A stretch of 64,000 nucleotides of DNA from Pelomonas caseinilytica. Lineage in GTDB: Bacteria; Pseudomonadota; Gammaproteobacteria; Burkholderiales; Burkholderiaceae_C. Position 1 is the first letter of the stretch, and the number at the start of each line of letters is the position of its first letter. The stretch is from NCBI RefSeq assembly GCF_021353235.1, contig NZ_JAJTWT010000002.1, positions 735,741-799,740 on the forward strand. Direction: 5' to 3'. The position numbers and the translations under genes were made by a program. This document shows, piece by piece, positions 1 to 64,000 of the stretch. The notes beneath the pieces were generated by a model that saw only the letters and a list, made by a program, of their open reading frames with translations, had not been told where the DNA came from and did no database searches.

Positions 1-320
1 CTGGCCAGGCCCATCTGCAGGTTCTCCATCACCGTCAGCCGCCCGAAGATCTCGCGACCCTGGGGCACGTAGCCCAGGCCGGCGCGGACGCGCTGGTGGG
101 TGCGCAGCTTGTCCACCGACTGGCCGGCCAGGGTGATGCTGCCCGAGGTGGCGGGCACGACGCCCATCAGGCTCTTGAGCAGCGTGGTCTTGCCGACGCC
201 GTTGCGCCCGAGTACGACGGTGATCTCGCCGGGCTTCAGCTCGAAACTCACGCCGCGCAGGATGTGCGAACCGCCGTAATGCTGGTGCAGGTCGGCGGCC
301 TGGAGGATGGGTTGTGTCAT
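1..320 (-). CDS. urtE: Urea ABC transporter ATP-binding protein UrtE (partial, C-terminus outside window)
   Basis: This is the N-terminal 106 codons of a LivF-type ATPase, starting at the ATG complementary to 318-320 and running off the left edge. It reads MTQPILQAADLHQHYGGSHI, with Walker A GRNGVGKT at residues 38-45 and the stretch YVPQGREIFGRLTVMENL, which is the Q-loop region typical of branched-chain amino acid/urea importers. Its place as last gene after urtA-B-C-D identifies it as UrtE, the second ATPase powering urea uptake through the UrtB/UrtC channel. It lies 117 nt beyond urtD, the gap being filled by palindrome A. No clear Shine-Dalgarno sequence is visible before the start. Confidence 0.93.
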   Translation of the reverse strand, partial: MTQPILQAADLHQHYGGSHILRGVSFELKPGEITVVLGRNGVGKTTLLKSLMGVVPATSGSITLAGQSVDKLRTHQRVRAGLGYVPQGREIFGRLTVMENLQMGLA

Positions 321-335
321 TGCGGAGCTCTCGGG

Positions 336-431
336 AACACAGCCACAGAGACACAGAGGCACAGAGAAGGTGCGCCCGAGTCGCGAGAGCAGCCCCATCT
401 CTCTGTGTCTCTGTGCCTCTGTGGCCGTGTT
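336..431. repeat. CACAGAG palindrome, copy A (urtD-urtE gap)
   Basis: Long imperfect inverted repeat. The left arm (336-367) is AACACAGC followed by three CACAGAG units separated by single purines (order A, G, A). The right arm (399-431) is the same on the other strand but with purine order G, A, A, so the arms do not pair perfectly. The loop is about 31 nt. It ends 6 nt after the urtD stop and starts 15 nt before the urtE start, so it would fold in the urt mRNA. No T-run follows, so it is not a standard terminator. Confidence 0.9.
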
Positions 432-437
432 GGATTC

Positions 438-1271
438 CTATCGACCAAGGTAGACCTCGATCACCTTCTCATCCGATTGAACGGCAGCCATCGTGCCTTC
501 GGCCAGCGTCCTGCCCTCGTGCAGCACGGTCACCGTGCGGTGGGCGCCGGCCAGCGTGCCGACGAAGGCCATGTCGTGCTCGACGACGACGAGCGAGTGC
601 TGGCCCTCCAGGCTCAGGAAGAGTTCGGCCGTGCGCTCGGTCTCCTCGTCGGTCATGCCGGCGACGGGCTCGTCGAGCAGCAGCAGCTTGGGGTCCTGCG
701 CGAGCAGCATGCCGATCTCCAGCCACTGCTTCTGGCCGTGGCTGAGCAGGCCGGCCAGGCGAGTGCGCTCCTCGGCCAGGTGCACGGTCTTGAGAAGCTC
801 GTCGAGCCGGTCGCGCTGCTCGCCGGTGAGGCGCGCACGCATGGCGAAGCGGGCACGTCGGTCGCCGGCCAGGGCCAACTCGAGGTTCTCGGCCACGGTC
901 AGCGCCTCGAAGACCGTGGGCTTCTGGAACTTGCGGCCGATGCCCGCGCGGGCGATCTGGGCCTCGTTCATCGTCCGCAGGTCGAGGTTGCTGCCGAAGT
1001 AGATGCGGCCGCTGTCGGGCCGGGTCTTGCCGGTGATGCAGTCCATCGTCGTCGTCTTGCCGGCGCCGTTGGGGCCGATGACGCAGCGCAACTCGCCCAC
1101 GCCGACCGTGAAGGACAGGCCGCCCAGGGCCTGGAAGCCGTCGAAGGCGACCTTGAGGTCTTCGACGTACAGGGCCACGCCCTGGTTGAAGATGGGCTCG
1201 CCGGCGGTGGCGATGCGGGTGATGGCGCGCGAGCGCGCCTCGGCGCCGGCTTCGAGCAGTTCCGGGGTCAT
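438..1271 (-). CDS. urtD: Urea ABC transporter ATP-binding protein UrtD
   Basis: A 277-residue LivG-type ATPase. Walker A GPNGAGKT is at residues 66-73, the signature region reads LLSHGQKQWLE, and Walker B is LLLLDEP followed by VAGMTDEE. The ending VIEVYLGR is typical of UrtD. It pairs with UrtE as the cytoplasmic nucleotide-binding subunit of the urea importer. The start overlaps the urtC stop by ATGA (1268-1271), so translation is probably coupled; a longer open frame extends upstream but only as out-of-frame reading through urtC. The unusually long N-terminus (about 30 residues before the ATPase fold) is also seen in UrtD relatives. Confidence 0.95.
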   Translation of the reverse strand: MTPELLEAGAEARSRAITRIATAGEPIFNQGVALYVEDLKVAFDGFQALGGLSFTVGVGELRCVIGPNGAGKTTTMDCITGKTRPDSGRIYFGSNLDLRTMNEAQIARAGIGRKFQKPTVFEALTVAENLELALAGDRRARFAMRARLTGEQRDRLDELLKTVHLAEERTRLAGLLSHGQKQWLEIGMLLAQDPKLLLLDEPVAGMTDEETERTAELFLSLEGQHSLVVVEHDMAFVGTLAGAHRTVTVLHEGRTLAEGTMAAVQSDEKVIEVYLGR

Positions 1272-2314
1272 TTCCTGATCCTCCGCACCAGCCCCACCAG
1301 GCCCGCGGGCAGGAAGAGGGTCACGGCGATGAAGAGGGCGCCCAGCACGTAGAGCCAACCCTCCGGCCACCAGACCGTGAAGACCGACTTGGTGCCGTTG
1401 ACGAAGAAGGCGCCGAGCACGGGCCCGATCAGCGTGCCACGCCCGCCGACCGCGGCCCAGATGGCCATCTCGATGCTGGCCGCCGGGCTCATCTCGCTGG
1501 GATTGATGATGCCCACCTGGGGCACGTAGAGTGCGCCGGCCAGCGCGCACATCACGGCCGAGATGACATAGGCGCTGAGCTTGAAGGCCACGGGGTCGTA
1601 GCCCAGGAAGCGCACGCGCCCTTCGGCATCGCGGATGGCCTGCAGGATGCGGCCCCAGCGGCTTTGCGTGAGTGCGCGGGCCACGAGGTAGCAGACGATC
1701 AGCGCGAGCCCGCTGGCCACGCACAGGCCGACTTTCATGCCCGGCGTGTTGAGCGGCATGCCGGCGATGCGCTTGAAGTCGGTGAAGCCGTTGTTGCCAC
1801 CGAAGCCCGTCTCGTTGCGGAAGAAGAGCAGCATCGCCGCGACGGTGAGGGCCTGGGTGATGATGGAGAAATACACGCCCTGGATGCGCGAGCGGAAGGC
1901 GAAGAAGCCGAACACCGCCGCAATCAGGCCGGGCACGGCGAGCGCGAGGAAGATCTGGCCGACGAGTGAGTCGCTCAGCGCCCAGTGCCAGGGCAGTTCC
2001 TTCCAGTTCAGGAAGACCATGAAGTCCGGCAGGTCGGACTGGTACTGCCCGTCGCGGCCGATCTGGCGCATGAGGTACATGCCCATGCCGTAGCCACCCA
2101 GGGCGAAGAACAGCCCGTGCCCCAGCGACAGGATGCCGCCGAAGCCCCAGATGAGGTCCAGGGCCAGCGCGCAGATGGCGAAGCACAGGAACTTGCCGAG
2201 CAGGCCGACGTAGAACTCGCTCAGGTGCAGCGCGTGGCCGGGCGGGAAGGCGAGGTGCAGCAGGGGCACCAGCAGCAGGGTCAGGGCTGCGACGATGAGG
2301 AAAAGTCGCTTCAT
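1268..2314 (-). CDS. urtC: Urea ABC transporter permease UrtC
   Basis: A 348-residue LivM-type permease with about ten hydrophobic segments, e.g. FYVGLLGKFLCFAICALAL and SLGHGLFFALGGYGMGMYLM near the N-terminus. The motif GGRGTLIGPVLGAFF in the C-terminal half is diagnostic for this permease family. I chose MKRLFLIVAA at 2314; the frame stays open 14 codons further upstream, but that extension is encoded by the palindrome arm (MPLCLCG...) and is not protein-like. It forms the channel with UrtB. The urtB-urtC gap of 118 nt is occupied by palindrome B. Confidence 0.95.
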   Translation of the reverse strand: MKRLFLIVAALTLLLVPLLHLAFPPGHALHLSEFYVGLLGKFLCFAICALALDLIWGFGGILSLGHGLFFALGGYGMGMYLMRQIGRDGQYQSDLPDFMVFLNWKELPWHWALSDSLVGQIFLALAVPGLIAAVFGFFAFRSRIQGVYFSIITQALTVAAMLLFFRNETGFGGNNGFTDFKRIAGMPLNTPGMKVGLCVASGLALIVCYLVARALTQSRWGRILQAIRDAEGRVRFLGYDPVAFKLSAYVISAVMCALAGALYVPQVGIINPSEMSPAASIEMAIWAAVGGRGTLIGPVLGAFFVNGTKSVFTVWWPEGWLYVLGALFIAVTLFLPAGLVGLVRRIRK

Positions 2315-2329
2315 GCGGGACGCCCCATG

Positions 2330-2425
2330 AACACAGCCACAGAGACACAGAGGCACAGAGAAATCGAGCAGGTGCGAGGAAAGCGTGGTGCTCCCTCTGT
2401 GTCTCTGTGCCTCTGTGGCTTTGTT
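2330..2425. repeat. CACAGAG palindrome, copy B (urtB-urtC gap)
   Basis: Second copy. The left arm begins AACACAGC at 2330 and carries CACAGAG units with purine order A, G; the right arm (about 2394-2425) carries them on the other strand with order G, A. It therefore has the same arm asymmetry as copy A. The loop is about 32 nt. It ends 7 nt after the urtB stop and begins 15 nt before the urtC start, almost the same geometry as copy A. Confidence 0.9.
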
Positions 2426-2432
2426 TTGTATT

Positions 2433-3974
2433 TCATTCCACGGCCCTGCCCTTCAGTGCGAACAGGCCTTGCGGCTTCTTCTGGATGACGAGGACAAGCA
2501 GCATCAGCAGCGCGATCTTGGCGAGCACCGCGCCCTGCCAGCCTTCCAGCAGCTTGGACAGCACGCCCAGGCCCAGGCCGGCGTAGACGGTGCCGGCCAG
2601 CTGGCCAACGCCGCCGAGCACCACCACCATGAAGGCGTCGACGATGTAGCTCTGGCCGAGGTCCGGCCCGACGTTGCCGATCTGGCTCAGCGCGCAGCCG
2701 GCCAGGCCGGCGATGCCTGAGCCGAGGGCGAAGGCCAGGGTGTCCACCTGCGAGGTGTTGACGCCCACGCAGGCGGCCATGCGCCGGTTCTGCGTGACGC
2801 CGCGCACCATCAAGCCCAGCCGGGTGCGCGACAGCAGCAGGGCCATGCCGGCCAGCACCAGGCCCGCGAAGGCGAGGATGGCCAGGCGGTTGTAGGGCAG
2901 GGTCAGGTTGGGCAGCAGGGCCCAGCCACCGGACAGCCAGGCGGGGTTCTCCACGGCCACGTTCTGCGCGCCGAAGAGGCTGCGCACGGCCTGCATCAGC
3001 ACCAGCGAAATGCCCCAGGTCGCCAGCAGCGTCTCCAGCGGCCGGCCGTAGAGCCAGCGGATGACGCTGCGCTCCATGGCCGCACCCACCAGGGCGGCGG
3101 CAAGGAAGCTGGCCGGCAGGGCGACCCAGAGGTAGTGGTCGAAGGCGCCCGGCGCCCAGGCGCGGAAGGCCTGCTGCACGCTGTAGGTCGCGTAGGCGCC
3201 CACCATCAGCAGCTCGCCGTGGGCCATGTTGATGACGCCCATCAGGCCGTAGGTGATGGCCAGGCCCAGCGCAACGAGCAGCAGCACCGAGCCGAGGCTG
3301 AGCCCGGAGAACAGCAGCTGGGCGCGTTCGCCCCAGGCCAGCCGGGCGCCGATGGCGTCGACGGCCGCCTGCATCGCGGCCTTGGCGCCGGGGTCGGACT
3401 CGGCGGACAGCTTGTCCAGCAGCAGGGCCCGCGTGGCCGGGTCGGCACTGGCCGCGAGTTCGGTGGCCGCGGCGCGGCGCTGGCCGGCGTCGGCGGACGA
3501 CAGCTTGGCGCCGGCCACGAGGGAATTCAGTTGGGCGCGCAGCCCTGCGTCGCTCTCGGCGGCGAGCGCCTTCTCGAAGAGCGGCAGCTTGGACACGTCC
3601 GCGTCGTCGCGCAGCGTGGCCAGGGCCTTGGCGCGAACCTCGCGGTCCCTGGACAGCAGGTCCAGCCCTGCCAGCGCGGCGTCGATCTCGCGGCGCATGC
3701 GGTTGTTGAGCATGGGTTCCTCCGCATCGGCCGGCGGCGTGGCGCCCTCGGCCACGACGAGGGCTTGGCCGGCCTTGAGGCGGACCCGCCCGTCCTGCAG
3801 CGCGCGCAGGAAGGGGCCGAGCGACTCGTCGCCCGCAGCCAGCGCCTGCTGCAGGGCCGCGACGCGCTCGTCTCCGTCACCGGTGGCGATGCGGGTGGCC
3901 AGTTCAGGCGGCAGGGCCCAGGCCGAACCGAAGGTCAGCAGCGCGAGGCAGAGAAGCCGACGAAGCAAAGTCAT
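2433..3974 (-). CDS. urtB: Urea ABC transporter permease UrtB
   Basis: A 513-residue LivH-type permease. It has a signal peptide (MTLLRRLLCLALLTFGSAWA), an extended periplasmic N-terminal region of roughly 190 residues with helical repeats (ATLRDDADVSKLPLFEKAL and similar), then the membrane domain beginning near LLFSGLSLGSVLLLVALGLA. The long periplasmic domain distinguishes UrtB from ordinary LivH proteins. The start at 3974 gives a proper signal peptide; the frame is open 53 codons further but that stretch is read from palindrome C. No Shine-Dalgarno is evident before the start, which lies 16 nt from the palindrome. Confidence 0.95.
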   Translation of the reverse strand: MTLLRRLLCLALLTFGSAWALPPELATRIATGDGDERVAALQQALAAGDESLGPFLRALQDGRVRLKAGQALVVAEGATPPADAEEPMLNNRMRREIDAALAGLDLLSRDREVRAKALATLRDDADVSKLPLFEKALAAESDAGLRAQLNSLVAGAKLSSADAGQRRAAATELAASADPATRALLLDKLSAESDPGAKAAMQAAVDAIGARLAWGERAQLLFSGLSLGSVLLLVALGLAITYGLMGVINMAHGELLMVGAYATYSVQQAFRAWAPGAFDHYLWVALPASFLAAALVGAAMERSVIRWLYGRPLETLLATWGISLVLMQAVRSLFGAQNVAVENPAWLSGGWALLPNLTLPYNRLAILAFAGLVLAGMALLLSRTRLGLMVRGVTQNRRMAACVGVNTSQVDTLAFALGSGIAGLAGCALSQIGNVGPDLGQSYIVDAFMVVVLGGVGQLAGTVYAGLGLGVLSKLLEGWQGAVLAKIALLMLLVLVIQKKPQGLFALKGRAVE

Positions 3975-3990
3975 GAGGCGAGGAAATGAA

Positions 3991-4080
3991 TACGACCACA
4001 GAGGCACGGAGACACAGAGGAAACACAGAGGAACCGGGCAGCGCCCGTTCTCTGTGTCTCTGTGCCTCTGTGGCTGTGTT
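3991..4080. repeat. CACAGAG palindrome, copy C (urtA-urtB gap)
   Basis: Third copy and the most degenerate. The left arm (3991-4032) has CACAGAGG, a CACGGAG variant, CACAGAGG and an extra AACACAGAG unit; the right arm (4049-4080) is a regular arm. The loop is about 16 nt with GC-rich GGGCAGCGCCC. It sits 54 nt after the urtA stop and 16 nt before the urtB start. Confidence 0.85.
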
Positions 4081-4134
4081 CGAGGGAGTTCGCCGTAGGC
4101 GGGCGGAACGCCGAAGCGCCCCGCCGCAGGCACG

Positions 4135-5388
4135 TCACTTCTTTTCGGGCTCGTCCTTCTTGCCCTTGTTCTCGGGGATGTAGGGCGACCACGGCTGGGC
4201 CTTGACGGGGCCGGGGGTCTTCCACACCACGTTGAACTGGCCGTCCGCCTTCACCTCGCCGATGAACACCGACTTGTGCAGGTGGTGGTTCTTCTCGTCC
4301 ATCTTGGACGTGATGCCCGAGGGCGCCGGGAAGGTCTGGCCGGCCATGGCGGCGATGACCTTGTCGGTGTCGGTGCTGCCGGCCTTCTTGACGGCCTGGG
4401 CCCACATGTTGATGCCGATGTAGGTGGCTTCCATCGGATCGTTGGTGAGCGGCTTGTCCTTGTGGCCGGCGATGCCCTTGGCCTTGGCGTAGTCGCTCCA
4501 CTTCTTGATGAAGGCGTCGTTGGCCGGGTTCTTGATGGACATGAAGTAGTTCCACGCCGCGAGATGACCCACCAGCGGCTTGGCGTCCACGCCGCGCAGT
4601 TCCTCCTCACCCACGGAGAAGGCCACCACCGGCACGTCGGTCGCCTTCAGGCCCTGGTTGCCCAGTTCCTTGTAGAAGGGCACGTTGGAGTCGCCGTTGA
4701 TGGTGGAGACCACGGCCGTCTTCTTGCCTTCGGCCGAGAACTTCTTGATCTTGGCGATGATGCTTTGATAGTCGGAGTGCCCGAAGGGGGTGTACTCCTC
4801 CATGATGTCCTCGTCCTTGATGCCCTTGCTGTGCAGGAAGGCGCGCAGGATCTTGTTGGTGGTGCGCGGGTAGACGTAGTCGGTGCCCAGCAGCACGAAG
4901 CGCTTGGCACCGCCGCCGTCCTTGCTCATCAGGTATTCGACGGCGGGGATGGCCTGCTGGTTGGGTGCGGCGCCGGTGTAGAAGACGTTCTTGCTGAGCT
5001 CTTCACCCTCGTACTGCACGGGGTAGAACAGCAGCGAGTTGGTCTGCTCGAAGACCGGCAGCACCGACTTGCGGCTCACCGAGGTCCAGCAGCCGAAGAC
5101 GACGGCGACCTTGTCCTGCGAGATGAGCTGCTTGGCCTTCTCGGCGAACAGCGGCCAGTTGGAGGCCGGGTCGACGACGACGGGCTCCAGCTTCTTGCCG
5201 AGCAGGCCGCCCTTGGCGTTGATCTCGTCGATGGCCATCAGCACCGTGTCCTTGAGCACGGTCTCGGAGATGGCCATGGTGCCCGAGAGCGAGTGCAGCA
5301 CGCCGACCTTGATGGTGTCGGCGGCGAAGGCGGCGGGGGCGAACAGGCTGGCGGCGGCGGCCAGGGCGAGTGCGGAACGGCGAAGCAT
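4135..5388 (-). CDS. urtA: Urea ABC transporter substrate-binding protein UrtA
   Basis: A 417-residue periplasmic binding protein of the type I fold. The signal peptide is MLRRSALALAAAASLFAPAA, cleaved after AFA. The mature protein opens DTIKVGVLHSLSGTMAISE and carries VVFGCWTSVSRKSVLPVFE and LLFYPVQYEGEE, which are hallmarks of UrtA rather than amino-acid binding proteins. It captures urea or short amides for UrtBCDE. It is first in the operon; a GGAGGA ribosome site lies 7 nt upstream, and a sigma-54 promoter is about 50 nt upstream, consistent with nitrogen-limitation control. Confidence 0.97.
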   Translation of the reverse strand: MLRRSALALAAAASLFAPAAFAADTIKVGVLHSLSGTMAISETVLKDTVLMAIDEINAKGGLLGKKLEPVVVDPASNWPLFAEKAKQLISQDKVAVVFGCWTSVSRKSVLPVFEQTNSLLFYPVQYEGEELSKNVFYTGAAPNQQAIPAVEYLMSKDGGGAKRFVLLGTDYVYPRTTNKILRAFLHSKGIKDEDIMEEYTPFGHSDYQSIIAKIKKFSAEGKKTAVVSTINGDSNVPFYKELGNQGLKATDVPVVAFSVGEEELRGVDAKPLVGHLAAWNYFMSIKNPANDAFIKKWSDYAKAKGIAGHKDKPLTNDPMEATYIGINMWAQAVKKAGSTDTDKVIAAMAGQTFPAPSGITSKMDEKNHHLHKSVFIGEVKADGQFNVVWKTPGPVKAQPWSPYIPENKGKKDEPEKK

Positions 5389-5440
5389 CGGGATTCCTCC
5401 AGGGTTGGATGTCGAGGTCGAGTAGCCGAACGCAGTCAGC

Positions 5441-5455
5441 GCAAGCCTCGTGCCA
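5441..5455 (-). promoter_or_regulatory. Sigma-54 promoter of the urt operon
   Basis: On the minus strand this reads TGGCACGAGGCTTGC, matching the -24/-12 consensus TGGCACG-N4-TTGC at every fixed position, with exactly 10 nt between GG and GC. Predicted transcription starts near 5429, giving a leader of about 40 nt before urtA. NtrC/RpoN control of urea uptake is well known in proteobacteria; the element itself is read directly from the sequence. Confidence 0.85.
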
Positions 5456-5527
5456 GCCCGTGCACTTCGTCACATCCCGCCAGGAGCCGCCCGGACGCAC
5501 GGTTACGGACCGCAGCAGCCCCGCCGC

Positions 5528-5568
5528 GGTGCGAACCGCACCGTTGGTGTACCGCAGCACCGCGGTGC
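5528..5568. promoter_or_regulatory. Cluster of GGTGC/GCACC half-sites, candidate NtrC-type enhancer
   Basis: Five half-sites occur in 41 bp: GGTGC 5528-5532, GCACC 5538-5542, GGTGT 5546-5550, GCACC 5557-5561, GGTGC 5564-5568. They resemble NtrC half-sites (TGCACY / RGTGCA) and lie about 100-140 bp upstream of the predicted urt start, where sigma-54 activators bind. The inverted-pair spacings (2-3 nt) do not match the classical NtrC spacing of 5 nt, so assignment to NtrC is an inference. Confidence 0.4.
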
Positions 5569-5573
5569 CGCAC

Positions 5574-5617
5574 AAAAACGGGCCGGCGCGCCCGCGCTTG
5601 GGGGGGCGGTGCCGGCC
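5574..5617 (-). terminator. Rho-independent terminator after fahA
   Basis: On the minus strand GGCCGGC (5617-5611) and GCCGGCC (5587-5581) form a 7-bp outer stem, with further GCCC/GGGC pairing inside, followed by CG and a run of five T (5578-5574). It lies 8 nt past the fahA stop and separates the aromatic operon from the urt promoter. Confidence 0.75.
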
Positions 5618-5624
5618 GCGCCCC

Positions 5625-6854
5625 TCAGCCCGCCGGTGTGACGACGCCGTCGCAGGCGCCGAAGCCGATGCGGCGGAACCCTGGCTTGCAGGCCTGAGCC
5701 CGCAGGCCGAGTCGGTCGCCGTCCAGCAGGAAGCTGCGCTGCTCGCCGTTGGGCAGGGTGATGGGCTGCTTGCCGCCCGCGGTCAGTTCGAGCAGCGAGC
5801 CCGCCTCCTCGGGCGCCGGGCCGCTGATGGTGCCCGTGCCCAGCAGGTCGCCGGGCTGGAGGTTGCAGCCGTTGCTGGCGTGGTGGGTCAGCATCTGCGC
5901 CAGCGACCAGTAGGCGTGGCGCAGGTTGGAGCGCGACAGGCGCACCGGCTCCGGCATGGCCGGCGTCTTGAGCCAGACCTCCATCTCGATGTCGTAGGCC
6001 GCCGCGGCGCGATGCCGGGGGGAGTCGAGGTAGGGCAGCGGCTGGGGGTCGCCCTCGGGCCGGGTGAAGGGGATGCGGAAGGGCTCCAGCGCGTCCATGG
6101 TGACGATCCAGGGCGAGATCGTCGTGCCGAAGTTCTTGGCAAGGAAGGGGCCCAGGGGCTGGTACTCCCAGGGCTGGATGTCGCGGGCCGACCAGTCGTT
6201 GAGCAGGGTCAAGCCGAAGGCGTGCTCGTCGGCCTCGTCGATGCCGAAGGGCTCGCCCAGCGCATTGCCGGGGCCGACGAAGAGGCCCAGCTCCAGCTCG
6301 CAGTCGATGCGGGCGCTGGGCTTGAACACGGGCACCTCGGCGTCGGGCGCCTTGACCTGGCCCCTGGGGCGGCGGATGGGCGTGCCGCTGACGACGATGG
6401 AGCTGCTGCGGCCGTGGTAGCCGATGGGCACCCACTGGTAGTTCGGCAGCAGCGGGTTGTCGGGACGGAAGAGCCTGCCGACGGCTCGGGCGTGGTGGAT
6501 GCCCGTGTAGAAGTCGGTGTAGTCGCCGATGCGGCAGGGCAGCGTGAACTCGGCCTCGGCCTGCGGCACGAGGTCGATCTCCGGCGCGCCGGCCTTGAGG
6601 GTGTCGAAGAGGCGGTGGCGCAGCGCGCGGCGCTCCACGCCGGGCCGGGCCATCAGCGCGTTCAGGTCGTCGATGCCCCAGGCGGCGAGGTCGAGGATCC
6701 GGTCGCCGATGCCGACACCCACCCGCCAGGGCTCCAGCGAGCCGGCGCGCCGGAAACGGCAGAAGGGCAGGTTCTGCAGCGGGAAGTCGGTGGCTGGGTC
6801 GTTGGCCGAGGCGACCCAGGACAGGGCGGCGGGGTCGTGGGTATGGTCGAGCAT
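5625..6854 (-). CDS. fahA: Fumarylacetoacetase
   Basis: A 409-residue fumarylacetoacetate hydrolase, the last step of homogentisate breakdown giving fumarate and acetoacetate. Recognisable segments are DYTDFYTGIHHARAVGRLFR (metal Asp and catalytic His region), VPIGYHGRSSS, the acidic metal ligands in CELELGLFVG, and LLNDWSARDIQPWEY. Length matches the bacterial/eukaryotic FAH family (about 420). It follows hmgA on the same strand, with palindrome D in the 165-nt gap. No obvious Shine-Dalgarno precedes the start. A terminator follows. Confidence 0.97.
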   Translation of the reverse strand: MLDHTHDPAALSWVASANDPATDFPLQNLPFCRFRRAGSLEPWRVGVGIGDRILDLAAWGIDDLNALMARPGVERRALRHRLFDTLKAGAPEIDLVPQAEAEFTLPCRIGDYTDFYTGIHHARAVGRLFRPDNPLLPNYQWVPIGYHGRSSSIVVSGTPIRRPRGQVKAPDAEVPVFKPSARIDCELELGLFVGPGNALGEPFGIDEADEHAFGLTLLNDWSARDIQPWEYQPLGPFLAKNFGTTISPWIVTMDALEPFRIPFTRPEGDPQPLPYLDSPRHRAAAAYDIEMEVWLKTPAMPEPVRLSRSNLRHAYWSLAQMLTHHASNGCNLQPGDLLGTGTISGPAPEEAGSLLELTAGGKQPITLPNGEQRSFLLDGDRLGLRAQACKPGFRRIGFGACDGVVTPAG

Positions 6855-6889
6855 GGTGTCGGGTGTTCAGCGTGCGATGCAGGGACTCA

Positions 6890-7000
6890 GCCACAGAGGC
6901 ACAGAGACACAGAGGCGGTGGGCCGGCGCAACGGCCCGTGTGCGATGGCCGGACCGTGGGTCTTGTGACCCGTTTCTCTGTGTCTCTGTGCCTCTGTGGC
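6890..7000. repeat. CACAGAG palindrome, copy D (hmgA-fahA gap), perfect arms
   Basis: The best copy: 25-nt arms at 6890-6914 and 6976-7000 are exact reverse complements (GCCACAGAG, then G-CACAGAG, A-CACAGAG), with a 61-nt loop. It starts 19 nt beyond the hmgA stop and lies 35 nt before the fahA start. It is outside the urt operon but again inside a transcription unit. Confidence 0.95.
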
Positions 7001-7019
7001 GCATTGCCGCGGCGGTGGC

Positions 7020-8321
7020 TCAGCCAGGCTGGAAGTTCTCGGTCAAGCCCTGCCAGCAGTCGGCGTAGGTCTTCTCCAGGGGCGCCTCATTCATCGCCCA
7101 GGCCGTGGGCTTCATGGGCCAGCGGGTCTCGAACATGAAGGCGAGCGTGGCGTCGAGCTTGTGGGGCGTGAGCTCGGCGCTGCTGGCCTTGTCGAAGGCG
7201 TCGGTGTCGGGGCCGTGAGGCACGTAGCTGTTGTGCAGGCTGGCGCCGCCCGGCTTGAAGCCCTCGGGCTTGGCGTCGTACTGGCCCAGCACCAGGCCCA
7301 TGAACTCGCTCATCACGTTGCGGTGGTACCAGGGCGGGCGGAAGGTGTCCTCGGCCACCATCCAGCGCGGCGGGAAGATGACGAAGTCGACGTTGGCCCA
7401 GCCGGGACTGTCGCTGGGGCTGGTCAGCACGGTGAAGATGCTCGGGTCCGGGTGGTCGAAGCTGACGGTGTTGATCGTCATGAAGCGCGACGTGTCGTAG
7501 CGGCAGGGCGCGAGGTTGCCGTGCCAGGCGACGACGTTGAAGGGGCTGTGCGGCTGCGTGGCGCGCCAGAGCTGGCCGCCATGGCGCTTGACGATCTCGT
7601 AGGCGCCCTCCTCCACCTCGTGCCAGGCCACGGGGAACTCGAAGTCGCGCGGGTTGGCCAGGCCGTTGGAGCCGATAGGGCCGAGTTCGGGCAGTCGGAA
7701 GGCGGCTCCGAAGTTCTCGCACACGTAGCCGCGCGCCGGCACGTCCAGCGGGTCGACCTTGAAGGCCAGGCCCCGCGGCAGCAGGGCGATGGAGCCGGGC
7801 GCCACTTCCAGCCGGCCCAGCTCGGTGGTGACCAGCAGGCGTCCCTGCTGGGGCACGAGCAGCATCTCGCCATCGGCGTTGACGAGGGCGCGCCGACCCA
7901 TGGACCGGGTGGCCACGTAGGCGTGGGCGCTCATGCCCTGCTGGCCGGCTTCGCCGTTGACCACGTAGGTGCGCAGGCCGTCGACGAAATCGCCCTCGCC
8001 CTGCAGTGGCGTCGGGCCCCAGCGCAGCGGGTCGGGCGGCGCGGCCTCGCCCTGGGCGGCGCCGCTCTTCCAGTGCGCATGGGCCAGCGGCCCGTAGCCG
8101 CCGCACACGACCGAGGGCCGGCGGCGGTAGAGCCAGGTCCGCTGGTTCTCGGCCCGCGGCGCGGTGAAGGCGCTGCCCGACAGCAGCTCGGCATACAGGC
8201 CATGCGGCGCGCGCTGCGGGCTGTTGCGGCCGATGGGCAGGGCACCGGGCACGGCCTCGCTGGCGTGCTGGTTGCCGAAGCCGGTCAGGTAGTTCAAGGC
8301 GTGTCGGGTCAGTTCAGTCAT
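7020..8321 (-). CDS. hmgA: Homogentisate 1,2-dioxygenase
   Basis: A 433-residue ring-cleavage dioxygenase converting homogentisate to maleylacetoacetate. The N-terminus has the family motif [13 protein letters not shown]. The C-terminal half has the iron-binding region [15 protein letters not shown] (His and Glu ligands) and NSYVPHGPD (second His). Length is standard (430-440). The ATG overlaps the stop of the DUF2783 gene by 8 nt, so the two are co-translated. A maleylacetoacetate isomerase, needed between HmgA and FahA, is not present in the window. Confidence 0.97.
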
Positions 8322-8514
8322 GGCGTTCGTGGGCCAGGGCGAAGGCTTCTCTGAGCACCTCGCGGTCGCCGATGTGGTTGCACAGGATGAGGGTCAGCCG
8401 CGCCAGCCAGTCCGCCGCCGCCTCGTCGTCCAGGCCCGCCTGGGCGGCGATGAGCTCGGCATAGAAGGCATCCGCCTCGCGACCGAAATTTGGGGTCAGG
8501 TTCAATTTATTCAT
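8314..8514 (-). CDS. DUF2783 small protein, probable hydroxylase partner (MhaB-like)
   Basis: A 66-residue acidic protein, [20 protein letters not shown]..., predicted helical, without signal peptide or membrane segment. It belongs to the DUF2783 type found next to FAD hydroxylases and hmgA. The start at 8514 overlaps the end of the upstream hydroxylase by 8 nt; the stop overlaps hmgA by 8 nt, so all three are tightly coupled. In Pseudomonas putida U a small coupling protein, MhaB, is required with flavoprotein MhaA for 3-hydroxyphenylacetate 6-hydroxylation; by size and position this gene is the likely counterpart. That equivalence is inferred, not proven by similarity here. Confidence 0.8.
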
Positions 8515-10084
8515 TCGGCCTCCCATGGGCTCGGGCCAGGGCTGCCGCCAGGGCCGCAGCGTCGAATCGGTGCCAGCGCGCCGCGACGATGGCGTCGGGC
8601 CGCACCAGCACCACGCTGCCTGGCCCCGCGCCGTAGCGCGCGGCGGCGATGCCGTCCGACGGCAAGGTCAGCACACGCACGCCGGCGGCCTCGGCCGCCC
8701 AGCCGAAGCACAGCAGCAGGAAGTCGCCGAACTGCTCGCTCAGCCAGCCCCCGTCCAGCGGCGCATCGGGCGCAGGGCAGCCCGGCGCCGGGCCGGCATG
8801 CCAGGGCTCGACGTCGGGCGTGCTGAGGGGCGAATCGACGTGGTCGGTCGGCGTGGACAGCCGCCCGCTGTTGACCAGCGGCTTGGCGAACTCGGTGCGC
8901 GCGGCGAGATCCAGCGCGGCCTTGCGCAGCCGCCGGCTCAGGGCGCTCTTGGGGCTGATGAAGTCGGTGGCGCGCGTGGAGTGTCCAATGTTGTCGTCGG
9001 CGGCCTCGATGCGCTCGAACTCGTAGGCATCGAGCAGGGCCTCGCTGCCCTCCCCCTGCAGCACGGCGGCAAGCTTCCAGCCGAGGTTGTCGGCATCCTG
9101 CACGCCGCTGTTGGCGCCACGCGCGCCGAAGGGCGAGACCTGGTGGGCCGCGTCACCCGCCAACAGCACGCGCCCGACGCGCAAGCGCTCGGCGCGCCGG
9201 CAGCAGAACTGGTAGATGGACGACCACGCCAGCTCGAAGCCCTCGCTGCCCAGCATGGCGGCCACGCGCGCCTTGATGCGGTCGACGTCACGCTCGGCTT
9301 CGGCGTCGGCATCGCGGCCGAGCTGGAAGTCGATGCGCCAGAGGCCGTCGGCCTGGGCGTGCAGGAGCACGGACTGGCCGGGGTGGAAGGGCGGGTCGAA
9401 CCAGAACCAGCGCTCGGGCCGCGCCGGGTCCAGGCCGCGCGGGTGCACGCCGGGGGCCAGGCGCACGTCAGCGATGAGGAAGCGGTCCTCGAAGACCTGG
9501 CCCTGGAAGCTCAGGCCCAGCATGGCCCGCGCCGGGCTGCGCGCGCCGTCACAGGCCACGACCCAGTCGGCGCGCATGTCGAAGAGGCCGTCGGGCGTGC
9601 GCAGGTTCAGCGTCACGCCCTCGGCGTCCTGTTCCAGGCCGATGACTTCATGCCGGCCGCGCAGCTCGATGCGGCCGTCAAGCTGCGCCGCGCGCACGAG
9701 GCGGGCCTCGACCTGGTCCTGCTGCAGGTTGACCATGGCCGGCATCTTGTGATGCGCCTCGGGCAGGAGGTCGAAGGCATAGGCCTCGCGCTCGCCATGG
9801 AAGACGCGCCCGCGCTGCCAGCGCACGCCCTCGCGCGCCACCGCCTCGCCGACGCCGAGGCGGTCGAACACCTCCAGGGTCTTCTTGGCCCAGCAGACGG
9901 CGCGCGAGCCGCTGCCGATGTGGTCGTTGTCGTCGACGACGACGACGGGCACGTCGCGCCGGGCCAGGTCCAGCGCCAGCGTCAGGCCGACGGGGCCGGC
10001 ACCGATGACGACGACGGGGCGCCGCTGCGGCTGGCCCGAGCGCTGCTCCAGGCTCTGGTGATAGGGGTAGGCGGGCAAGTGCAT
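8507..10084 (-). CDS. FAD-dependent aromatic hydroxylase (MhaA-like, candidate 3-hydroxyphenylacetate 6-hydroxylase)
   Basis: A 525-residue class A flavoprotein monooxygenase. The dinucleotide fold is VVVIGAGPVGLTLALDL (GAGPVG at residues 28-33). The second FAD motif is RVLLAGDAAHQVSPFGARG. An internal DWVVACDGARSPAR matches the DG motif of this class, and a thioredoxin-like C-terminal domain follows. Such enzymes hydroxylate phenols using NAD(P)H and oxygen. Coupling to DUF2783, hmgA and fahA suggests the product is homogentisate, i.e. an MhaA-type 3-hydroxyphenylacetate hydroxylase; another 3-hydroxyaryl substrate is possible. AAGG lies upstream of the ATG. Confidence 0.85.
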   Translation of the reverse strand: MHLPAYPYHQSLEQRSGQPQRRPVVVIGAGPVGLTLALDLARRDVPVVVVDDNDHIGSGSRAVCWAKKTLEVFDRLGVGEAVAREGVRWQRGRVFHGEREAYAFDLLPEAHHKMPAMVNLQQDQVEARLVRAAQLDGRIELRGRHEVIGLEQDAEGVTLNLRTPDGLFDMRADWVVACDGARSPARAMLGLSFQGQVFEDRFLIADVRLAPGVHPRGLDPARPERWFWFDPPFHPGQSVLLHAQADGLWRIDFQLGRDADAEAERDVDRIKARVAAMLGSEGFELAWSSIYQFCCRRAERLRVGRVLLAGDAAHQVSPFGARGANSGVQDADNLGWKLAAVLQGEGSEALLDAYEFERIEAADDNIGHSTRATDFISPKSALSRRLRKAALDLAARTEFAKPLVNSGRLSTPTDHVDSPLSTPDVEPWHAGPAPGCPAPDAPLDGGWLSEQFGDFLLLCFGWAAEAAGVRVLTLPSDGIAAARYGAGPGSVVLVRPDAIVAARWHRFDAAALAAALARAHGRPNE

Positions 10085-10104
10085 GTCAAGGCCTTGCTTT
10101 CACC

Positions 10105-11073
10105 TCAGGCGCCTTCGAGGGCCTTCCACATCTGCACGTCCCGTTCGGCCGTCCAGATGCGCGGGTGGCTCAACCCGCCGGCCTCGTCATAGGCCCGCGT
10201 CACGTCGAAAGGCATGCAGTGGTCGAAGATGACCCAGTGCCCGTACTTGGGCCGCAGCGACGCCATGGTGCGCTGGTAGACGGCCTTCAACTCCTCGCCC
10301 GCCTGCACGCCGGCCTGCACGGCGGCATACAGCTCGCTGACGAAGGCGCGCGTGCCGGCCAGGCCGGCGGCCACCTGCTCGGGGCCCTTCAGCGCCGGGC
10401 CGCGGCCGGGCACCAGGGCGGCGGCGTCCAGCGCGGCGACGGCGTCCAGCGTGGCGGGCCAGTCGGCGAAGTGGGCGTCGCCGCAGTAGGGGGTGGCGTC
10501 GAACTCGACGAGGTCGCCGCTGAAGAGCACGCGCTCCCCGGGCAGCCAGGCCACGGTGTCGCCGGCCGTGTGGCCTCGCCCCGGCGAGAACATCTCGACC
10601 TTCACGCCGCCCAGGTCGAGCGTCAGGCGGCCGGAGAAGGTCAGCGTCGGCCAGGTCAGCCCCGGCGGCACGGACTCGACGTTGCGGAACAGCCGCGGGA
10701 AGCGGCCGATCTCGCTGGCCTTGTCCTGCTCGCCGCGCTCGCGGATGAGGGCCAGGGTGGCGTCGCTGGCGATGACCTGCTCGAGGCCCTCGGCCTTGAA
10801 GGCGGAGGCGCCCAGCACGCGCACGGCGTGGTAGTGGCTGAGCAGCACGTACTTGATGGGCACCGGGCTGACCTCGCGGATGCGGCGGATCACGTCGGCC
10901 GCCATCACGGGCGTGGCCTGGGTGTCGACCACCATGGCCGCATCGCGGCCGATGACGATGCCGGTGTTGGGGTCGCCCTCGGCCGTGTAGGCCCAGGCGT
11001 GTTCGGACAGGCGCTCGAAGCTGACCTTCTTCTCTTCGAGGTCGGCTTGGGAAGCAAAGGCTTTGGCGGTCAT
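10105..11073 (-). CDS. MBL-fold hydrolase-like protein with degenerate metal motif
   Basis: A 322-residue metallo-beta-lactamase-fold protein, first gene of the aromatic operon. The canonical H-x-H-x-D-H motif reads H80-Y-H82-A-V84-R85, so both residues of the second metal site (Asp, His) are replaced. Other family elements remain: GRGHTAGDT, LFSGDLVEF and the final His in DHCMPF. It may bind one metal or act on an unusual substrate. Start MTAKAFASQA is chosen because GGAG lies just upstream and longer starts run into the promoter. It is followed 20 nt later by the hydroxylase. The substrate is unknown; an (aryl) ester or lactone feeding the pathway is a guess. Confidence 0.8.
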   Translation of the reverse strand: MTAKAFASQADLEEKKVSFERLSEHAWAYTAEGDPNTGIVIGRDAAMVVDTQATPVMAADVIRRIREVSPVPIKYVLLSHYHAVRVLGASAFKAEGLEQVIASDATLALIRERGEQDKASEIGRFPRLFRNVESVPPGLTWPTLTFSGRLTLDLGGVKVEMFSPGRGHTAGDTVAWLPGERVLFSGDLVEFDATPYCGDAHFADWPATLDAVAALDAAALVPGRGPALKGPEQVAAGLAGTRAFVSELYAAVQAGVQAGEELKAVYQRTMASLRPKYGHWVIFDHCMPFDVTRAYDEAGGLSHPRIWTAERDVQMWKALEGA

Positions 11074-11113
11074 GGGGCGGTCTCCACGCAAGGCTCGCAA
11101 TTTAGCCTATTAC

Positions 11114-11137
11114 GAATCAATTCAGCAATATAGAATT
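11114..11137. promoter_or_regulatory. Candidate IclR operator in the divergent promoter region
   Basis: The 70-nt gap between the MBL-fold gene and the IclR gene is strikingly AT-rich for this genome. It holds GAATCAATTC (11114-11123) and, sharing its right half, AATTC-N9-GAATT (11119-11137): three GAAT/ATTC half-sites in 24 bp. A site here could control both directions. The dyads are visible; that IclR binds them is inferred from position. Confidence 0.45.
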
Positions 11138-11143
11138 TTCCAC

Positions 11144-11899
11144 ATGAGTAACGGCAAGCCTCCAGCGCGGGAACCGCGCGGCATCCAGAGCATCGAAGTG
11201 GGCGGCCAGTTGCTGCTGGCCCTGGCCCACCATGGCCGGCCCATGCCGCTGAAGGACCTGGCCCGCGAGGCGGGCATGACACCGGCCAAGGCCCATCCCT
11301 ATCTCGTCAGCTTCATCAAGCTCGGCCTCGTCGAGCAGGACGGCGGCAGCGGCCGGTCGGGCTTCTATGGCCTGGGCCCGCTGGCCCTGCAGCTCGGCCT
11401 CATCAGTCTGCAGCAGTACGACCCGGTGCGGCTGGCCACGCCGGTCATCGAAGAGCTGGCCCTGCGCCTGGGCCACACCGTGGCCATCGCCGTCTGGGGC
11501 ACCCGGGGGCCCACCATCGTGCGCGTGGCCGAGGGGCCGACGCCGGTGCATGTGAGCATGCGCCACGGCACGGTCATGAGCCTGGCCGGCACCGCCTCGG
11601 GCCGGCTGTTCGCGGCCCACCGCGCGGAGGAGGCGGCGGTGCTGGGCGAAGCCCTGCCCGCGCCGGCCATGCTGGAGGAGGTGCGACGCGAGGGCCTGGC
11701 CCGTTCGCGCGACGGCGTCATCGTCGGCGTCAGCGCGCTGGCGGCGCCGGTCTTCGAGGCGGGCGGCCGGCTGGTGCTCACGCTGACGGCCATCGGCCCG
11801 AGCGCGAGCTTCGACACGGCGGCCGACAGCGAGGCCGCCCTGGCGTTGAAGGAGGCCGCCATCGCGCTCTCGGCGCGTCTGGGCGGCGGGCTGGCCTAG
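11144..11899 (+). CDS. IclR-family transcriptional regulator of the aromatic operon
   Basis: A 251-residue IclR-type protein. The N-terminal winged helix includes MPLKDLAREAGMTPAKAHPY as the helix-turn-helix, followed by the KLGLVEQD wing. The C-terminal effector domain has GHTVAIAVWGTRGPTIVRV and the family-typical DGVIVGVSALAAPVFEAGG. It is divergent from the MBL-mhaA-DUF2783-hmgA-fahA operon with a 70-nt shared promoter, so it is probably its local regulator, with homogentisate or a precursor as effector (inference; IclR proteins such as HmgR do this elsewhere). I use the ATG at 11144; an upstream frame extension lies inside the promoter. Confidence 0.9.
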   Translation: MSNGKPPAREPRGIQSIEVGGQLLLALAHHGRPMPLKDLAREAGMTPAKAHPYLVSFIKLGLVEQDGGSGRSGFYGLGPLALQLGLISLQQYDPVRLATPVIEELALRLGHTVAIAVWGTRGPTIVRVAEGPTPVHVSMRHGTVMSLAGTASGRLFAAHRAEEAAVLGEALPAPAMLEEVRREGLARSRDGVIVGVSALAAPVFEAGGRLVLTLTAIGPSASFDTAADSEAALALKEAAIALSARLGGGLA

Positions 11900-11903
11900 G
11901 AGG

Positions 11904-12251
11904 TCAGGCGTCGCGGCCGTTGTAGTGCGTCACCGGCAGGCTTTCCAGGTCGACGTCGTCCAGGCAGCGCACGTTGACGGCCGCCATGGCGTTGCCCTTG
12001 GGATCGGTGCCCTCGCCGTAGGTGTGGATGCCGCAGTTCGGGCAGAAGCGGTGCTGGATGACGTGCTTGTTGAAGGCGTAGGCGGCGAGGTCGGCCTCGG
12101 GCGTGAGCAGGCGCAGCTTGTCGCGCCCGACGAACCACATCAACGCGCCCTTGCGCCGGCAGATGGAGCAGTTGCAGGCCATGACGCCTTCCAGCTGGCC
12201 ATCGACCTCGAAGGCGACACGGCCGCAGTGGCAGCTTCCTTGGTAGTTCAT
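11904..12251 (-). CDS. GFA-family zinc protein (CENP-V/GFA domain)
   Basis: A 115-residue protein of the family named after glutathione-dependent formaldehyde-activating enzyme. Zinc ligands are visible: C7-H-C9, C26-N-C28-S-I-C31 and C70-P-N-C73, the standard GFA pattern. Most members have no proven formaldehyde activity, so the biochemical role is unknown. It is convergent with the IclR gene (4-nt gap) and has its own promoter side at 12252. The start MNYQGSCHCG is the family-typical N-terminus; a longer frame upstream is not protein-like. Confidence 0.88.
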   Translation of the reverse strand: MNYQGSCHCGRVAFEVDGQLEGVMACNCSICRRKGALMWFVGRDKLRLLTPEADLAAYAFNKHVIQHRFCPNCGIHTYGEGTDPKGNAMAAVNVRCLDDVDLESLPVTHYNGRDA

Positions 12252-12451
12252 TGCGCAGTCTCCGTAGCGGGTGAGGGCCGTAGTCTCGCGCAGCCGCGTC
12301 TTTGCAATTGGTTTCAGCGTTAGCGCACTGTCCCTGAAAAAGTGTGGACGCCATCGCAAACCCCAGCGCGCCTCGGGGGCAAGCCCGACTTGACTGCACC
12401 CGATCCGCCACGACGGCACGATCCGCTCCACTGCTGTACCGATCCACGTTC

Positions 12452-13156
12452 ATGGACTATCACGCCCCCAAGCGCGCGGTCAACAACCTGCTGCTGCGCT
12501 ACGCCGGCCACGAGCAACGGCCCGTCTTCTTTGACATCGACGACATCTGCCCGGAGCTGCGGGCGCTGGAGCGGGCCTACCCACTCATCCGAGCGGAGTG
12601 CGATGCCCTGCTGTCGGGCGGCGTGGCGATGCCGCGCTACCACGACGTCAACCGCCCCGCGACCGAGATCTCGGCCACCACGGCGGGCGACTGGAAGGTG
12701 TTCATGCTGGAGCTGCTCGGGCACAAGCCCGACGCCAACCGCGCCCGCTGCCCCGCCACCTGTGCGGCGCTGGCCCAGGTGCCGGGCGTGCTGCAGGCCT
12801 TCTTCTCGGTGCTGGACCCGGGCAAGTCCATCCCCGAGCACGACGGCCCCTACGTCGGCTACCTGCGCTACCACCTCGGCATCCGCGTGCCGCGGGTGAA
12901 TCCGCCGCGCATCCGCGTCGCGGGGCAGGACTACGTCTGGAAGGAGGGCGAGGGCGTGATGTTCGACGACTCCTGGCCGCACGAGGTGGTCAACGAGGCG
13001 ACGGAACCGCGCATCGTGCTGATCGTGGACATCCCGCGGCCCCTGCCGCTGCTGCCGCGGCTGGTGAACAACTTTGTGCTGTGGGGGCTGGCCGCACCGC
13101 TCTACGGCAAGAAGGTCGTGGCCAAGGCCGACCGCTACAGCGGCGACCTGATGTGA
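12452..13156 (+). CDS. Aspartyl/asparaginyl beta-hydroxylase-family dioxygenase (LpxO-like)
   Basis: A 234-residue 2-oxoglutarate/iron oxygenase. The iron-binding set of this family (two His, with Gly in place of the carboxylate) fits H130-D-G132 in IPEHDGPYVGYLRYH and H177 in DDSWPHEVVNE. RIVLIVDIPRP supplies the co-substrate Arg region. Bacterial members close to this include LpxO, which 2-hydroxylates lipid A acyl chains. Here no transmembrane anchor is obvious, so the substrate is uncertain. The start at 12452 gives the conserved opening; the frame is open for 36 more codons upstream without conservation signs. Confidence 0.8.
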   Translation: MDYHAPKRAVNNLLLRYAGHEQRPVFFDIDDICPELRALERAYPLIRAECDALLSGGVAMPRYHDVNRPATEISATTAGDWKVFMLELLGHKPDANRARCPATCAALAQVPGVLQAFFSVLDPGKSIPEHDGPYVGYLRYHLGIRVPRVNPPRIRVAGQDYVWKEGEGVMFDDSWPHEVVNEATEPRIVLIVDIPRPLPLLPRLVNNFVLWGLAAPLYGKKVVAKADRYSGDLM

Positions 13157-13172
13157 ACGAAATGACCTGGGT

Positions 13173-13859
13173 TCAGGGCAGCTTGGCCAGCATGGCGGCC
13201 TCGGTGGCCTCGTCCCACGCCAGGGGGTAGAGGCTGCGCGCCGAGGCCAGCAGCTCGGGACGGCCGCCCAGCAGGGCGATCTGCTCGCGCACCGTGGCGA
13301 AGTCCACGCTCATCAGCACCGCCGGCGCGTTGACACGCGGGTTGTGGCGGGCCGTGGTGTAGGGCAGCAGGCCCAGCCAGCGCCGGTAGAAGGCGACGTG
13401 GCGCGGGTTGACCTCGATGACCAGGCGCTCGCAGCGCGCCTTGCGATGGGCATGCAGGTAGCCGAGGTGGAAGATCTGGGCCAGCACGCGCTTGGGATCG
13501 TGGGAATGCTTGTCGACGGCCAGGCCGCCGAACTCGCAGAGCTTGACGCGCGCCGAGCGCCACTCGGCGATCTCGGCCCCGAAGAGCAGGTCGGCATGCA
13601 GGCCGCCGGGCCCGTCGAAGCGCACCGACAGGGTGCCGACGATGTTGTCGCCATCCTTGGCGGTGCAGACGATGTCGCCGTCCTCGTTGCGGCTGCTGTA
13701 GCGCTCCCGGGTGACGAGCAGGCCCCGGTCGCCATAACGGCGCTCGACGAGGCCCAGCGCCTCGCCGTCCAGGGCGCCGAAATCGCTGTTGAGTTCCAGC
13801 GGCGGGCCGCCGAAGGGATTCAGCGGCGAGCGGCTGCTTTCTTTGAAAGAGGGGATCAT
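13173..13859 (-). CDS. FeeM-like N-acyl amino acid synthase / GNAT-fold acyltransferase
   Basis: A 228-residue protein related to FeeM and LuxI-type autoinducer synthases. Indicators are the acidic ERYSSRNEDGDIVCTAKDGD region, CEFGGLAVDK at the core strand, QIFHLGYLHAHRKARCERLV and EVNPRHVAFYRRWLG. Such enzymes transfer fatty acyl groups from acyl-ACP to amino acids or related amines; a PEP-CTERM/exosortase-associated subgroup is known. AAGGA lies 8 nt before the ATG at 13859; an ATG three codons earlier (13868) is too close to that site. It lies alone between the sapC terminator and the convergent LpxO-like gene. The product is unknown. Confidence 0.72.
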   Translation of the reverse strand: MIPSFKESSRSPLNPFGGPPLELNSDFGALDGEALGLVERRYGDRGLLVTRERYSSRNEDGDIVCTAKDGDNIVGTLSVRFDGPGGLHADLLFGAEIAEWRSARVKLCEFGGLAVDKHSHDPKRVLAQIFHLGYLHAHRKARCERLVIEVNPRHVAFYRRWLGLLPYTTARHNPRVNAPAVLMSVDFATVREQIALLGGRPELLASARSLYPLAWDEATEAAMLAKLP

Positions 13860-13894
13860 CGACTGCATCCTTGGCGCCCAACGCACCGAGCCGG

Positions 13895-13910
13895 CGAGTC
13901 TAGGGACTCG
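13895..13910. promoter_or_regulatory. Dyad upstream of the FeeM-like gene
   Basis: CGAGTC-TAGG-GACTCG is a perfect 6-bp inverted repeat with a 4-nt centre, 36 nt upstream of the FeeM-like start. A second small palindrome, ATACA-TG-TGTAT, lies further upstream near 13943-13954. Either could be an operator; no known regulator is recognised. Confidence 0.35.
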
Positions 13911-14034
13911 AATGTGACTTTTCCCTGGCGGACACAGAACGATACATGTGTATTCCCTGATCGGCCGGGTTTTCCTGCCCCTCGAATGGGTGACCCCAGG
14001 CCGTCGACGGGCGAAGCCGCAGCCGGCCGGCCGT

Positions 14035-14058
14035 AAAAAAGGCCGCGTGAGCGGCCTT
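14035..14058 (-). terminator. Terminator after sapC
   Basis: On the minus strand AAGGCCGC-TCAC-GCGGCCTT forms an 8-bp perfect stem followed by TTTT. It lies 19 nt after the sapC stop and ends the CNNM-sapC unit. Confidence 0.85.
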
Positions 14059-14077
14059 CGTGCGGAGCGCAGCCGGC

Positions 14078-14815
14078 TCAGGCGCCGCCGTGCCGGGCCG
14101 CCAGGCGGTTCATGTTGGTCATCGAGAGGCGATGCATCTCGACGAGGGCGATGAGGCCGTTGCGGTGCAGCTGAAGGACCTTGTCGTCCGGCAGCTCGGC
14201 GTACTTCTTCTCGTCCAGGGCCAGGAAGCCTTCCACGTCCAGCTTCTCGCCGTTGGGCAGCGTGGCCTCGAAGCGCATGTCCTGCAGCAGCTCCATCTCC
14301 ACGAGCAGGTTGCAGATGAGGCGGGTGCGCTCGGTCTCCTGCTCGAAGTTCTCCAGGAAGGTCTTGGCACCTTGCAGGAACTCGGTCGGCTGGCCGTCCT
14401 TGAACAGGGCCTCGCCGGTCGTTTCGTTGAAGCCGGCCCACTTGCTGTCGAAGCAGACGGCGAGGTTGTTGGCGTTGCCGTCGAGGCGGGCCATGGCGAA
14501 GGGGTAGCGGCGCACGTAGGCGGGCACGTAGTTCCCCTTCCACTCGTTGCCCTCGACGAAGAGGTTGACGCCGGACTTCAGGCCCAGCACCGCCAGCGGC
14601 GCGACGGCGGGCTTGCCGTCGGGGCCGCCCTCGCCGGCGCGCACGAAGACGATGGGGTATTCCTTGCAGGCGTCGCCGAACTCGACGGCGGCCAGGAAGA
14701 CCGAGTTCTGGTCGGCCACGCGCGTGACGACGGTCTGGCTGGTGTCCAGCTTCAGGTTCTTGTGGACTTCACGGTCCAGCGGCAGCAGTTCGCCGTACAT
14801 CGGGGGGTTGCTCAT
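14078..14815 (-). CDS. SapC-family protein
   Basis: A 245-residue soluble protein of the SapC family (named after a Campylobacter S-layer locus; function undefined in most bacteria). It opens MSNPPMYGELLPLDREVHKN and has the family landmarks FLAAVEFGDACKEYPIVFV and VPAYVRRYPFAMARL, ending in an ALVEMHRLSMTNMNRL helix. No signal peptide is seen. The start overlaps the stop of the upstream CNNM-type membrane gene by ATGA, so the two are translationally coupled. A terminator follows directly. A link to ion homeostasis is suggested only by this coupling. Confidence 0.8.
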   Translation of the reverse strand: MSNPPMYGELLPLDREVHKNLKLDTSQTVVTRVADQNSVFLAAVEFGDACKEYPIVFVRAGEGGPDGKPAVAPLAVLGLKSGVNLFVEGNEWKGNYVPAYVRRYPFAMARLDGNANNLAVCFDSKWAGFNETTGEALFKDGQPTEFLQGAKTFLENFEQETERTRLICNLLVEMELLQDMRFEATLPNGEKLDVEGFLALDEKKYAELPDDKVLQLHRNGLIALVEMHRLSMTNMNRLAARHGGA

Positions 14816-16116
14816 GTTTTCTCTCCAGTTTCTTCGGCCAGACGACTGACCAGCACTTTGTCCACACGCTTGCCGTCGAGGTCCACGACCTCGAATCTCC
14901 ACGCGTTCCACTCCACCACGTCAGCCGTGCGCGGCAAGCGCCCCAGCAACAGCATGACCATGCCCGCCAGGGTGTTGTAGCGGCCACGGTCCTCCTCGGG
15001 CAGTTCCTTCAGCTCCAGGCGGTCCTTCAGCTCGGGCACGGGGATGAGGCCGTCGAACAGCCAGCTCCCGTCCTCGCGCTGCACCGCCCAGGAGTCGCCG
15101 TCGCTCGGGGCGTTGAACTCCCCGGCGATGGCTTCCAGCACGTCGCGCACCGCGATCACGCCCTGGACCTCGCCGTACTCGTCGACGACGAAGACCAGGG
15201 GCGCCGCGGACACGCGGAAATGTTCGACCAGCTCCATGCCCGACAGCGTCTCGGGCACGAAGAGCGGGGCCTCCAGCCCCTCGGTCAGGTCCAGGGCCTT
15301 GCCGTCCAGCAACCGGGCCAGCAGGGCCGGCGCCGAGGCCACGCCCAGCACGTCGTTGAGGCCGCCGCGGCAGACCGGGTAGCGACTGAAGCCATGCTCG
15401 CGCAGCACCGCCAGCACCTCGGCGGGCGTGGCGTCGGCGTCCAGCCAGGCGATCTCGGCCCGCGGGATCATCATCGAGCCGATCTGGCGCTCGTCCAGGC
15501 GGAAGACGTTGCGCACCATCTGGTGCTCGTGCTCCTCGATGACACCGGCGTCCCGGCCCTCCTCCAGGCTGGCGGCGATCTCCTCTTCCGTCACGCCGCG
15601 CTGGCCCTTGTTGCGCAGGCCGAGCACGCCGAGGGTCGCCTCGGTCATGAAGCTCAGCGACTTCACCAGCGGCCGGGCCGCGATGGAGATGAAGTTCATC
15701 GTCGGCGCCACCAGCCGGGCCACCGTCTCGGGGTAGATCTGGCCCACCCGCTTGGGCACCAGCTCGCCGAAGACGATGGTCAGCAGCGTGATGATGACGA
15801 CGACCAGGGCCGTGGCCGCGATGTCTGTGGCGTGCGGGTTGAGGCCGAAGGTCTCGGTCAGCCAGTGCGACAGCGGGCCCGAGAAGGCCGCGTCGCCCAC
15901 GATGCCGTTGAGCACGCCTATGCCGGTGATGCCGATCTGGACCGTGGAGAGGAACTTGGTCGGGTTCTCGTGCAGGTCCATGGCGGCCTGCGCGCCCCCC
16001 TCGCCGCTTTCCACCATCACCTGCAGCCTGGCCTTGCGGCTGGCGGTCAAGGCCATCTCGGACATCGCGAACAGGCCGTTGACGAGGATCAGAAAGAGAA
16101 CGAGGGCGGTATCCAT
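14812..16116 (-). CDS. CNNM/CorC-HlyC-type membrane protein (DUF21-CBS-CorC_HlyC)
   Basis: A 434-residue inner-membrane protein. Residues 1 to about 190 form the DUF21 membrane domain, with the conserved TVQIGITGIGVLNGIVGD and FGELVPKRVGQ. Residues about 200-330 hold a CBS pair (MMIPRAEIAWLDADATPAEV ... FVVDEYGEVQGVIAVRDVL), and the C-terminus is a CorC_HlyC domain. The family includes magnesium/cobalt efflux proteins; the old name hemolysin is misleading. It is first of a two-gene unit with sapC. The 120 nt between it and the glycosyltransferase stop hold no recognised feature. Confidence 0.92.
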   Translation of the reverse strand: MDTALVLFLILVNGLFAMSEMALTASRKARLQVMVESGEGGAQAAMDLHENPTKFLSTVQIGITGIGVLNGIVGDAAFSGPLSHWLTETFGLNPHATDIAATALVVVIITLLTIVFGELVPKRVGQIYPETVARLVAPTMNFISIAARPLVKSLSFMTEATLGVLGLRNKGQRGVTEEEIAASLEEGRDAGVIEEHEHQMVRNVFRLDERQIGSMMIPRAEIAWLDADATPAEVLAVLREHGFSRYPVCRGGLNDVLGVASAPALLARLLDGKALDLTEGLEAPLFVPETLSGMELVEHFRVSAAPLVFVVDEYGEVQGVIAVRDVLEAIAGEFNAPSDGDSWAVQREDGSWLFDGLIPVPELKDRLELKELPEEDRGRYNTLAGMVMLLLGRLPRTADVVEWNAWRFEVVDLDGKRVDKVLVSRLAEETGEKT

Positions 16117-16237
16117 CGAAAGCGCCGCCGCCGGAAAACCCGAGGCGACGCGGGGTCAAAAACGAAGCCCGGGAGCCTAGCAGATGGCCGTGACGGCGCC
16201 CATCACGCATTCCCGAGGCTGCCCGGACGGCCAACTT

Positions 16238-17431
16238 TCAGCGCGGCACCAGCAGGGCTTCGCAGCGGTCGGCCACGGCGCGTATCGCCTGGGCCTGCTC
16301 ATAACCCTCGTACTTGGCGGCGAACTGCCGGGCCTTGTCGGCGAGGGAGGCGTCGGCCACCGCGCGCTTGAGCAGCCGCGGGAACTGGCCCGCCGCCGCC
16401 TCCGGGATCACCACCGCCGCGCCTAGGGCCTCGACGCTGCGGGCGAACATCGTCTGCTCCAGCTGCTGCGGGAAGAGCAGCACCGGCTTGCCCGCCAGCA
16501 GCATGGCCGCCACCGTGCTGATGCCGGCATGCAGCACCGCCAGGTCGCAGCCGCGGCGCACCTGCTCGATGTCCAGCGGCTGGCGCGAGATGGCGAGGTT
16601 GTCGGCGGAGAAGCTCTCCACGGTACGCCGCGAGACGCCGGGGACGTGCACCAGCACGCTGGCGTCGAGCTGGCGCAGGGCCGCCAGCAGCGGCTCCAGC
16701 GCGCCGTAGTCGGGCTTGAGATAGGCGAACACCTTGAGCGCGCCCTTGGCCGGCCAGCGCACCGCCTCGCCACGGCCGAGGTCGAAGATGGGGCCGACGA
16801 AATCTCCGCCGGCGCGGTCGGGGTAGTGGTCCAGCTCCGGCAGCGTGGCGAAGACGTCGGGACTGCCCGAGAGGATGTCCAGCACGCTCTCGACGGGCGG
16901 CGCACCCAGCTCGTAGAGCACCTGGTTGGCGACATGCATCACCTGCTGCTCGGAATCCAGCAGCCGCGCGGCCGGCGCCTTCTGCCACCAGCGCAGCGGC
17001 GGCAACGGCCGGGCCGCGGGCGGCACCTGGAAACCGTTGGCCAGGTTGAGCTGCGGCAGGCCCAGGCCCCGGCTGGCCAGCACGGCTGTGGGCGAGTAGT
17101 CGAACACCAGCGCATCCACCTTCAGCAGGCCGAGCAGGTTGCGCCAGGCGCGGCAGATGCTCAGCAAGGCCGGCGGGTCGAGGAAGCCGAACTGCATCAG
17201 CAGCTCGGCATGGCTGAGGGGGTCGGGCAGCTTCATGACCCGGCCTATCCACAGCGGCGCCTGGAACCAGCTGAAGCCATGCGGCCCGAGCAGGCGCTCG
17301 GCCTCGACCAGCTCGCGGATGATGAAGACGGCCTCATGGCCGCGCCGGCGCAGCTCCCGGGCGACCGGGATCATGCGACCGAGGTGGCCATAGGCGCCGC
17401 CGAGTTCCCAGATGAATGCGAAGCGAGCCAT
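16238..17431 (-). CDS. GT1-type glycosyltransferase
   Basis: A 397-residue GT-B fold enzyme of the UDP-glycosyltransferase/macrolide transferase kind. The N-terminus is MARFAFIWELGGAYGHLGRM, typical for this class. The C-terminal donor site is CDLAVLHAGISTVAAMLLAG followed by PVLLFPQQLEQTMFA, equivalent to the HxG/PxxxDQ signature. The acceptor is unknown; family members glycosylate lipids or small secondary metabolites. It stands alone, downstream of the PEP-CTERM gene and separated from it by a terminator. Confidence 0.85.
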   Translation of the reverse strand: MARFAFIWELGGAYGHLGRMIPVARELRRRGHEAVFIIRELVEAERLLGPHGFSWFQAPLWIGRVMKLPDPLSHAELLMQFGFLDPPALLSICRAWRNLLGLLKVDALVFDYSPTAVLASRGLGLPQLNLANGFQVPPAARPLPPLRWWQKAPAARLLDSEQQVMHVANQVLYELGAPPVESVLDILSGSPDVFATLPELDHYPDRAGGDFVGPIFDLGRGEAVRWPAKGALKVFAYLKPDYGALEPLLAALRQLDASVLVHVPGVSRRTVESFSADNLAISRQPLDIEQVRRGCDLAVLHAGISTVAAMLLAGKPVLLFPQQLEQTMFARSVEALGAAVVIPEAAAGQFPRLLKRAVADASLADKARQFAAKYEGYEQAQAIRAVADRCEALLVPR

Positions 17432-17456
17432 GGCGCGCGAGTCTAGGGGTGGGAAC

Positions 17457-17489
17457 GAAAGACAAGCGGCACCCCGTGGGTGCCGCTTG
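17457..17489 (-). terminator. Terminator after the PEP-CTERM gene
   Basis: A 12-bp perfect stem, CAAGCGGCACCC (17463-17474) with GGGTGCCGCTTG (17478-17489), has a 3-nt loop. On the minus strand it is followed by GTCTTTC, a weak T-run. It lies 24 nt past the PEP-CTERM stop. Confidence 0.7.
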
Positions 17490-17512
17490 CCGCGATGCCG
17501 GACGCGCCGGCG

Positions 17513-18469
17513 TCAGTCCGTGGCAGGCCGGGCCTTGCGCCGCCGGCTCAGCCACCAGCCCCCGCCTGCCGCCCCCAGCAGCGCCAGGCTGCCCGGTTCG
17601 GGCAGGGATACCGCGGTGGCCGTGAGCGCGAAGTCGGCCGTGTCGAAGGGCTGAGCGCCGTTGAACGGGTCGCCCGAGCGCGCAATGCCGTTGTAGCTGA
17701 CGCACTGGGTGTACGGCACCTCCACGAGGCCGTAACCGCCATAACCGCCGTAGCAGTTGCCCGAGCTGACCGCGCCGCTCAGGTACTGGCCGCTGACCAT
17801 GGACACGATGTCGTAGTCGATGGTGATGGTCTCGCCGATGCCGACGAGGCCCATGTCCACCGAGTAGGCGCCACCCGCGCCGTAGACGTAGTTGGCGTCG
17901 GCCGCGCCGCAGCTGGCCCAGGCGCCGAGCGCGCCGATGTCGTTCTCCGAGCAGGTCACGCCCGAGGCCGTCTGCGTCACGAGGGTGTCGCCCTGGCTCA
18001 CGACCACGCCGTTACGGCGGATCTGCAGCCGCGTGTTGGCCGTGCCCACGCCCTCGCCCCACAGGGCCACTTCGCCGCCGTCGACGTTGAAGGAGAAGTT
18101 CAGCAGCATGACGCTGCCGGTGTCGTTGGTGTAGGTGCCGGTGTAGAGCGAGCTGGTGCGGGCGTAGAAGTCGGCACCTTCGCCGGAGGCGCGAGCGCCG
18201 AAATACGTCGAGCCACCCGTGAAGCCGTAGGTGTGGAAGAAGACGCTGGACGCGCCATCCGCCTTGTTCATGTAGAAGTCGGCGCCGGTGGGCGACGTGA
18301 ACAGCGAGCCCTCGGGCAGCGCATCCGCCGGCGTGGCGCCGTTGAGCGCGTACTGCGCCAGCAGCGTGATGGTGGGATCGGCCGCCGCAGTGGCGCTCAG
18401 GCCACCGCAGGCCACCGCCACGAGCAGGCTCAGCAGCCTGGCGCGCGGCACGGGGATGTCGTCGTACAT
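17513..18469 (-). CDS. PEP-CTERM exosortase-substrate protein
   Basis: A 318-residue exported protein. It has an N-terminal signal peptide (RLLSLLVAVACGGLSATAAA) and a C-terminal sorting tag: the motif PEP in SLPEPGSLALLG, a hydrophobic helix, then the basic tail SRRRKARP. Such proteins are cleaved by an exosortase and linked to the outside, usually in exopolysaccharide-forming strains. The mature part is rich in Gly, Tyr, Thr and Asn (e.g. GNCYGGYGGYGLVEV) and has two Cys pairs; no enzyme domain is recognised. GGAGA precedes the ATG. No exosortase gene is in the window, so the sorting enzyme must be elsewhere. Confidence 0.88.
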   Translation of the reverse strand: MYDDIPVPRARLLSLLVAVACGGLSATAAADPTITLLAQYALNGATPADALPEGSLFTSPTGADFYMNKADGASSVFFHTYGFTGGSTYFGARASGEGADFYARTSSLYTGTYTNDTGSVMLLNFSFNVDGGEVALWGEGVGTANTRLQIRRNGVVVSQGDTLVTQTASGVTCSENDIGALGAWASCGAADANYVYGAGGAYSVDMGLVGIGETITIDYDIVSMVSGQYLSGAVSSGNCYGGYGGYGLVEVPYTQCVSYNGIARSGDPFNGAQPFDTADFALTATAVSLPEPGSLALLGAAGGGWWLSRRRKARPATD

Positions 18470-18500
18470 AGGGTCTCCGGTTGATGAACGGCGGGGTTTC

Positions 18501-18516
18501 TGCAAAATTCGCGCCA
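18501..18516 (-). promoter_or_regulatory. Sigma-54 promoter of the PEP-CTERM gene
   Basis: The minus strand reads TGGCGCGAATTTTGCA, matching TGGCACG-N4-TTGC with one change (A to G) and exactly 10 nt between GG and GC. Predicted start is near 18490, about 20 nt before the ATG and just ahead of the GGAGA site. PEP-CTERM systems are known to be associated with the PrsK/PrsR two-component pair and RpoN, so this fits. Confidence 0.82.
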
Positions 18517-18520
18517 CCAG

Positions 18521-18543
18521 AAAAACCCCTTGAGCGTCAAGGG
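18521..18543 (-). terminator. Terminator-like hairpin abutting the sigma-54 promoter
   Basis: On the minus strand CCCTTGA-CGC-TCAAGGG(G) is followed by TTTTT. It lies directly upstream of the -24 element of the PEP-CTERM promoter, with only apaH (opposite strand) beyond. It may insulate the PEP-CTERM gene from antisense read-through of the apaH region. Confidence 0.6.
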
Positions 18544-18576
18544 CTTGCGAACCACGTCTCCAAATAGTTCACGCCA

Positions 18577-18595
18577 CTGTCAAGAAAGCCGACAG
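18577..18595. promoter_or_regulatory. Inverted repeat CTGTC-N9-GACAG, candidate enhancer site
   Basis: The repeat lies about 90-105 bp upstream of the predicted PEP-CTERM transcription start, a plausible position for a sigma-54 activator such as PrsR. Arms are 5 bp. It is also 25 nt upstream of apaH. The repeat is visible; the role is inferred. Confidence 0.35.
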
Positions 18596-18619
18596 CCCCA
18601 CGGCCCTTAGCATGGCGCC

Positions 18620-19444
18620 ATGAACTACCTGATCGGTGACCTGCAGGGTTGCTGCGACGCCTTCGAGCGGCTGCTGGCCCGCATCGACTTCTCGCCCTCG
18701 CGGGACCGCCTCTGGCTGCTGGGCGACCTCGTCAACCGCGGCCCCTGCTCCCTCACGACCCTGCGCCGCCTGCAGGGCCTGGGCGACGCGGCCACCTGCC
18801 TGCTCGGCAACCACGACCTGCACCTGCTGGCCGCGGCCCACGGCGTGCGCCACGTGCATCGCGGCGACACCCTCGACGACATCCTCGCCGCCCCCGACCG
18901 CCCCGCCCTGCTCGATTGGCTGCGCCACCAACGCATGGCCGTCTTCGAGGCCGGCTGGCTGATGGTGCATGCCGGCGTGGTGCCGCCGTGGAGCCGCGAC
19001 GACACCCTGGCCCTGGCCGCCGAAGTGGAAGCCGTGCTGCGCAGTGACGACCTGCCCGGCTTCCTGCACGAGATGTACGGCAACCAGCCCGCCCGCTGGA
19101 GCCCCGCCCTGGCTGGCACGGCGCGGCTGCGCTTCACGGTCAACGTGCTGACGCGGCTGCGCTTCTGCACCGCCGATGGCGAGATGGACTTCAAGACCAA
19201 GGACGGCGCCGGCGCCGCCCCTGATGGCTTCATGCCGTGGTTCGAAGCGCCCGGCCGGCGCACTGCCGACACCCCCATCGCCTTCGGCCACTGGTCGACC
19301 CTGGGCCTGCTCGACCGGCCCACCCTGCTGGGCCTGGACACCGGCTGCGTCTGGGGCGGCCGGCTGACGGCAGCACGCGTGGACGGCGCGCGGCGCGAGA
19401 TCATCCAGGTCGACTGCGAGCAGGCGCAGAAGCCGGGCTCGTAG
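18620..19444 (+). CDS. apaH: Symmetrical bis(5'-nucleosyl)-tetraphosphatase
   Basis: A 274-residue metallophosphatase of the PPP family that splits Ap4A into two ADP. All metal motifs are present: GDLQGC at residues 6-11, GDLVNRGP, GNHD and VHAGVVPPW. The C-terminal GLDTGCVWGGRLTA is typical of ApaH. Length matches the enterobacterial enzyme (about 280). It is transcribed divergently from the PEP-CTERM gene and ends 14 nt before tRNA-Ser. In many proteobacteria apaH sits with apaG/rsmA/pdxA; here it is isolated. Confidence 0.95.
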   Translation: MNYLIGDLQGCCDAFERLLARIDFSPSRDRLWLLGDLVNRGPCSLTTLRRLQGLGDAATCLLGNHDLHLLAAAHGVRHVHRGDTLDDILAAPDRPALLDWLRHQRMAVFEAGWLMVHAGVVPPWSRDDTLALAAEVEAVLRSDDLPGFLHEMYGNQPARWSPALAGTARLRFTVNVLTRLRFCTADGEMDFKTKDGAGAAPDGFMPWFEAPGRRTADTPIAFGHWSTLGLLDRPTLLGLDTGCVWGGRLTAARVDGARREIIQVDCEQAQKPGS

Positions 19445-19458
19445 AATGCGCGACCCTC

Positions 19459-19548
19459 GGAGGCTTGGGGGAGTGGTTTAACCCAACGGTCTTGAAAACC
19501 GTCGGCCGGTCAAACGGCCCGTGAGTTCGAATCTCACAGCCTCCGCCA
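19459..19548 (+). tRNA. tRNA-Ser (TGA)
   Basis: A 90-nt class II tRNA. Acceptor stem GGAGGCT pairs with AGCCTCC, discriminator G, encoded CCA at 19546-19548. The anticodon loop CTTGAAA has anticodon TGA between stems ACGGT/ACCGT. A long variable arm (CGGCCGGTCAAACGGCCCG region) is present, and the T arm contains GTTCGAATC. Confidence 0.97.
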
Positions 19549-19962
19549 CCGACTGGATGGCGATAACTCAAACTTGTCGTTTGTCAGCGACCGCGCGACT
19601 TCATAGCGTGGTGTAACTCCCCAGCCTGGATCGGCTGGGTCACACCGGTTGCTCAGCGCTGCACAGCAACGCGGTAGGTTGGGGTGAACGCAGTGACCCC
19701 AAGCGAATTCGGCCGATCATGACGTCGGGGTTCGCAGGCTCACCCAAACCTACCGAACTGACATGCGCCGATCAGATTGACCAGCGCGTCCAGCCCTTCG
19801 GGTGGGGTGATACGGGGCATATCTGCGACGATTTGCTCGGGCCAGTATTGCGACAAATAGGTTGTCGCGCAAAGCGTTTCACGACACATCAGCGTCGCGT
19901 TGGTGACGCAACCCGCAGGCATCGTCGCCCCGCCACGGAAGTCAGGGCGCGCCGCCACTATT
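19549..19962. other. GC-poor non-coding stretch downstream of tRNA-Ser
   Basis: This 414-nt stretch is about 58% GC by eye, against about 70% around it, and starts immediately at the tRNA 3' end. It holds a palindromic repeat (19673-19754) and a 72-codon minus-strand open frame (19740-19958) whose translation (e.g. TYLSQYWPEQIVADMPRI) I do not recognise. The frame lacks the strong third-position GC of its neighbours. It may be a remnant of an element inserted at the tRNA, or decayed DNA. No gene is called. Confidence 0.6.
19673..19754. repeat. Palindromic repeat GGTAGGTTGGGGTGA ... TCACCCAAACCTACC
   Basis: Outer arms 19673-19687 and 19740-19754 are reverse complements with one mismatch. An inner hairpin TTGGGGT-N10-ACCCCAA (19679-19702) has 7 perfect pairs. 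It resembles intergenic repeats of the GTTGGGGTGA type seen in many proteobacteria, which often mark junk or REP-like DNA. Confidence 0.65.
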
Positions 19963-21876
19963 TCAAAGCTGCCCCGTATACCTCGTATGCAGCCGCCTCC
20001 CCTGCCCGTCCACGGCCTGCAGCCACAGCTCCGACTTGACCGAGGCCGTCGGCGTGTAGCCCGTGCTCAGGGTGGCCGTCGTCTTGGGCGGCAGGGGCAC
20101 GGTGGTGTCCAGCACGGTCGGCGTGCCGCCGGCCGTGGGGGTGAAGACGCGCTTGATCTCGATGAGTCGCAGGTCCGGGTTGGCCGCCGCCCATGCCGCC
20201 CAGTTGATGGCATAGCTGCCGCTCTGCAGGTCGACGGCGCGCAGCGTGAGGTTGGTGGTGAGACCGTCCAGGGTGGGAAAGCGCGTCGCCGCGGGGTCGC
20301 CGACGACGTCGGCGCGCAGGTAGGCGTTGCGCGTCTCGGCCACGCCGGAGATGGTGTAGTTCACGAGGTATTTGGCGCCGCGCAGGCTGTCGGCGCTGCC
20401 GACCCAGCCGACGGCGGAGCGCTGGATGGCCAGGTCGCCGACGCCGCCCGTCGGGATGAGGTTGGTGGCGCCCGGCGTGGACGACAGGCACAGCATCGGC
20501 CGGCCGCAGTAGCCGAAGGCGATGCTGAAGCCGCTGGGGAGTTGCAAGGTCGCTGAGCTCAGCAGCTGCACCGGCGGGTTGGTGGGGATGGGGTCGGGCG
20601 TCTGCGCCTGGATCTCGACCTGCAGGCCGATGCCGGGGTTGGGCGACAGCGCCGTGTCGGTAGTGCCGTCGGCGTTGAGCGCCGTGAAGGCCAGCGGATG
20701 CACGGCGACGGCCAGCTTCTTGCCGTTGCCGACGAGGTTCCACTTGTTGGTGGTGGTGGCCGACTTGTTGTAGCTGACCACATCGCTGAAGAGGTCGACG
20801 ACGGTGCCGCTGGAGTCGCTGATGGCCGCCGCCACCAGCACCTTACTGCAGTTGCCGGTGGCCGGCGTGTCGTCGGCGCAGCCGAGCAGCTGGAACCGCC
20901 CGAACTGGCGGTTCGCGGTGGTGTAGGTGGAGAGGATGCCGGCCAGGTCGGTCTTGCTGCGGCCGTTGTGCTTGTCGTAGCCGGTGACCAGGGCGTTGGT
21001 GAGGATGGTGCTCACGTCACGGCCCTGGGCGATGAGCTGGTTGAGGGCCGCGCCCAGGTCGTCCAGGCCCGGCAGGTTGCCCAGCAGGGTCGTGGCGCTG
21101 GTGGCGGCTTTCAGCGTCGAGGTGATGGCGTTGGCCGGCGTGCCGGCGGTCTTGAGCAGCTCGGTCTGGGCGGTGGGCAGCTCCACCACGACCTCGGGCG
21201 CGGTGCCGGCGAGGAACTTGTTGGCCACCTGCAGCACCGGCACGTTGCGGCTGGAGCGGGCCAGGTCCACGCGGACGCTCTCGATCAGCAGGTCGTGGGC
21301 GCCCTTGTTGGCCGCGAAGCTCGCGTCGGCGAGCAGGTCCAGGGCCTTGGCGTCGGTGACCTTGAGATCGGTCAGCTGGGTCTTGACGAGGGTCTTGAGG
21401 AAGTCGCCCGCGGCCGGTGCGGCCGTGGCGAGCTGGCTGAGCTGGCTGGCGCTGCTGGAGGCCGCCGCGAACACCGGCGCGGGCTCGGTGCCCAGGGCCA
21501 GGGCCACGATGGCATTGGTCAGCGGCGTGACGTGGCCCACCATGGCGGCGCTGATCGCCGGCACCGTGGAGTGCAGCACCTGCATGTTGCCGGCGGCGTC
21601 CATGCCGCGGGCCTGGATGAAGAGGGGCGCCGTCGGGCTGTTGAGTGTCAGCGTCAGGCTGTAGCTGCCGTCGGCCGCCTGGGTCGTGGCCGAGCCCACC
21701 GCCCGGCCCTGGCCGTCCACCACGCTGACCTTGGCGTTGACCAGCGGGGCGCCCGTGGCGGCCACGCCGCGCAGCGTCGGGGGCGTGTCGGTCACCGGCG
21801 TGCCGGCGCTGCCGCCTCCACCGCCGCAAGCGGCGAGGGCCAAGGTCAGGATGAGGGCGGCGAGGCGGAACGGCAT
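19963..21876 (-). CDS. Large putative lipoprotein, function unknown
   Basis: A 637-residue exported protein. The signal peptide ends in the lipobox LAAC with Cys17, followed by five Gly. The region after it (GVAATGAPLVNAKVSVVDGQ, GSYSLTLTLNSP) looks like a carboxypeptidase-regulatory/Ig-like domain. The rest is Ala/Thr-rich and has four Cys (e.g. LLGCADDTPATGNCSK and FGYCGRPMLCLSS), perhaps disulfide-bonded. I recognise no catalytic motif. Such proteins are common, poorly characterised outer-membrane lipoproteins in Burkholderiales. It is flanked by the tRNA-Ser scar and an ABC binding protein on the same strand (75-nt gap). Confidence 0.8.
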   Translation of the reverse strand: MPFRLAALILTLALAACGGGGGSAGTPVTDTPPTLRGVAATGAPLVNAKVSVVDGQGRAVGSATTQAADGSYSLTLTLNSPTAPLFIQARGMDAAGNMQVLHSTVPAISAAMVGHVTPLTNAIVALALGTEPAPVFAAASSSASQLSQLATAAPAAGDFLKTLVKTQLTDLKVTDAKALDLLADASFAANKGAHDLLIESVRVDLARSSRNVPVLQVANKFLAGTAPEVVVELPTAQTELLKTAGTPANAITSTLKAATSATTLLGNLPGLDDLGAALNQLIAQGRDVSTILTNALVTGYDKHNGRSKTDLAGILSTYTTANRQFGRFQLLGCADDTPATGNCSKVLVAAAISDSSGTVVDLFSDVVSYNKSATTTNKWNLVGNGKKLAVAVHPLAFTALNADGTTDTALSPNPGIGLQVEIQAQTPDPIPTNPPVQLLSSATLQLPSGFSIAFGYCGRPMLCLSSTPGATNLIPTGGVGDLAIQRSAVGWVGSADSLRGAKYLVNYTISGVAETRNAYLRADVVGDPAATRFPTLDGLTTNLTLRAVDLQSGSYAINWAAWAAANPDLRLIEIKRVFTPTAGGTPTVLDTTVPLPPKTTATLSTGYTPTASVKSELWLQAVDGQGRRLHTRYTGQL

Positions 21877-21951
21877 GGCACGGGCGTGGAGCGGGGCTCG
21901 TGCCAGTGTGCCGCCGCCAGCAGGCCGCGGTGGGCCGTTAAGAGGCCGAAA

Positions 21952-23523
21952 TCAGCGGCTGATCTGCACCCAGGCGAGTTCGAGCCAGTTGTCGGGCCGG
22001 TGCACGGGCGTGACGTGGGCCCGCGCCGCCCAGGGGATGACCTGGCGGTGCAGCGGGATGACGTTGACCTGCTCGCGCAGCGCGGCCAGCGCGCCGCGGA
22101 TCTCGGACTCGCGCTTCCTCGCGTCGGGCTCGACGCTGGACTGCGCGGCCAGGGCGTCGGCCTTGTCGTTGCGGAAATTGCCGAAGTTGTAGTCGCCCAC
22201 GCCCTTGTCGCCGCGGCTGCGGTACAGCGGCGTGAGCACGGTCTCGGCGTCGGTCACGCTGCCGCCCCAGCCGTAGAGGTAGAGGCTGGTGTCGAGCTTC
22301 TCCAGCTTGGGGAAGTAGAGGGCCCGCGGCATGGCGTTGACCTTGACCTTGACCTTGAGCTGGGCCCACATCGCGGCCAGGGCCGAGCAGATCTGCTCGT
22401 CGTTGATGTAGCGGTTGTTGGGGCAGTCCAGCGTCACCTCGAAGCCGTCGGCAAAGCCGGCCTCGGCCATGAGCTTGCGGGCTGCGGCCAAGTCGTGGGG
22501 CAGGCGCGTCTCCAGGGCCGGGTCGTCGAAGGCGGCCGTGCTGGAGGGCGTCAGGCCGCCGGTGGGCAGGGACATGCCGCTCATCAGCTTGGTTCGCAGC
22601 ACCTCGATGTCGATGGCTTGGTAGAGGGCACGGCGCACACGCACGTCCTTGAACGGATTGCGGTCGCCAGGCACGCGGCCGTAGAGCAGCTTGTCGCGAG
22701 CCTGGTCCATGCCGATAAAGACGAGGCGGTTCTCGGGGCCGTCGATGATCTTGACGCCGGCCGTGTTGCGCAGCCGGGCCACGTCGCGCGGCGCGGGGTC
22801 GTGCACGAAGTCGATCTCGCCCGACACCAGGGCCGCCAGCCGCGTGGCGTCGCTGGCGATGGGGGTGAAGACGACCTCCTGCAGGTTGCCGGTGAAGCGG
22901 CCCCACCAGTTGGGGTTGCGCTTGAGCACCGTCTTGATGCCGGGCTGGCGGCTCGCCAGCATGAAGGGCCCCGTGCCGTTGGCGTTCAAGGCGGCAAAGC
23001 TCTCCTCCTTGTTCTTGAAGTCCAGCGGCCGGGTGACGCGATGGGCCTCGCACCACTTGCGGCTCATGATCCAGAGCTGGTCGATATGCTGCAGGAAGAT
23101 GGGATCGAAGGTGGCGAGCTGGAAGTCCACCGTCAGGTCGTCCACGCGCCGCGGCGTGCCGACGGCATTGGCGTAGTTGGCGATCTGGGAGGTGGGCTCC
23201 TTGGCGCGCTGAACCGAGAAGACCACGTCGTCGGCCGTGAGCGGCGTGCCGTCGTGGAACTTGACGCCCGGGCGCAGCTTGAAGCGCCAGCTCAGCGCGC
23301 CGGTCTGCGTCCATTGCGTGGCCAGGCCCGGCACCAGGGCGAGCTTGGCGTCGCGGTTGGTCAGGCGCTCGTAGATCTGGCCATTGACGGCATTGGTCAG
23401 GCTCTCGTTCTGCGAGTGCGGGTCCATGGTCTGCGGGTCGCCCGCGCCGGCCCAGCGCAGGGTTTGCGCTGAGGCGCCCAGGGCCAGGCCCAGCAGGGTG
23501 GCCACCATCCATCGTTTCATCAT
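21952..23523 (-). CDS. ABC transporter substrate-binding protein, family 5 (oligopeptide/dipeptide type)
   Basis: A 523-residue periplasmic binding protein. It has a signal peptide (MMKRWMVATLLGLALGASAQ), then family 5 landmarks: DPQTMDPHSQNES near the mature N-terminus, RFKLRPGVKFHDGTPLTADD and LYLYGWGGSVTDAETVLTPL. Ligands of this family include peptides, nickel, glutathione and sugars; the specificity cannot be read. No permease or ATPase gene is adjacent, so it is an orphan that must share a transporter. GGGAGAA lies upstream of tandem ATG codons (23523 or 23520). Confidence 0.92.
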   Translation of the reverse strand: MMKRWMVATLLGLALGASAQTLRWAGAGDPQTMDPHSQNESLTNAVNGQIYERLTNRDAKLALVPGLATQWTQTGALSWRFKLRPGVKFHDGTPLTADDVVFSVQRAKEPTSQIANYANAVGTPRRVDDLTVDFQLATFDPIFLQHIDQLWIMSRKWCEAHRVTRPLDFKNKEESFAALNANGTGPFMLASRQPGIKTVLKRNPNWWGRFTGNLQEVVFTPIASDATRLAALVSGEIDFVHDPAPRDVARLRNTAGVKIIDGPENRLVFIGMDQARDKLLYGRVPGDRNPFKDVRVRRALYQAIDIEVLRTKLMSGMSLPTGGLTPSSTAAFDDPALETRLPHDLAAARKLMAEAGFADGFEVTLDCPNNRYINDEQICSALAAMWAQLKVKVKVNAMPRALYFPKLEKLDTSLYLYGWGGSVTDAETVLTPLYRSRGDKGVGDYNFGNFRNDKADALAAQSSVEPDARKRESEIRGALAALREQVNVIPLHRQVIPWAARAHVTPVHRPDNWLELAWVQISR

Positions 23524-23569
23524 CGTCTTCTCCCAACGGCTCTGGCAGCCAGTTTAGGAGGCCCCGCAT

Positions 23570-24805
23570 TCACCGCTTTGCGTTGGGGTTCCAGAGTTCT
23601 TCGAGATGGGTAAAGCCCCAGTTCTCGGGCGGCTCGCGGCCGATGATGCGATCGCTGGCGCCGGGGGCGGACAGGTCGAGCAACTGCACGGGGATGGGCA
23701 TGCCGGACTTGGTCGAGTAGAAGACCTTGACCCGCGGCGTGATCAGCGACGCGGGGTTCTGGTCGATGACGACCGCCAGGCGCCCGGACTGCAGGCGCAC
23801 CAGGGTGCCGGCGGGATAGATGCCCACGCTCTTCACGAAGGCCTGGAAGACGACGGGGTCGAACTGCCCCTTCCACTGCGCCATGCGCTGCAGCGAGCCG
23901 GCCGGGTCCCAGGCCGACTTGTAGGGCCTCGTCGAGGTGATGGCGTCGTAGACGTCGCAGACGGCGCCCATGCGGGCGAAGAGGCTGATCTGGTCGCCCG
24001 CGAGCTTGTGCGGGTAGCCGGTGCCGTCGATCTTCTCGTGATGGTGCAGGCAGACGTCCAGCGCCGAGGCCGGCACCTTGGCGCCGTCCTTCAGCAGCTC
24101 CCAGCCGCGCTCGGGGTGGCTGCGCATCACGCTGAACTCGGCGTCGGTCAGCGCGCCGGGCTTGTTCAGCACCTCCAGCGGCATCTGCATCTTGCCCACG
24201 TCGTGCAGCAGGCCGGCCAGGCCCGCCTCGCGCTGGGCGGCAGCGTCCAGGCCCATGTGGCGCGCCAGGGCCACCATCAGGCCGCAGACGGCGACCGAAT
24301 GCATGTAGGTGTAGTTGTCCTTGTTCTTGAGCCGGGCGAGGCTCAGGAAGGCCGACGGGTTGCGCGCCAGCGAGCTGGTCACCTCGTCGACGATGGGCAG
24401 GCAGACCTCGGTGTCGATGGCCTTGCCGAGGCGGGCTTCGCCGAACAGCGCCGTGACGGCCTCGCGCGCCCGGTTCAGGACCTGGGCGGCACGGTCGAGC
24501 TCCTCTTCCATGCTGACCAGCTCGGGCAGCGCGGGGGACGCGACCGGCATGGCCGGCTCCGGCTCCGCGACGGGTTCGGCAACGGCGGCGGGCTCGGCGG
24601 CCTCGGTCGCCGCGGACGACAAGTCAGCCCCCTTGTCGATGTCGATCCAGATGGCCGGCACGCCGCTGGCCTGCAGGGCTGCGAGGTCGACCGGATCGGT
24701 CAGCACGAACTTGGTCTTCCAGAAGGGATGGGAGAGCCACGCTCCCTCCATCGCCTGGAGATACATGCCCAGTCTCGCTTCGGACGTCGGGATCTTTTTC
24801 AACAT
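23570..24805 (-). CDS. HD-GYP domain cyclic-di-GMP phosphodiesterase (DUF3391-HD-GYP)
   Basis: A 411-residue protein. Residues 1 to about 60 plus an Ala/Pro/Glu-rich linker form the DUF3391 N-terminal module. The HD-GYP domain has HD at 201-202 (GLLHDVGKM), the [12 protein letters not shown] signature with GYP ending at residue 265, and [19 protein letters not shown], all catalytic elements intact. It is predicted to hydrolyse c-di-GMP and so favour motility over biofilm. It lies 46 nt upstream of the family 5 binding protein; co-transcription is possible but functional linkage is unclear. Confidence 0.93.
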
Positions 24806-24898
24806 GGCGGCATCTATGCTCGCCAGGGAGTATCGATCGCCAAAAGTAAAAAATCGCTACCTCCACCGTGCAGCCCTGCACGTTTCCGCCGGAGAAAT

Positions 24899-24925
24899 GA
24901 AAAAGCCGCCCTCGCGGGGCGGCTT
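24899..24925 (-). terminator. Terminator after cytochrome c4
   Basis: The 9-bp perfect stem AAGCCGCCC / GGGCGGCTT (24903-24911, 24917-24925) with a 5-nt loop is followed on the minus strand by TTTTTCATTTC. It lies 18 nt past the cytochrome stop. Confidence 0.88.
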
Positions 24926-24943
24926 CTCGGCGCGCCGGGCGGC

Positions 24944-25588
24944 TCAGCGGAACTTGCTTTGCGGCACGGTGGCCAGCTCGGTCGGCAGGGTGCCGATGTA
25001 GCTGGCGATGGCCTTCAGCTCGGCATTGCTGAACTGCTTGACCTGGCCGGCCATCACGCCGTTGCTGCGGCCGACGGTGTTGTTCTGCTCGGTCTTGTAG
25101 GCCTTCAGCGCCACGGCGAGGTAGTCGGGATGCTGGCCGGCGAGCTTGGGGTAGCCCGGGTCGATGGGCTTGCTGAAGTTGGCGCCGTGGCAGGACACGC
25201 AGGCGCCCTTGGTCAGCAGCTCGGCCACGTTGGCGGGCGCGGCGGGGATGGTGTCGGCCACGGCGGGCAGCTTGGCCTGCTGGGCGTAGAAGGCGGCGAT
25301 GTCGTTCATGTCCTGCTCGGACAGCGAACCGGCGATGCCGCGCATGGTGGGATGCTTGCGGTCGCCCTTGGCATAGGCCTGCAGGGCGGAGACGATGTAC
25401 TTGGCGTTCTGGCCGGCGATCATCGGGACCTTGTGGATCTCCGGGAAGCTGGCCTGGTAGCCCGGAATGCCGTGGCAACCAATGCACATCGCAATCTTTT
25501 TCTCACCCGCCTTCACGTCCTGGGCCTGGGCGCTGAAAGCACCGAAAGCAGTGGCCAGGGCGAGCGAGATCTGCAGCAGTTTTTTCAT
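24944..25588 (-). CDS. Diheme cytochrome c4-type protein
   Basis: A 214-residue periplasmic protein with signal peptide MKKLLQISLALATAFGAFSA. It has two c-type heme sites: C35-I-G-C38-H39 and C130-V-S-C133-H134, one in each tandem cytochrome domain. Met axial ligand candidates are in GIAGSLSEQDMND and GVMAGQVKQFSN. It resembles cytochrome c4, which shuttles electrons from the bc1 complex to terminal oxidases. It is divergent from moxR, with an 18-bp dyad between them. A frame extension upstream of 25588 runs antisense into moxR and is rejected. Confidence 0.92.
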   Translation of the reverse strand: MKKLLQISLALATAFGAFSAQAQDVKAGEKKIAMCIGCHGIPGYQASFPEIHKVPMIAGQNAKYIVSALQAYAKGDRKHPTMRGIAGSLSEQDMNDIAAFYAQQAKLPAVADTIPAAPANVAELLTKGACVSCHGANFSKPIDPGYPKLAGQHPDYLAVALKAYKTEQNNTVGRSNGVMAGQVKQFSNAELKAIASYIGTLPTELATVPQSKFR

Positions 25589-25624
25589 GGTCCCCAGGGG
25601 TTCGTGTTCTTGAGCGGCGGCGAT

Positions 25625-25642
25625 TATAGGAGGGCTCCTATA
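25625..25642. promoter_or_regulatory. Perfect 18-bp dyad overlapping both divergent -10 regions
   Basis: TATAGGAG-GG-CTCCTATA has 8-bp perfect arms. The minus strand reads TATAAT at 25628-25623 and the plus strand TATACT at 25639-25644, so putative -10 elements for cytochrome c4 and moxR both overlap the dyad. No good -35 was found in either direction, as expected for activated promoters. A single regulator could govern both. Confidence 0.6.
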
Positions 25643-25688
25643 CTGGACCGGCCCCCTTCCAGCCCCGGTTTTGTCCCGGTTTTCCCCC

Positions 25689-26543
25689 ATGAAATTCCAA
25701 GGTTCCGACCAGTACGTCGCCACCGCCGACCTGATGCTCGCGGTCAATGCCGCGGCCACGCTGCAGCGCCCCCTGCTCATCAAGGGCGAGCCCGGCACCG
25801 GCAAGACCATGCTGGCCGAGGAGGTCGCCCGGGCGCTGGACATGCCGCTGCTGCAGTGGCACATCAAGAGCACGACCAAGGCCCAGCAGGGCCTGTACGA
25901 GTACGACGCCGTCAGCCGGCTGCGCGACAGCCAGCTCGCCGGCATCGAGGGCAGCGACCGCGTCCGCCACGTCGAGAACTACATCGTCAAGGGCGTGCTC
26001 TGGCAGGCCTTCGAGGCCGACCGGCCGGTGGTGCTGCTCATCGACGAGATCGACAAGGCCGACATCGAGTTCCCGAACGACCTGCTGCGCGAGATCGACC
26101 GCATGGAGTTCTACGTCTACGAGACGCGCCAGCTCGTCAAGGCGCGGCACCGGCCGCTGGTCTTCATCACGTCCAACAACGAGAAGGAGCTGCCCGACGC
26201 CTTCCTGCGCCGCTGCTTCTTCCACTACATCAAGTTCCCCGACGCCGAGACCATGGGCCGGATCGTCGACGTGCACTTCCCGACGCTCAAGAAGGACCTG
26301 CTCGCCGCCGCGCTCAAGAACTTCTACGACGTGCGCAACCTCCCCGGCCTCAAGAAGAAGCCCAGCACCTCGGAGCTGATCGACTGGCTCAAGCTGCTGG
26401 TGGCCGAGGACGTGCCGGTGGAAGCCCTGCAGGCCAAGGACGAAAAGGTCGGCATCCCGCCGCTGGTGGGCGCCCTGCTGAAGAACGAGCAGGACCTGAC
26501 CCTGTTCGAGAAGCTGGTGTTCATGCAGCGGACCAACCGCTGA
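25689..26543 (+). CDS. MoxR-family AAA+ ATPase
   Basis: A 284-residue AAA+ protein. Walker A GEPGTGKT is at 33-40, Walker B is VVLLIDEIDKAD, sensor 1 is FITSNNEKELPDAFLRR. MoxR ATPases act as chaperones that activate or insert cofactors into partner complexes, typically with a vWA protein. The vWA partner here (coxE-like, 31107-32303) is four genes downstream in the same direction. I use the ATG at 25689; a TTG six codons upstream is in frame. The stop overlaps the next gene (TGATG). Confidence 0.93.
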   Translation: MKFQGSDQYVATADLMLAVNAAATLQRPLLIKGEPGTGKTMLAEEVARALDMPLLQWHIKSTTKAQQGLYEYDAVSRLRDSQLAGIEGSDRVRHVENYIVKGVLWQAFEADRPVVLLIDEIDKADIEFPNDLLREIDRMEFYVYETRQLVKARHRPLVFITSNNEKELPDAFLRRCFFHYIKFPDAETMGRIVDVHFPTLKKDLLAAALKNFYDVRNLPGLKKKPSTSELIDWLKLLVAEDVPVEALQAKDEKVGIPPLVGALLKNEQDLTLFEKLVFMQRTNR

Positions 26544-26770
26544 TGGCCCAGGACCTGAACCGCGCCCTGCGCGAGGGCCTGGCCGACGCCATCGGCTTCG
26601 TCGGCGGCGCCCTGGCGGGCTGGTGGCTGGGCCGCCAGTTCGGCATCGACTTCATCGCCAGCGCCGAGTGGAACGCCGCCCAGTTGCTCGGCCTGCTGCT
26701 CATCGTCGCAGGCAGCGGCGCCGGCCGCTGGCTGGCGCGGCGCCTCATCCTGAAAGACCGCCAGCCATGA
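26543..26770 (+). CDS. Small membrane protein, unknown function
   Basis: A 75-residue protein with two likely membrane helices: IGFVGGALAGWWLGRQFGI and AAQLLGLLLIVAGSGAGRWL. It ends in a basic tail (RRLILKDRQP). The start shares an A with the moxR stop (TGATG) and its stop overlaps the GNAT gene (ATGA), so it is embedded in the coupled operon. I recognise no family. Confidence 0.8.
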   Translation: MAQDLNRALREGLADAIGFVGGALAGWWLGRQFGIDFIASAEWNAAQLLGLLLIVAGSGAGRWLARRLILKDRQP

Positions 26771-27378
26771 GTGCAGCGCTGCGCCGCCCCGTCGAACCGG
26801 TGACCCTGGCCGCCGGCCCCATCCGCCTCGTCCCGCTGACGCTGGACCACGTGCCCGGCCTGCAGGCCGCCGCGGCCGACGGCGAGCTGTGGCAGCTGCG
26901 CTTCACCAGCGTGCCCGAGCCCGCCCAGACGCGCGCCTACGTCGAGGCCGCGCTGGCCGGCCAGGCCGCGGGCCACCGCCTGCCCTTCGCCGTGCTGGAC
27001 GCCGCCACCGGCGAGGTGCTGGGCTCCACCAGCTACCACGACATCGTGCCGGCCATCGCCCGCCTGGAGATCGGCTACACCTGGTACGCCGCCCGCGTGC
27101 AGCGCACCGCCGTCAACACGACGGCCAAGCTGCTGCTGCTGACCCACGCCTTCGAGACCCTGGGCGCCGCCCTCGTCGGCTGGCGCACCGACAACTTCAA
27201 CCACGCCTCGCAGCGCGCCATCGAGCGCCTGGGCGCCAAGCGCGACGGCGTGCTGCGCCACCACGCCCTGCGCCGCGACGGCACGGTGCGCGACACCGTG
27301 ATGTACAGCCTCACCGCCGGCGAATGGCCCGAGGTGAAGGCCCACCTGAACTGGCAACTGACCCGACAGCGACCATGA
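26767..27378 (+). CDS. GNAT-family N-acetyltransferase (RimJ/RimL type)
   Basis: A 203-residue acetyltransferase of the ribosomal-protein-acetyltransferase group. It opens with the group's IRLVPLTLDHVPGLQAA, has GEVLGSTSYHDIVPAIARLE followed by GYTWYAARVQRTAVNTTAKL (acetyl-CoA pyrophosphate loop region) and NHASQRAIERLGAKRDGVLR in the last helix-strand unit. The substrate is unknown; an N-terminal amine or small molecule is likely. Start and stop overlap neighbours by ATGA on both sides. Confidence 0.9.
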   Translation: MSAALRRPVEPVTLAAGPIRLVPLTLDHVPGLQAAAADGELWQLRFTSVPEPAQTRAYVEAALAGQAAGHRLPFAVLDAATGEVLGSTSYHDIVPAIARLEIGYTWYAARVQRTAVNTTAKLLLLTHAFETLGAALVGWRTDNFNHASQRAIERLGAKRDGVLRHHALRRDGTVRDTVMYSLTAGEWPEVKAHLNWQLTRQRP

Positions 27379-29381
27379 AGCAAAGAGCCAAGGCCTCCGC
27401 CGAACCGACCTTCACCGTCGATGCGCTCTGGGCCTTGGACCGGATCGGCGAGGCCAGCCTCGGCCCCGACGGCGCCCAGGCCGTGGCCGGCGTGACCCGC
27501 TACTCCATGGAGACCAACAAGGCGCAGAGCAGCCTGTGGCTGTTCTCCACTCTGGGCGGCGAGCCGCGCCGCCTGACCGAGGCGGGCGAGAAGGACGGCA
27601 ACCCGCAGTGGAGCCCGCGCGGCGACCTGATCGCCTTCGTCGCCAAGCGCGAGCAGGCCGGCGTCAAGGACGAGGAGGCCCAGCTCTACGTCATCCCGCC
27701 CGACGGCGGCGAGGCGCGGCGCGTGGGCCAGGTGCCTGGCGGCGTCGAGGCCTTCAAGTGGTTCCCGGACGGCCGCCGCATCGCCTTCGTCGCATGGGTC
27801 TGGCCCGACCGCAAGGCCGCCGAACAGGCCGAGGCCCTGCGCGAGTTCAAGGCCCGCAAGGAGACGGCCTACGTCACCGACGAGGCCCTCTACCGCTTCT
27901 GGGACCACCACATCCCCATGGGCCGCGTGCCCCACCTGCACGTGATGGACGTGGCCACCGGCAAGGCGCGCGACCTGTTCGAGGGAACGCCCTTCGAGCT
28001 GGGCCGCGCCGAGCCCGACGCCAACGCCTTCGACATCTCGCCCGACGGCCGCCGCATCGTCTTCGCCTTCGACCCCGCCGCCGAGAAGCAGCTCGACAAC
28101 CGCTTCGCCCTGGCCGAGATCGACGTCCGCACGCGCCAGGTGCAGACCCTGCTGCGCGACGGCGACTGGGACTTCAGCGCGCCACGCTACAGCCATGGCG
28201 GCGCCCACCTCGCCTTCCTCGCCAGCCACCAGGCCCGTGGCCACAACCGCCCGACGCAGCTCGCGGTGCTCGACCAGCACGGCCGCTGGGCCGTCTTCAG
28301 CGAGGGCTGGGACCACGAGGTCAGCGCACCGCTGCGCTGGGCCGAGGACGACCAGGCCGTGCTCTTCACCGCCGAGGACCGCGGCCGCCGCCATCTGTGG
28401 CAGTTCGCCCTGGGCGACCGGCGCGCCGACATCGTCTTCGAGGGCGGCCACGTCGGCAGCTTCGACGCCCGCGGCGGCTTCATCGCCGTCAACCACGACA
28501 GCGTGCAGTTCCCGCCGCGGCTGTCGGTGCTCGACGGCGACGGCGCCGTCCGCCGCATGGAGGCCCTCAACGACGAGCGCCTGGCGGCCCACCGCTTCGG
28601 CCGCCACGAGGAGGTCAGCTTCACCGGCGCCCGCGGCGACGATGTGCAGATGTGGCTCATCCACCCGCCGGGCTTCAGCGCCCGGCGCAAGTGGCCGGTC
28701 ATGCACGTCATCCACGGCGGCCCGCACACGGCCTTCGGCGACAGCTGGCACTGGCGCTGGAACCACCAGGTCTTCGCCGCCCAGGGCTACGTCGTCGCCT
28801 GCGTCAACTACCACGGCTCCTCCAGCTTCGGCTTCGAGTTCCTGGACAGCATCACCGGCCACTGGGGCGAGTACGAACTGCAGGACATCGAGGCCGCGAC
28901 CGACTGGCTGCTGGCCAGGCCGTGGGTGGACAGCCGCCGCATCGTCGCCACCGGCGGCAGCTACGGCGGCTACATGGTGGCGTGGATGAACGGCCACGTG
29001 CCGGCCGGCCGCTACCAGGCCTACGTCTGCCACGCCGGCTGCTTCGACTGGCAGGCCATGTATGCCGACGACGCCTGCAGCTGGCACCGCAAGGAGCTCG
29101 GCGCCGCCTACTGGGACGACCCCGCCAAGGTGGCCGCGCAAAGCCCGGTCAGCTTCGCCAGGCAGTTCGCGACGCCCACCCTCGTCATCCACGGCCAGCT
29201 CGACTACCGCGTGCCCGACGCCCAGGGCCTGGCCTACTACAACACGCTCAAGAGCCAGGGCGTGCCCGCGCGGCTGGTGTGGTTCCCCGACGAGAACCAC
29301 TGGGTGCTCAAGCCCCGCAACAGCCGGCTCTGGTACGGCGAGTTCTTCGCCTGGCTGCAACGCCACCTGCCGCGCCGCTGA
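27375..29381 (+). CDS. S9-family prolyl oligopeptidase-like serine peptidase
   Basis: A 668-residue two-domain peptidase. The N-terminal beta-propeller contains TolB/WD-like repeats (e.g. GNPQWSPRGDLIAFVAK, FDISPDGRRIVFAFD). The C-terminal alpha/beta hydrolase has Ser529 in GGSYGGY, Asp610 in GQLDYRV and His642 in DENHW. No signal peptide is seen, so it acts on short peptides in the cytoplasm, as acylaminoacyl/dipeptidyl peptidases do. It is coupled by ATGA to the GNAT gene and by TGATG to the M28 peptidase, suggesting a joint peptide-processing role. Confidence 0.93.
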   Translation: MKQRAKASAEPTFTVDALWALDRIGEASLGPDGAQAVAGVTRYSMETNKAQSSLWLFSTLGGEPRRLTEAGEKDGNPQWSPRGDLIAFVAKREQAGVKDEEAQLYVIPPDGGEARRVGQVPGGVEAFKWFPDGRRIAFVAWVWPDRKAAEQAEALREFKARKETAYVTDEALYRFWDHHIPMGRVPHLHVMDVATGKARDLFEGTPFELGRAEPDANAFDISPDGRRIVFAFDPAAEKQLDNRFALAEIDVRTRQVQTLLRDGDWDFSAPRYSHGGAHLAFLASHQARGHNRPTQLAVLDQHGRWAVFSEGWDHEVSAPLRWAEDDQAVLFTAEDRGRRHLWQFALGDRRADIVFEGGHVGSFDARGGFIAVNHDSVQFPPRLSVLDGDGAVRRMEALNDERLAAHRFGRHEEVSFTGARGDDVQMWLIHPPGFSARRKWPVMHVIHGGPHTAFGDSWHWRWNHQVFAAQGYVVACVNYHGSSSFGFEFLDSITGHWGEYELQDIEAATDWLLARPWVDSRRIVATGGSYGGYMVAWMNGHVPAGRYQAYVCHAGCFDWQAMYADDACSWHRKELGAAYWDDPAKVAAQSPVSFARQFATPTLVIHGQLDYRVPDAQGLAYYNTLKSQGVPARLVWFPDENHWVLKPRNSRLWYGEFFAWLQRHLPRR

Positions 29382-31027
29382 TGCGCCGCCGCCATCTGCT
29401 CGACGCCCTGGCCGCGGCGGCGGCCGGCACGGTCCTGCCCGGTGCCGCCTGGGCGCGCAAACCGCAGCCTGCGCAGGCCGAGGTCCGCCGCCTGCAAGCC
29501 CACCTGCGCTTTCTGGCCGACCCGCTGCTGCAGGGCCGCGAGGCCGGCACCCGCGGCTTCGAGCTGGCCGCCCGCTACGTGGCCAGCCAGTTCGCCCAGA
29601 TGGGCCTGAAGCCCCTGGGTGAGGCCGGCGGCTACGCCCTGCCCGTGGCGTTGAAGACGGCGCGGCTCGCGGCCACGACGCCGGTACTGGAACTCTGCCG
29701 CGGCGACGCCTGCGAACGCCTGGCCTACCTCGACGAGTTCGCCACCCGGCCCGACCTGTCCACGCCCCGCAGCGAGGTGCAGGCGCCACTCGCCTTCGTC
29801 GGCTATGGCATCGAGGCGCCGCGCTTCGGCCTGGACGACTACGCCGGCCTGGACGTGGCCGGCCGCATCGTCGTCGTGCTCTCCGGCCGCCCGCCGCAGC
29901 TGCCGACCGAGGAAGGCGCCCACTTCGGCAACGGCCGCACCAAGGCCGAGCTGGCCGTCAGCCGCGGCGCCGTGGGTCTCATTTCGCTGGCGACGCCGCG
30001 CAGCGAGATCGCCGCCCCCTTCCATGCCTCGCGCCAGTACGCCGACAGCCTCTCGATGGACTGGCGCCGGCCCGACGGCCGCGGTGGCAGCGAGATCGCC
30101 GGCCTGCAGGCCTTCGCCACGGTCAGCCTGCAGGCGGCGCCGCGGCTGATGGCGGCGCTGGCGCCGGACTTCACCGCCCTGGTCGCCGACGCCGAGGCCG
30201 GCCGGCCCCTGCCGCGCGGGGCGCTGGGCCTGTCGGCGCGCCTGGTGCGCGATAGCGTGCTCAGCGAGGCGCTCAGCCACAACGTCGTCGCCCTCATCGA
30301 GGGCCGGCACCCGCGGCTCAGGCACGAGGTGCTGCTGCTCACCGCCCACCTCGACCACCTCGGCCACAAGACCGGCCCGCAGGGCGAGATCGTCTACCCC
30401 GGCGCGATGGACAACGCCATCGGCATGGCCACGCTGCTGGAGGCCACCCGCGTGCTGGCCGCCGGCCCGGCGCCCGAACGCTCCATCCTCGTCGCCGCGC
30501 TGACCGCCGAGGAGAAAGGCAGCCTGGGCTCGGCCTGCCTGGCGGCGCACCCGCCGCTGCCGGCCGAGACCCTGGTGGCCGACGTCAACATCGACATGCC
30601 CATCCTGCTGCACGACTTCCGCGAGGTCGTCGCCCTCGGCGCCGAGCATTCGTCGCTCGGCCAGGCCGTCGCGGTAGCGGCCCGGCGCCTCGGCCTGGCC
30701 GTGGTGGACGACCCCATGCCCGAGCAGAGCCGCTTCACGCGCTCCGACCAGTACAGCTTCGTGCGCCGCGGCATCCCCGCCCTCATCCTCGGCCCGGGCG
30801 GCGCCTCCTTCGACCCGCGCGAGGACGGCAACGCCCTGATGCGCGACTTCCGCCGCCAGCGCTACCACCAGCCCGGCGACGACCTCGCGCAACCCTTCCA
30901 CTGGCGGGCCGCCCAGCGCTTCGCCCAGCTGCACGTGGAGCTGCTGCGCCAGCTGTCGCACGAGCCGCATCGTCCCCGCTGGAACCCCGGCGACTTCTTC
31001 GGCGAGCTCTACGCCGCCAGGCGCTGA
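29381..31027 (+). CDS. M28-family zinc aminopeptidase, exported
   Basis: A 548-residue M28 peptidase with an inserted PA domain. The N-terminus MRRRHLLDALAAAAAGTVLP has an Arg-rich, Tat-like signal, cleaved after AWA. The PA segment lies around FVGYGIEAPRFGLDDYAGLD. Zinc and catalytic residues: His in LTAHLDHLG, Asp in PGAMDNAIG, the Glu pair in TAEEKG, Asp in DVNIDMP and the terminal His in RYHQPGDD. It removes N-terminal residues from peptides in the periplasm. The start shares one base with the S9 stop. The next gene is 79 nt away. Confidence 0.93.
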   Translation: MRRRHLLDALAAAAAGTVLPGAAWARKPQPAQAEVRRLQAHLRFLADPLLQGREAGTRGFELAARYVASQFAQMGLKPLGEAGGYALPVALKTARLAATTPVLELCRGDACERLAYLDEFATRPDLSTPRSEVQAPLAFVGYGIEAPRFGLDDYAGLDVAGRIVVVLSGRPPQLPTEEGAHFGNGRTKAELAVSRGAVGLISLATPRSEIAAPFHASRQYADSLSMDWRRPDGRGGSEIAGLQAFATVSLQAAPRLMAALAPDFTALVADAEAGRPLPRGALGLSARLVRDSVLSEALSHNVVALIEGRHPRLRHEVLLLTAHLDHLGHKTGPQGEIVYPGAMDNAIGMATLLEATRVLAAGPAPERSILVAALTAEEKGSLGSACLAAHPPLPAETLVADVNIDMPILLHDFREVVALGAEHSSLGQAVAVAARRLGLAVVDDPMPEQSRFTRSDQYSFVRRGIPALILGPGGASFDPREDGNALMRDFRRQRYHQPGDDLAQPFHWRAAQRFAQLHVELLRQLSHEPHRPRWNPGDFFGELYAARR

Positions 31028-31106
31028 GGCGGCCTGTGCGCCTACGCGACGGCGCCGGCCCTCACTGCATAATCGTTTTCAACCCGCCGCCCCTGCCCGC
31101 GCCGTC

Positions 31107-32299
<1,193 letters not shown>

Positions 32300-32303
<4 letters not shown>

Positions 32304-34114
32304 TGCGTCTTGCCGGCGCGCTGCTGCTCGCGGCCTGGCTGAGCGGCTGCGCCACCCGCCCCCCGCCCCAGCCGCCCGCCCCGCCGGCGCCCGACGTGCC
32401 GGCCGACGCCCCGGCCGTCTACAGCCTCGACATCCGCGTCGAGGGCGATGGCGGCAACCGCCTGCGCGACCTGCTGCAGCAGAACCTCGACCTCGCCCGC
32501 TACCGCGCCAGCCAGGCGGCATTGAGCCGCGTGGAGCTCGCCCGCCTGGCCAGCGCCGCACCCGCCCAGGCCGAGGCCCTGCTGGAGACGGAAGGCTATT
32601 TCAACGCCAAGGCCGACGTCGATCACGACACCGAGGACGAGACCCGGCTGCGCCTGTCCGTCACGCCCGGGCCGCTGACGCGGGTGGGCAAGGTCGAGAT
32701 CGAATTCACCGAGGGCCTGGCCGACGACGCGGCGCAATCCCTGCGCGACACACTGCGCCGCGCCTGGCCGTTGAAGGAAGGCACGCCGTTCACGCAGTCG
32801 CAATGGGCCTCGGCCAAGAGCGACCTGCTGCTGCAGGCCCGCTCGGGCGGCTTTCCGCTGGCCCGCTGGGCCGAGACGGCCGCACGCGTCGACCCCGACA
32901 CCCAGACCGCCGAACTGCGTGTGGTGCTGGCCAGCGGCAACCGCGCCCGCCTCGGCGCCCTTCGCATCGAAGGCCTGAAGCGGCAGGACCGCGAGACCAT
33001 CGAGCGCCTGGCCGGCTTCGCCCACGGCGACGGCTACACCGAGCAGAAGCTCGCCGAGTTCCAGGAGCGCCTGGCCAAGACCCAGCTCTTCGACGCCGTG
33101 CGCGTGCAGCTGCAGCCCGAGACCCTGGACGCCGACGGCACCAACCCCGTGCTGGTCAGCGTGACCGAGTCGTCATTGCAGCAGGCCACGGTGGCCGTCG
33201 GCTACCACAGCAACACCGGCCAGAGCATCAGCGTCGAGCACCTGCACCGCCGGCCCTTCGACCTGCCGATGCGGGCGCGCACCAAGCTCCAGCTCAGCCG
33301 CGACCTGCGCGGCGCCGAGGTCGAGCTCAGCTCGCATCCGCAGCCCGACCTGCACCGCAACCTCGCCTCGCTGCAGTTCGAGCAGGACCGCACCGGCGAC
33401 ACCATCGCCACCAACCTCGGCGTGCGGCTGGGCCGGCTCTACGAATCCACGCGCGACGAAAGGCTGACCTACCTCGAGCTGCTGCGCGCCCGCGAGACGG
33501 CCGGCGACGAGATCAACACCAACCTGGCGATCTCCATCAACCAGCAGTGGATACGCCGCCGCCTGGACAGCACCCTGCTGCCCACCGACGGCCACCAGGC
33601 CCTGGCCCTGGTCGGCCTCGGACAGGTGCGCGGCGGCGGCACCGACGACAGCGGCCCCTTCGGCCGCATGCAGTTCAAGCTCGGCGTCTACAAGCCTCTG
33701 GGTTCGCACTGGTACGGCTCGGCTCGCGCCGAGGTGGCCCAGGTGGTGGCCCATGAGCGCGTGGGCGTGCCGGAGAAACTGCTCTTCCTGGCCGGCGGCG
33801 ACGAGTCCGTGCGTGGCTATGCCTACCGCAGCCTGGGTCCCAAGCGCGACGGCCTGACCGTCGGTGGCCGCGTGCTCGCCACCGGCAGCCTGGAGGTGGC
33901 CCACCCGTTCACGATGAGCCTGCCCAGCCTGTGGGGCGCCGTCTTCGTCGACGCCGGCAACGCCGCCTCGCGCTGGACCGACTACCGCGCCGTCGTCGGC
34001 TATGGCGCCGGCGTGCGCTGGCGCAGCCCCGTCGGCCCGCTGCGCGTGGACCTCGCGCGGGCGCAGGAGACGGGCAAGTGGCGGCTTCACTTCAGCGTGG
34101 GGATCACCTTGTGA
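32300..34114 (+). CDS. tamA: TamA (BamA/TamA-family outer membrane protein) with a lipobox
   Basis: A 604-residue Omp85-family protein. POTRA-like repeats occupy roughly residues 45-280 (e.g. VEGDGGNRLRDLLQQNLDLA, GALRIEGLKRQDRETIERLA). The beta-barrel follows, with FLAGGDESVRGYAYRSLGP, the conserved (V/I)RGY motif, and the end RLHFSVGITL. Unusually the signal peptide ends in LSGC, a lipobox (Cys17), followed by a Pro-rich linker. With TamB it exports or inserts outer membrane components. Start may be 32300 or 32303 (tandem ATG overlapping the coxE stop). Its stop overlaps tamB. Confidence 0.93.
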
Positions 34115-37100
34115 GGCGCTCCCTTCGCATCCTTCGCGCCTTCGCGATCACGTTGGCATTGCTGATCGCGCTGGCCACGGCCTTCATCGCCTGGCTGCTG
34201 CACCGGCCATCTGGCGGCGCCTGGCTGATGCAGCACCTGCCCGGCGTGCAGATCGAGGCGCCCGAGGGCTCGCTGATGGGCGAGTTCCGCGCCCGCCGCC
34301 TCGTGCTGACCTGGGCCGGCGGCACGGCCGAGCTGCGCGGGTTGCGCTGGTCGGGCCTCGGCGTGAGCCCCAGCGAGCGCCTGCTGCTGGCGCGCGAGCT
34401 GTCGGTGGACGACATCGCCATCCGCACCCGGCCCAGCACCGAGCCCACGACGCCGCCGGCCGACCTCACCCTGCCCCTGGGCGTGCACGTCTCCAGCCTG
34501 CGCGTCGCGCGCCTGAGCTGGGCGGCCGACCAGCCGCCACTGCTCGGCCTCGACGCCCAGCTCGACCTGCCCCGCCGCGGCACCCATCACGTCCTGCTCA
34601 AGGCGGCGCGCTGGCAACACCTGGCCTTGGCCGGCGAGGCCCGCATCGCCGCCGCCGCGCCCATGCAGACCGACGCCACGCTGCGCGTGCAGCAGAGCGA
34701 AGCCACCGAGCTGCCTTGGCTGGCCGTCGCCGCCGCCACCGGCCCGCTGGCCCGGCTCAAGGCCAAGGCCGAGCTCGAGGCCGCCCGCCAGACCCTCAAG
34801 GCCGAGGCCGAGGTGCAGCCCTTCGCACCCTGGCCGGTCAGCGCCCTGGCCCTGAAGGCCGAGGGCGTGGACCTCGCGGCACTGATGCCCGGCCTGCCCC
34901 GCACCGCGCTGACCGGCTCGGCCAAGCTGAAGGCGCCCGCTCGCGACGCCGAGGCCACCCTCCAGGCCGACCTGCGCAACACCGCCGCCGGCCGCTGGGA
35001 CCAGGGCGCCCTGCCCGTCCAACACATCGCCATCGCCCTCGCCGCCCGCCCCGACCAGCCCACGGCCCTGCGCCTCACCACCCTGGACGCCGAGCTGCCC
35101 GGCGGCGCCCGCGTCAAGGGCCAGGGCCGGCACGAGGCGGACGGCAGCTGGCGCCTCGAAGCGCGCGTGCAGGGCCTGCGTCCCGAAGCCCTGGACGCCC
35201 GCGCGACGCCCGCCCGCCTCGACGGCCCGCTCACACTCACCGGCAGCAAGGCCGGCCCGCTGGGCGTCACCCTCGACCTCGCCGGCAGCCTCGAAGGCCG
35301 CCCGCTGCGCCTGCAGGCCCGCGCCCAGGGCCAGGGCAGCCGCTGGCGCATCGAGCAGGCGCGCCTGGCCAGCGGCGAGGCCACGCTGGAAGCCAGCGGC
35401 GAGGTCGACACCGCCGGGGCCGCGCAGCTCAAGGCGCGGTTGCGCCAGTTCGACCCTCACCTGCTCTGGCGCGGCGCGCCGGGCTCGGCCTGGGCCCGCC
35501 TGCCGGGGCCCACGCGCCTGAACGCCGACGCCGACCTCGACCTGCGCGGCACCGGCCTGGCCACGCTGGCCGGCCGCGTCGACGCCCGCCTGCTGCCCGG
35601 CCAGTTCGCCGGGCTGGCCCTGGAAGGCCACGCCGGCGCCCAGCGCGAACGGCCGGCCGACGCCGCCACCTTCGACATCGACGCCCGCCTGGGCAGCCAG
35701 CGCCTGCAGACACGCGGTCAGGCGCGGCCTGATGCCGTCTCCGGCACGGCGACGCTCAAGGCCGGCGTCCTGGCCGAACTGAATCCCGTGCTGGCGCTGT
35801 TCTCGCAGCGCCCCATCGCCGGCCAGGGCGAGGGCGACGGCAGCTACCAGCTCGTCCGCACGGACAAGGGCTGGCAGGCGGGCGGCAGCGGGCGGCTCGC
35901 CCTCGCGTCGGTCCGCGCCCTGGACACCCAGATCGCCAGCGCCAAGGCCCGCTGGGAGCTGCCCCTGCCCGGGGCCGACGGCGACGGGCCGGTGGCGCTC
36001 AATCTCGACGTCAGCCAGCTGCGCGACCCGCTGGCCCAGCTCGGCGGCTTCAAGCTCGACCTGCAGGGCCGGCGCAGCGCCCACGACATCAAGGCCCAGG
36101 TGACGGGCCGCATCCCGCGCGAGTCGCAGGACCTGGCCCTCGACGCCCAGGTCCAGGCCCGTGGCCGCTGGGACGGCCAGGCCTGGACCGGCCGCGTCGC
36201 CAGGCTCGCCATCGGCCCGCTGCGCCCCGGCACGCCGGCCCTGCTCACCGCCAGCGACATCGGCCTGCGCTGGCAGGCCGATGGCCCGCGGCTCGAGGCC
36301 GAGCCGGGCCGCGCCGAAGTCGGCGGGGCCTTCGTGCGCTGGCAGGCCCTGAGCTGGACGGGCGGCGAGCACCCCGAGGCGCGGGCCGAGCTGCAGCTCG
36401 AAGACCTCGCCGTCGCGCCGCTGATGGCGCGCTGGCAGCCCGACTTCGGCTGGGGCGGCGACCTGCGCATGGCCGGCCACGCCTCGCTGCTGTTCAAGGA
36501 CAGGCTCACCGCCGAGCTGCTGCTCGAACGCCAGGGCGGCGACTTGCGCGTCACCGACGAGTTCGGCCAGCGCGCCCTCGGCCTGACCGACCTGCGCCTG
36601 GCCATCGACGTGCGCGACGGCGTCTGGCGTTTCGCGCAGGGCATCGCCGGCGCGGAGCTGGGCAGCTTCGGCGGCGCGCTGACCCTGCGCCCCGCGGGGC
36701 TCTGGCCCGACGCGCAGACGCCGCTCGAAGGCGTGCTGCAGGCCAACGTCGCCCACCTGGGCACCTGGGGCAGCTGGGTGCCGGCCGGGTGGCGCCTGGG
36801 CGGCCGGGCTTCGGCCACGGTGCAGCTCGGCGGCCGGCTCAACGCCCCGAGCCTGAACGGCCGCGCCGAGGGCGACGGCCTCTCGCTGCGCCACCTGCTC
36901 TACGGCGTGGACCTGACCGACGGCCGCTTCGTGCTGGACCTCAAGGGCCAGCACGCCGAGCTGACGACGCTGGAAGCCCGCGGCGGCGACGGCTGGGTGC
37001 GCGCCCGCGGCAAGGCCGAGCTGGGCGCCGAGCCGAACGCCCACGTCGAGCTGACCGCCGACCGCATGCGGCTGCTGTCGCGGGTGGACCGGCGGCTCGT

Positions 37101-37995
37101 CGCCAGCGGCGCCGCGACCCTCGACCTCGACGCCAAGGGCCTCAAACTGGAAGGCAAGCTGCGCGCCGACGAAGGCCTGTTCGACTTCAGCCGCGCCGAC
37201 GTGCCGGCCCTCGCCGACGACGTGACGGTGCTGCGCGGCACCCGCGACGCCACGCCCGCGGCGCCGCCGGCCCCCAAGGCGGCGCGCAACACCCTCGTCA
37301 ACCTGGCCTTCGATTTCGGCCGCGACTTCAAGGTGCGGGGCCGCGGCCTGTCGACCACGCTGCGCGGCCAGCTGCAGGTCACCCAGGGCGCCACCACCGC
37401 GCTGCGCGTGACCGGCCGCCTCGACGCCGACGGCGGCCAGTACGCCGCCTACGGCCAGAAGCTGGACATCGAGCGCGGCGCAATCAGCTTCACCGGCGCC
37501 TACGACAACCCCTCGCTGGACCTGCTGGCGGTGCGGCCCAACCTCGACATCCGCGTCGGCGTGCGCGTCGGCGGCACGGCGCTGGCGCCCCGCGTCAGCC
37601 TCTATTCCGAGCCCGAGATGGCCGACACCGACAAGCTGTCCTGGCTGCTGCTCGGCCGCGGCCCCGACGGCCTCGGCCGCACGGACACCGCCCTGCTGCA
37701 GCGCGCCGCCCTGGCCCTGCTCAGCGGCGAGGGCGAAGGCCCCACCGGCAAGGTGCTGCGCAACCTCGGCCTGGACGAGCTGTCGCTGTCGCAGAGCGAC
37801 GACGACACCCGCTCCACCATCGTCCGCCTGGGCAAGCAGATCTCGCGGCGCTGGTACGTCGGCTACGAGCGCGGCCTCAACGCCACGACCGGCTCCTGGC
37901 AGCTCATCTACCGCATCGCCCAGCGCTTCACGCTGCGGGCCCAGGGCGGCGACGACAACGCCCTGGACCTGATCTGGCAGTGGAAATGGAACTGA
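34111..37995 (+). CDS. tamB: TamB (translocation and assembly module, AsmA-like)
   Basis: A 1294-residue protein starting at a GTG that overlaps the tamA stop (GTGA). One N-terminal transmembrane helix (LRILRAFAITLALLIALATA) anchors it in the inner membrane. A long beta-taco body rich in Ala/Leu repeats spans the periplasm. The C-terminal DUF490/TamB domain has FDFGRDFKVRGRGLSTTLRG, RGAISFTGAYDNPSLDLLAV and DKLSWLLLGRGPDGLGRTD. Length is close to E. coli TamB (1259). It partners TamA; recent work also links TamB to phospholipid transport. Nothing is coded between it and katG. Confidence 0.95.
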   Translation: MRRSLRILRAFAITLALLIALATAFIAWLLHRPSGGAWLMQHLPGVQIEAPEGSLMGEFRARRLVLTWAGGTAELRGLRWSGLGVSPSERLLLARELSVDDIAIRTRPSTEPTTPPADLTLPLGVHVSSLRVARLSWAADQPPLLGLDAQLDLPRRGTHHVLLKAARWQHLALAGEARIAAAAPMQTDATLRVQQSEATELPWLAVAAATGPLARLKAKAELEAARQTLKAEAEVQPFAPWPVSALALKAEGVDLAALMPGLPRTALTGSAKLKAPARDAEATLQADLRNTAAGRWDQGALPVQHIAIALAARPDQPTALRLTTLDAELPGGARVKGQGRHEADGSWRLEARVQGLRPEALDARATPARLDGPLTLTGSKAGPLGVTLDLAGSLEGRPLRLQARAQGQGSRWRIEQARLASGEATLEASGEVDTAGAAQLKARLRQFDPHLLWRGAPGSAWARLPGPTRLNADADLDLRGTGLATLAGRVDARLLPGQFAGLALEGHAGAQRERPADAATFDIDARLGSQRLQTRGQARPDAVSGTATLKAGVLAELNPVLALFSQRPIAGQGEGDGSYQLVRTDKGWQAGGSGRLALASVRALDTQIASAKARWELPLPGADGDGPVALNLDVSQLRDPLAQLGGFKLDLQGRRSAHDIKAQVTGRIPRESQDLALDAQVQARGRWDGQAWTGRVARLAIGPLRPGTPALLTASDIGLRWQADGPRLEAEPGRAEVGGAFVRWQALSWTGGEHPEARAELQLEDLAVAPLMARWQPDFGWGGDLRMAGHASLLFKDRLTAELLLERQGGDLRVTDEFGQRALGLTDLRLAIDVRDGVWRFAQGIAGAELGSFGGALTLRPAGLWPDAQTPLEGVLQANVAHLGTWGSWVPAGWRLGGRASATVQLGGRLNAPSLNGRAEGDGLSLRHLLYGVDLTDGRFVLDLKGQHAELTTLEARGGDGWVRARGKAELGAEPNAHVELTADRMRLLSRVDRRLVASGAATLDLDAKGLKLEGKLRADEGLFDFSRADVPALADDVTVLRGTRDATPAAPPAPKAARNTLVNLAFDFGRDFKVRGRGLSTTLRGQLQVTQGATTALRVTGRLDADGGQYAAYGQKLDIERGAISFTGAYDNPSLDLLAVRPNLDIRVGVRVGGTALAPRVSLYSEPEMADTDKLSWLLLGRGPDGLGRTDTALLQRAALALLSGEGEGPTGKVLRNLGLDELSLSQSDDDTRSTIVRLGKQISRRWYVGYERGLNATTGSWQLIYRIAQRFTLRAQGGDDNALDLIWQWKWN

Positions 37996-38002
37996 ATAAC
38001 CC

Positions 38003-38077
38003 ACCCCCGAGGCGCTGACGCGCCTCCCCCTCAAGGGGGCGCCGCCAGCGGCCCGGCAAAGCCGGTTCCGCGGCGGC
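38003..38077. repeat. REP-like triple hairpin between tamB and katG
   Basis: Three stacked hairpins: GAGGCGC-TGAC-GCGCCTC (38009-38026), CCCCC-TCAA-GGGGG (38026-38039) and a GCCGCC...GGCGGC arm pair enclosing CCGG-CAAAG-CCGG. I recognise this GAGGCGC/CCCCTCAAGGGGG pattern as a common interspersed intergenic element in Comamonadaceae and relatives. It lies between converging genes and may also terminate both. Confidence 0.65.
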
Positions 38078-38145
38078 CGCCCGAGGGAGCAGCCGGCCTC
38101 CGGCGGCTGCAGGACCCGTCGTCGGACCGCGCTGAGGGCGCTCGA

Positions 38146-40604
<2,459 letters not shown>

Positions 40605-40866
40605 TCGATCGGCCCGCGGCCTCTGCTGCCGCCGGCCCCGCCCCCCAGATCGCGCCCGCAACGGGCCGCCTCCGCCCCGCCTCCCACCTCGGCCGCAGCG
40701 CTTCGCGGCTGCCCGGCGCCGTCCGTTTGATCGTGAACAAACGATGAACGCGCCGTTCAGCCTGCGTTCCGGTGGCGGGTTCCAGAATGGCTTTCAACAC
40801 GAGGCATGCGGAGCCGGCCTTCGACTCGCCGGTCATCGAGTCGACCCGTTTCAAAGGAGTCCTCCC

Positions 40867-41265
40867 ATGAAGTACCCCCATTCCCTGGGCCATGGCGTGC
40901 TGGCCCTGTCGCTCGGCATGGCCGCCCTGCCCGGCTGGGCTGGCGACGACTGCGACGCCCCCGTGGGCCGCTGGCAGTCACGCGACGCCGTGCGGCAGAT
41001 GGCAGCGGCCAAGGGCTGGCAGATCCAGTGGCTGAAGATCGACGATGGCTGCTACGAGATTCGCGCCACGGACGCCCAAGGACGCCCCTTCAAGGCCAAG
41101 CTCGACCCCGAGACCTTGAAGGTGCTGAAGATGAGGCGAGGCGGCCCCGAGCGTGAGCGCACGCGGGAACGCGATCACGACGAGGCGGCCCGGCCCGACC
41201 GACCGCCACCGGGCGGTGCCTCTGCACCGACACCCCCGCCAACGTCCCACCGCTCGACCGACTGA
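40867..41265 (+). CDS. PepSY domain periplasmic protein
   Basis: A 132-residue exported protein. The signal peptide MKYPHSLGHGVLALSLGMAA is cleaved near GWAGD. One PepSY domain covers roughly residues 28-85 (VGRWQSRDAVRQMAAAKGWQ ... GCYEIRATDAQGRPFKAKLD). The C-terminal tail is highly charged and Pro-rich (ERERTRERDHDEAARPDRPP), likely disordered. AAAGGAG lies 7 nt upstream of the ATG. It heads a four-gene unit with DUF2271, PepSY-TM flavoreductase and ApbE, so it is probably an accessory to that redox module. Confidence 0.85.
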   Translation: MKYPHSLGHGVLALSLGMAALPGWAGDDCDAPVGRWQSRDAVRQMAAAKGWQIQWLKIDDGCYEIRATDAQGRPFKAKLDPETLKVLKMRRGGPERERTRERDHDEAARPDRPPPGGASAPTPPPTSHRSTD

Positions 41266-41289
41266 CCCGGACTTCCCAAGGAACACCCC

Positions 41290-41766
41290 ATGTCCAAACC
41301 CCTCCTGACCGCCCTGGCCGCCGCATGTGCGCTGGCCCTGCCCGCACTGGCGCACGGCCGAACCCTCGCGCTGACCGCTCAACTGAAGAACTACGGCGGT
41401 GACGGCGCCTACCTGGCCGTCTACCTGACCGATGCCAAGGGCGCCTACGTCCGCACGCTCTGGGTGGCCGGCGGCAAGGCCAAGTACTACAAGCACCTGT
41501 CCGACTGGAGTCGCCTCTCGGCCGGCGACGCCAGGCGCCTGAACGGCGTCACCGGTGCCAGCGTCGGCGCGGGGCGCACGCTCAAGGTCACGGCCGACCT
41601 CGCGGATGCCTTGATCGACGCGGGCTACGAGATCCGCATCGACGCCGCCGCGGAAGACATGCGCGACAGCCCGTCCGAGGTGCGCATGCCGCTGTCGACC
41701 GCCAGCGTCGGCAAGCCCCAGCCCGGCCGGCAATACATCCAGTCCGTGACGGTCCAGCTCCAGTAA
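41290..41766 (+). CDS. DUF2271 periplasmic protein
   Basis: A 158-residue exported protein with signal peptide MSKPLLTALAAACALALPAL. The mature part reads TLALTAQLKNYGGDGAYLAV, then YVRTLWVAGGKAKYYKHLSD, which is the DUF2271 pattern. This family is regularly encoded with PepSY-TM reductases and ApbE; its biochemical function is unknown. The predicted fold is all-beta. It lies 24 nt after the PepSY gene and 10 nt before the reductase gene, so the three are one operon. Confidence 0.85.
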   Translation: MSKPLLTALAAACALALPALAHGRTLALTAQLKNYGGDGAYLAVYLTDAKGAYVRTLWVAGGKAKYYKHLSDWSRLSAGDARRLNGVTGASVGAGRTLKVTADLADALIDAGYEIRIDAAAEDMRDSPSEVRMPLSTASVGKPQPGRQYIQSVTVQLQ

Positions 41767-41776
41767 TCGCGCACCC

Positions 41777-43975
41777 ATGGGCTGGAAGTCGATCCACCGC
41801 TGGCTGGGCCTGACCGTCGGCACGCTGGCCGTCGTGCTGGGCATCACCGGCGCCCTCCTCGCCGTCGACCCGGTCGACCAGGCCTGGCAGGCCCCTTCCG
41901 CGGAACCCGGGCTGACGGTCGCGGTCCTCGCCGAGCGCGTGACGAACACGGTGGCCGATGCCGCGGAAATCCGCCGCCTGCCCTCGGGGGCCATCGTGGT
42001 CTACAGCTTCGCCGGCGAGCAGCCGCGGGCGTCCTACGTCGACCCCGCCGACGGCCGCGTGCTGGGCACCTGGCAGGCCTCGACGCTGCCGCGCTGGGTC
42101 AAGAACCTGCACCGCTCGCTGCTGCTGGGCGACGCCGGGCGCTGGGGGGCGGCCGGCACGGCGCTGGCCATGGGCGTGCTGTGCGCATCGGCGCTGGTGC
42201 TCCTGCTGCGGCGCATGGGCGGCTGGCGGCGGCTGACGGGACGTGTGCGCGGCACGCTGGCGCAGCGCATCCACGTCGTGGCGGGGCGCGTGGTGCTCGC
42301 CGTGCTGTGCCTGACGTCGATCACCGGTCTGACGATGAGCGCATCCACTCTCGGCCTGGTGGAACTGGACGGCAGGGCCGAGCCCGAGGTGCTGTCGGTG
42401 GCGACCGGCCAGGCCGACGTGCCGGCGTCCCAGTTCGCCGCGCTGCAGGGCATCGCCGTGGCGGACCTGCGCAAGCTCACCCTGCCCAGCGCCACCGACC
42501 CTGAGGACACGTGGAAGATCACCACCGCGCAAGGCCAGGGCTGGATCGACCGCCATTCGGGCCGCATGCTGGCCTGGCAGGACGCCACCTGGGCGCAGCG
42601 CATCCACGGCTGGGCCGTCGTGCTGCACACGGGCAACGCGGCATGGCCCTGGGCGGTGGTGCTGGGGCTCGCCGGCGCGAGCGTGCTCCTGTTCTGGCTG
42701 TCGGGCTTCGTCATCTGGTGGCAGGCCCGCGGCCAGGCTCCGCGCATCACCGGCAACGCCCCGCTCGCCCAGGCCGACGTGCTCGTCTTCGTCGCGAGCG
42801 AGGGCGGCAGCACCTGGGGCTTCGCCCAGACCCTGCACGACGCGCTGGCCCAGGGAGGCCACCGCGTGCACACCGGTGCGCTAGAGGACTTCCGCACCAC
42901 GCCCGCGGCGCGGCAGGTCTTCGTGCTCGCCGCGACCTACGGCGACGGCCAGGCCCCGGCCCACGCCGGCCATGCGCTCGACCGCATCGCCAGGCTGGCT
43001 GCCGGCACCGTGCCGGTGACGGTGCTCGGCTTCGGCGACCGGCAGTTCCCAGCCTTCTGCGCCTTCGCCGTCGCCCTGGAACAGACGCTGCGTCAACGCG
43101 GCTGGCCGGCCTTGCTGCCGCTCGAATGCATTCACCAGCAGTCGAGCCAGCAGTTCGCGCTCTGGGGCCGGGCCCTGTCCCAGGCCCTGGGCGAACCGCT
43201 GGTCCTGGAACACGTGCCCCGCCTGCCTCACACCGTCGCGCTCAGGCTCACGGCGCGCAAGGACTATCCGGGCGCCACCGGCCAGCCCGCCTCTGTCCTG
43301 CGCTTTGCCTGGCCGGCAGGCAGCCTGGGCAGGCGGCATGGCCTGGCGCGGTTCGCGGCCGGCGACCTCGTCGGCATCGTGCCGCCGGGTTCGGGCGTGC
43401 CCCGCTACTACTCGCTGGCCTCGGGCTCGCAGGACGGCTTCCTGGAAATCTGCGTGCGCCTCATGCCGGGCGGCCTGTGCTCCACCCACCTGCTGGGCTT
43501 GAAGGCCGGCGACACCATCACCGCCTTCATCCGGCCCAACCCAGCCTTCGCCCTGCCGCGAGGCCGGCGTCCGGTGCTGCTGATCGGCGCGGGCTCGGGC
43601 GTGGCGCCGCTGGCCGGTTTCATCCGCCGCAACGAGGCACGCCGCCCCATGCACCTGTACTTCGGCGGGCGCGACCCGGCGCGCGACTTCTACTTCGGCG
43701 ACGACCTCCAGCAGTGGCTCGGCGACGACCGCCTGGCCAGCCTGCAAACGGCCTTCTCGCGCATCGCCGATGGCGGCGGCTACGTGCAGGACGCCCTGCG
43801 CCGGGACGCCGAACGCGTGCGCGGCCTGGTGGCGCAAGGCGCCCTCGTGCGCGTCTGCGGCAGCCGCACGATGGCCCACGATGTGGCGAGGACGCTGGAC
43901 GCACTGCTCGCGCCGATGCAGCTGAGCGTGTCGGCGCTGAAGGACGAGGAACGCTATGCCGAAGACGTTTTCTGA
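41777..43975 (+). CDS. PepSY-TM / flavodoxin / FAD-NAD(P) reductase fusion protein
   Basis: A 732-residue membrane flavoprotein. Residues 1 to about 330 are a PepSY-associated transmembrane region: helices at WLGLTVGTLAVVLGITGALL, GTALAMGVLCASALVLLL and VLGLAGASVLLFWLSGFVIW. Residues about 335-480 are flavodoxin-like (VLVFVASEGGSTWGFAQTL, AATYGDG). Residues about 500-732 are a ferredoxin-reductase/CPR-like module with the FAD motif RYYSLASGS and the NAD(P) motif LLIGAGSGVAPL. It likely passes NAD(P)H electrons across the membrane toward periplasmic acceptors. It overlaps apbE by 20 nt. Confidence 0.92.
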   Translation: MGWKSIHRWLGLTVGTLAVVLGITGALLAVDPVDQAWQAPSAEPGLTVAVLAERVTNTVADAAEIRRLPSGAIVVYSFAGEQPRASYVDPADGRVLGTWQASTLPRWVKNLHRSLLLGDAGRWGAAGTALAMGVLCASALVLLLRRMGGWRRLTGRVRGTLAQRIHVVAGRVVLAVLCLTSITGLTMSASTLGLVELDGRAEPEVLSVATGQADVPASQFAALQGIAVADLRKLTLPSATDPEDTWKITTAQGQGWIDRHSGRMLAWQDATWAQRIHGWAVVLHTGNAAWPWAVVLGLAGASVLLFWLSGFVIWWQARGQAPRITGNAPLAQADVLVFVASEGGSTWGFAQTLHDALAQGGHRVHTGALEDFRTTPAARQVFVLAATYGDGQAPAHAGHALDRIARLAAGTVPVTVLGFGDRQFPAFCAFAVALEQTLRQRGWPALLPLECIHQQSSQQFALWGRALSQALGEPLVLEHVPRLPHTVALRLTARKDYPGATGQPASVLRFAWPAGSLGRRHGLARFAAGDLVGIVPPGSGVPRYYSLASGSQDGFLEICVRLMPGGLCSTHLLGLKAGDTITAFIRPNPAFALPRGRRPVLLIGAGSGVAPLAGFIRRNEARRPMHLYFGGRDPARDFYFGDDLQQWLGDDRLASLQTAFSRIADGGGYVQDALRRDAERVRGLVAQGALVRVCGSRTMAHDVARTLDALLAPMQLSVSALKDEERYAEDVF

Positions 43976-44957
43976 GCCCGCGCTGCCGTGCAGGCGCATC
44001 ACGCTGCACGGCCCCACCATGGCCACGCGCTGGTCCGCCAGCATCGACGCCGACGCCGGTCTCGACCTCGCGGCCCTGCAGCACGACCTCGCCGCCGCGG
44101 TGGGGCAGGTGGACGAGCAGATGTCCCCCTGGAAGGCCGGCAGCGACCTCACGCGGCTGAACCGCGCCCCGGTGGGCAGCTGGGTCGACCTGCCCGCCGA
44201 GATGCTGGAGGTGCTGGACTGCGCGCTCGACGTGCATCGGCGCAGCGGCGGCGGCTTCAACCCCTGCGTGGGCGCGGTGGTCGACGCCTGGGGATTCGGC
44301 GCGGCGCGCGATGCGCCCGACGCCCAGGCCATCCGTGCCGCGCGCCAGGCCACGCCCCTGGCCGCGCAGGCGGCGCTGGAGCTGGACCGGCCCGGTGGCC
44401 GCGCCCGAAAGAACGCGGCCCTGCAGGTCGACCTGTGCGGGATCGCGAAGGGCTATGCGGTGGACCGCATGGCCGACGTGCTCGGCCGGCATGGCGTGCG
44501 GCATGCACTGGCAGCGCTGGATGGCGAACTGCGCGCCATCGGCACCCAGGCCGACGGCAGCCCCTGGGCGGTGGGCTTGGAGCGCCCCGAACCCGGCCAC
44601 CGCGCGGTGCATGGCGTCATCGAACTGCAGGATCTGGCGGTGGCCACCTCGGGCGACTACCGCCACTTCGTGGACGTGGGTGGCACGCGCCTCGCCCACA
44701 CGATGGACCCGCAGCGCTGTGCCCCCGTCAACAACGCCGTGGCCTCGGTCACGGTGCTGGCGCCCTCCTGCATGCAGGCGGACGCCTGGGCCACGGCCTT
44801 GCTGGTGGCAGGTCCCGAACAGGGCCCCGAGCTGGCGCGCCGCCTCGGCATGGACGTGCTCTTCCTGCTGCGCCGGGCCGGGGGGCTGGCCGAAGTGGCC
44901 GAAGTGGCCGAAGTGGCACTGGGCCGGTTCGCCGCCGATGGCGGCGCTTGCGCCTGA
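43956..44957 (+). CDS. apbE: FAD:protein FMN transferase ApbE
   Basis: A 333-residue ApbE-family enzyme, which attaches FMN covalently to Thr/Ser of partner flavoproteins. It has HGPTMATRWSASIDAD at the start, NPCVGAVVDAWGFG, DLCGIAKGYAVDRM and the signature LAVATSGDYRHFV with HTMDPQ (metal Asp). No clear signal peptide is seen, although the usual site of action is the periplasm. It overlaps the reductase gene by 20 nt, pointing to flavinylation of a partner in this module. The C-terminus carries a triple AEV repeat. Confidence 0.93.
   Translation: MPKTFSEPALPCRRITLHGPTMATRWSASIDADAGLDLAALQHDLAAAVGQVDEQMSPWKAGSDLTRLNRAPVGSWVDLPAEMLEVLDCALDVHRRSGGGFNPCVGAVVDAWGFGAARDAPDAQAIRAARQATPLAAQAALELDRPGGRARKNAALQVDLCGIAKGYAVDRMADVLGRHGVRHALAALDGELRAIGTQADGSPWAVGLERPEPGHRAVHGVIELQDLAVATSGDYRHFVDVGGTRLAHTMDPQRCAPVNNAVASVTVLAPSCMQADAWATALLVAGPEQGPELARRLGMDVLFLLRRAGGLAEVAEVAEVALGRFAADGGACA
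44888..44914 (+). repeat. Tandem 9-bp repeat inside apbE
   Basis: GGCCGAAGT occurs three times in a row, in frame, encoding part of AEVAEVAEVA near the ApbE C-terminus. It is a simple-sequence expansion that preserves the frame and lies in a region not conserved in the family. Confidence 0.9.
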
Positions 44958-45085
44958 GCCCCGCAGCTTGCAGCGGCCTTGCCCGCGACTGACGCCTCAC
45001 TGTGGCGGCCCGTTCCGGTGCCATGACGGCACGACTGCGCGGCTAGAGTGCCGGCACGCTGCGGCCCGCGCCCCAGTGGCCGTGC

Positions 45086-45913
45086 ATGCCGTCTCGCCTC
45101 TTCTTGAAGTCCCGCCTGTTCGCCCTCCCCGCGGCGGCGCTGCTGGCCGCCGCCCTGGCCGCCCCCTGCGCCCGCGCGGCCGGCAGCCTGTTGCTGATCG
45201 ACGCGCCGCCCGAGGCGGCCACATGGTCCGCCGGCCTGTCGGCGCGAGGCTGGCCGCGTGCGCCCGGCAGCCGGCGGCAGCGGGAGCAACTGCTGCCCGC
45301 CTTCGACTACGAGTCGCCCAGCGGCCTCTTCCTGGCCAGCGACGCCGGCCTGGGCTGGAACCTCGCGCCCGAGCTGCTGCAGGGCCACTCGGCCAGGGAC
45401 TGGCAGTTCGGCCTGCGGCTGTGGCCGCAGTCGGGCCGGCCGCGCCGGGAGTCGCCGCCCGGCATCAACCGCCTGGGCACGCGCCTGGTCACCGAGGCCT
45501 TCGCCAACGTGCAGGCCCTGCCGGCGCTGCTGCTGCAGTCCGGCCTCTCTTGGGGCAGCGGCCGGCACCACGACGGCGGTCAGCTCGAACTCGGCGCCAC
45601 CAGCGGCATCCCGCTGGGCGACGACCTGCTCGCCATCAGCCTGGCCGCCACCTACGCCAACGCGGCCCATCTGCGCGGCAGCTTCGGGGTGGGCGCGCGC
45701 GAGTCGGCGGCCAGCGGCCTGCCGGAGTGGCGCCCGGGCAGCGGCTGGCAGGACTGGAGCATCGCCCTGAGCGGTGAGCACAAGTTCTCCGCGGACTGGT
45801 CGGTCAGCGGGCAGTGGCTGCAGGCCCGCCTCGTGGACCAGGCCGCGAAGTCGCCGCTGACCCGCGACCGCCGCCAGCCGAGCTTCATCCTCAGCCTCTG
45901 GCATCGCTTCTGA
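45086..45913 (+). CDS. MipA/OmpV-family outer membrane protein
   Basis: A 275-residue protein with an N-terminal signal (LFALPAAALLAAALAAPCAR), then a beta-barrel-like sequence with alternating hydrophobics. LLPAFDYESPSGLFLASDAG followed by LGWNLAPELL and the aromatic end FILSLWHRF match MipA/OmpV proteins. Members are scaffolds for murein hydrolase MltA or simple porin-like barrels. It starts 128 nt after apbE; that gap contains a GTGCC-ATGAC-GGCAC hairpin but no T-run. Confidence 0.8.
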   Translation: MPSRLFLKSRLFALPAAALLAAALAAPCARAAGSLLLIDAPPEAATWSAGLSARGWPRAPGSRRQREQLLPAFDYESPSGLFLASDAGLGWNLAPELLQGHSARDWQFGLRLWPQSGRPRRESPPGINRLGTRLVTEAFANVQALPALLLQSGLSWGSGRHHDGGQLELGATSGIPLGDDLLAISLAATYANAAHLRGSFGVGARESAASGLPEWRPGSGWQDWSIALSGEHKFSADWSVSGQWLQARLVDQAAKSPLTRDRRQPSFILSLWHRF

Positions 45914-45926
45914 ACCGCCCGCCGCC

Positions 45927-47006
45927 GTGCACGACGTCCTGCTTTACGCACTGCCGGTGTTCGTCGCCTGCATGGCCGCCGAATGGGCCTGGGGGCGCTG
46001 GCGGGGCCGCGACACCTACCGCCTCGCCGACACGCTGGGCAGCCTGAGCCAGGGCCTGCTCAGCCAGGGCGTGGCGGTGCTGACGCCGCTGTGCCAGACC
46101 GGCTTCTACGCCGCCGTGCACGGCCGCCTCGCCCTGCTGCCGGCCACGCTCTGGCACGGGGCCGTCGGCGTCGGGGCCGCCGTCGTCGTGTACGACTTCT
46201 GCGACTACTGGCTGCACCGCGCCAGCCACGAGAGCGCCCTGTTCTGGGCCGCGCATGCGGTGCACCACCAGAGCGAGCACTTCAACCTCAGCACCGCCCT
46301 GCGCCAGGAGAGCCTGTACGCCGTCATGGGCTGGCCGTTCTTCCTGCCCATGGCCGTGCTCGGGGTGCCGACCTCGCTCTACGCCCTGGCCGGCACGGTC
46401 GTGCTCTTCTACCAGTTCTGGATCCACACCGAGCACGTGGGCCGCCTCGGCTGGCTGGACGGCGTGCTGTCCACGCCCTCCAACCACCGCGTCCACCATG
46501 CCGTGAACCCGGCCTACCTGGACCGCAACTACGGCGCCATCTTCGTCGTCTGGGACCGGCTCTTCGGCAGCTTCGCGCCCGAGACCGAACCCTGCGTCTA
46601 CGGCACCGTCAAGCCGCTGGCGAGCTGGCATCCGCTGGCGGGCGTGGGCCAGTTCTACGCCGAGATGGCCCGGCGCATGAAGGCCACGCCGCGCTGGGCC
46701 GACAAGCTGCGCGTGCTGTGGAAGTCGCCGGGCTGGCTGCCACCGGGCGTGCCGCCGCCCGCGGAGGACGCCTTGCCCCGGCTGGCCCGGCCTCGCTTCG
46801 ATCCGCCGGCACTCCCGGCGGCGCGCGCGACGGCGGCCATCCTCTTCCTGGCCGTGGCCGCGGCGAGCGGCCTGTGGCTGGCCACGGCCGACGACCTCGG
46901 CCCGCTGGCCAACCTCGGCGCGGCGGCCGCCCTGACGGCCGGCCTGTGCGGCGTCGGCATGCTGCTGTCCCGCCGCGTGGCCGAGGAAAGCTCGGACGGC
47001 GAATAA
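45927..47006 (+). CDS. Sterol desaturase / fatty acid hydroxylase-family membrane protein
   Basis: A 359-residue di-iron membrane enzyme starting at GTG. The His clusters are H97-R-A-S-H101, H110...H113-H114-Q-S-E-H118 and N-H187-R-V-H190-H191, plus HTEH around 167-170, as in the family. Membrane helices flank them. It uses oxygen to hydroxylate or desaturate a lipid; the substrate is not evident. It lies 13 nt after the MipA gene, probably co-transcribed. The C-terminal 90 residues have an additional hydrophobic pair of uncertain role. Confidence 0.9.
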   Translation: MHDVLLYALPVFVACMAAEWAWGRWRGRDTYRLADTLGSLSQGLLSQGVAVLTPLCQTGFYAAVHGRLALLPATLWHGAVGVGAAVVVYDFCDYWLHRASHESALFWAAHAVHHQSEHFNLSTALRQESLYAVMGWPFFLPMAVLGVPTSLYALAGTVVLFYQFWIHTEHVGRLGWLDGVLSTPSNHRVHHAVNPAYLDRNYGAIFVVWDRLFGSFAPETEPCVYGTVKPLASWHPLAGVGQFYAEMARRMKATPRWADKLRVLWKSPGWLPPGVPPPAEDALPRLARPRFDPPALPAARATAAILFLAVAAASGLWLATADDLGPLANLGAAAALTAGLCGVGMLLSRRVAEESSDGE

Positions 47007-47081
47007 GCATCCCCGCTTTCCTTCGTTCCGCGCGCCGCCCGGCGTCCCTATCGTGCAAGGCCTGAACCGACACCGGCCGCC

Positions 47082-47642
47082 ATGCACATCACCAGCCTCT
47101 CCGCCAGCCCCAGCGAACGCTCACGCTCCGCCTGGCTCACGCAGTTCGCGCTGACCCGCCTCGAAGGCCGCGACACCCGGCATGACGACATCGTCGTGCG
47201 GACCCTGCCGCCCGCCGCGCTGCTCGCCGCCGACGTGCAGGACCCCGCCATCGCCGCGGCCGTGCGGGCCGTCGAGCAGGCCGACCTCGTCATCGTCGGC
47301 ACGCCCATCTACAAGGCAGCCTACAGCGGCCTGCTCAAGGTCTTCCTCGACCTGCTGCCGCCGGATGCGCTGCGCGGCAAGCTGGTGCTGCCCCTGGCCA
47401 CCGGCGGCAGCCCCGCCCACCTGCTGGCGCTGGACTACGCCCTCAAGCCCGTGCTCAGCGCCCTCGGCGCCCGCCACGTGCTCGACGGCGTCTTCGCCAC
47501 TGACGCTCAACTGCGCCGTCATGAAGCCGGCGGCTTCGTGCCCGAGGCCGACCTCATCGCGCGGCTGGACCGCGCCCTCGCGCCGCTGGCGCCGCGAATG
47601 CGCATCCACCTCGAGCCTCTGCAGCCGGCCCTGAGCTGTTGA
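47082..47642 (+). CDS. ssuE: NADPH-dependent FMN reductase SsuE
   Basis: A 186-residue flavodoxin-fold reductase supplying FMNH2 to the monooxygenase SsuD. It opens ITSLSASPSERSRSAWL (FMN phosphate site) and has DLVIVGTPIYKAAYSGLLKV and LPLATGGSPAHLLALDYALK, which are SsuE hallmarks. Length matches E. coli SsuE (191). It is first in the sulfonate cluster, separated from ssuA1 by a 134-nt gap containing an attenuator-like structure. Confidence 0.95.
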   Translation: MHITSLSASPSERSRSAWLTQFALTRLEGRDTRHDDIVVRTLPPAALLAADVQDPAIAAAVRAVEQADLVIVGTPIYKAAYSGLLKVFLDLLPPDALRGKLVLPLATGGSPAHLLALDYALKPVLSALGARHVLDGVFATDAQLRRHEAGGFVPEADLIARLDRALAPLAPRMRIHLEPLQPALSC

Positions 47643-47690
47643 CGCCGCAGGCCGCCTTTCAACCCACCGCTTGTCTCCTCGCCACCCGTT

Positions 47691-47759
47691 CCGGGATCGG
47701 CGACTTCATCCCGGCGCCTCGGGCGCGGATCGGGCGTGCCCGAGCGCCGGGATCTTTTT
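47691..47759 (+). promoter_or_regulatory. Attenuator-like leader with competing hairpins before ssuA1
   Basis: Segment 1 CCGGGAT (47691-47697) can pair with segment 2 ATCCCGG (47708-47714; 10-nt loop). Segment 2, as part of ATCCCGGCGCCTCGGGC (47708-47724), pairs alternatively with GCCCGAGCGCCGGGAT (47738-47753), a 16-bp stem with one bulge, followed by CTTTTT (47754-47759). That is a textbook terminator ending 17 nt before the ssuA1 ATG, leaving no room for a promoter after it. Read-through must therefore be regulated, or ssuA1-B would not be transcribed. Confidence 0.75.
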
Positions 47760-47776
47760 CGCACAGGACTCTCCCC

Positions 47777-48736
47777 ATGCCCTTCCGCTCCCTGCTCCGC
47801 TGGACCGCCCTGCCCCTGCTGGCGGCCTTCAGCCTGCACGCCGCCGCGCAGACCACGCTGCGCATCGGCTTCCAGAAATCGGCCAGCCTGCTGACCCTGC
47901 AGAAGTCCAGCGGCTCGCTGGAAAAGCGCCTCGCGCCGCTGGGCGTGGCCGTCAAGTGGGTCGAATTCCCCGCCGGCCCGCAGCTGCTCGAAGGCCTGAA
48001 CGTCGGCGCCGTCGACGTGGGCTTCGTCGGCGAGGCGCCGCCCATCTTCGCCCAGGCCGCCGGCGCCAGGTTCGTCTACATCGGCCACGACCCGGCCGCC
48101 CCCGAGGCCGAGGCCCTGGTCGTGCCCAAGGACTCGCCCATCCGCTCGCTGGCCGACCTGAAGGGCCGCAAGATCGCGCTGAACAAGGGCAGCAACGTCC
48201 ACTACCTGCTCGTCAAGGCGCTGGAGAAGCAGGGCCTGAAATACGGCGACATCCAGCCCGTCTACCTGCCGCCGGCCGACGCCCGCGCCGCCTTCGAGCG
48301 CGGCGCGGTGGACGCCTGGGTGATCTGGGACCCCTTCCTCGCCGCCGTCGAGAAGCAGAGCGGCGCACGGGTGCTGCTGGACGGCCGCGGCCTCGTCAAC
48401 AACTACGCCTATTACCTCGCCGAGCGTGGCTTCGCGCAGCAGCACCCCGAGCTCATCCAGGCCCTGTTCGACGACAGCCAGGCCCAGGCCGCCTACGTGA
48501 AGGCCAACACCCGCGCCGCCGCCGCCGTCATCGCGCCGCTGCAAGGCCTGGAGCCCGAGGTGGTCGAGAAGAGCCTGACGCGCTATCAGTTCGGCGTGAA
48601 GCCGCTCACGCCGGCCATCGCCGCCGAGCAGCAGAAGATCGCCGACGCCTTCCACGCCCTGGGCCTCATCCCTAGGCCCATCCGCGTCGCGGACGCCCTG
48701 CCCGGCAACGCGAAGGTCGCGGAGGCCGCCCGATGA
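47777..48736 (+). CDS. ssuA: Sulfonate ABC transporter substrate-binding protein SsuA, copy 1
   Basis: A 319-residue periplasmic binding protein with signal peptide MPFRSLLRWTALPLLAAFSL, cleaved near HAAAQ. The mature part opens TLRIGFQKSASLLTLQKSSG and has [32 protein letters not shown] and VDAWVIWDPF, all typical for SsuA/aliphatic sulfonate binders. AGGA lies upstream of the ATG. An in-frame extension to a TTG near the ssuE stop runs through the attenuator and is rejected. It overlaps the second copy by ATGA. Confidence 0.95.
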   Translation: MPFRSLLRWTALPLLAAFSLHAAAQTTLRIGFQKSASLLTLQKSSGSLEKRLAPLGVAVKWVEFPAGPQLLEGLNVGAVDVGFVGEAPPIFAQAAGARFVYIGHDPAAPEAEALVVPKDSPIRSLADLKGRKIALNKGSNVHYLLVKALEKQGLKYGDIQPVYLPPADARAAFERGAVDAWVIWDPFLAAVEKQSGARVLLDGRGLVNNYAYYLAERGFAQQHPELIQALFDDSQAQAAYVKANTRAAAAVIAPLQGLEPEVVEKSLTRYQFGVKPLTPAIAAEQQKIADAFHALGLIPRPIRVADALPGNAKVAEAAR

Positions 48737-49680
48737 GCGCCCCGGCCACGCGGCGCGCCGCCGTCGCCATCCTCGCCACCACCGCAGCGCTGTGGAGCCG
48801 CGCCCAGACGCCGGCCAGCCTGCGCATCGGTTTCCAGAAGGGCTCGCTCAACCTCGCGCTGCTCAAGGCCTACGGCCTGCTGGAGCAGCGCCTGGGCGGC
48901 ACACGCGTCCAGTGGACCGAGTTCCCGGCCGGCCCTCAGCTGCTCGAAGCCCTGGCCCTGGGCAGCGTGGACTTCGGCGCCACCGGCGATGCGCCGCCCG
49001 TCTTCGCCCAGGCGGCGGGCAAGGACATCGTCTACGTCGGCGCCGAGCCGCCCAAACCCGACAGTTCGGCGGTGCTGGTCAAGCCCGGCTCGCCGCTGAA
49101 GACCCTGGCCGACCTCAAGGGCCGGCGCCTGGCGCTGCAACGCGGCAGCAGCGCCCACTTCCTGGCCGTGCAGGCCCTGCGCCGGGCCGGCCTGGCGTGG
49201 GCCGACATCCAGGCCGTCTACCTGCCGCCGGCCGAGGCGCGCGCGGCCTTCGAGCGCGGCTCGGTCGACGCCTGGGCGGTGTGGGACCCGTATTACGCGG
49301 CGGCCGAGGTCAGCGGCGAACTGCGCGCCCTGGCCACCAGCCGCGGGCTGACGAGCAACAACACCTTCTACCTCGCGTCACGCCCGCTCAGCCAGCAGGC
49401 CGCGCTGCTGAAGACGCTGTTCCAGGCACTCACCGACACCGACGCCCGCGTGCAGGCCGACCGCCGCGACGCCGTGCAGCGCTATGCCGGCTTCGCCGGC
49501 CTGCCGGTGGCCACCGTCGAGCGCATGGTCGAGCGCCGCGGCGCCGCGCCCGTGGGGCCGCTCACTGCCGCCCTCGTCGCCGAGCAGCAGCAGGTGGCCG
49601 ACGCCTTCGCCGAACTCGGCCTCATTCCCCGCGCCATCCGCGTGGCCGACGCGGTCGCCACTCCCTTCCACAAAGCCTGA
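48733..49680 (+). CDS. Sulfonate ABC transporter substrate-binding protein SsuA, copy 2
   Basis: A 315-residue paralogue of the preceding protein. Shared landmarks include [52 protein letters not shown] and [20 protein letters not shown]. The leader [20 protein letters not shown] looks Tat-like (RR) or Sec. The copies differ throughout, so the duplication is not recent; they probably bind different sulfonates. Start and upstream stop overlap by ATGA; ssuD follows after 7 nt. Confidence 0.93.
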
Positions 49681-49687
49681 GGCCCCC

Positions 49688-50854
49688 ATGAAGATCTTCT
49701 GGTTCATCCCCACCCACGGCGACAGCCGCTACCTCGGCAGCTCGCGCGGCGCCCGCGTGGCCGACCACGCCTACTTCAAGCAGGTGGCCATCGCGGCAGA
49801 CAGCCTCGGCTACGAAGGCGTGCTGCTGCCCACCGGCCGCAGCTGCGAAGACTCGTGGATCGTCGCGGCCAGCCTCATCGACGCGACGCGGCGGCTCAAG
49901 TTCCTCGTCGCCCTGCGGCCCGGCCTCGTCGCGCCGGCGCAGAGCGCCCGCATGGCCGCCACGCTGGACCGCCTCTCGGGCGGCCGGCTGCTCGTCAACC
50001 TCGTCACCGGCGGCGATCCCGAGGAGCTGGCCGGCGACGGCCAGTTCCTCGACCACGCAACCCGCTACGAGGAGTCCGCCGAGTTCATCCGCATCTGGCG
50101 CGAGCTGCTGGCCCGCTCGCACGACGGCGGCAGCCTGGACTTCGACGGCCGCCACCTCGCCGTGAAGGGCGGCAAGGTCCTCTACCCGCCCATCAGCCGG
50201 CCCTACCCGCCGGTCTTCTTCGGCGGCTCTTCGGCGCCGGCCCACGAGCTGGCTGCGGCCCAGGTGGACACCTACCTCACCTGGGGCGAGGCGCCCGAGG
50301 ACGTGGCCGCCAAGATCGCCGACGTGCGTGAGCGCGCCGCCGCCCACGGCCGCACGCTGCGCTACGGCATCCGGCTGCACGTCATCGTGCGCGAGACCGA
50401 GGACGAAGCCTGGCGCGCCGCCGGTGAATTGCTCAGCCAGCTCGACGAGGCCACCGTCGCCGCGGCCCAGGCCCGCTTCGCGAAGATGGACTCCGTCGGC
50501 CAGCGCCGCATGGCCGAGCTGCACGCCGGGCGCTTCGACAAGGCCGACGTGCGCCGCGGCCTGGAGATCGCGCCCAACCTCTGGGCCGGCGTGGGCCTGG
50601 TGCGCGGCGGCGCGGGCACGGCCCTGGTGGGCAACCCGCACCAGGTGGCCGAGCGGATCAAGGCCTATGCCGACCTCGGCCTCGAATACTTCGTGCTGTC
50701 CGGCTACCCGCACCTGGACGAGGCCCACCGTTTTGCCGAGCTCGTCTTCCCGCTGCTGCCGCTGGACCTGCGCGAGAAGCTCTCGGCGCCGGCCCTGACG
50801 GGGCCGTTCGGCGAAGTCATCGCCAACCACGACGCGCCCAAGGCGGCTGCATGA
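49688..50854 (+). CDS. ssuD: FMNH2-dependent alkanesulfonate monooxygenase SsuD
   Basis: A 388-residue luciferase-fold monooxygenase that releases sulfite from alkanesulfonates with FMNH2 and oxygen. It opens [19 protein letters not shown], has [40 protein letters not shown] and [20 protein letters not shown], as in E. coli SsuD (381 residues). It uses flavin from SsuE. The stop overlaps ssuC by ATGA. Frames open upstream in this reading are shadows of the SsuA copy. Confidence 0.97.
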
Positions 50855-51621
50855 CAGCCGCCCACCGCCTCCTGCCCTGGCTGCTGCCCGCGGCCCTGCT
50901 GCTGGCCTGGGAGGTCGCCTCGCGCCAAGGCTGGCTGGCCGCGCGCATCCTGCCCGAGCCGGCGGCCGTGCTGGCCGCCTTCTGGCAGCTGCTGCGCTCG
51001 GGCGAGCTGGCGCACCACGTCGCCGTCAGCAGCCTGCGCGCCTTCTCGGCCCTCGCCCTCGGCGGCAGCCTCGGCCTGGCGCTGGGCCTGCTGACCGGCA
51101 CCTGGCGGCAGGCCGAGGCCCTGCTCGACACCACCCTGCAGATGCTGCGCAACATCCCGGCCCTGGCGCTCATTCCCCTCGTCATCCTGTGGTTCGGCAT
51201 CGACGAGGCGGCCAAGCTCGTGCTGGTGGCGGTGGGCGTGTTCTTCCCCGTCTACCTCAACACCTTCCACGGCATCCGCGGCGTCGACCGCGACCTCGTC
51301 GAGATGGCGCGCAGCTACGGCCTGCGTGGCTGGCGGCTGTACCGCCACGTCATCCTGCCCGGCGCCCTGCCGTCCATCCTCGTGGGCCTGCGCTTTTCCC
51401 TCGGACTGATGTGGGTGCTACTCATCGTCGCCGAGACGCTGTCGGCCCAGGCCGGCATCGGCTACCTGACGATGAACGCCCGCGAGTTCCTACAGACCGA
51501 CGTCGTCCTCGTCGGCATCCTGCTCTACGCCCTGCTCGGCAAGCTGGCGGACGTGCTGGCCCGGGCACTCGAACGGGCCTGGCTGCCCTGGCACCGCGGC
51601 TATGCCGCGCAAGGAGCCTGA
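50851..51621 (+). CDS. ssuC: Sulfonate ABC transporter permease SsuC
   Basis: A 256-residue inner-membrane permease with about six helices, e.g. [19 protein letters not shown] at the start and [20 protein letters not shown]. The EAA loop is [20 protein letters not shown] followed by [13 protein letters not shown]. It is specific to the SsuC/TauC group by the segment [17 protein letters not shown]. It couples to SsuB and receives sulfonates from the SsuA copies. Confidence 0.95.
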
Positions 51622-51623
51622 CC

Positions 51624-52406
51624 ATGTGGTTGAGCGAAATCGACGCCCCGGTCCTGGCACGCGAGCCGGTGCATGCCGAGGCCCCGGCGCCCGCCGGCGA
51701 CGGCCTGGCCCTGCATCTGCGCGGCGTGGCCAAGTCCTTCGGCCCGCGACACGTGCTGCACGGGCTGGACCTGCGCATCGCGCCGGGCGAGTTCGTCGCG
51801 CTGGTGGGACGCAGCGGCTGCGGCAAGAGCACCCTGCTGCGACTGATCGCCGGGCTGGAAACGCCCGACGCCGGCCACATCGACGCCGGCACGGCGAATG
51901 AACGCCGGCTGATGTTCCAGGACGCGCGGCTGCTGCCCTGGAAGCGCATCGTCGACAACGTCGCCCTGGGTCTGGAAGGTGCCGACGCCCGGCCCCGGGC
52001 CATGGAGGCCCTGGCCCAGGTCGGCCTGGGCGGCCGGGCCGGGGACTGGCCGGCGACCCTCTCGGGCGGCCAGCGCCAGCGCGTGGCCCTGGCCCGTGCC
52101 CTGGTGCACCGACCGCGCCTGCTGCTGCTGGACGAGCCCCTGGGTGCCCTGGACGCGTTGACCCGGCTGGAGATGCACCGCCTGATCGAGCAGCTCTGGC
52201 GCCGCCACCGCTTCACGGCCCTGCTGGTGACGCACGACGTCACCGAGGCCGTGGCCCTGGCCGACCGCGTGCTGCTCGTCGACCGCGGCGGCATCGCCCT
52301 GGACGCGACCGTCGCCCTCCCGCGCCCCCGCTCGCGCGCCGCACCCGGCTTCGCCGAGCTGGAGGAGCGGGTGCTGCGCCACATCGTCGCCCCGCCCGTC
52401 GCCTGA
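51624..52406 (+). CDS. ssuB: Sulfonate ABC transporter ATP-binding protein SsuB
   Basis: A 260-residue ATPase. Walker A is GRSGCGKST, signature [15 protein letters not shown], Walker [14 protein letters not shown], and the Q-loop region [20 protein letters not shown] is typical for nitrate/sulfonate/taurine transporters. About 25 extra residues precede the ATPase fold. AAGGAG is 8 nt upstream of the ATG, 2 nt after the ssuC stop. It is the last gene of the ssu operon. Confidence 0.95.
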
Positions 52407-52452
52407 CCCCCGCCAGGGCGCGGGCGCCGCCGCCATGGCACCATGCCGGCCC

Positions 52453-52791
52453 ATGACCCTTCACGTCGCCTGCCTCTGCGCGGCCTGGTGCCGCACCTGC
52501 GAAAACTACCGGCAAGTCTTCGAGGCCGCCTGCGCCGAGCTGCCGCAGGACAGGCTGCATGTGCGCTGGATCGACATCGAGGACGAGGCCGACCTTGTCG
52601 GCGACCTCGACATCGAGACCTTCCCGACGCTGCTGATCGCGGACGAGAAGCAGGTGCGGTTCATCGGTCCGCTGACACCGCAGCCCGAGACCCTGCGGCG
52701 CGTGCTGCGCGCCCACCTGGCGGACGCCACGCCGGCCCGCGTCGGGCCCGAGCAGCTGGCCCTGGCGGCGCGCCTAAGGGCGCTGGCCTGA
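52453..52791 (+). CDS. Thioredoxin-like protein with C-x-x-C
   Basis: A 112-residue thioredoxin-fold protein with active site W12-C13-R-T-C16 (CRTC instead of CGPC) and the cis-Pro region IETFPTLLIADEKQV. No signal peptide, so it is cytoplasmic. It may be a thiol-disulfide exchanger of unknown partner. I prefer the ATG at 52453 giving a canonical first strand; 52435 adds MAPCRP. It lies 46 nt after ssuB. Its last 18 nt overlap the end of the converging hypothetical gene. Confidence 0.82.
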   Translation: MTLHVACLCAAWCRTCENYRQVFEAACAELPQDRLHVRWIDIEDEADLVGDLDIETFPTLLIADEKQVRFIGPLTPQPETLRRVLRAHLADATPARVGPEQLALAARLRALA

Positions 52792-53217
52792 GGCCTGGGA
52801 CCGGGCCGCGGCATGGGCCGCCGTCGCCAGTTCCTCGGCGGGCCAGTGCCGGGTGAGCCACACCGTCAACGCGGCACTGCGGATCTGGCCGCCGAGCATG
52901 CCGCCCTGGTCGGCCTGGTCCATCAGGTGGGCGCGGGCCACCCAGTAGGCGATCTCCTCGCCGGGGCGCACGCGGTCCCGCCCCACCAGCGCGAGGACGA
53001 AGCCATAGGGGTTCAGCGGCTCGACGACGAGCGGCCCCTCGCCGCCGGCGCGCTGCCAGACCTCGGCCTGCTGCTGCGGCGTGGCGAGTGGCCGCGGCGG
53101 CACCGGCAGCGTGCCCATGCGCGCCAACGCGACCTCGTAGGCCAGCCAGGGAGCGAGCAGGCACGACGCCAGCGACAGGCCGACGATGCCGGCGAGGATA
53201 CGGAACAGGATTCGCAT
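52774..53217 (-). CDS. Hypothetical membrane-anchored protein, tctA-linked
   Basis: A 147-residue protein with one N-terminal hydrophobic segment (LFRILAGIVGLSLASCLLAP), likely an uncleaved anchor or signal. The rest is soluble with NPYGFVLALVGRDRVRPGEE and RSAALTVWLTRHWPAEELAT, the latter resembling the helix region of small transglycosylase-like proteins, but no catalytic motif is certain. It starts 6 nt after the tctA stop on the same strand, so it is probably the third gene of the tctB-tctA unit. Function not recognised. Confidence 0.75.
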   Translation of the reverse strand: MRILFRILAGIVGLSLASCLLAPWLAYEVALARMGTLPVPPRPLATPQQQAEVWQRAGGEGPLVVEPLNPYGFVLALVGRDRVRPGEEIAYWVARAHLMDQADQGGMLGGQIRSAALTVWLTRHWPAEELATAAHAAARSQASGQRP

Positions 53218-53223
53218 GAGGCC

Positions 53224-54738
53224 CTAGGCGGCCGACTCGGAAACGGCCGAGAGCGCGGCCGGCTGCTGGCGCCCGCGCCAGAACACCACCAGCTGCCACA
53301 CCACGAACACCGCGATCAGCGCCAGCAGCCCGCCGCTGATGGGCCGGTTGACGAAGGTCATGAAGCTGCCACGGCTGAGCAGCATGGCGCGGCGGAAATA
53401 CTCCTCCAGCATCGGTCCGAGGATGAAGCCCAGCATCAGCGGCGCGGCATCCAGGTCCAGCCGCATGAAGACGTAGCCGAGCAGGCCGAAGGCGGCGGTG
53501 ACGAAGATGTCGTCGAGGTTGTTGTTGACGCTGAAGGTGCCGATGCAGCAGAAGAACAGGATGGCCGGGAAGAGCACGCCGTAGGGGATCTTGAACACCG
53601 ACAGCCAGTAGCGTACCAGCGGCACGTTGAGCACGACCAGGAAGACGTTGCCCACCCACATGCTGGCCACCAAGCCCCAGAAGAGGTCGGGGTGGCCGGA
53701 GATCATGTTGGGCCCGGGCTGGATGCCCTTGATGACGAAGGCCGCCATCATCAGGGCCATGACGGGGTTCTCGGGGATGCCGATGCTCATCAGCGGGATG
53801 AAGCTGGTGCGCGCCGCGGCCTCGTCGGCCGCCGCCTGGCCGGCCACGCCCTCGATGGCGCCGCTGCCGATCTCGTCCTTGTGCTTGCTGACCTTCTTGT
53901 CCAGCGCATAGGCCGCGAACTGGGCGATCACGGGCCCGCCGCCCGGCAGGATGCCGAGGAAGGAGCCCACCGCGCTGCCGCGCAGGGCGCTGGGGATGAT
54001 GCGCTTGAACTCGGCCCAGGTGGGCATGAGGTGGATCTTGCCGCTGAAGGGCGAGCGCTCCTCGCGGGCGTCGAGGTTCTTGGTGATCTCGGCGATGCCG
54101 AAGCAGCCCAGGGCCACGCTGACCAGGCCCACGCCCTCGGCCAGGAAAGGCAGGTCGAAGGTGTAGCGCTGCTGGCCGCTGTTGACGTCGGTGCCGATCT
54201 GGCCGAGCAGCACGCCCACCAGGCACATGGCCAGGCCGTTGAGCAGGCTGCCCGTGGTCACGAAGCTCACGCACAGGAAGCCCAGCAGCATCAGCGAGCA
54301 GTAGTCGGCCGGGCCGAACAGCAGGGCCACTTCGCCAAGGCTGGGCGCCAGGCCGGCCAGCACGACGATGGCCACCGTGCCGCCGATGAAGCTGGAGATG
54401 CCCGCCGTGAACAGGGCCAGACCCGTCTTGCCCTTGAGCGTCATCTGGTAGCCGTCGATGCAGGCCACGATGCTGCTGGCGTGGGGGATCTTCATCGTGA
54501 TGGCGCTGACGCTGTCGCCGTATTGCGCGCCGTAGTAGATGCCCGCCAGCATGATGAGGGCGCCGCCGGTGGGGATGGAGTAGGTCAGCGGCAGCAGCAG
54601 GCTGATGGTGGCCAGCGGCCCGAGGCCGGGCAGCAGGCCGACCAGCGTGCCGACGACGCAGCCGATGGCGCAGAACATCAGGTTCTGCAGCGTGAGGGCG
54701 TGGCCGAAGCCGAAGGCGAGGTTGTGCAGGATGTCCAT
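53224..54738 (-). CDS. tctA: Tripartite tricarboxylate transporter permease TctA
   Basis: A 504-residue membrane protein with about twelve helices. Family markers are GTLVGLLPGLGPLATISLLL near the N-terminus, GIYYGAQYGDSVSAI, GSAVGSFLGILPGGGPVIAQ and LMSIGIPENPVMALMM. It forms the large channel of TTT-type citrate/tricarboxylate importers. The ATG is 11 nt after tctB. A TctC-type binding protein, normally needed, is not adjacent; Burkholderiales keep many such (Bug) proteins scattered. Confidence 0.95.
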   Translation of the reverse strand: MDILHNLAFGFGHALTLQNLMFCAIGCVVGTLVGLLPGLGPLATISLLLPLTYSIPTGGALIMLAGIYYGAQYGDSVSAITMKIPHASSIVACIDGYQMTLKGKTGLALFTAGISSFIGGTVAIVVLAGLAPSLGEVALLFGPADYCSLMLLGFLCVSFVTTGSLLNGLAMCLVGVLLGQIGTDVNSGQQRYTFDLPFLAEGVGLVSVALGCFGIAEITKNLDAREERSPFSGKIHLMPTWAEFKRIIPSALRGSAVGSFLGILPGGGPVIAQFAAYALDKKVSKHKDEIGSGAIEGVAGQAAADEAAARTSFIPLMSIGIPENPVMALMMAAFVIKGIQPGPNMISGHPDLFWGLVASMWVGNVFLVVLNVPLVRYWLSVFKIPYGVLFPAILFFCCIGTFSVNNNLDDIFVTAAFGLLGYVFMRLDLDAAPLMLGFILGPMLEEYFRRAMLLSRGSFMTFVNRPISGGLLALIAVFVVWQLVVFWRGRQQPAALSAVSESAA

Positions 54739-54749
54739 GGCCTGGCTCC

Positions 54750-55175
54750 TCAGTACAGCGGCAGGCTCAGGCCGAGCAGCTTCTGGAACACGAAGGCGAT
54801 GGCCACCAGCCCGGCGGCGATCTTGACGCTGCGCTGCCAGCCGTTGCCCGAGGCGGCGAGGCCGGCGATGAAGACCATGACGACGACGCCGGCGATCATG
54901 GTGTGCAGCCACTCGGTCACGAGGGCGAAGCTGCACAGCGCCAGCAGCAGCAGGCCGATATTGCGCAGGTTGAAGCCCAGCGGCACCGGCTTGACGAAGC
55001 GCGAGCGCACGATGGTGGCGACGGCCACGAGCATCAGCAGGCCGCTGACCAGCAGCGGGAACAGCCCCGGGCCGGCATGGGCGAAGCTGCCGACGGAGTA
55101 GCGCAGGGCGCCGAGGCCGAAACCTAACGCAATGGCTGCGAGCAGCAGGCCGCGGACGAGGTTGCGATCGTTCAT
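54750..55175 (-). CDS. tctB: Tripartite tricarboxylate transporter small subunit TctB
   Basis: A 141-residue protein with four hydrophobic helices, as in the TctB family, e.g. LLAAIALGFGLGALRYSVG, GLFPLLVSGLLMLVAVATIV and KIAAGLVAIAFVFQKLLG. The PGLFP motif after the first helix is family-typical. It is the small membrane subunit of the TctA transporter. It is first in its unit and divergent from ndvB; the shared 175-nt gap contains dyads CCGAGC-AA-GCTCGG (55259-55272) and GTCGGCCGAC (55284-55293). Confidence 0.92.
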   Translation of the reverse strand: MNDRNLVRGLLLAAIALGFGLGALRYSVGSFAHAGPGLFPLLVSGLLMLVAVATIVRSRFVKPVPLGFNLRNIGLLLLALCSFALVTEWLHTMIAGVVVMVFIAGLAASGNGWQRSVKIAAGLVAIAFVFQKLLGLSLPLY

Positions 55176-55350
55176 GCAGTGGAGGGGTTTGGGGCGGTTG
55201 CCGTCACTCTAGGGGGGTGGGCTCGCGCGTCCACCGCGCTTTCCAGGAGGCGACAGGCCCGAGCAAGCTCGGCCGCTGTAGGAGTCGGCCGACAGAGACA
55301 CGCGACGCATGCCGCTGTGACGCAGGGGAGCCGGCACCGACAGTCCTAGC

Positions 55351-58300
55351 ATGTCGTCCGCCCCGCCCACGCCGCCTGCCGCGCCCGCCCCGCCCCACGA
55401 CCTGACGCCGCCCGGAGCGGCCCAGGCCTTCCTCCGCGTCGCTGCCGGCCCGGGCGCGGCCGCGACTCCGGTGCGGGCCGTGCAGTTCGGCGCCGAGCGC
55501 TTCGCCGAACATGGCCGCAGCCTCGCCGCCGCCCAGCGCGTGGACGAGGCGCGGCGCCAGCCGCGGCCCTTTTCACCGCGGCTGCGCAGCAACCTGAAGG
55601 TGTGGGGCGCCGCCCTGGACGTGCTCTCCGAGGAGGGCCTGCAGGCCGACATCGACCCCGCCCATGCCTGGCTGCTCGACAACGGCCGCATCGTGCGCCA
55701 GCAGCTCGACGAGGTGCTGCACGACCTGCCGCACAGCTATTTCCAGCGCCTGCCGCGCCTGGCCGACGAGCCCCTGCAAGGCCTGCCCCGCATCTATGGC
55801 GTGGCCTGGGCCTGGGTGGCCCACGCGGACAGCGCCCTGGACATGACGCTGCTGCGCCACTTCCTGGCCGGCCACCACGAGGCCGAGGCGCTGACGCTGC
55901 GCGAGCTCTGGGCCCTGCCTTCGACACTGCGCGTCGTGCTGGTGGAGAACCTGCGCCGGCTGGCCGAGCGATCGGCCTGGCGCCACGTCGCGCGCCGCTC
56001 GGCCCAGCGCCTGTTCGAAGCCCTGCCCCAGCTCGACGCCGCCGCCGTGCGCGACCAGCTGGCCCGGTGGCAGGCCGCCTGGCCGCACGACCCGGCCATG
56101 ACGGCGCTGGCGGTGCGGCTGTCGGAGCGCCTCGCGGACCGCGCCCTCGGCCAGCCCGAACAGCGCGACCCCGAGGATTCCTCGTGGGCCGCCGCGGCGG
56201 CCTGGCTGGCCGAGGCGCTGCCCGACCCGGCAGCGACCCAGGCCGCCGAGCAGGCCGAGAGCGCGGCCGACCACCAGAGCATCCGCAACGCCATCGGCAG
56301 CCTGCGCAACCTGGGCGCGGCCGATTGGGCGGGTCTCTTCGAAAGCGTGCATCCCACCCTGCGATCCCTGGGCCGCATCGAGGTCTACCGCCAGGAGCAC
56401 GAGGCCACGCGCGACATGGCCATGCATGCCATCGAGGCGCTGACCGAGCGCCATGGGGTGGCGGAGGTGGACGTGGCCCAGGTGCTGCGCCTGCTGTGCA
56501 ACGACCCCGGCTGGGACGAGGACGCCGAGGAGCGCGCGCCGCTGTACTGGCTCAAGGGCCCGGGGCGTGGGCGGCTGCTGTCCGAGCTGCGCCTGAAGCC
56601 CACGGCCGGCGAGCGCGCCGGCGCAGCCCTGCGCCGCCATCGCAGCGCCATCTACCTGTCCAGCCTGGCCCTGCTCGGCCTGGCCGCCATGGTGCTGCTG
56701 ATGGTGTTCGGCCTGCCGCCGCAGGTGCGCTGGCCGATGGTGGTGGCCGCCGTGCTGCTGACGCTGCTGCCGGCCAGCGAGGCCGTCGTGGCCCTGGCCA
56801 ACCGCCTGATCAGCGAATGCGCCGCCCCCGCGCGGCTGCCGCGCCTGGCCTGGGGCCACATCCCGCCGCATGCCCGCACGCTGGTCGTCATCCCCTGCAT
56901 GCTGACGCGGCCCAAGGGCATCGCCACGCTGCTGGGGCAGCTGGAGCGCCATCACCTCGCCAACTTCGAGGCCGAGACCCAGTTCGCCCTGCTGAGCGAC
57001 TGGGCCGACGCCAAGGCCGAGCACCAGGCGAGCGACGATGCCCTGCTGACCCAGGCACGCCAGGGCATCGAGGCCCTCAACCAGCGCCACGGCACGGCCT
57101 GCGACGGCCGGCCCCGCTTCCTGCTGCTGCACCGCCAGCGTCGCTGGAGCGAGACCGAGCAGCGCTGGATAGGCTGGGAACGCAAGCGCGGCAAGACCGA
57201 GGCCCTCGCTGCCCTGCTGGCCGGGCATGCGCCCGAGACGCTTCCCGACCGCTTCATCGACCTGGGCGAGCTGTCCACGCCCGCGCCCGGCATGCGGCAC
57301 ATCGTCTCGCTGGACGCCGACACCGCCCTGCCGCCGGGCTCGCTGCGCGAGCTGGTGGCCATCGCCGCCCACCCGCTCAACCGCCCGCGCACCCTGCGCC
57401 ACCCGAGCGGCGCCGTCTCCGTCGTGCGCGGCCACGGCATGCTGCAGCCCCGCGTGGCCACGCCGCTGGCCACGGCGGCAGGCAGCTCCACCGTGCACGG
57501 CACCTGGTTCCACAGCCTCTTCGCCGGCAAGGCCGGGCTGGACCCCTACAGCGCCGCCAGCTCCGAGGTCTACCAGGACCTCTTCGACGAAGGCAGCGCG
57601 ACGGGCAAGGGCCTGATCGACGTGCGGGCCGCCGCCGAGGTGCTGGCCCACCGCCTGCCCGAAGGCCAGGTGCTCAGCCATGACCTGCTCGAAGGCTCGC
57701 TGATGCGCTGCGCCGGCGTCAGCGACGTGGTGCTGGTGGAGCCCGCGCCCATGCACGCCGACGTGGCCGCCTCGCGCATCCACCGCTGGACGCGCGGCGA
57801 CTGGCAGTTGCTGCCCTTCCTGGGCCAGCCGCGGGCCTGGGGCCTGCGCGCCATCCACGTCTGGAAGATGCTGGACAACCTGCGCCGCAGCCTGGTGGCG
57901 CCGGCCGCCCTGCTGCTGCTGGCCGCCTCGTGGATGGGTTTGGGGCTGGCGCCGGACTGGGCGCTGGCGGTGGTGGCCGCCGCCTTCGGCGCGGGGCCGC
58001 TGATGGGCGCCCTCGCGGCCTGCGCGCCGGCGCGCGACCGCATCTCGCTGCCGCGCTTCTACCGCCAGGCCGGCATCGAGCTGGCCCGCGCCGTGGGCGG
58101 CGTGTTCTGGCACCTGGCCATGCTGCCGGCGGCGAGCTGGATGTCGCTGGACGCCATCGCGCGCGCCCTGTGGCGCCAGCGCGTGAGCCGCCAGCACCTG
58201 CTGGAGTGGACGACGGCCGACGCTGCCGAGGCCGCGGCCCGCAGCGACTGGCGCTCGCTGTGGCGCCAGCACCGGCGCCTGTCCCTGGCCACCGGCGCCC

Positions 58301-61300
58301 TCGCCCTGGTGCTGGTGACGGCCGGGCTGCTGGGCGTGGCGGTGGCCTGGGACCAGGCCGTGCCGCTGCTGGCCGCCTGGGCGCTGTCGCCGCTGTGGAT
58401 CGCCCTGGCCAGCCGGCCGCGCACCCGGCCGCGCCGCGAGGCCATCGACGACGACGGGCGCAACTACCTGCTCGGCGTCGCCCGCGACACCTGGCGCTGG
58501 TTCGAGCGCTGGGTGACGACCGAGGACAACGACCTGCCACCCGACAACGTGCAGTTCGACCCCGACGTCGTCGTCGCCCACCGCACCTCGCCCACCAACA
58601 TCGGCCTGTACCTGCTGTCGGCCTGCTGCGCGCGCGAGTTCGGCTGGCTGCACAACGTCGGCCTGGCCGAGCGCGTCAAGCGCACGCTGGACACGCTGGA
58701 CCGGCTGCCCCGCCACCGCGGCCACTTCTACAACTGGGTCGACACCCAGCGCCTGGCCGTGCTGGAGCCGCACTACATCTCCAGCGTCGACAGCGGCAAC
58801 CTCTGCGCCCACCTGCTCGTCGTCGCGGCGGCGTGCGAGGGCTTCGCGCGCGGCGGCGACGGCATGCCGCCGCCGCCCGACGTGGCCCAGGCGCTGGAGG
58901 AGGTGGCGGCCCGCGCCCGCGCCATCGCCCTGGCCCACGACTTCGCCTGGCTCTACGACCACCAGCGCCGGCTGCTGCACATCGGCGCCGTGGCGGCCCC
59001 GGGCATCGAACCCGGCACCGAGCGGCTGGACCAGAACCACTACGACCTCCTCGCCTCCGAGGCCCGCCTGGCCAGCCTCGTCGCCATCGCCAAGGGCGAC
59101 CTACCCGCGGCGCATTGGGGGGCGCTCGGCCGGCCCTTCTTCTCGCGGGGCCGCGTCACGGGGCTCAAGAGCTGGTCGGGCTCGATGTTCGAGATGCTGA
59201 TGCCCTCGCTGGTGCTGGACGAGCCGGCCGGCAGCGCGCTGGAAGAGGCGGCGCGCGCGGCCGTGCTGGAGCAGATCCGCGCCGGCAAGGCCCTGGGCCT
59301 GCCCTGGGGCATGTCCGAAAGCGCCTATGCCGTGCGCGACCACAGTCTGGCCTACCAGTACGGCCCGCAGGGCGTGGCCACGCTGGCCCTGCGGGACACG
59401 CCGTCCGAGGAGGTGGTCATCGCGCCCTACGCCTGCCTGATGGCGGCCATGGTCATGCCGCGTGCCGCGGTGGCCAACCTGCGCGCGCTGCAGGCCCTGG
59501 GCGCCCGCCACGAGGGCGGCTTCGTGGAGGCGCTGGACTACACCGCCAGCCGCCAGCCCGAGGCGGCCAGCAGCGCCAACAAGCAGGGGCCGCGCTTCCA
59601 GCGCATCGGCACCGCCATGAGCCACCACCAGGGCATGAGCCTGGTGGCCCTGACCGAGGTGCTGTGCGGCGGCGCGCCGCAGCGCTGGGCCGATGCCGAG
59701 CCGCGCCTGTGCGCCGTGCGCTGGCTGCTCCACGAACGCGCGCCCCACGAAGTGCCGCCGCTGCAGGAGCCGCCCGCGCGGCCCAGCCGCACGGCACCGC
59801 GCCGCGCCCACATCTCGCTGGTGCTGCCGGAGCTGCGCGGGCGGGCCCTGCCGGCCACGGCCTGGCTGGGCAGCGGCAAGCTCAGCGCCATGCTGCGCGA
59901 ACACGGCGGCGGCACCCTGGTCTGGGGCGACCCGGGCTCCCAGGTGCTGGTGAGCCGCTGGCGCGACGACCTGCCGCACGACCTGCTGGGCCACCACCTC
60001 CACGTGCGCGACCTCGACTTGCCGTGGAGCGGCGGGCCCGAGACCAGCCCCTGGCGCTCGCTCACGCTGCGGCCGACGCCGGGGCCGCAGTGGCGCTATG
60101 CCGCCCGCCTCCACCCGGCCAGCGCACAGTTCACCGCCGAGGGCGAGGAACTGCACGCCCACACCGAGGCCTGGGTGGCCGTGGAGGACGACGTCGAGCT
60201 GCGCCGCATCACGGTGCGCAACCTCTCGCCCCGGCCGCGCCGCCTGGCCCTGGTGTCGAGCTTCGAGCCCGTGCTGGCACCGGCCCGCGCCGACCTGGCC
60301 CACCCGGCCTTCGGCAAGCTCTTCCTACAGGCGCGCTGGGAGCCGGGCCAGCAGGCCCTGCACTGGCAGCGCCTGCCGCGCAGCCCGAACGAGACGGCCC
60401 TGCATGCCGTGCACGCCCTGGTGGGCAGCGAGACCGAAGGCGGCGCGCGGGTGGACCGCGTGCAGGCCAGCACCGACCGCGCCCGCTGGCTGGCGCGCGG
60501 CGGCATGGCCGGCCAACCGGGCGGCGTCATCGCCCATGCCGGGCGGCCCGCGCTGCTGGCCGGCGAGGTGCCCGGCCTGAGCCACGAGGGCGGCCCGCGC
60601 GACACCGGCAACGACCCCATCTCGCTGCTGCACCTGACGGTGATGCTGCCGCCCGGCGCCAGCCTCACGATCACCCTGGCCACCGCGGCGGCGCGCGAGT
60701 CGCAGACGCTCAACCACCTGCTCGACAAGCTGGGCCAACCTGCCTTGTGCGAACGCGCCCTGACCCTCGCCCACACCATGGCCGCCGTGCGCACCCAGGG
60801 CGCGGGCCTGGCCCCGGGCGCCTGGCGCGCCGGGCTGACGCTGCAGACCCTGCTGACCTCGCAGGCCGCGCGCGACCACCTGCTGCCGCCGGAGACCCTC
60901 TTCGAGCGGGACGCCCTGTGGCGCCACGGCATCTCGGGCGACGACCCCATCGTGCTCATGCGCGTGGCCGACGCCACCGGCGTCGTCATGGTGCGGGAGC
61001 TGTGCGCCCTGTTGCGCGCCCAGGCCAGCCCGCTGCCGGTGGACGTGGTCGTGCTGGACGCCGAGCCGCCGTCCTACCTCGCGCCGGTGTCGCGCGCCCT
61101 GCGCTCGCTGGCCGAACAACAGCAGCAGGGCCGCTGCCGGCTGCACGTGCTGTCCGACGAGGTCGTCGGGCCCGACACCCGCTTCGCCCTCAACCTGCTC
61201 GCCCGCGTGCGCTGGTTCGCGGACGGCAGGCCGCTGTCGCTGCAGCTGGACCGGCTGGCCGTGGGCCACGAGCAGGCCGCCAAGTCGCGCCGCCAGGCCG

Positions 61301-63858
61301 GCGCCACCCTGGTGTCCTATCTGGGCGGACCGCCCGGCGCGGCCCTGCCCGACAGCCGCTTCGAGCCCGACAGCGGCGCCTGCCTCTTCGAGCTGGGCGA
61401 GCGCAGCCAGCCGCCGCGGCCCTGGATCAACGTCATCGCCAACGAGGGCTTCGGCTGCCAGGTCTCGGAGCGGGGCGCCGGCATGGCCTGGGCCGGCAAC
61501 AGCCGGCTGCACCAGATCACGCCCTGGTCCAACGACGCCCTGCTCGACTCGCCCGGCGAGTGGCTGATCCTGCAATGCCTGCAAAGCGGCCAGGCCTGGC
61601 TGCTCGGCCGCGCCAGCGTCGAGCAGGCCATCGCCCACGTGCCGGGCGCCACGGCCATCGCCTTCACGCTGCCGGGGCTGGTCGTGCGCCTGCGCTGGAC
61701 GGTGGACGCCGCCACGGCCGTCAGGCAGTGCCAGGTGGAGCTGCATGCCGCCCCCGGCCGCGCGCCGCGGCGGCTGCGCCTGCTGGCAGCCGCGCAATGG
61801 CAGCTCGGTGCCGACAGCAGTGCCAGGCGCAGCGTCGTCACGCGGCTGGAGCCGGCCGTCGGCGACGGCCCGCTGCTGGCCCTGGCGACCCAGGCCGACG
61901 GGCTCAACGGCTTCGGCGGCCAGACCGCGTGGCTGGCCCTGCGGCCCACGCTCGAGGGCGACGCCCTGCCCGAGCAGATCGACGCCCTGGCTGCCGACCA
62001 GGCGCTGTGGCCCTGGCCGGTGGAGGCCGGCTTCGCGCCCGACCTGAACCGGCCCCAGCCGTGGAGGGCCGAGGTCGAGGCCAGCGGCGATCGGCGGCTG
62101 CTGTTCGACGACGAGGGCCGCCTCGTGATGCCGCATGCGCTGGACGGCCAGGCCGGCGCCGCCACCGACCCCGCCGCCCTGCTGGCCGTCGCCCTGCGGC
62201 TGGAGCCGGGCCGCGCCTGGCATTGCACGGTGCTGCTGGGTCATGCGCCCGACTTACAGACGGCGCGTGAACAGGCCGTCAGCGCCTGGCGGGCCGACCC
62301 GCTGCGCCGCCTGGCCGCCCAGCGCGAGGTGTGGCGGGCCTTGAGCGCGCCGGTGCAGGTGGACACGCCCGACGCCGCCTTCGACGCCCTCGTCAACCAC
62401 TGGCTGCCGGCCCAGGTGCTGGCCTGCCGCATCTGGGGCCGGGCGGGCTTCTACCAGGCCGGCGGCGCCTTCGGCTTCCGCGACCAGCTGCAGGACGCGA
62501 TGTCCCTGGTGCAGCACGCACCCGAGCGCCTGGCCGCGCAGATCCGCCGCCACGCGGCGCGCCAGTTCCCGCCCGGCGACGTGCAGCACTGGTGGCACGA
62601 ACCCGCCGGCGCGGGCGTGCGCACGCATTTCGCCGACGACCGCCTGTGGCTGGCCCTGGCCCTGGCGCTGTACGTGGAGCGCACCGGCGACACCCGGCTG
62701 GCCGACGAGACCCTGCCCTTCCTGCAGGGCCGCCCCGTGCCCGAAGGCGCCGAGGACGTCTACGAAGTGCCCGCCATCAGCGACGAGACGGCCACCATCT
62801 ACGAGCACGCCGCACGCGCCATCGACGTGAGCCTGCCAGTGGGCGCGCACGGCTTGCCGCTGTTCGGCACCGGCGACTGGAACGACGGCATGAACCGCGT
62901 CGGCGCCGAAGGCCGTGGCGAATCGGTGTGGATGGGCTTCTTCCTGTGTGCCGTCATCGACGCCCTGCTGCCGCTGGCCGCGGCCCGCGGCGAAGGCGCT
63001 CGCGCCGCCAAGTGGCGCCAGGCCCGCGAGGCCCTGGCCGCGGCGCTGGACCGCGAGGCCTGGGACGGGCGCTGGTACCGCCGCGGCTGGTTCGACGACG
63101 GTAGCATCCTCGGCACCCACACCGACACCGAATGCCGCATCGACCTCATCGTGCAGGCCTGGGCCGTGTTGACCGGGGCCGGCCAGCCCGAGCGCGCCCG
63201 CGAGGCCCTGGACAGCGCCTGGCGCGAGCTGCACGACCGCGACGCCCACCTGCTGCGCCTGCTTTGGCCACCGCTGAAAGACCACCAGCCCCCGGCCGGC
63301 TACATCCAGGCCTACCCGGGCGGCGTGCGTGAGAACGGCGGCCAGTACAACCACGGCGCCGTCTGGGCGCTGATGGCCAGCGCACGCCTCGGCCAGGCCG
63401 AGCGCGCCTGGGCAGCCTTCACGGCCATCAGCCCCGCCCACCGCGGCGCCCATGGCGCCGTCTACGGACTGGAGCCCTATGCCGTGGCTGGCGACATCGA
63501 GACCGACGCGCCGCACGCCGGCCGCGGCGGCTGGAGCTGGTACACGGGCGCGGCCGGCTGGCTGCTGCGCGCGGCGGTGGAGTCGCTGTGCGGCGTGAAG
63601 CTGGCCGACGGCCTGCTGCGCGTGCAGCCCTGCCTGCCGCCGCATTGGCCGCAGGCGCAGGTGCGGCTGCTGCAGCAGGGCCGCCGCATCGAGGTGCTGC
63701 TGCAGCGCAAGGTGACGGCCCCGCCGCCGGGCTACCGGCCCCTCGCGCCCGGCAGCTCCATCGCCCTCACCGACGTGGACGGCGACCTGCGCCTGTGGGT
63801 GCCCGTGCCCGACGCCGCGCCGGCGCGCCTGGCGGTCGAGCCGGCCAACGTGCTGTGA
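55351..63858 (+). CDS. ndvB: Cyclic beta-1,2-glucan synthase NdvB/Cgs type
   Basis: A single 2835-residue membrane enzyme, close in length to Brucella Cgs and Sinorhizobium NdvB. In order: N-terminal region (1-430); membrane helices about 434-483; GT84 glycosyltransferase about 505-840 (RTLVVIPCMLTRPKGIATLL, SLDADTALPPGS near 651); further helices about 849-893 and 980-1020; glycoamylase-like domain about 1231-1447 (WSGSMFEMLMPSL, SHHQGMSL); two GH94-type beta domains; C-terminal GH94 phosphorylase catalytic domain with GTGDWNDGMNRVG near 2510. It primes, elongates and cyclises periplasmic glucan from UDP-glucose. No ndvA exporter is nearby. Confidence 0.96.
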   Translation: MSSAPPTPPAAPAPPHDLTPPGAAQAFLRVAAGPGAAATPVRAVQFGAERFAEHGRSLAAAQRVDEARRQPRPFSPRLRSNLKVWGAALDVLSEEGLQADIDPAHAWLLDNGRIVRQQLDEVLHDLPHSYFQRLPRLADEPLQGLPRIYGVAWAWVAHADSALDMTLLRHFLAGHHEAEALTLRELWALPSTLRVVLVENLRRLAERSAWRHVARRSAQRLFEALPQLDAAAVRDQLARWQAAWPHDPAMTALAVRLSERLADRALGQPEQRDPEDSSWAAAAAWLAEALPDPAATQAAEQAESAADHQSIRNAIGSLRNLGAADWAGLFESVHPTLRSLGRIEVYRQEHEATRDMAMHAIEALTERHGVAEVDVAQVLRLLCNDPGWDEDAEERAPLYWLKGPGRGRLLSELRLKPTAGERAGAALRRHRSAIYLSSLALLGLAAMVLLMVFGLPPQVRWPMVVAAVLLTLLPASEAVVALANRLISECAAPARLPRLAWGHIPPHARTLVVIPCMLTRPKGIATLLGQLERHHLANFEAETQFALLSDWADAKAEHQASDDALLTQARQGIEALNQRHGTACDGRPRFLLLHRQRRWSETEQRWIGWERKRGKTEALAALLAGHAPETLPDRFIDLGELSTPAPGMRHIVSLDADTALPPGSLRELVAIAAHPLNRPRTLRHPSGAVSVVRGHGMLQPRVATPLATAAGSSTVHGTWFHSLFAGKAGLDPYSAASSEVYQDLFDEGSATGKGLIDVRAAAEVLAHRLPEGQVLSHDLLEGSLMRCAGVSDVVLVEPAPMHADVAASRIHRWTRGDWQLLPFLGQPRAWGLRAIHVWKMLDNLRRSLVAPAALLLLAASWMGLGLAPDWALAVVAAAFGAGPLMGALAACAPARDRISLPRFYRQAGIELARAVGGVFWHLAMLPAASWMSLDAIARALWRQRVSRQHLLEWTTADAAEAAARSDWRSLWRQHRRLSLATGALALVLVTAGLLGVAVAWDQAVPLLAAWALSPLWIALASRPRTRPRREAIDDDGRNYLLGVARDTWRWFERWVTTEDNDLPPDNVQFDPDVVVAHRTSPTNIGLYLLSACCAREFGWLHNVGLAERVKRTLDTLDRLPRHRGHFYNWVDTQRLAVLEPHYISSVDSGNLCAHLLVVAAACEGFARGGDGMPPPPDVAQALEEVAARARAIALAHDFAWLYDHQRRLLHIGAVAAPGIEPGTERLDQNHYDLLASEARLASLVAIAKGDLPAAHWGALGRPFFSRGRVTGLKSWSGSMFEMLMPSLVLDEPAGSALEEAARAAVLEQIRAGKALGLPWGMSESAYAVRDHSLAYQYGPQGVATLALRDTPSEEVVIAPYACLMAAMVMPRAAVANLRALQALGARHEGGFVEALDYTASRQPEAASSANKQGPRFQRIGTAMSHHQGMSLVALTEVLCGGAPQRWADAEPRLCAVRWLLHERAPHEVPPLQEPPARPSRTAPRRAHISLVLPELRGRALPATAWLGSGKLSAMLREHGGGTLVWGDPGSQVLVSRWRDDLPHDLLGHHLHVRDLDLPWSGGPETSPWRSLTLRPTPGPQWRYAARLHPASAQFTAEGEELHAHTEAWVAVEDDVELRRITVRNLSPRPRRLALVSSFEPVLAPARADLAHPAFGKLFLQARWEPGQQALHWQRLPRSPNETALHAVHALVGSETEGGARVDRVQASTDRARWLARGGMAGQPGGVIAHAGRPALLAGEVPGLSHEGGPRDTGNDPISLLHLTVMLPPGASLTITLATAAARESQTLNHLLDKLGQPALCERALTLAHTMAAVRTQGAGLAPGAWRAGLTLQTLLTSQAARDHLLPPETLFERDALWRHGISGDDPIVLMRVADATGVVMVRELCALLRAQASPLPVDVVVLDAEPPSYLAPVSRALRSLAEQQQQGRCRLHVLSDEVVGPDTRFALNLLARVRWFADGRPLSLQLDRLAVGHEQAAKSRRQAGATLVSYLGGPPGAALPDSRFEPDSGACLFELGERSQPPRPWINVIANEGFGCQVSERGAGMAWAGNSRLHQITPWSNDALLDSPGEWLILQCLQSGQAWLLGRASVEQAIAHVPGATAIAFTLPGLVVRLRWTVDAATAVRQCQVELHAAPGRAPRRLRLLAAAQWQLGADSSARRSVVTRLEPAVGDGPLLALATQADGLNGFGGQTAWLALRPTLEGDALPEQIDALAADQALWPWPVEAGFAPDLNRPQPWRAEVEASGDRRLLFDDEGRLVMPHALDGQAGAATDPAALLAVALRLEPGRAWHCTVLLGHAPDLQTAREQAVSAWRADPLRRLAAQREVWRALSAPVQVDTPDAAFDALVNHWLPAQVLACRIWGRAGFYQAGGAFGFRDQLQDAMSLVQHAPERLAAQIRRHAARQFPPGDVQHWWHEPAGAGVRTHFADDRLWLALALALYVERTGDTRLADETLPFLQGRPVPEGAEDVYEVPAISDETATIYEHAARAIDVSLPVGAHGLPLFGTGDWNDGMNRVGAEGRGESVWMGFFLCAVIDALLPLAAARGEGARAAKWRQAREALAAALDREAWDGRWYRRGWFDDGSILGTHTDTECRIDLIVQAWAVLTGAGQPERAREALDSAWRELHDRDAHLLRLLWPPLKDHQPPAGYIQAYPGGVRENGGQYNHGAVWALMASARLGQAERAWAAFTAISPAHRGAHGAVYGLEPYAVAGDIETDAPHAGRGGWSWYTGAAGWLLRAAVESLCGVKLADGLLRVQPCLPPHWPQAQVRLLQQGRRIEVLLQRKVTAPPPGYRPLAPGSSIALTDVDGDLRLWVPVPDAAPARLAVEPANVL

Positions 63859-63876
63859 CGGGACCGGATCGGCATA

Positions 63877-63904
63877 GGGGGACCTCCATCTCAGGAGGCG
63901 CCCC
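63877..63904. other. Hairpin downstream of ndvB
   Basis: GGGG-(GA)-CCTCC-ATCTCA-GGAGG-(CG)-CCCC forms a 9-bp stem with a small internal loop, 18 nt after the ndvB stop. There is no T-run, so it may protect the mRNA end rather than terminate. The remaining bases to 64000 show no feature I can support. Confidence 0.45.
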
Positions 63905-64000
63905 TGCCACACCACCTGGCATGCGGGTCCGCACCAGGCGGTTCGAGCGCTTGAGGTCAGGAGAGTCGGGGCAGGCCCAGTCGGTCGAACCAAGCAACAG

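Follow-up and report, generated by a model that had tools for sequence, protein, structure and literature searches.

The ssu Operon and Its Intergenic Element

The window considered here, a stretch of 64,000 nucleotides from Pelomonas caseinilytica, carries a sulfonate operon that opens with ssuE and continues through the transporter genes on the same strand (Table 1). The ssuD gene is preceded by two tandem SsuA-family binding proteins (47777-49680). Between ssuE and ssuA1 lies a compact element composed of a short 5' tip, a first hairpin and an intrinsic terminator.

Table 1. Genes and sequence features of the ssu operon, in coordinates of the window
Feature	Position	Strand	Basis
Promoter-like block 5' of ssuE: ATAAGCA (47003-47009), TTCGTTC (47022-47028), 19 nt, CTATCGT (47048-47054)	47003..47054	+	Conservation
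ssuE, NADPH-dependent FMN reductase	47082..47642	+	TIGR03567, 203.3 bits (cut-off 164.05)
5' tip TTGTCTCCTC	47671..47680	+	Letters 1-8 predicted to be unpaired; complementary to GAGGAGACAA ribosome-binding site
Hairpin 1, TCGCC-CCCG / CGGG-GGCGA	47679..47703	+	Minimum-energy fold
Intrinsic terminator, stem 47708-47753, T5 47755-47759	47708..47759	+	Fold and terminator scan; -40.1 kcal/mol
ssuA1, sulfonate-binding protein	47777..48736	+	TIGR01728 248.3 bits and NF008588 311.6 bits, both above cut-off
ssuA2, ssuD, ssuC, downstream of ssuA1 and codirectional	48733..51621	+	NCBIfam models above cut-off

A first-pass annotation of this DNA had read the region as a competing-hairpin attenuator, built from the segments CCGGGAT (47691-47697), ATCCCGG (47708-47714) and CCGGGAT (47747-47753) and ending 17 nt before ssuA1. 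The segments are found at these positions, 17 nt do separate the T5 from the ssuA1 ATG at 47777, and the predicted fold of 47643-47776 contains the stem 47708-47753, so that a real terminator lies within the operon, between ssuE and ssuA1. Shuffled versions of the sequence average -50.8 kcal/mol (sd 3.4), whereas the native fold has -59.7 (z -2.6), a value that 2 of 200 shuffles reach, and a terminator scan of 47000-48200 returns this one site at 47708-47759 where shuffles give 0.3. In the minimum-energy structure, hairpin 1, absent from the first-pass annotation, forms, and the 7-bp CCGGGAT:ATCCCGG pairing does not.

The annotation also held that no promoter fits downstream of the terminator, and a scan of 47000-48200 for sigma70-like promoters agrees, returning 0 sites, although this is weak evidence of absence because the scan fails to pick up even the conserved block 5' of ssuE, the putative promoter. 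Provided that the ssuE-ssuA1 gap has no promoter, ssuA1 can be reached by read-through only, and the terminator would form a partial block to its transcription. The further claim that no known riboswitch is present stands as well: at Rfam curated scores the whole window yields two tRNAs only, and a search of 46900-48000 up to E 5 found no riboswitch, its one cis-regulatory match being a 14.2-bit radC element within ssuA1. With the Rfam library as the search space, no ligand, leader peptide or binding site for attenuation was found. Weak Rfam matches to Scr3202, anti-hemB, snoU54, Bcj11 and radC fall below cut-off and were taken as chance or as a shared terminator shape. A coding leader was rejected on the lengths of the indels in the genus alignment, which are not multiples of three, and a dispersed repeat was rejected when BLAST of the leader against the genome returned only itself.

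Conservation Within the Genus and Family

The leader is matched in 17 of the 20 genomes of the genus and SsuE in 18, and the element is present in 17 of the 18 that have ssuE. Each of the 17 copies places the tip, hairpin 1, linker and terminator between ssuE and ssuA1, with TTGTCTCCTC exact in 16; the exceptional genome, G019, retains ssuE and ssuA, and the 1,701 bases examined there are free of TGTCTCC. Hairpin 1 is paired in 98.6% of cells over the 17 copies, among which no covariation of this hairpin was detected, and the structural support comes from other lineages rather than from within the genus. In R. asaccharophilus (L020), R. violae (L021, which lies on the same contig as L153), G102 (L154) and G137 (L171), the tip, hairpin and terminator are kept and the stem letters differ. 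When these lineages and the stand-alone copies described below are aligned by hand, the third pair of hairpin 1 occurs as G-C, G-U, A-U or C-G, the fourth as C-G, U-A or A-U, and the fifth as C-G or U-A. The terminator loop carries GATCGGG (47728-47734; L095-L110), unusual in a terminator loop, which is invariant in all 17 genus copies and is not kept in L020, L021 or L154.

Of the 35 family genomes with an SsuA1 match, 19 were sampled at one locus each. An SsuE-like match is present in 16 of these loci; the full element occurs in three, TGTCTCC without a clean double hairpin in two, and no TGTCTCC in the remaining 14. Element-free loci with the same gene order exist. L162 and L169, in which the ssuE-ssuA gap has TTGTCTCCTC but no clean double hairpin, were set aside. 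A covariance model of the ssu element, built from the 17 genus copies alone, was compared with 80 named loci and gave nine matches at E < 0.001, eight of them before ssuA and one (L054) 2.3 kb away; in six of the eight the element is identical to genus copies already counted. The copy in Xenophilus (L043) was found through TGTCTCC and T5 and not through the model. There, a double-hairpin RNA of the same type (~2147-2200) precedes ssuA and lies ~15 nt 3' of a gene resembling acyl-CoA dehydrogenases, for which SfnB is among the weak matches (95.7 bits, with the cut-off at 430.9). Methylibium (L051) has TGTCTCC upstream and, by eye, no double hairpin, and was rejected. The Cupriavidus matches (L054, E 4.5e-4; L060, L064 and L073, weaker) were omitted from the ssu set because they carry TTGTCTACC and lie 1.6-2.3 kb before ssuA. 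They form a conserved RNA-like element of their own (L054 165-233, L060 193-263, L073 228-297, L064 869-934), in which a GTCATG/CATGAC hairpin is followed by TTGTCTACC, two hairpins and a T-run.

Relation to the RF02278 RNAs

The best loose-threshold Rfam match at the site is RF02278, the Betaproteobacteria toxic sRNA, over 47672-47760, with 23.7 bits (E 0.032 or 0.0088, according to how much sequence was searched) against a gathering score of 50 bits, which the ssu element thus misses. The first nine letters, UGUCUCCUC, are identical to the RF02278 consensus, and the tip is unpaired or partly unpaired in the predicted folds. When the 17 genus loci were searched with RF02278 at E up to 3, L103 scored 31.6 and L104 31.2 bits and the others, the window copy included, were unlisted; ten further loci at E 3 gave no match. 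The P. caseinilytica genome also holds three stand-alone copies of the RF02278 type (L002-L004), two of them above the cut-off (60.1 and 50.6 bits) and one just below it (47.9 bits); in the same genome-wide search the ssu element was absent among the 150 of 380 candidates scored.

Two hairpins, the second being the terminator, appear in the folds of the 17 genus copies, of L020, L021, L043, L154 and L171, and of the stand-alone L002-L004. The minimum-energy layout of 8-9 unpaired letters, a hairpin, a 3-5 nt linker and a terminator is common to 16 of the 17 genus copies, L020, L021, L043 and L002-L004; the exception is L110, in which an altered tip is partly paired. A search of the 6-Mb genome for TGTCTCCTC-N46-76-T5 gave five rows, which fall at three places (L002, L003 and the ssu element), and none in the reversed control, L004 escaping because its T-run is broken and ends TTTTCT. 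Among 83 loci the ssu model recovered L004 (E 4e-4) and L003 (E 5e-4) and missed L002. Against the whole genome it listed the ssu element itself and one 14.5-bit match, with L002-L004 absent among the 150 of 11450 candidates scored.

The excerpted accounts of the RF02278 RNAs (ncS03, ncS05, ncS27 and ncS62 of B. cenocepacia, and bdhR1) describe the same UGUCUCCUC tip and the same two hairpins with the second as terminator, the tip being complementary to ribosome-binding sites (PMC5688073, PMC4603805). In the RNAs so described, a CU-rich loop in hairpin 1 serves as a second pairing site. The stand-alone L002-L004 have such a loop, whereas the ssu element does not keep it, with UUC in the window and varied letters across the genus, and its hairpin 1 and terminator are longer and GC-rich. 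The RF02278 RNAs are stand-alone genes, unlike the ssu element, which lies inside a sulfonate operon. Because both the cut-off and the CU-rich loop are lacking, we place the element outside RF02278.

A Conserved Block Before ssuE

The block of ATAAGCA, TTCGTTC, 19 nt and CTATCGT stands before ssuE in 15 of the 17 genus loci, and a similar block occurs in 8 of the 19 family loci of other genera as well as in L022 and L065. Its placement varies: it precedes ssuE in L153, L154, L162 and L171, lies directly 5' of ssuA in L157, L158, L022 and L065, and is found a few hundred bases before ssuA in L159 and L160. It is a putative sulfur-responsive promoter, perhaps of the CysB or SsuR type. Before the element itself no promoter-like block was seen. 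An attempt to derive a sulfur regulon from the block was abandoned, as the genome holds 1 exact site, and allowing two mismatches raises the count to 8, with 5 in the reversed control.

G102 has a second copy of the element without ssuE (L172 ~1024-1209; G102:C22:113070-113199), followed by a frame of 77 codons. The stretch 5' of it is identical at 50 of 63 positions to the ssuE block of G102, where the next best reaches 28-30 of 63. Since CTATCGT-N25-55-TGTCTCCTC occurs in 3 of 399 family genomes, the same number as its reversed control, and with a clean double hairpin in G102 only, this copy is a single case and is treated as a lead rather than a rule.

A Probable Small RNA Embedded in the Operon

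Four observations can be made from the sequence: the element is located between ssuE and ssuA1, it is conserved, its layout is common to the stand-alone copies, and a conserved block stands before ssuE. In tip sequence and predicted fold, 47671-47759 appears to be of the kind represented by RF02278 and Bordetella S17S. We consider that this interval is probably a double-hairpin anti-Shine-Dalgarno sRNA that likely originates from the ssuE-ssuA1 transcript and whose predicted effect is a block of translation. The tip at 47671 would be its 5' end and the T5 at 47755-47759 its 3' end. Transcription would start from the block before ssuE; some transcripts would stop at the terminator, setting the 3' end, and would be cut just before TTGTCTCC, setting the 5' end. 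The released RNA would bind Hfq and, under sulfur shortage, repress in trans, blocking translation of mRNAs with GGAGACA in the ribosome-binding site, while the same terminator would lower ssuA1 and the later genes relative to ssuE, so that one promoter would yield both an sRNA and the transporter mRNA.

A plain operon-internal terminator would set the ratio of ssuE to ssuA1 and protect the 3' end of ssuE, leaving the tip as a relic and making no sRNA. A strong terminator after a single gene is what such an arrangement would look like, and the effect on the ratio is expected anyway from terminators between these genes. This explanation requires neither the tip nor hairpin 1, however, and the tip is exact in all but one of the genus copies and is kept in four further lineages despite changes in the stems, which makes it unlikely. 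L162 and L169 are compatible with the plain terminator and with the embedded sRNA alike.

The attenuator proposed at first pass, in which the 3' arm of hairpin 1 would pair with the 5' arm of the terminator on some signal and so let transcription run into ssuA1, is to be judged on the competing pairs themselves. Four of these are present in every one of the 17 genus copies and a fifth in all but one; the four inner pairs are fixed because the 3' arm of hairpin 1 is G-rich and the 5' arm of the terminator C-rich. All seven pairs, the full CCGGGAT:ATCCCGG, form in only 6 of the 17. Paired cells amount to 87.4%, against 61.2% at most when the arms are slid, but none of the pairs shows a two-sided change, and the stem covariation that the annotation had named as a check did not appear, the score lying within the shuffles (248 of 500 as high). 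Hairpin 1 has energies of -8.9 to -12.6 kcal/mol and the terminators -18.2 to -42.9; the competitor has -15.4 in the window (where, as in the genus energies generally, an extra hairpin inside the terminator arm is included), -12.1 in L171, -9.9 in L154 and -7.6 in L021. It is as stable as hairpin 1 or more so in the window and in L171, and close to it in L154, but in L020 it reaches -2.8 against -9.0 for hairpin 1, and wherever computed it is far weaker than the terminator. When partial transcripts are folded, hairpin 1 has the lowest energy in 14 of the 17 copies and a competitor wins in three (L098, L102, L103).

The proximity of the terminator to ssuA1 suits attenuation, as does the weaker competitor of the stand-alone L002-L004 (-1.8 to -6.5 kcal/mol). 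Against it, the tip and the two-hairpin layout recur in stand-alone sRNAs, and the ssuE-less copy of G102 has the same competitor (-10.0 kcal/mol), yet no transporter gene downstream. On balance the terminator of the first-pass proposal stands and the competitor is not supported as the main switch; an attenuator of this design seems improbable, and the competing pairing is read as mainly a by-product. Because it is more extensive in the ssu copies than in the stand-alone RNAs, it may have a secondary role in read-through.

An extension of the embedded-sRNA reading can be imagined as a RyhB-like arm for sulfur starvation, in which the promoter fires and the terminated transcripts yield an sRNA that damps the mRNAs of uptake and catabolism, while binding of the tip to abundant targets opens hairpin 1 and frees its 3' arm to pair with the terminator arm, whereupon the transporter genes are read and the operon senses its own regulon. 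We regard this scheme as speculative and quite unlikely.

An sRNA with its own promoter in the gap between ssuE and the element, rather than one cut from the ssuE transcript, is very improbable: TTGACG (47639-47644) does lie ~30 nt 5' of the tip, with similar letters in several relatives, but it overlaps the ssuE stop codon, is CTGTCG in 5 of the 17 genus copies and stands at a variable distance from the tip, and no -10 hexamer was seen.

Precedents

For an sRNA released from the ssuE-ssuA1 transcript, the closest parallel is S17S of B. pertussis, which the excerpted report describes as an RNA of 67 nt that lacks a promoter at the 5' end, is cut by RNase E and is bound by Hfq; its 5' region resembles an RF02278 RNA, and it matches the ribosome-binding sites of most genes that rise in its absence (PMC11722255). 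Both S17/S17S, as there described, and the ssu element have a conserved CU-rich tip and a terminator, and in neither was a promoter seen where the short RNA starts (PMC11722255). They differ in that S17 is made as a long precursor from a promoter of its own, and in that processing, Hfq binding and targets, shown for S17 in that account (PMC11722255), are here carried over by analogy: by this comparison the ssu RNA would be made and cut, bound by Hfq, and would repress in trans.

A model for how such an RNA might work is offered by ncS63 of B. cenocepacia, an sRNA that, according to the excerpted study, comes from the hemP 3' end, on a transcript common to both, hemP being a nutrient-regulated gene; the double-hairpin RNAs of the same organism are there predicted to pair at ribosome-binding sites (PMC5688073). 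As described, ncS63 differs from the ssu element in sequence, structure and family, and concerns iron rather than sulfur. A 2010 survey, in the part available, records terminator-type leaders before sulfonate transporters; its alkanesulfonate leader comes from bacilli and is likened to the present element by description only. In titles and abstracts, among the matches listed, no such RNA was placed in a sulfonate operon. The ssu element resembles a double-hairpin anti-Shine-Dalgarno RNA and would act as one; what is unusual is its place inside a sulfonate operon. The family has many RNAs of this tip and layout, and the sulfonate-operon copy would tie one of them to a defined nutrient signal in a way that is testable. 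An operon-internal terminator need not be a switch and can instead form the 3' end of a product.

Candidate Targets and Related Tips

The motif GGAGACAA-N1-9-ATG gives 44 rows in the genome and 0 in the reversed control. The table of targets drawn up holds 34 rows (32 sites), with ten proteins named by Pfam. Those ten genes, which have the shorter GGAGACA site, include a formate/nitrite transporter, the small subunit of a NiFe hydrogenase, two AMP-binding enzymes and several transport proteins, and the strongest computed pairing is with the leader of the formate/nitrite transporter (-20.2 kcal/mol). No sulfur theme emerged from the names of the candidates. Because the stand-alone copies carry an identical tip, these candidates would be targets common to the whole set of RNAs.

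RF02278 RNAs are described as small RNAs whose overproduction hinders the growth of E. coli. In the family, the TGTCTCCTC tip with a terminator occurs in at least 111 of 120 genomes, against 7 for the reversed control. Among the matches listed, in genomes G020-G137, the tip with a terminator falls into several sequence classes, in which it is followed by CACC, CTGGCAC, GGGTCC or GGTACC, and RF02278 may cover only part of these. In the stand-alone L002, on the reverse strand, a palindrome, GCGAAAACGTTTTCGC, lies ~6 nt 5' of the tip and resembles what we take to be a LacI-type operator. Further upstream, CTGCAATAT is common to L002 and L004.
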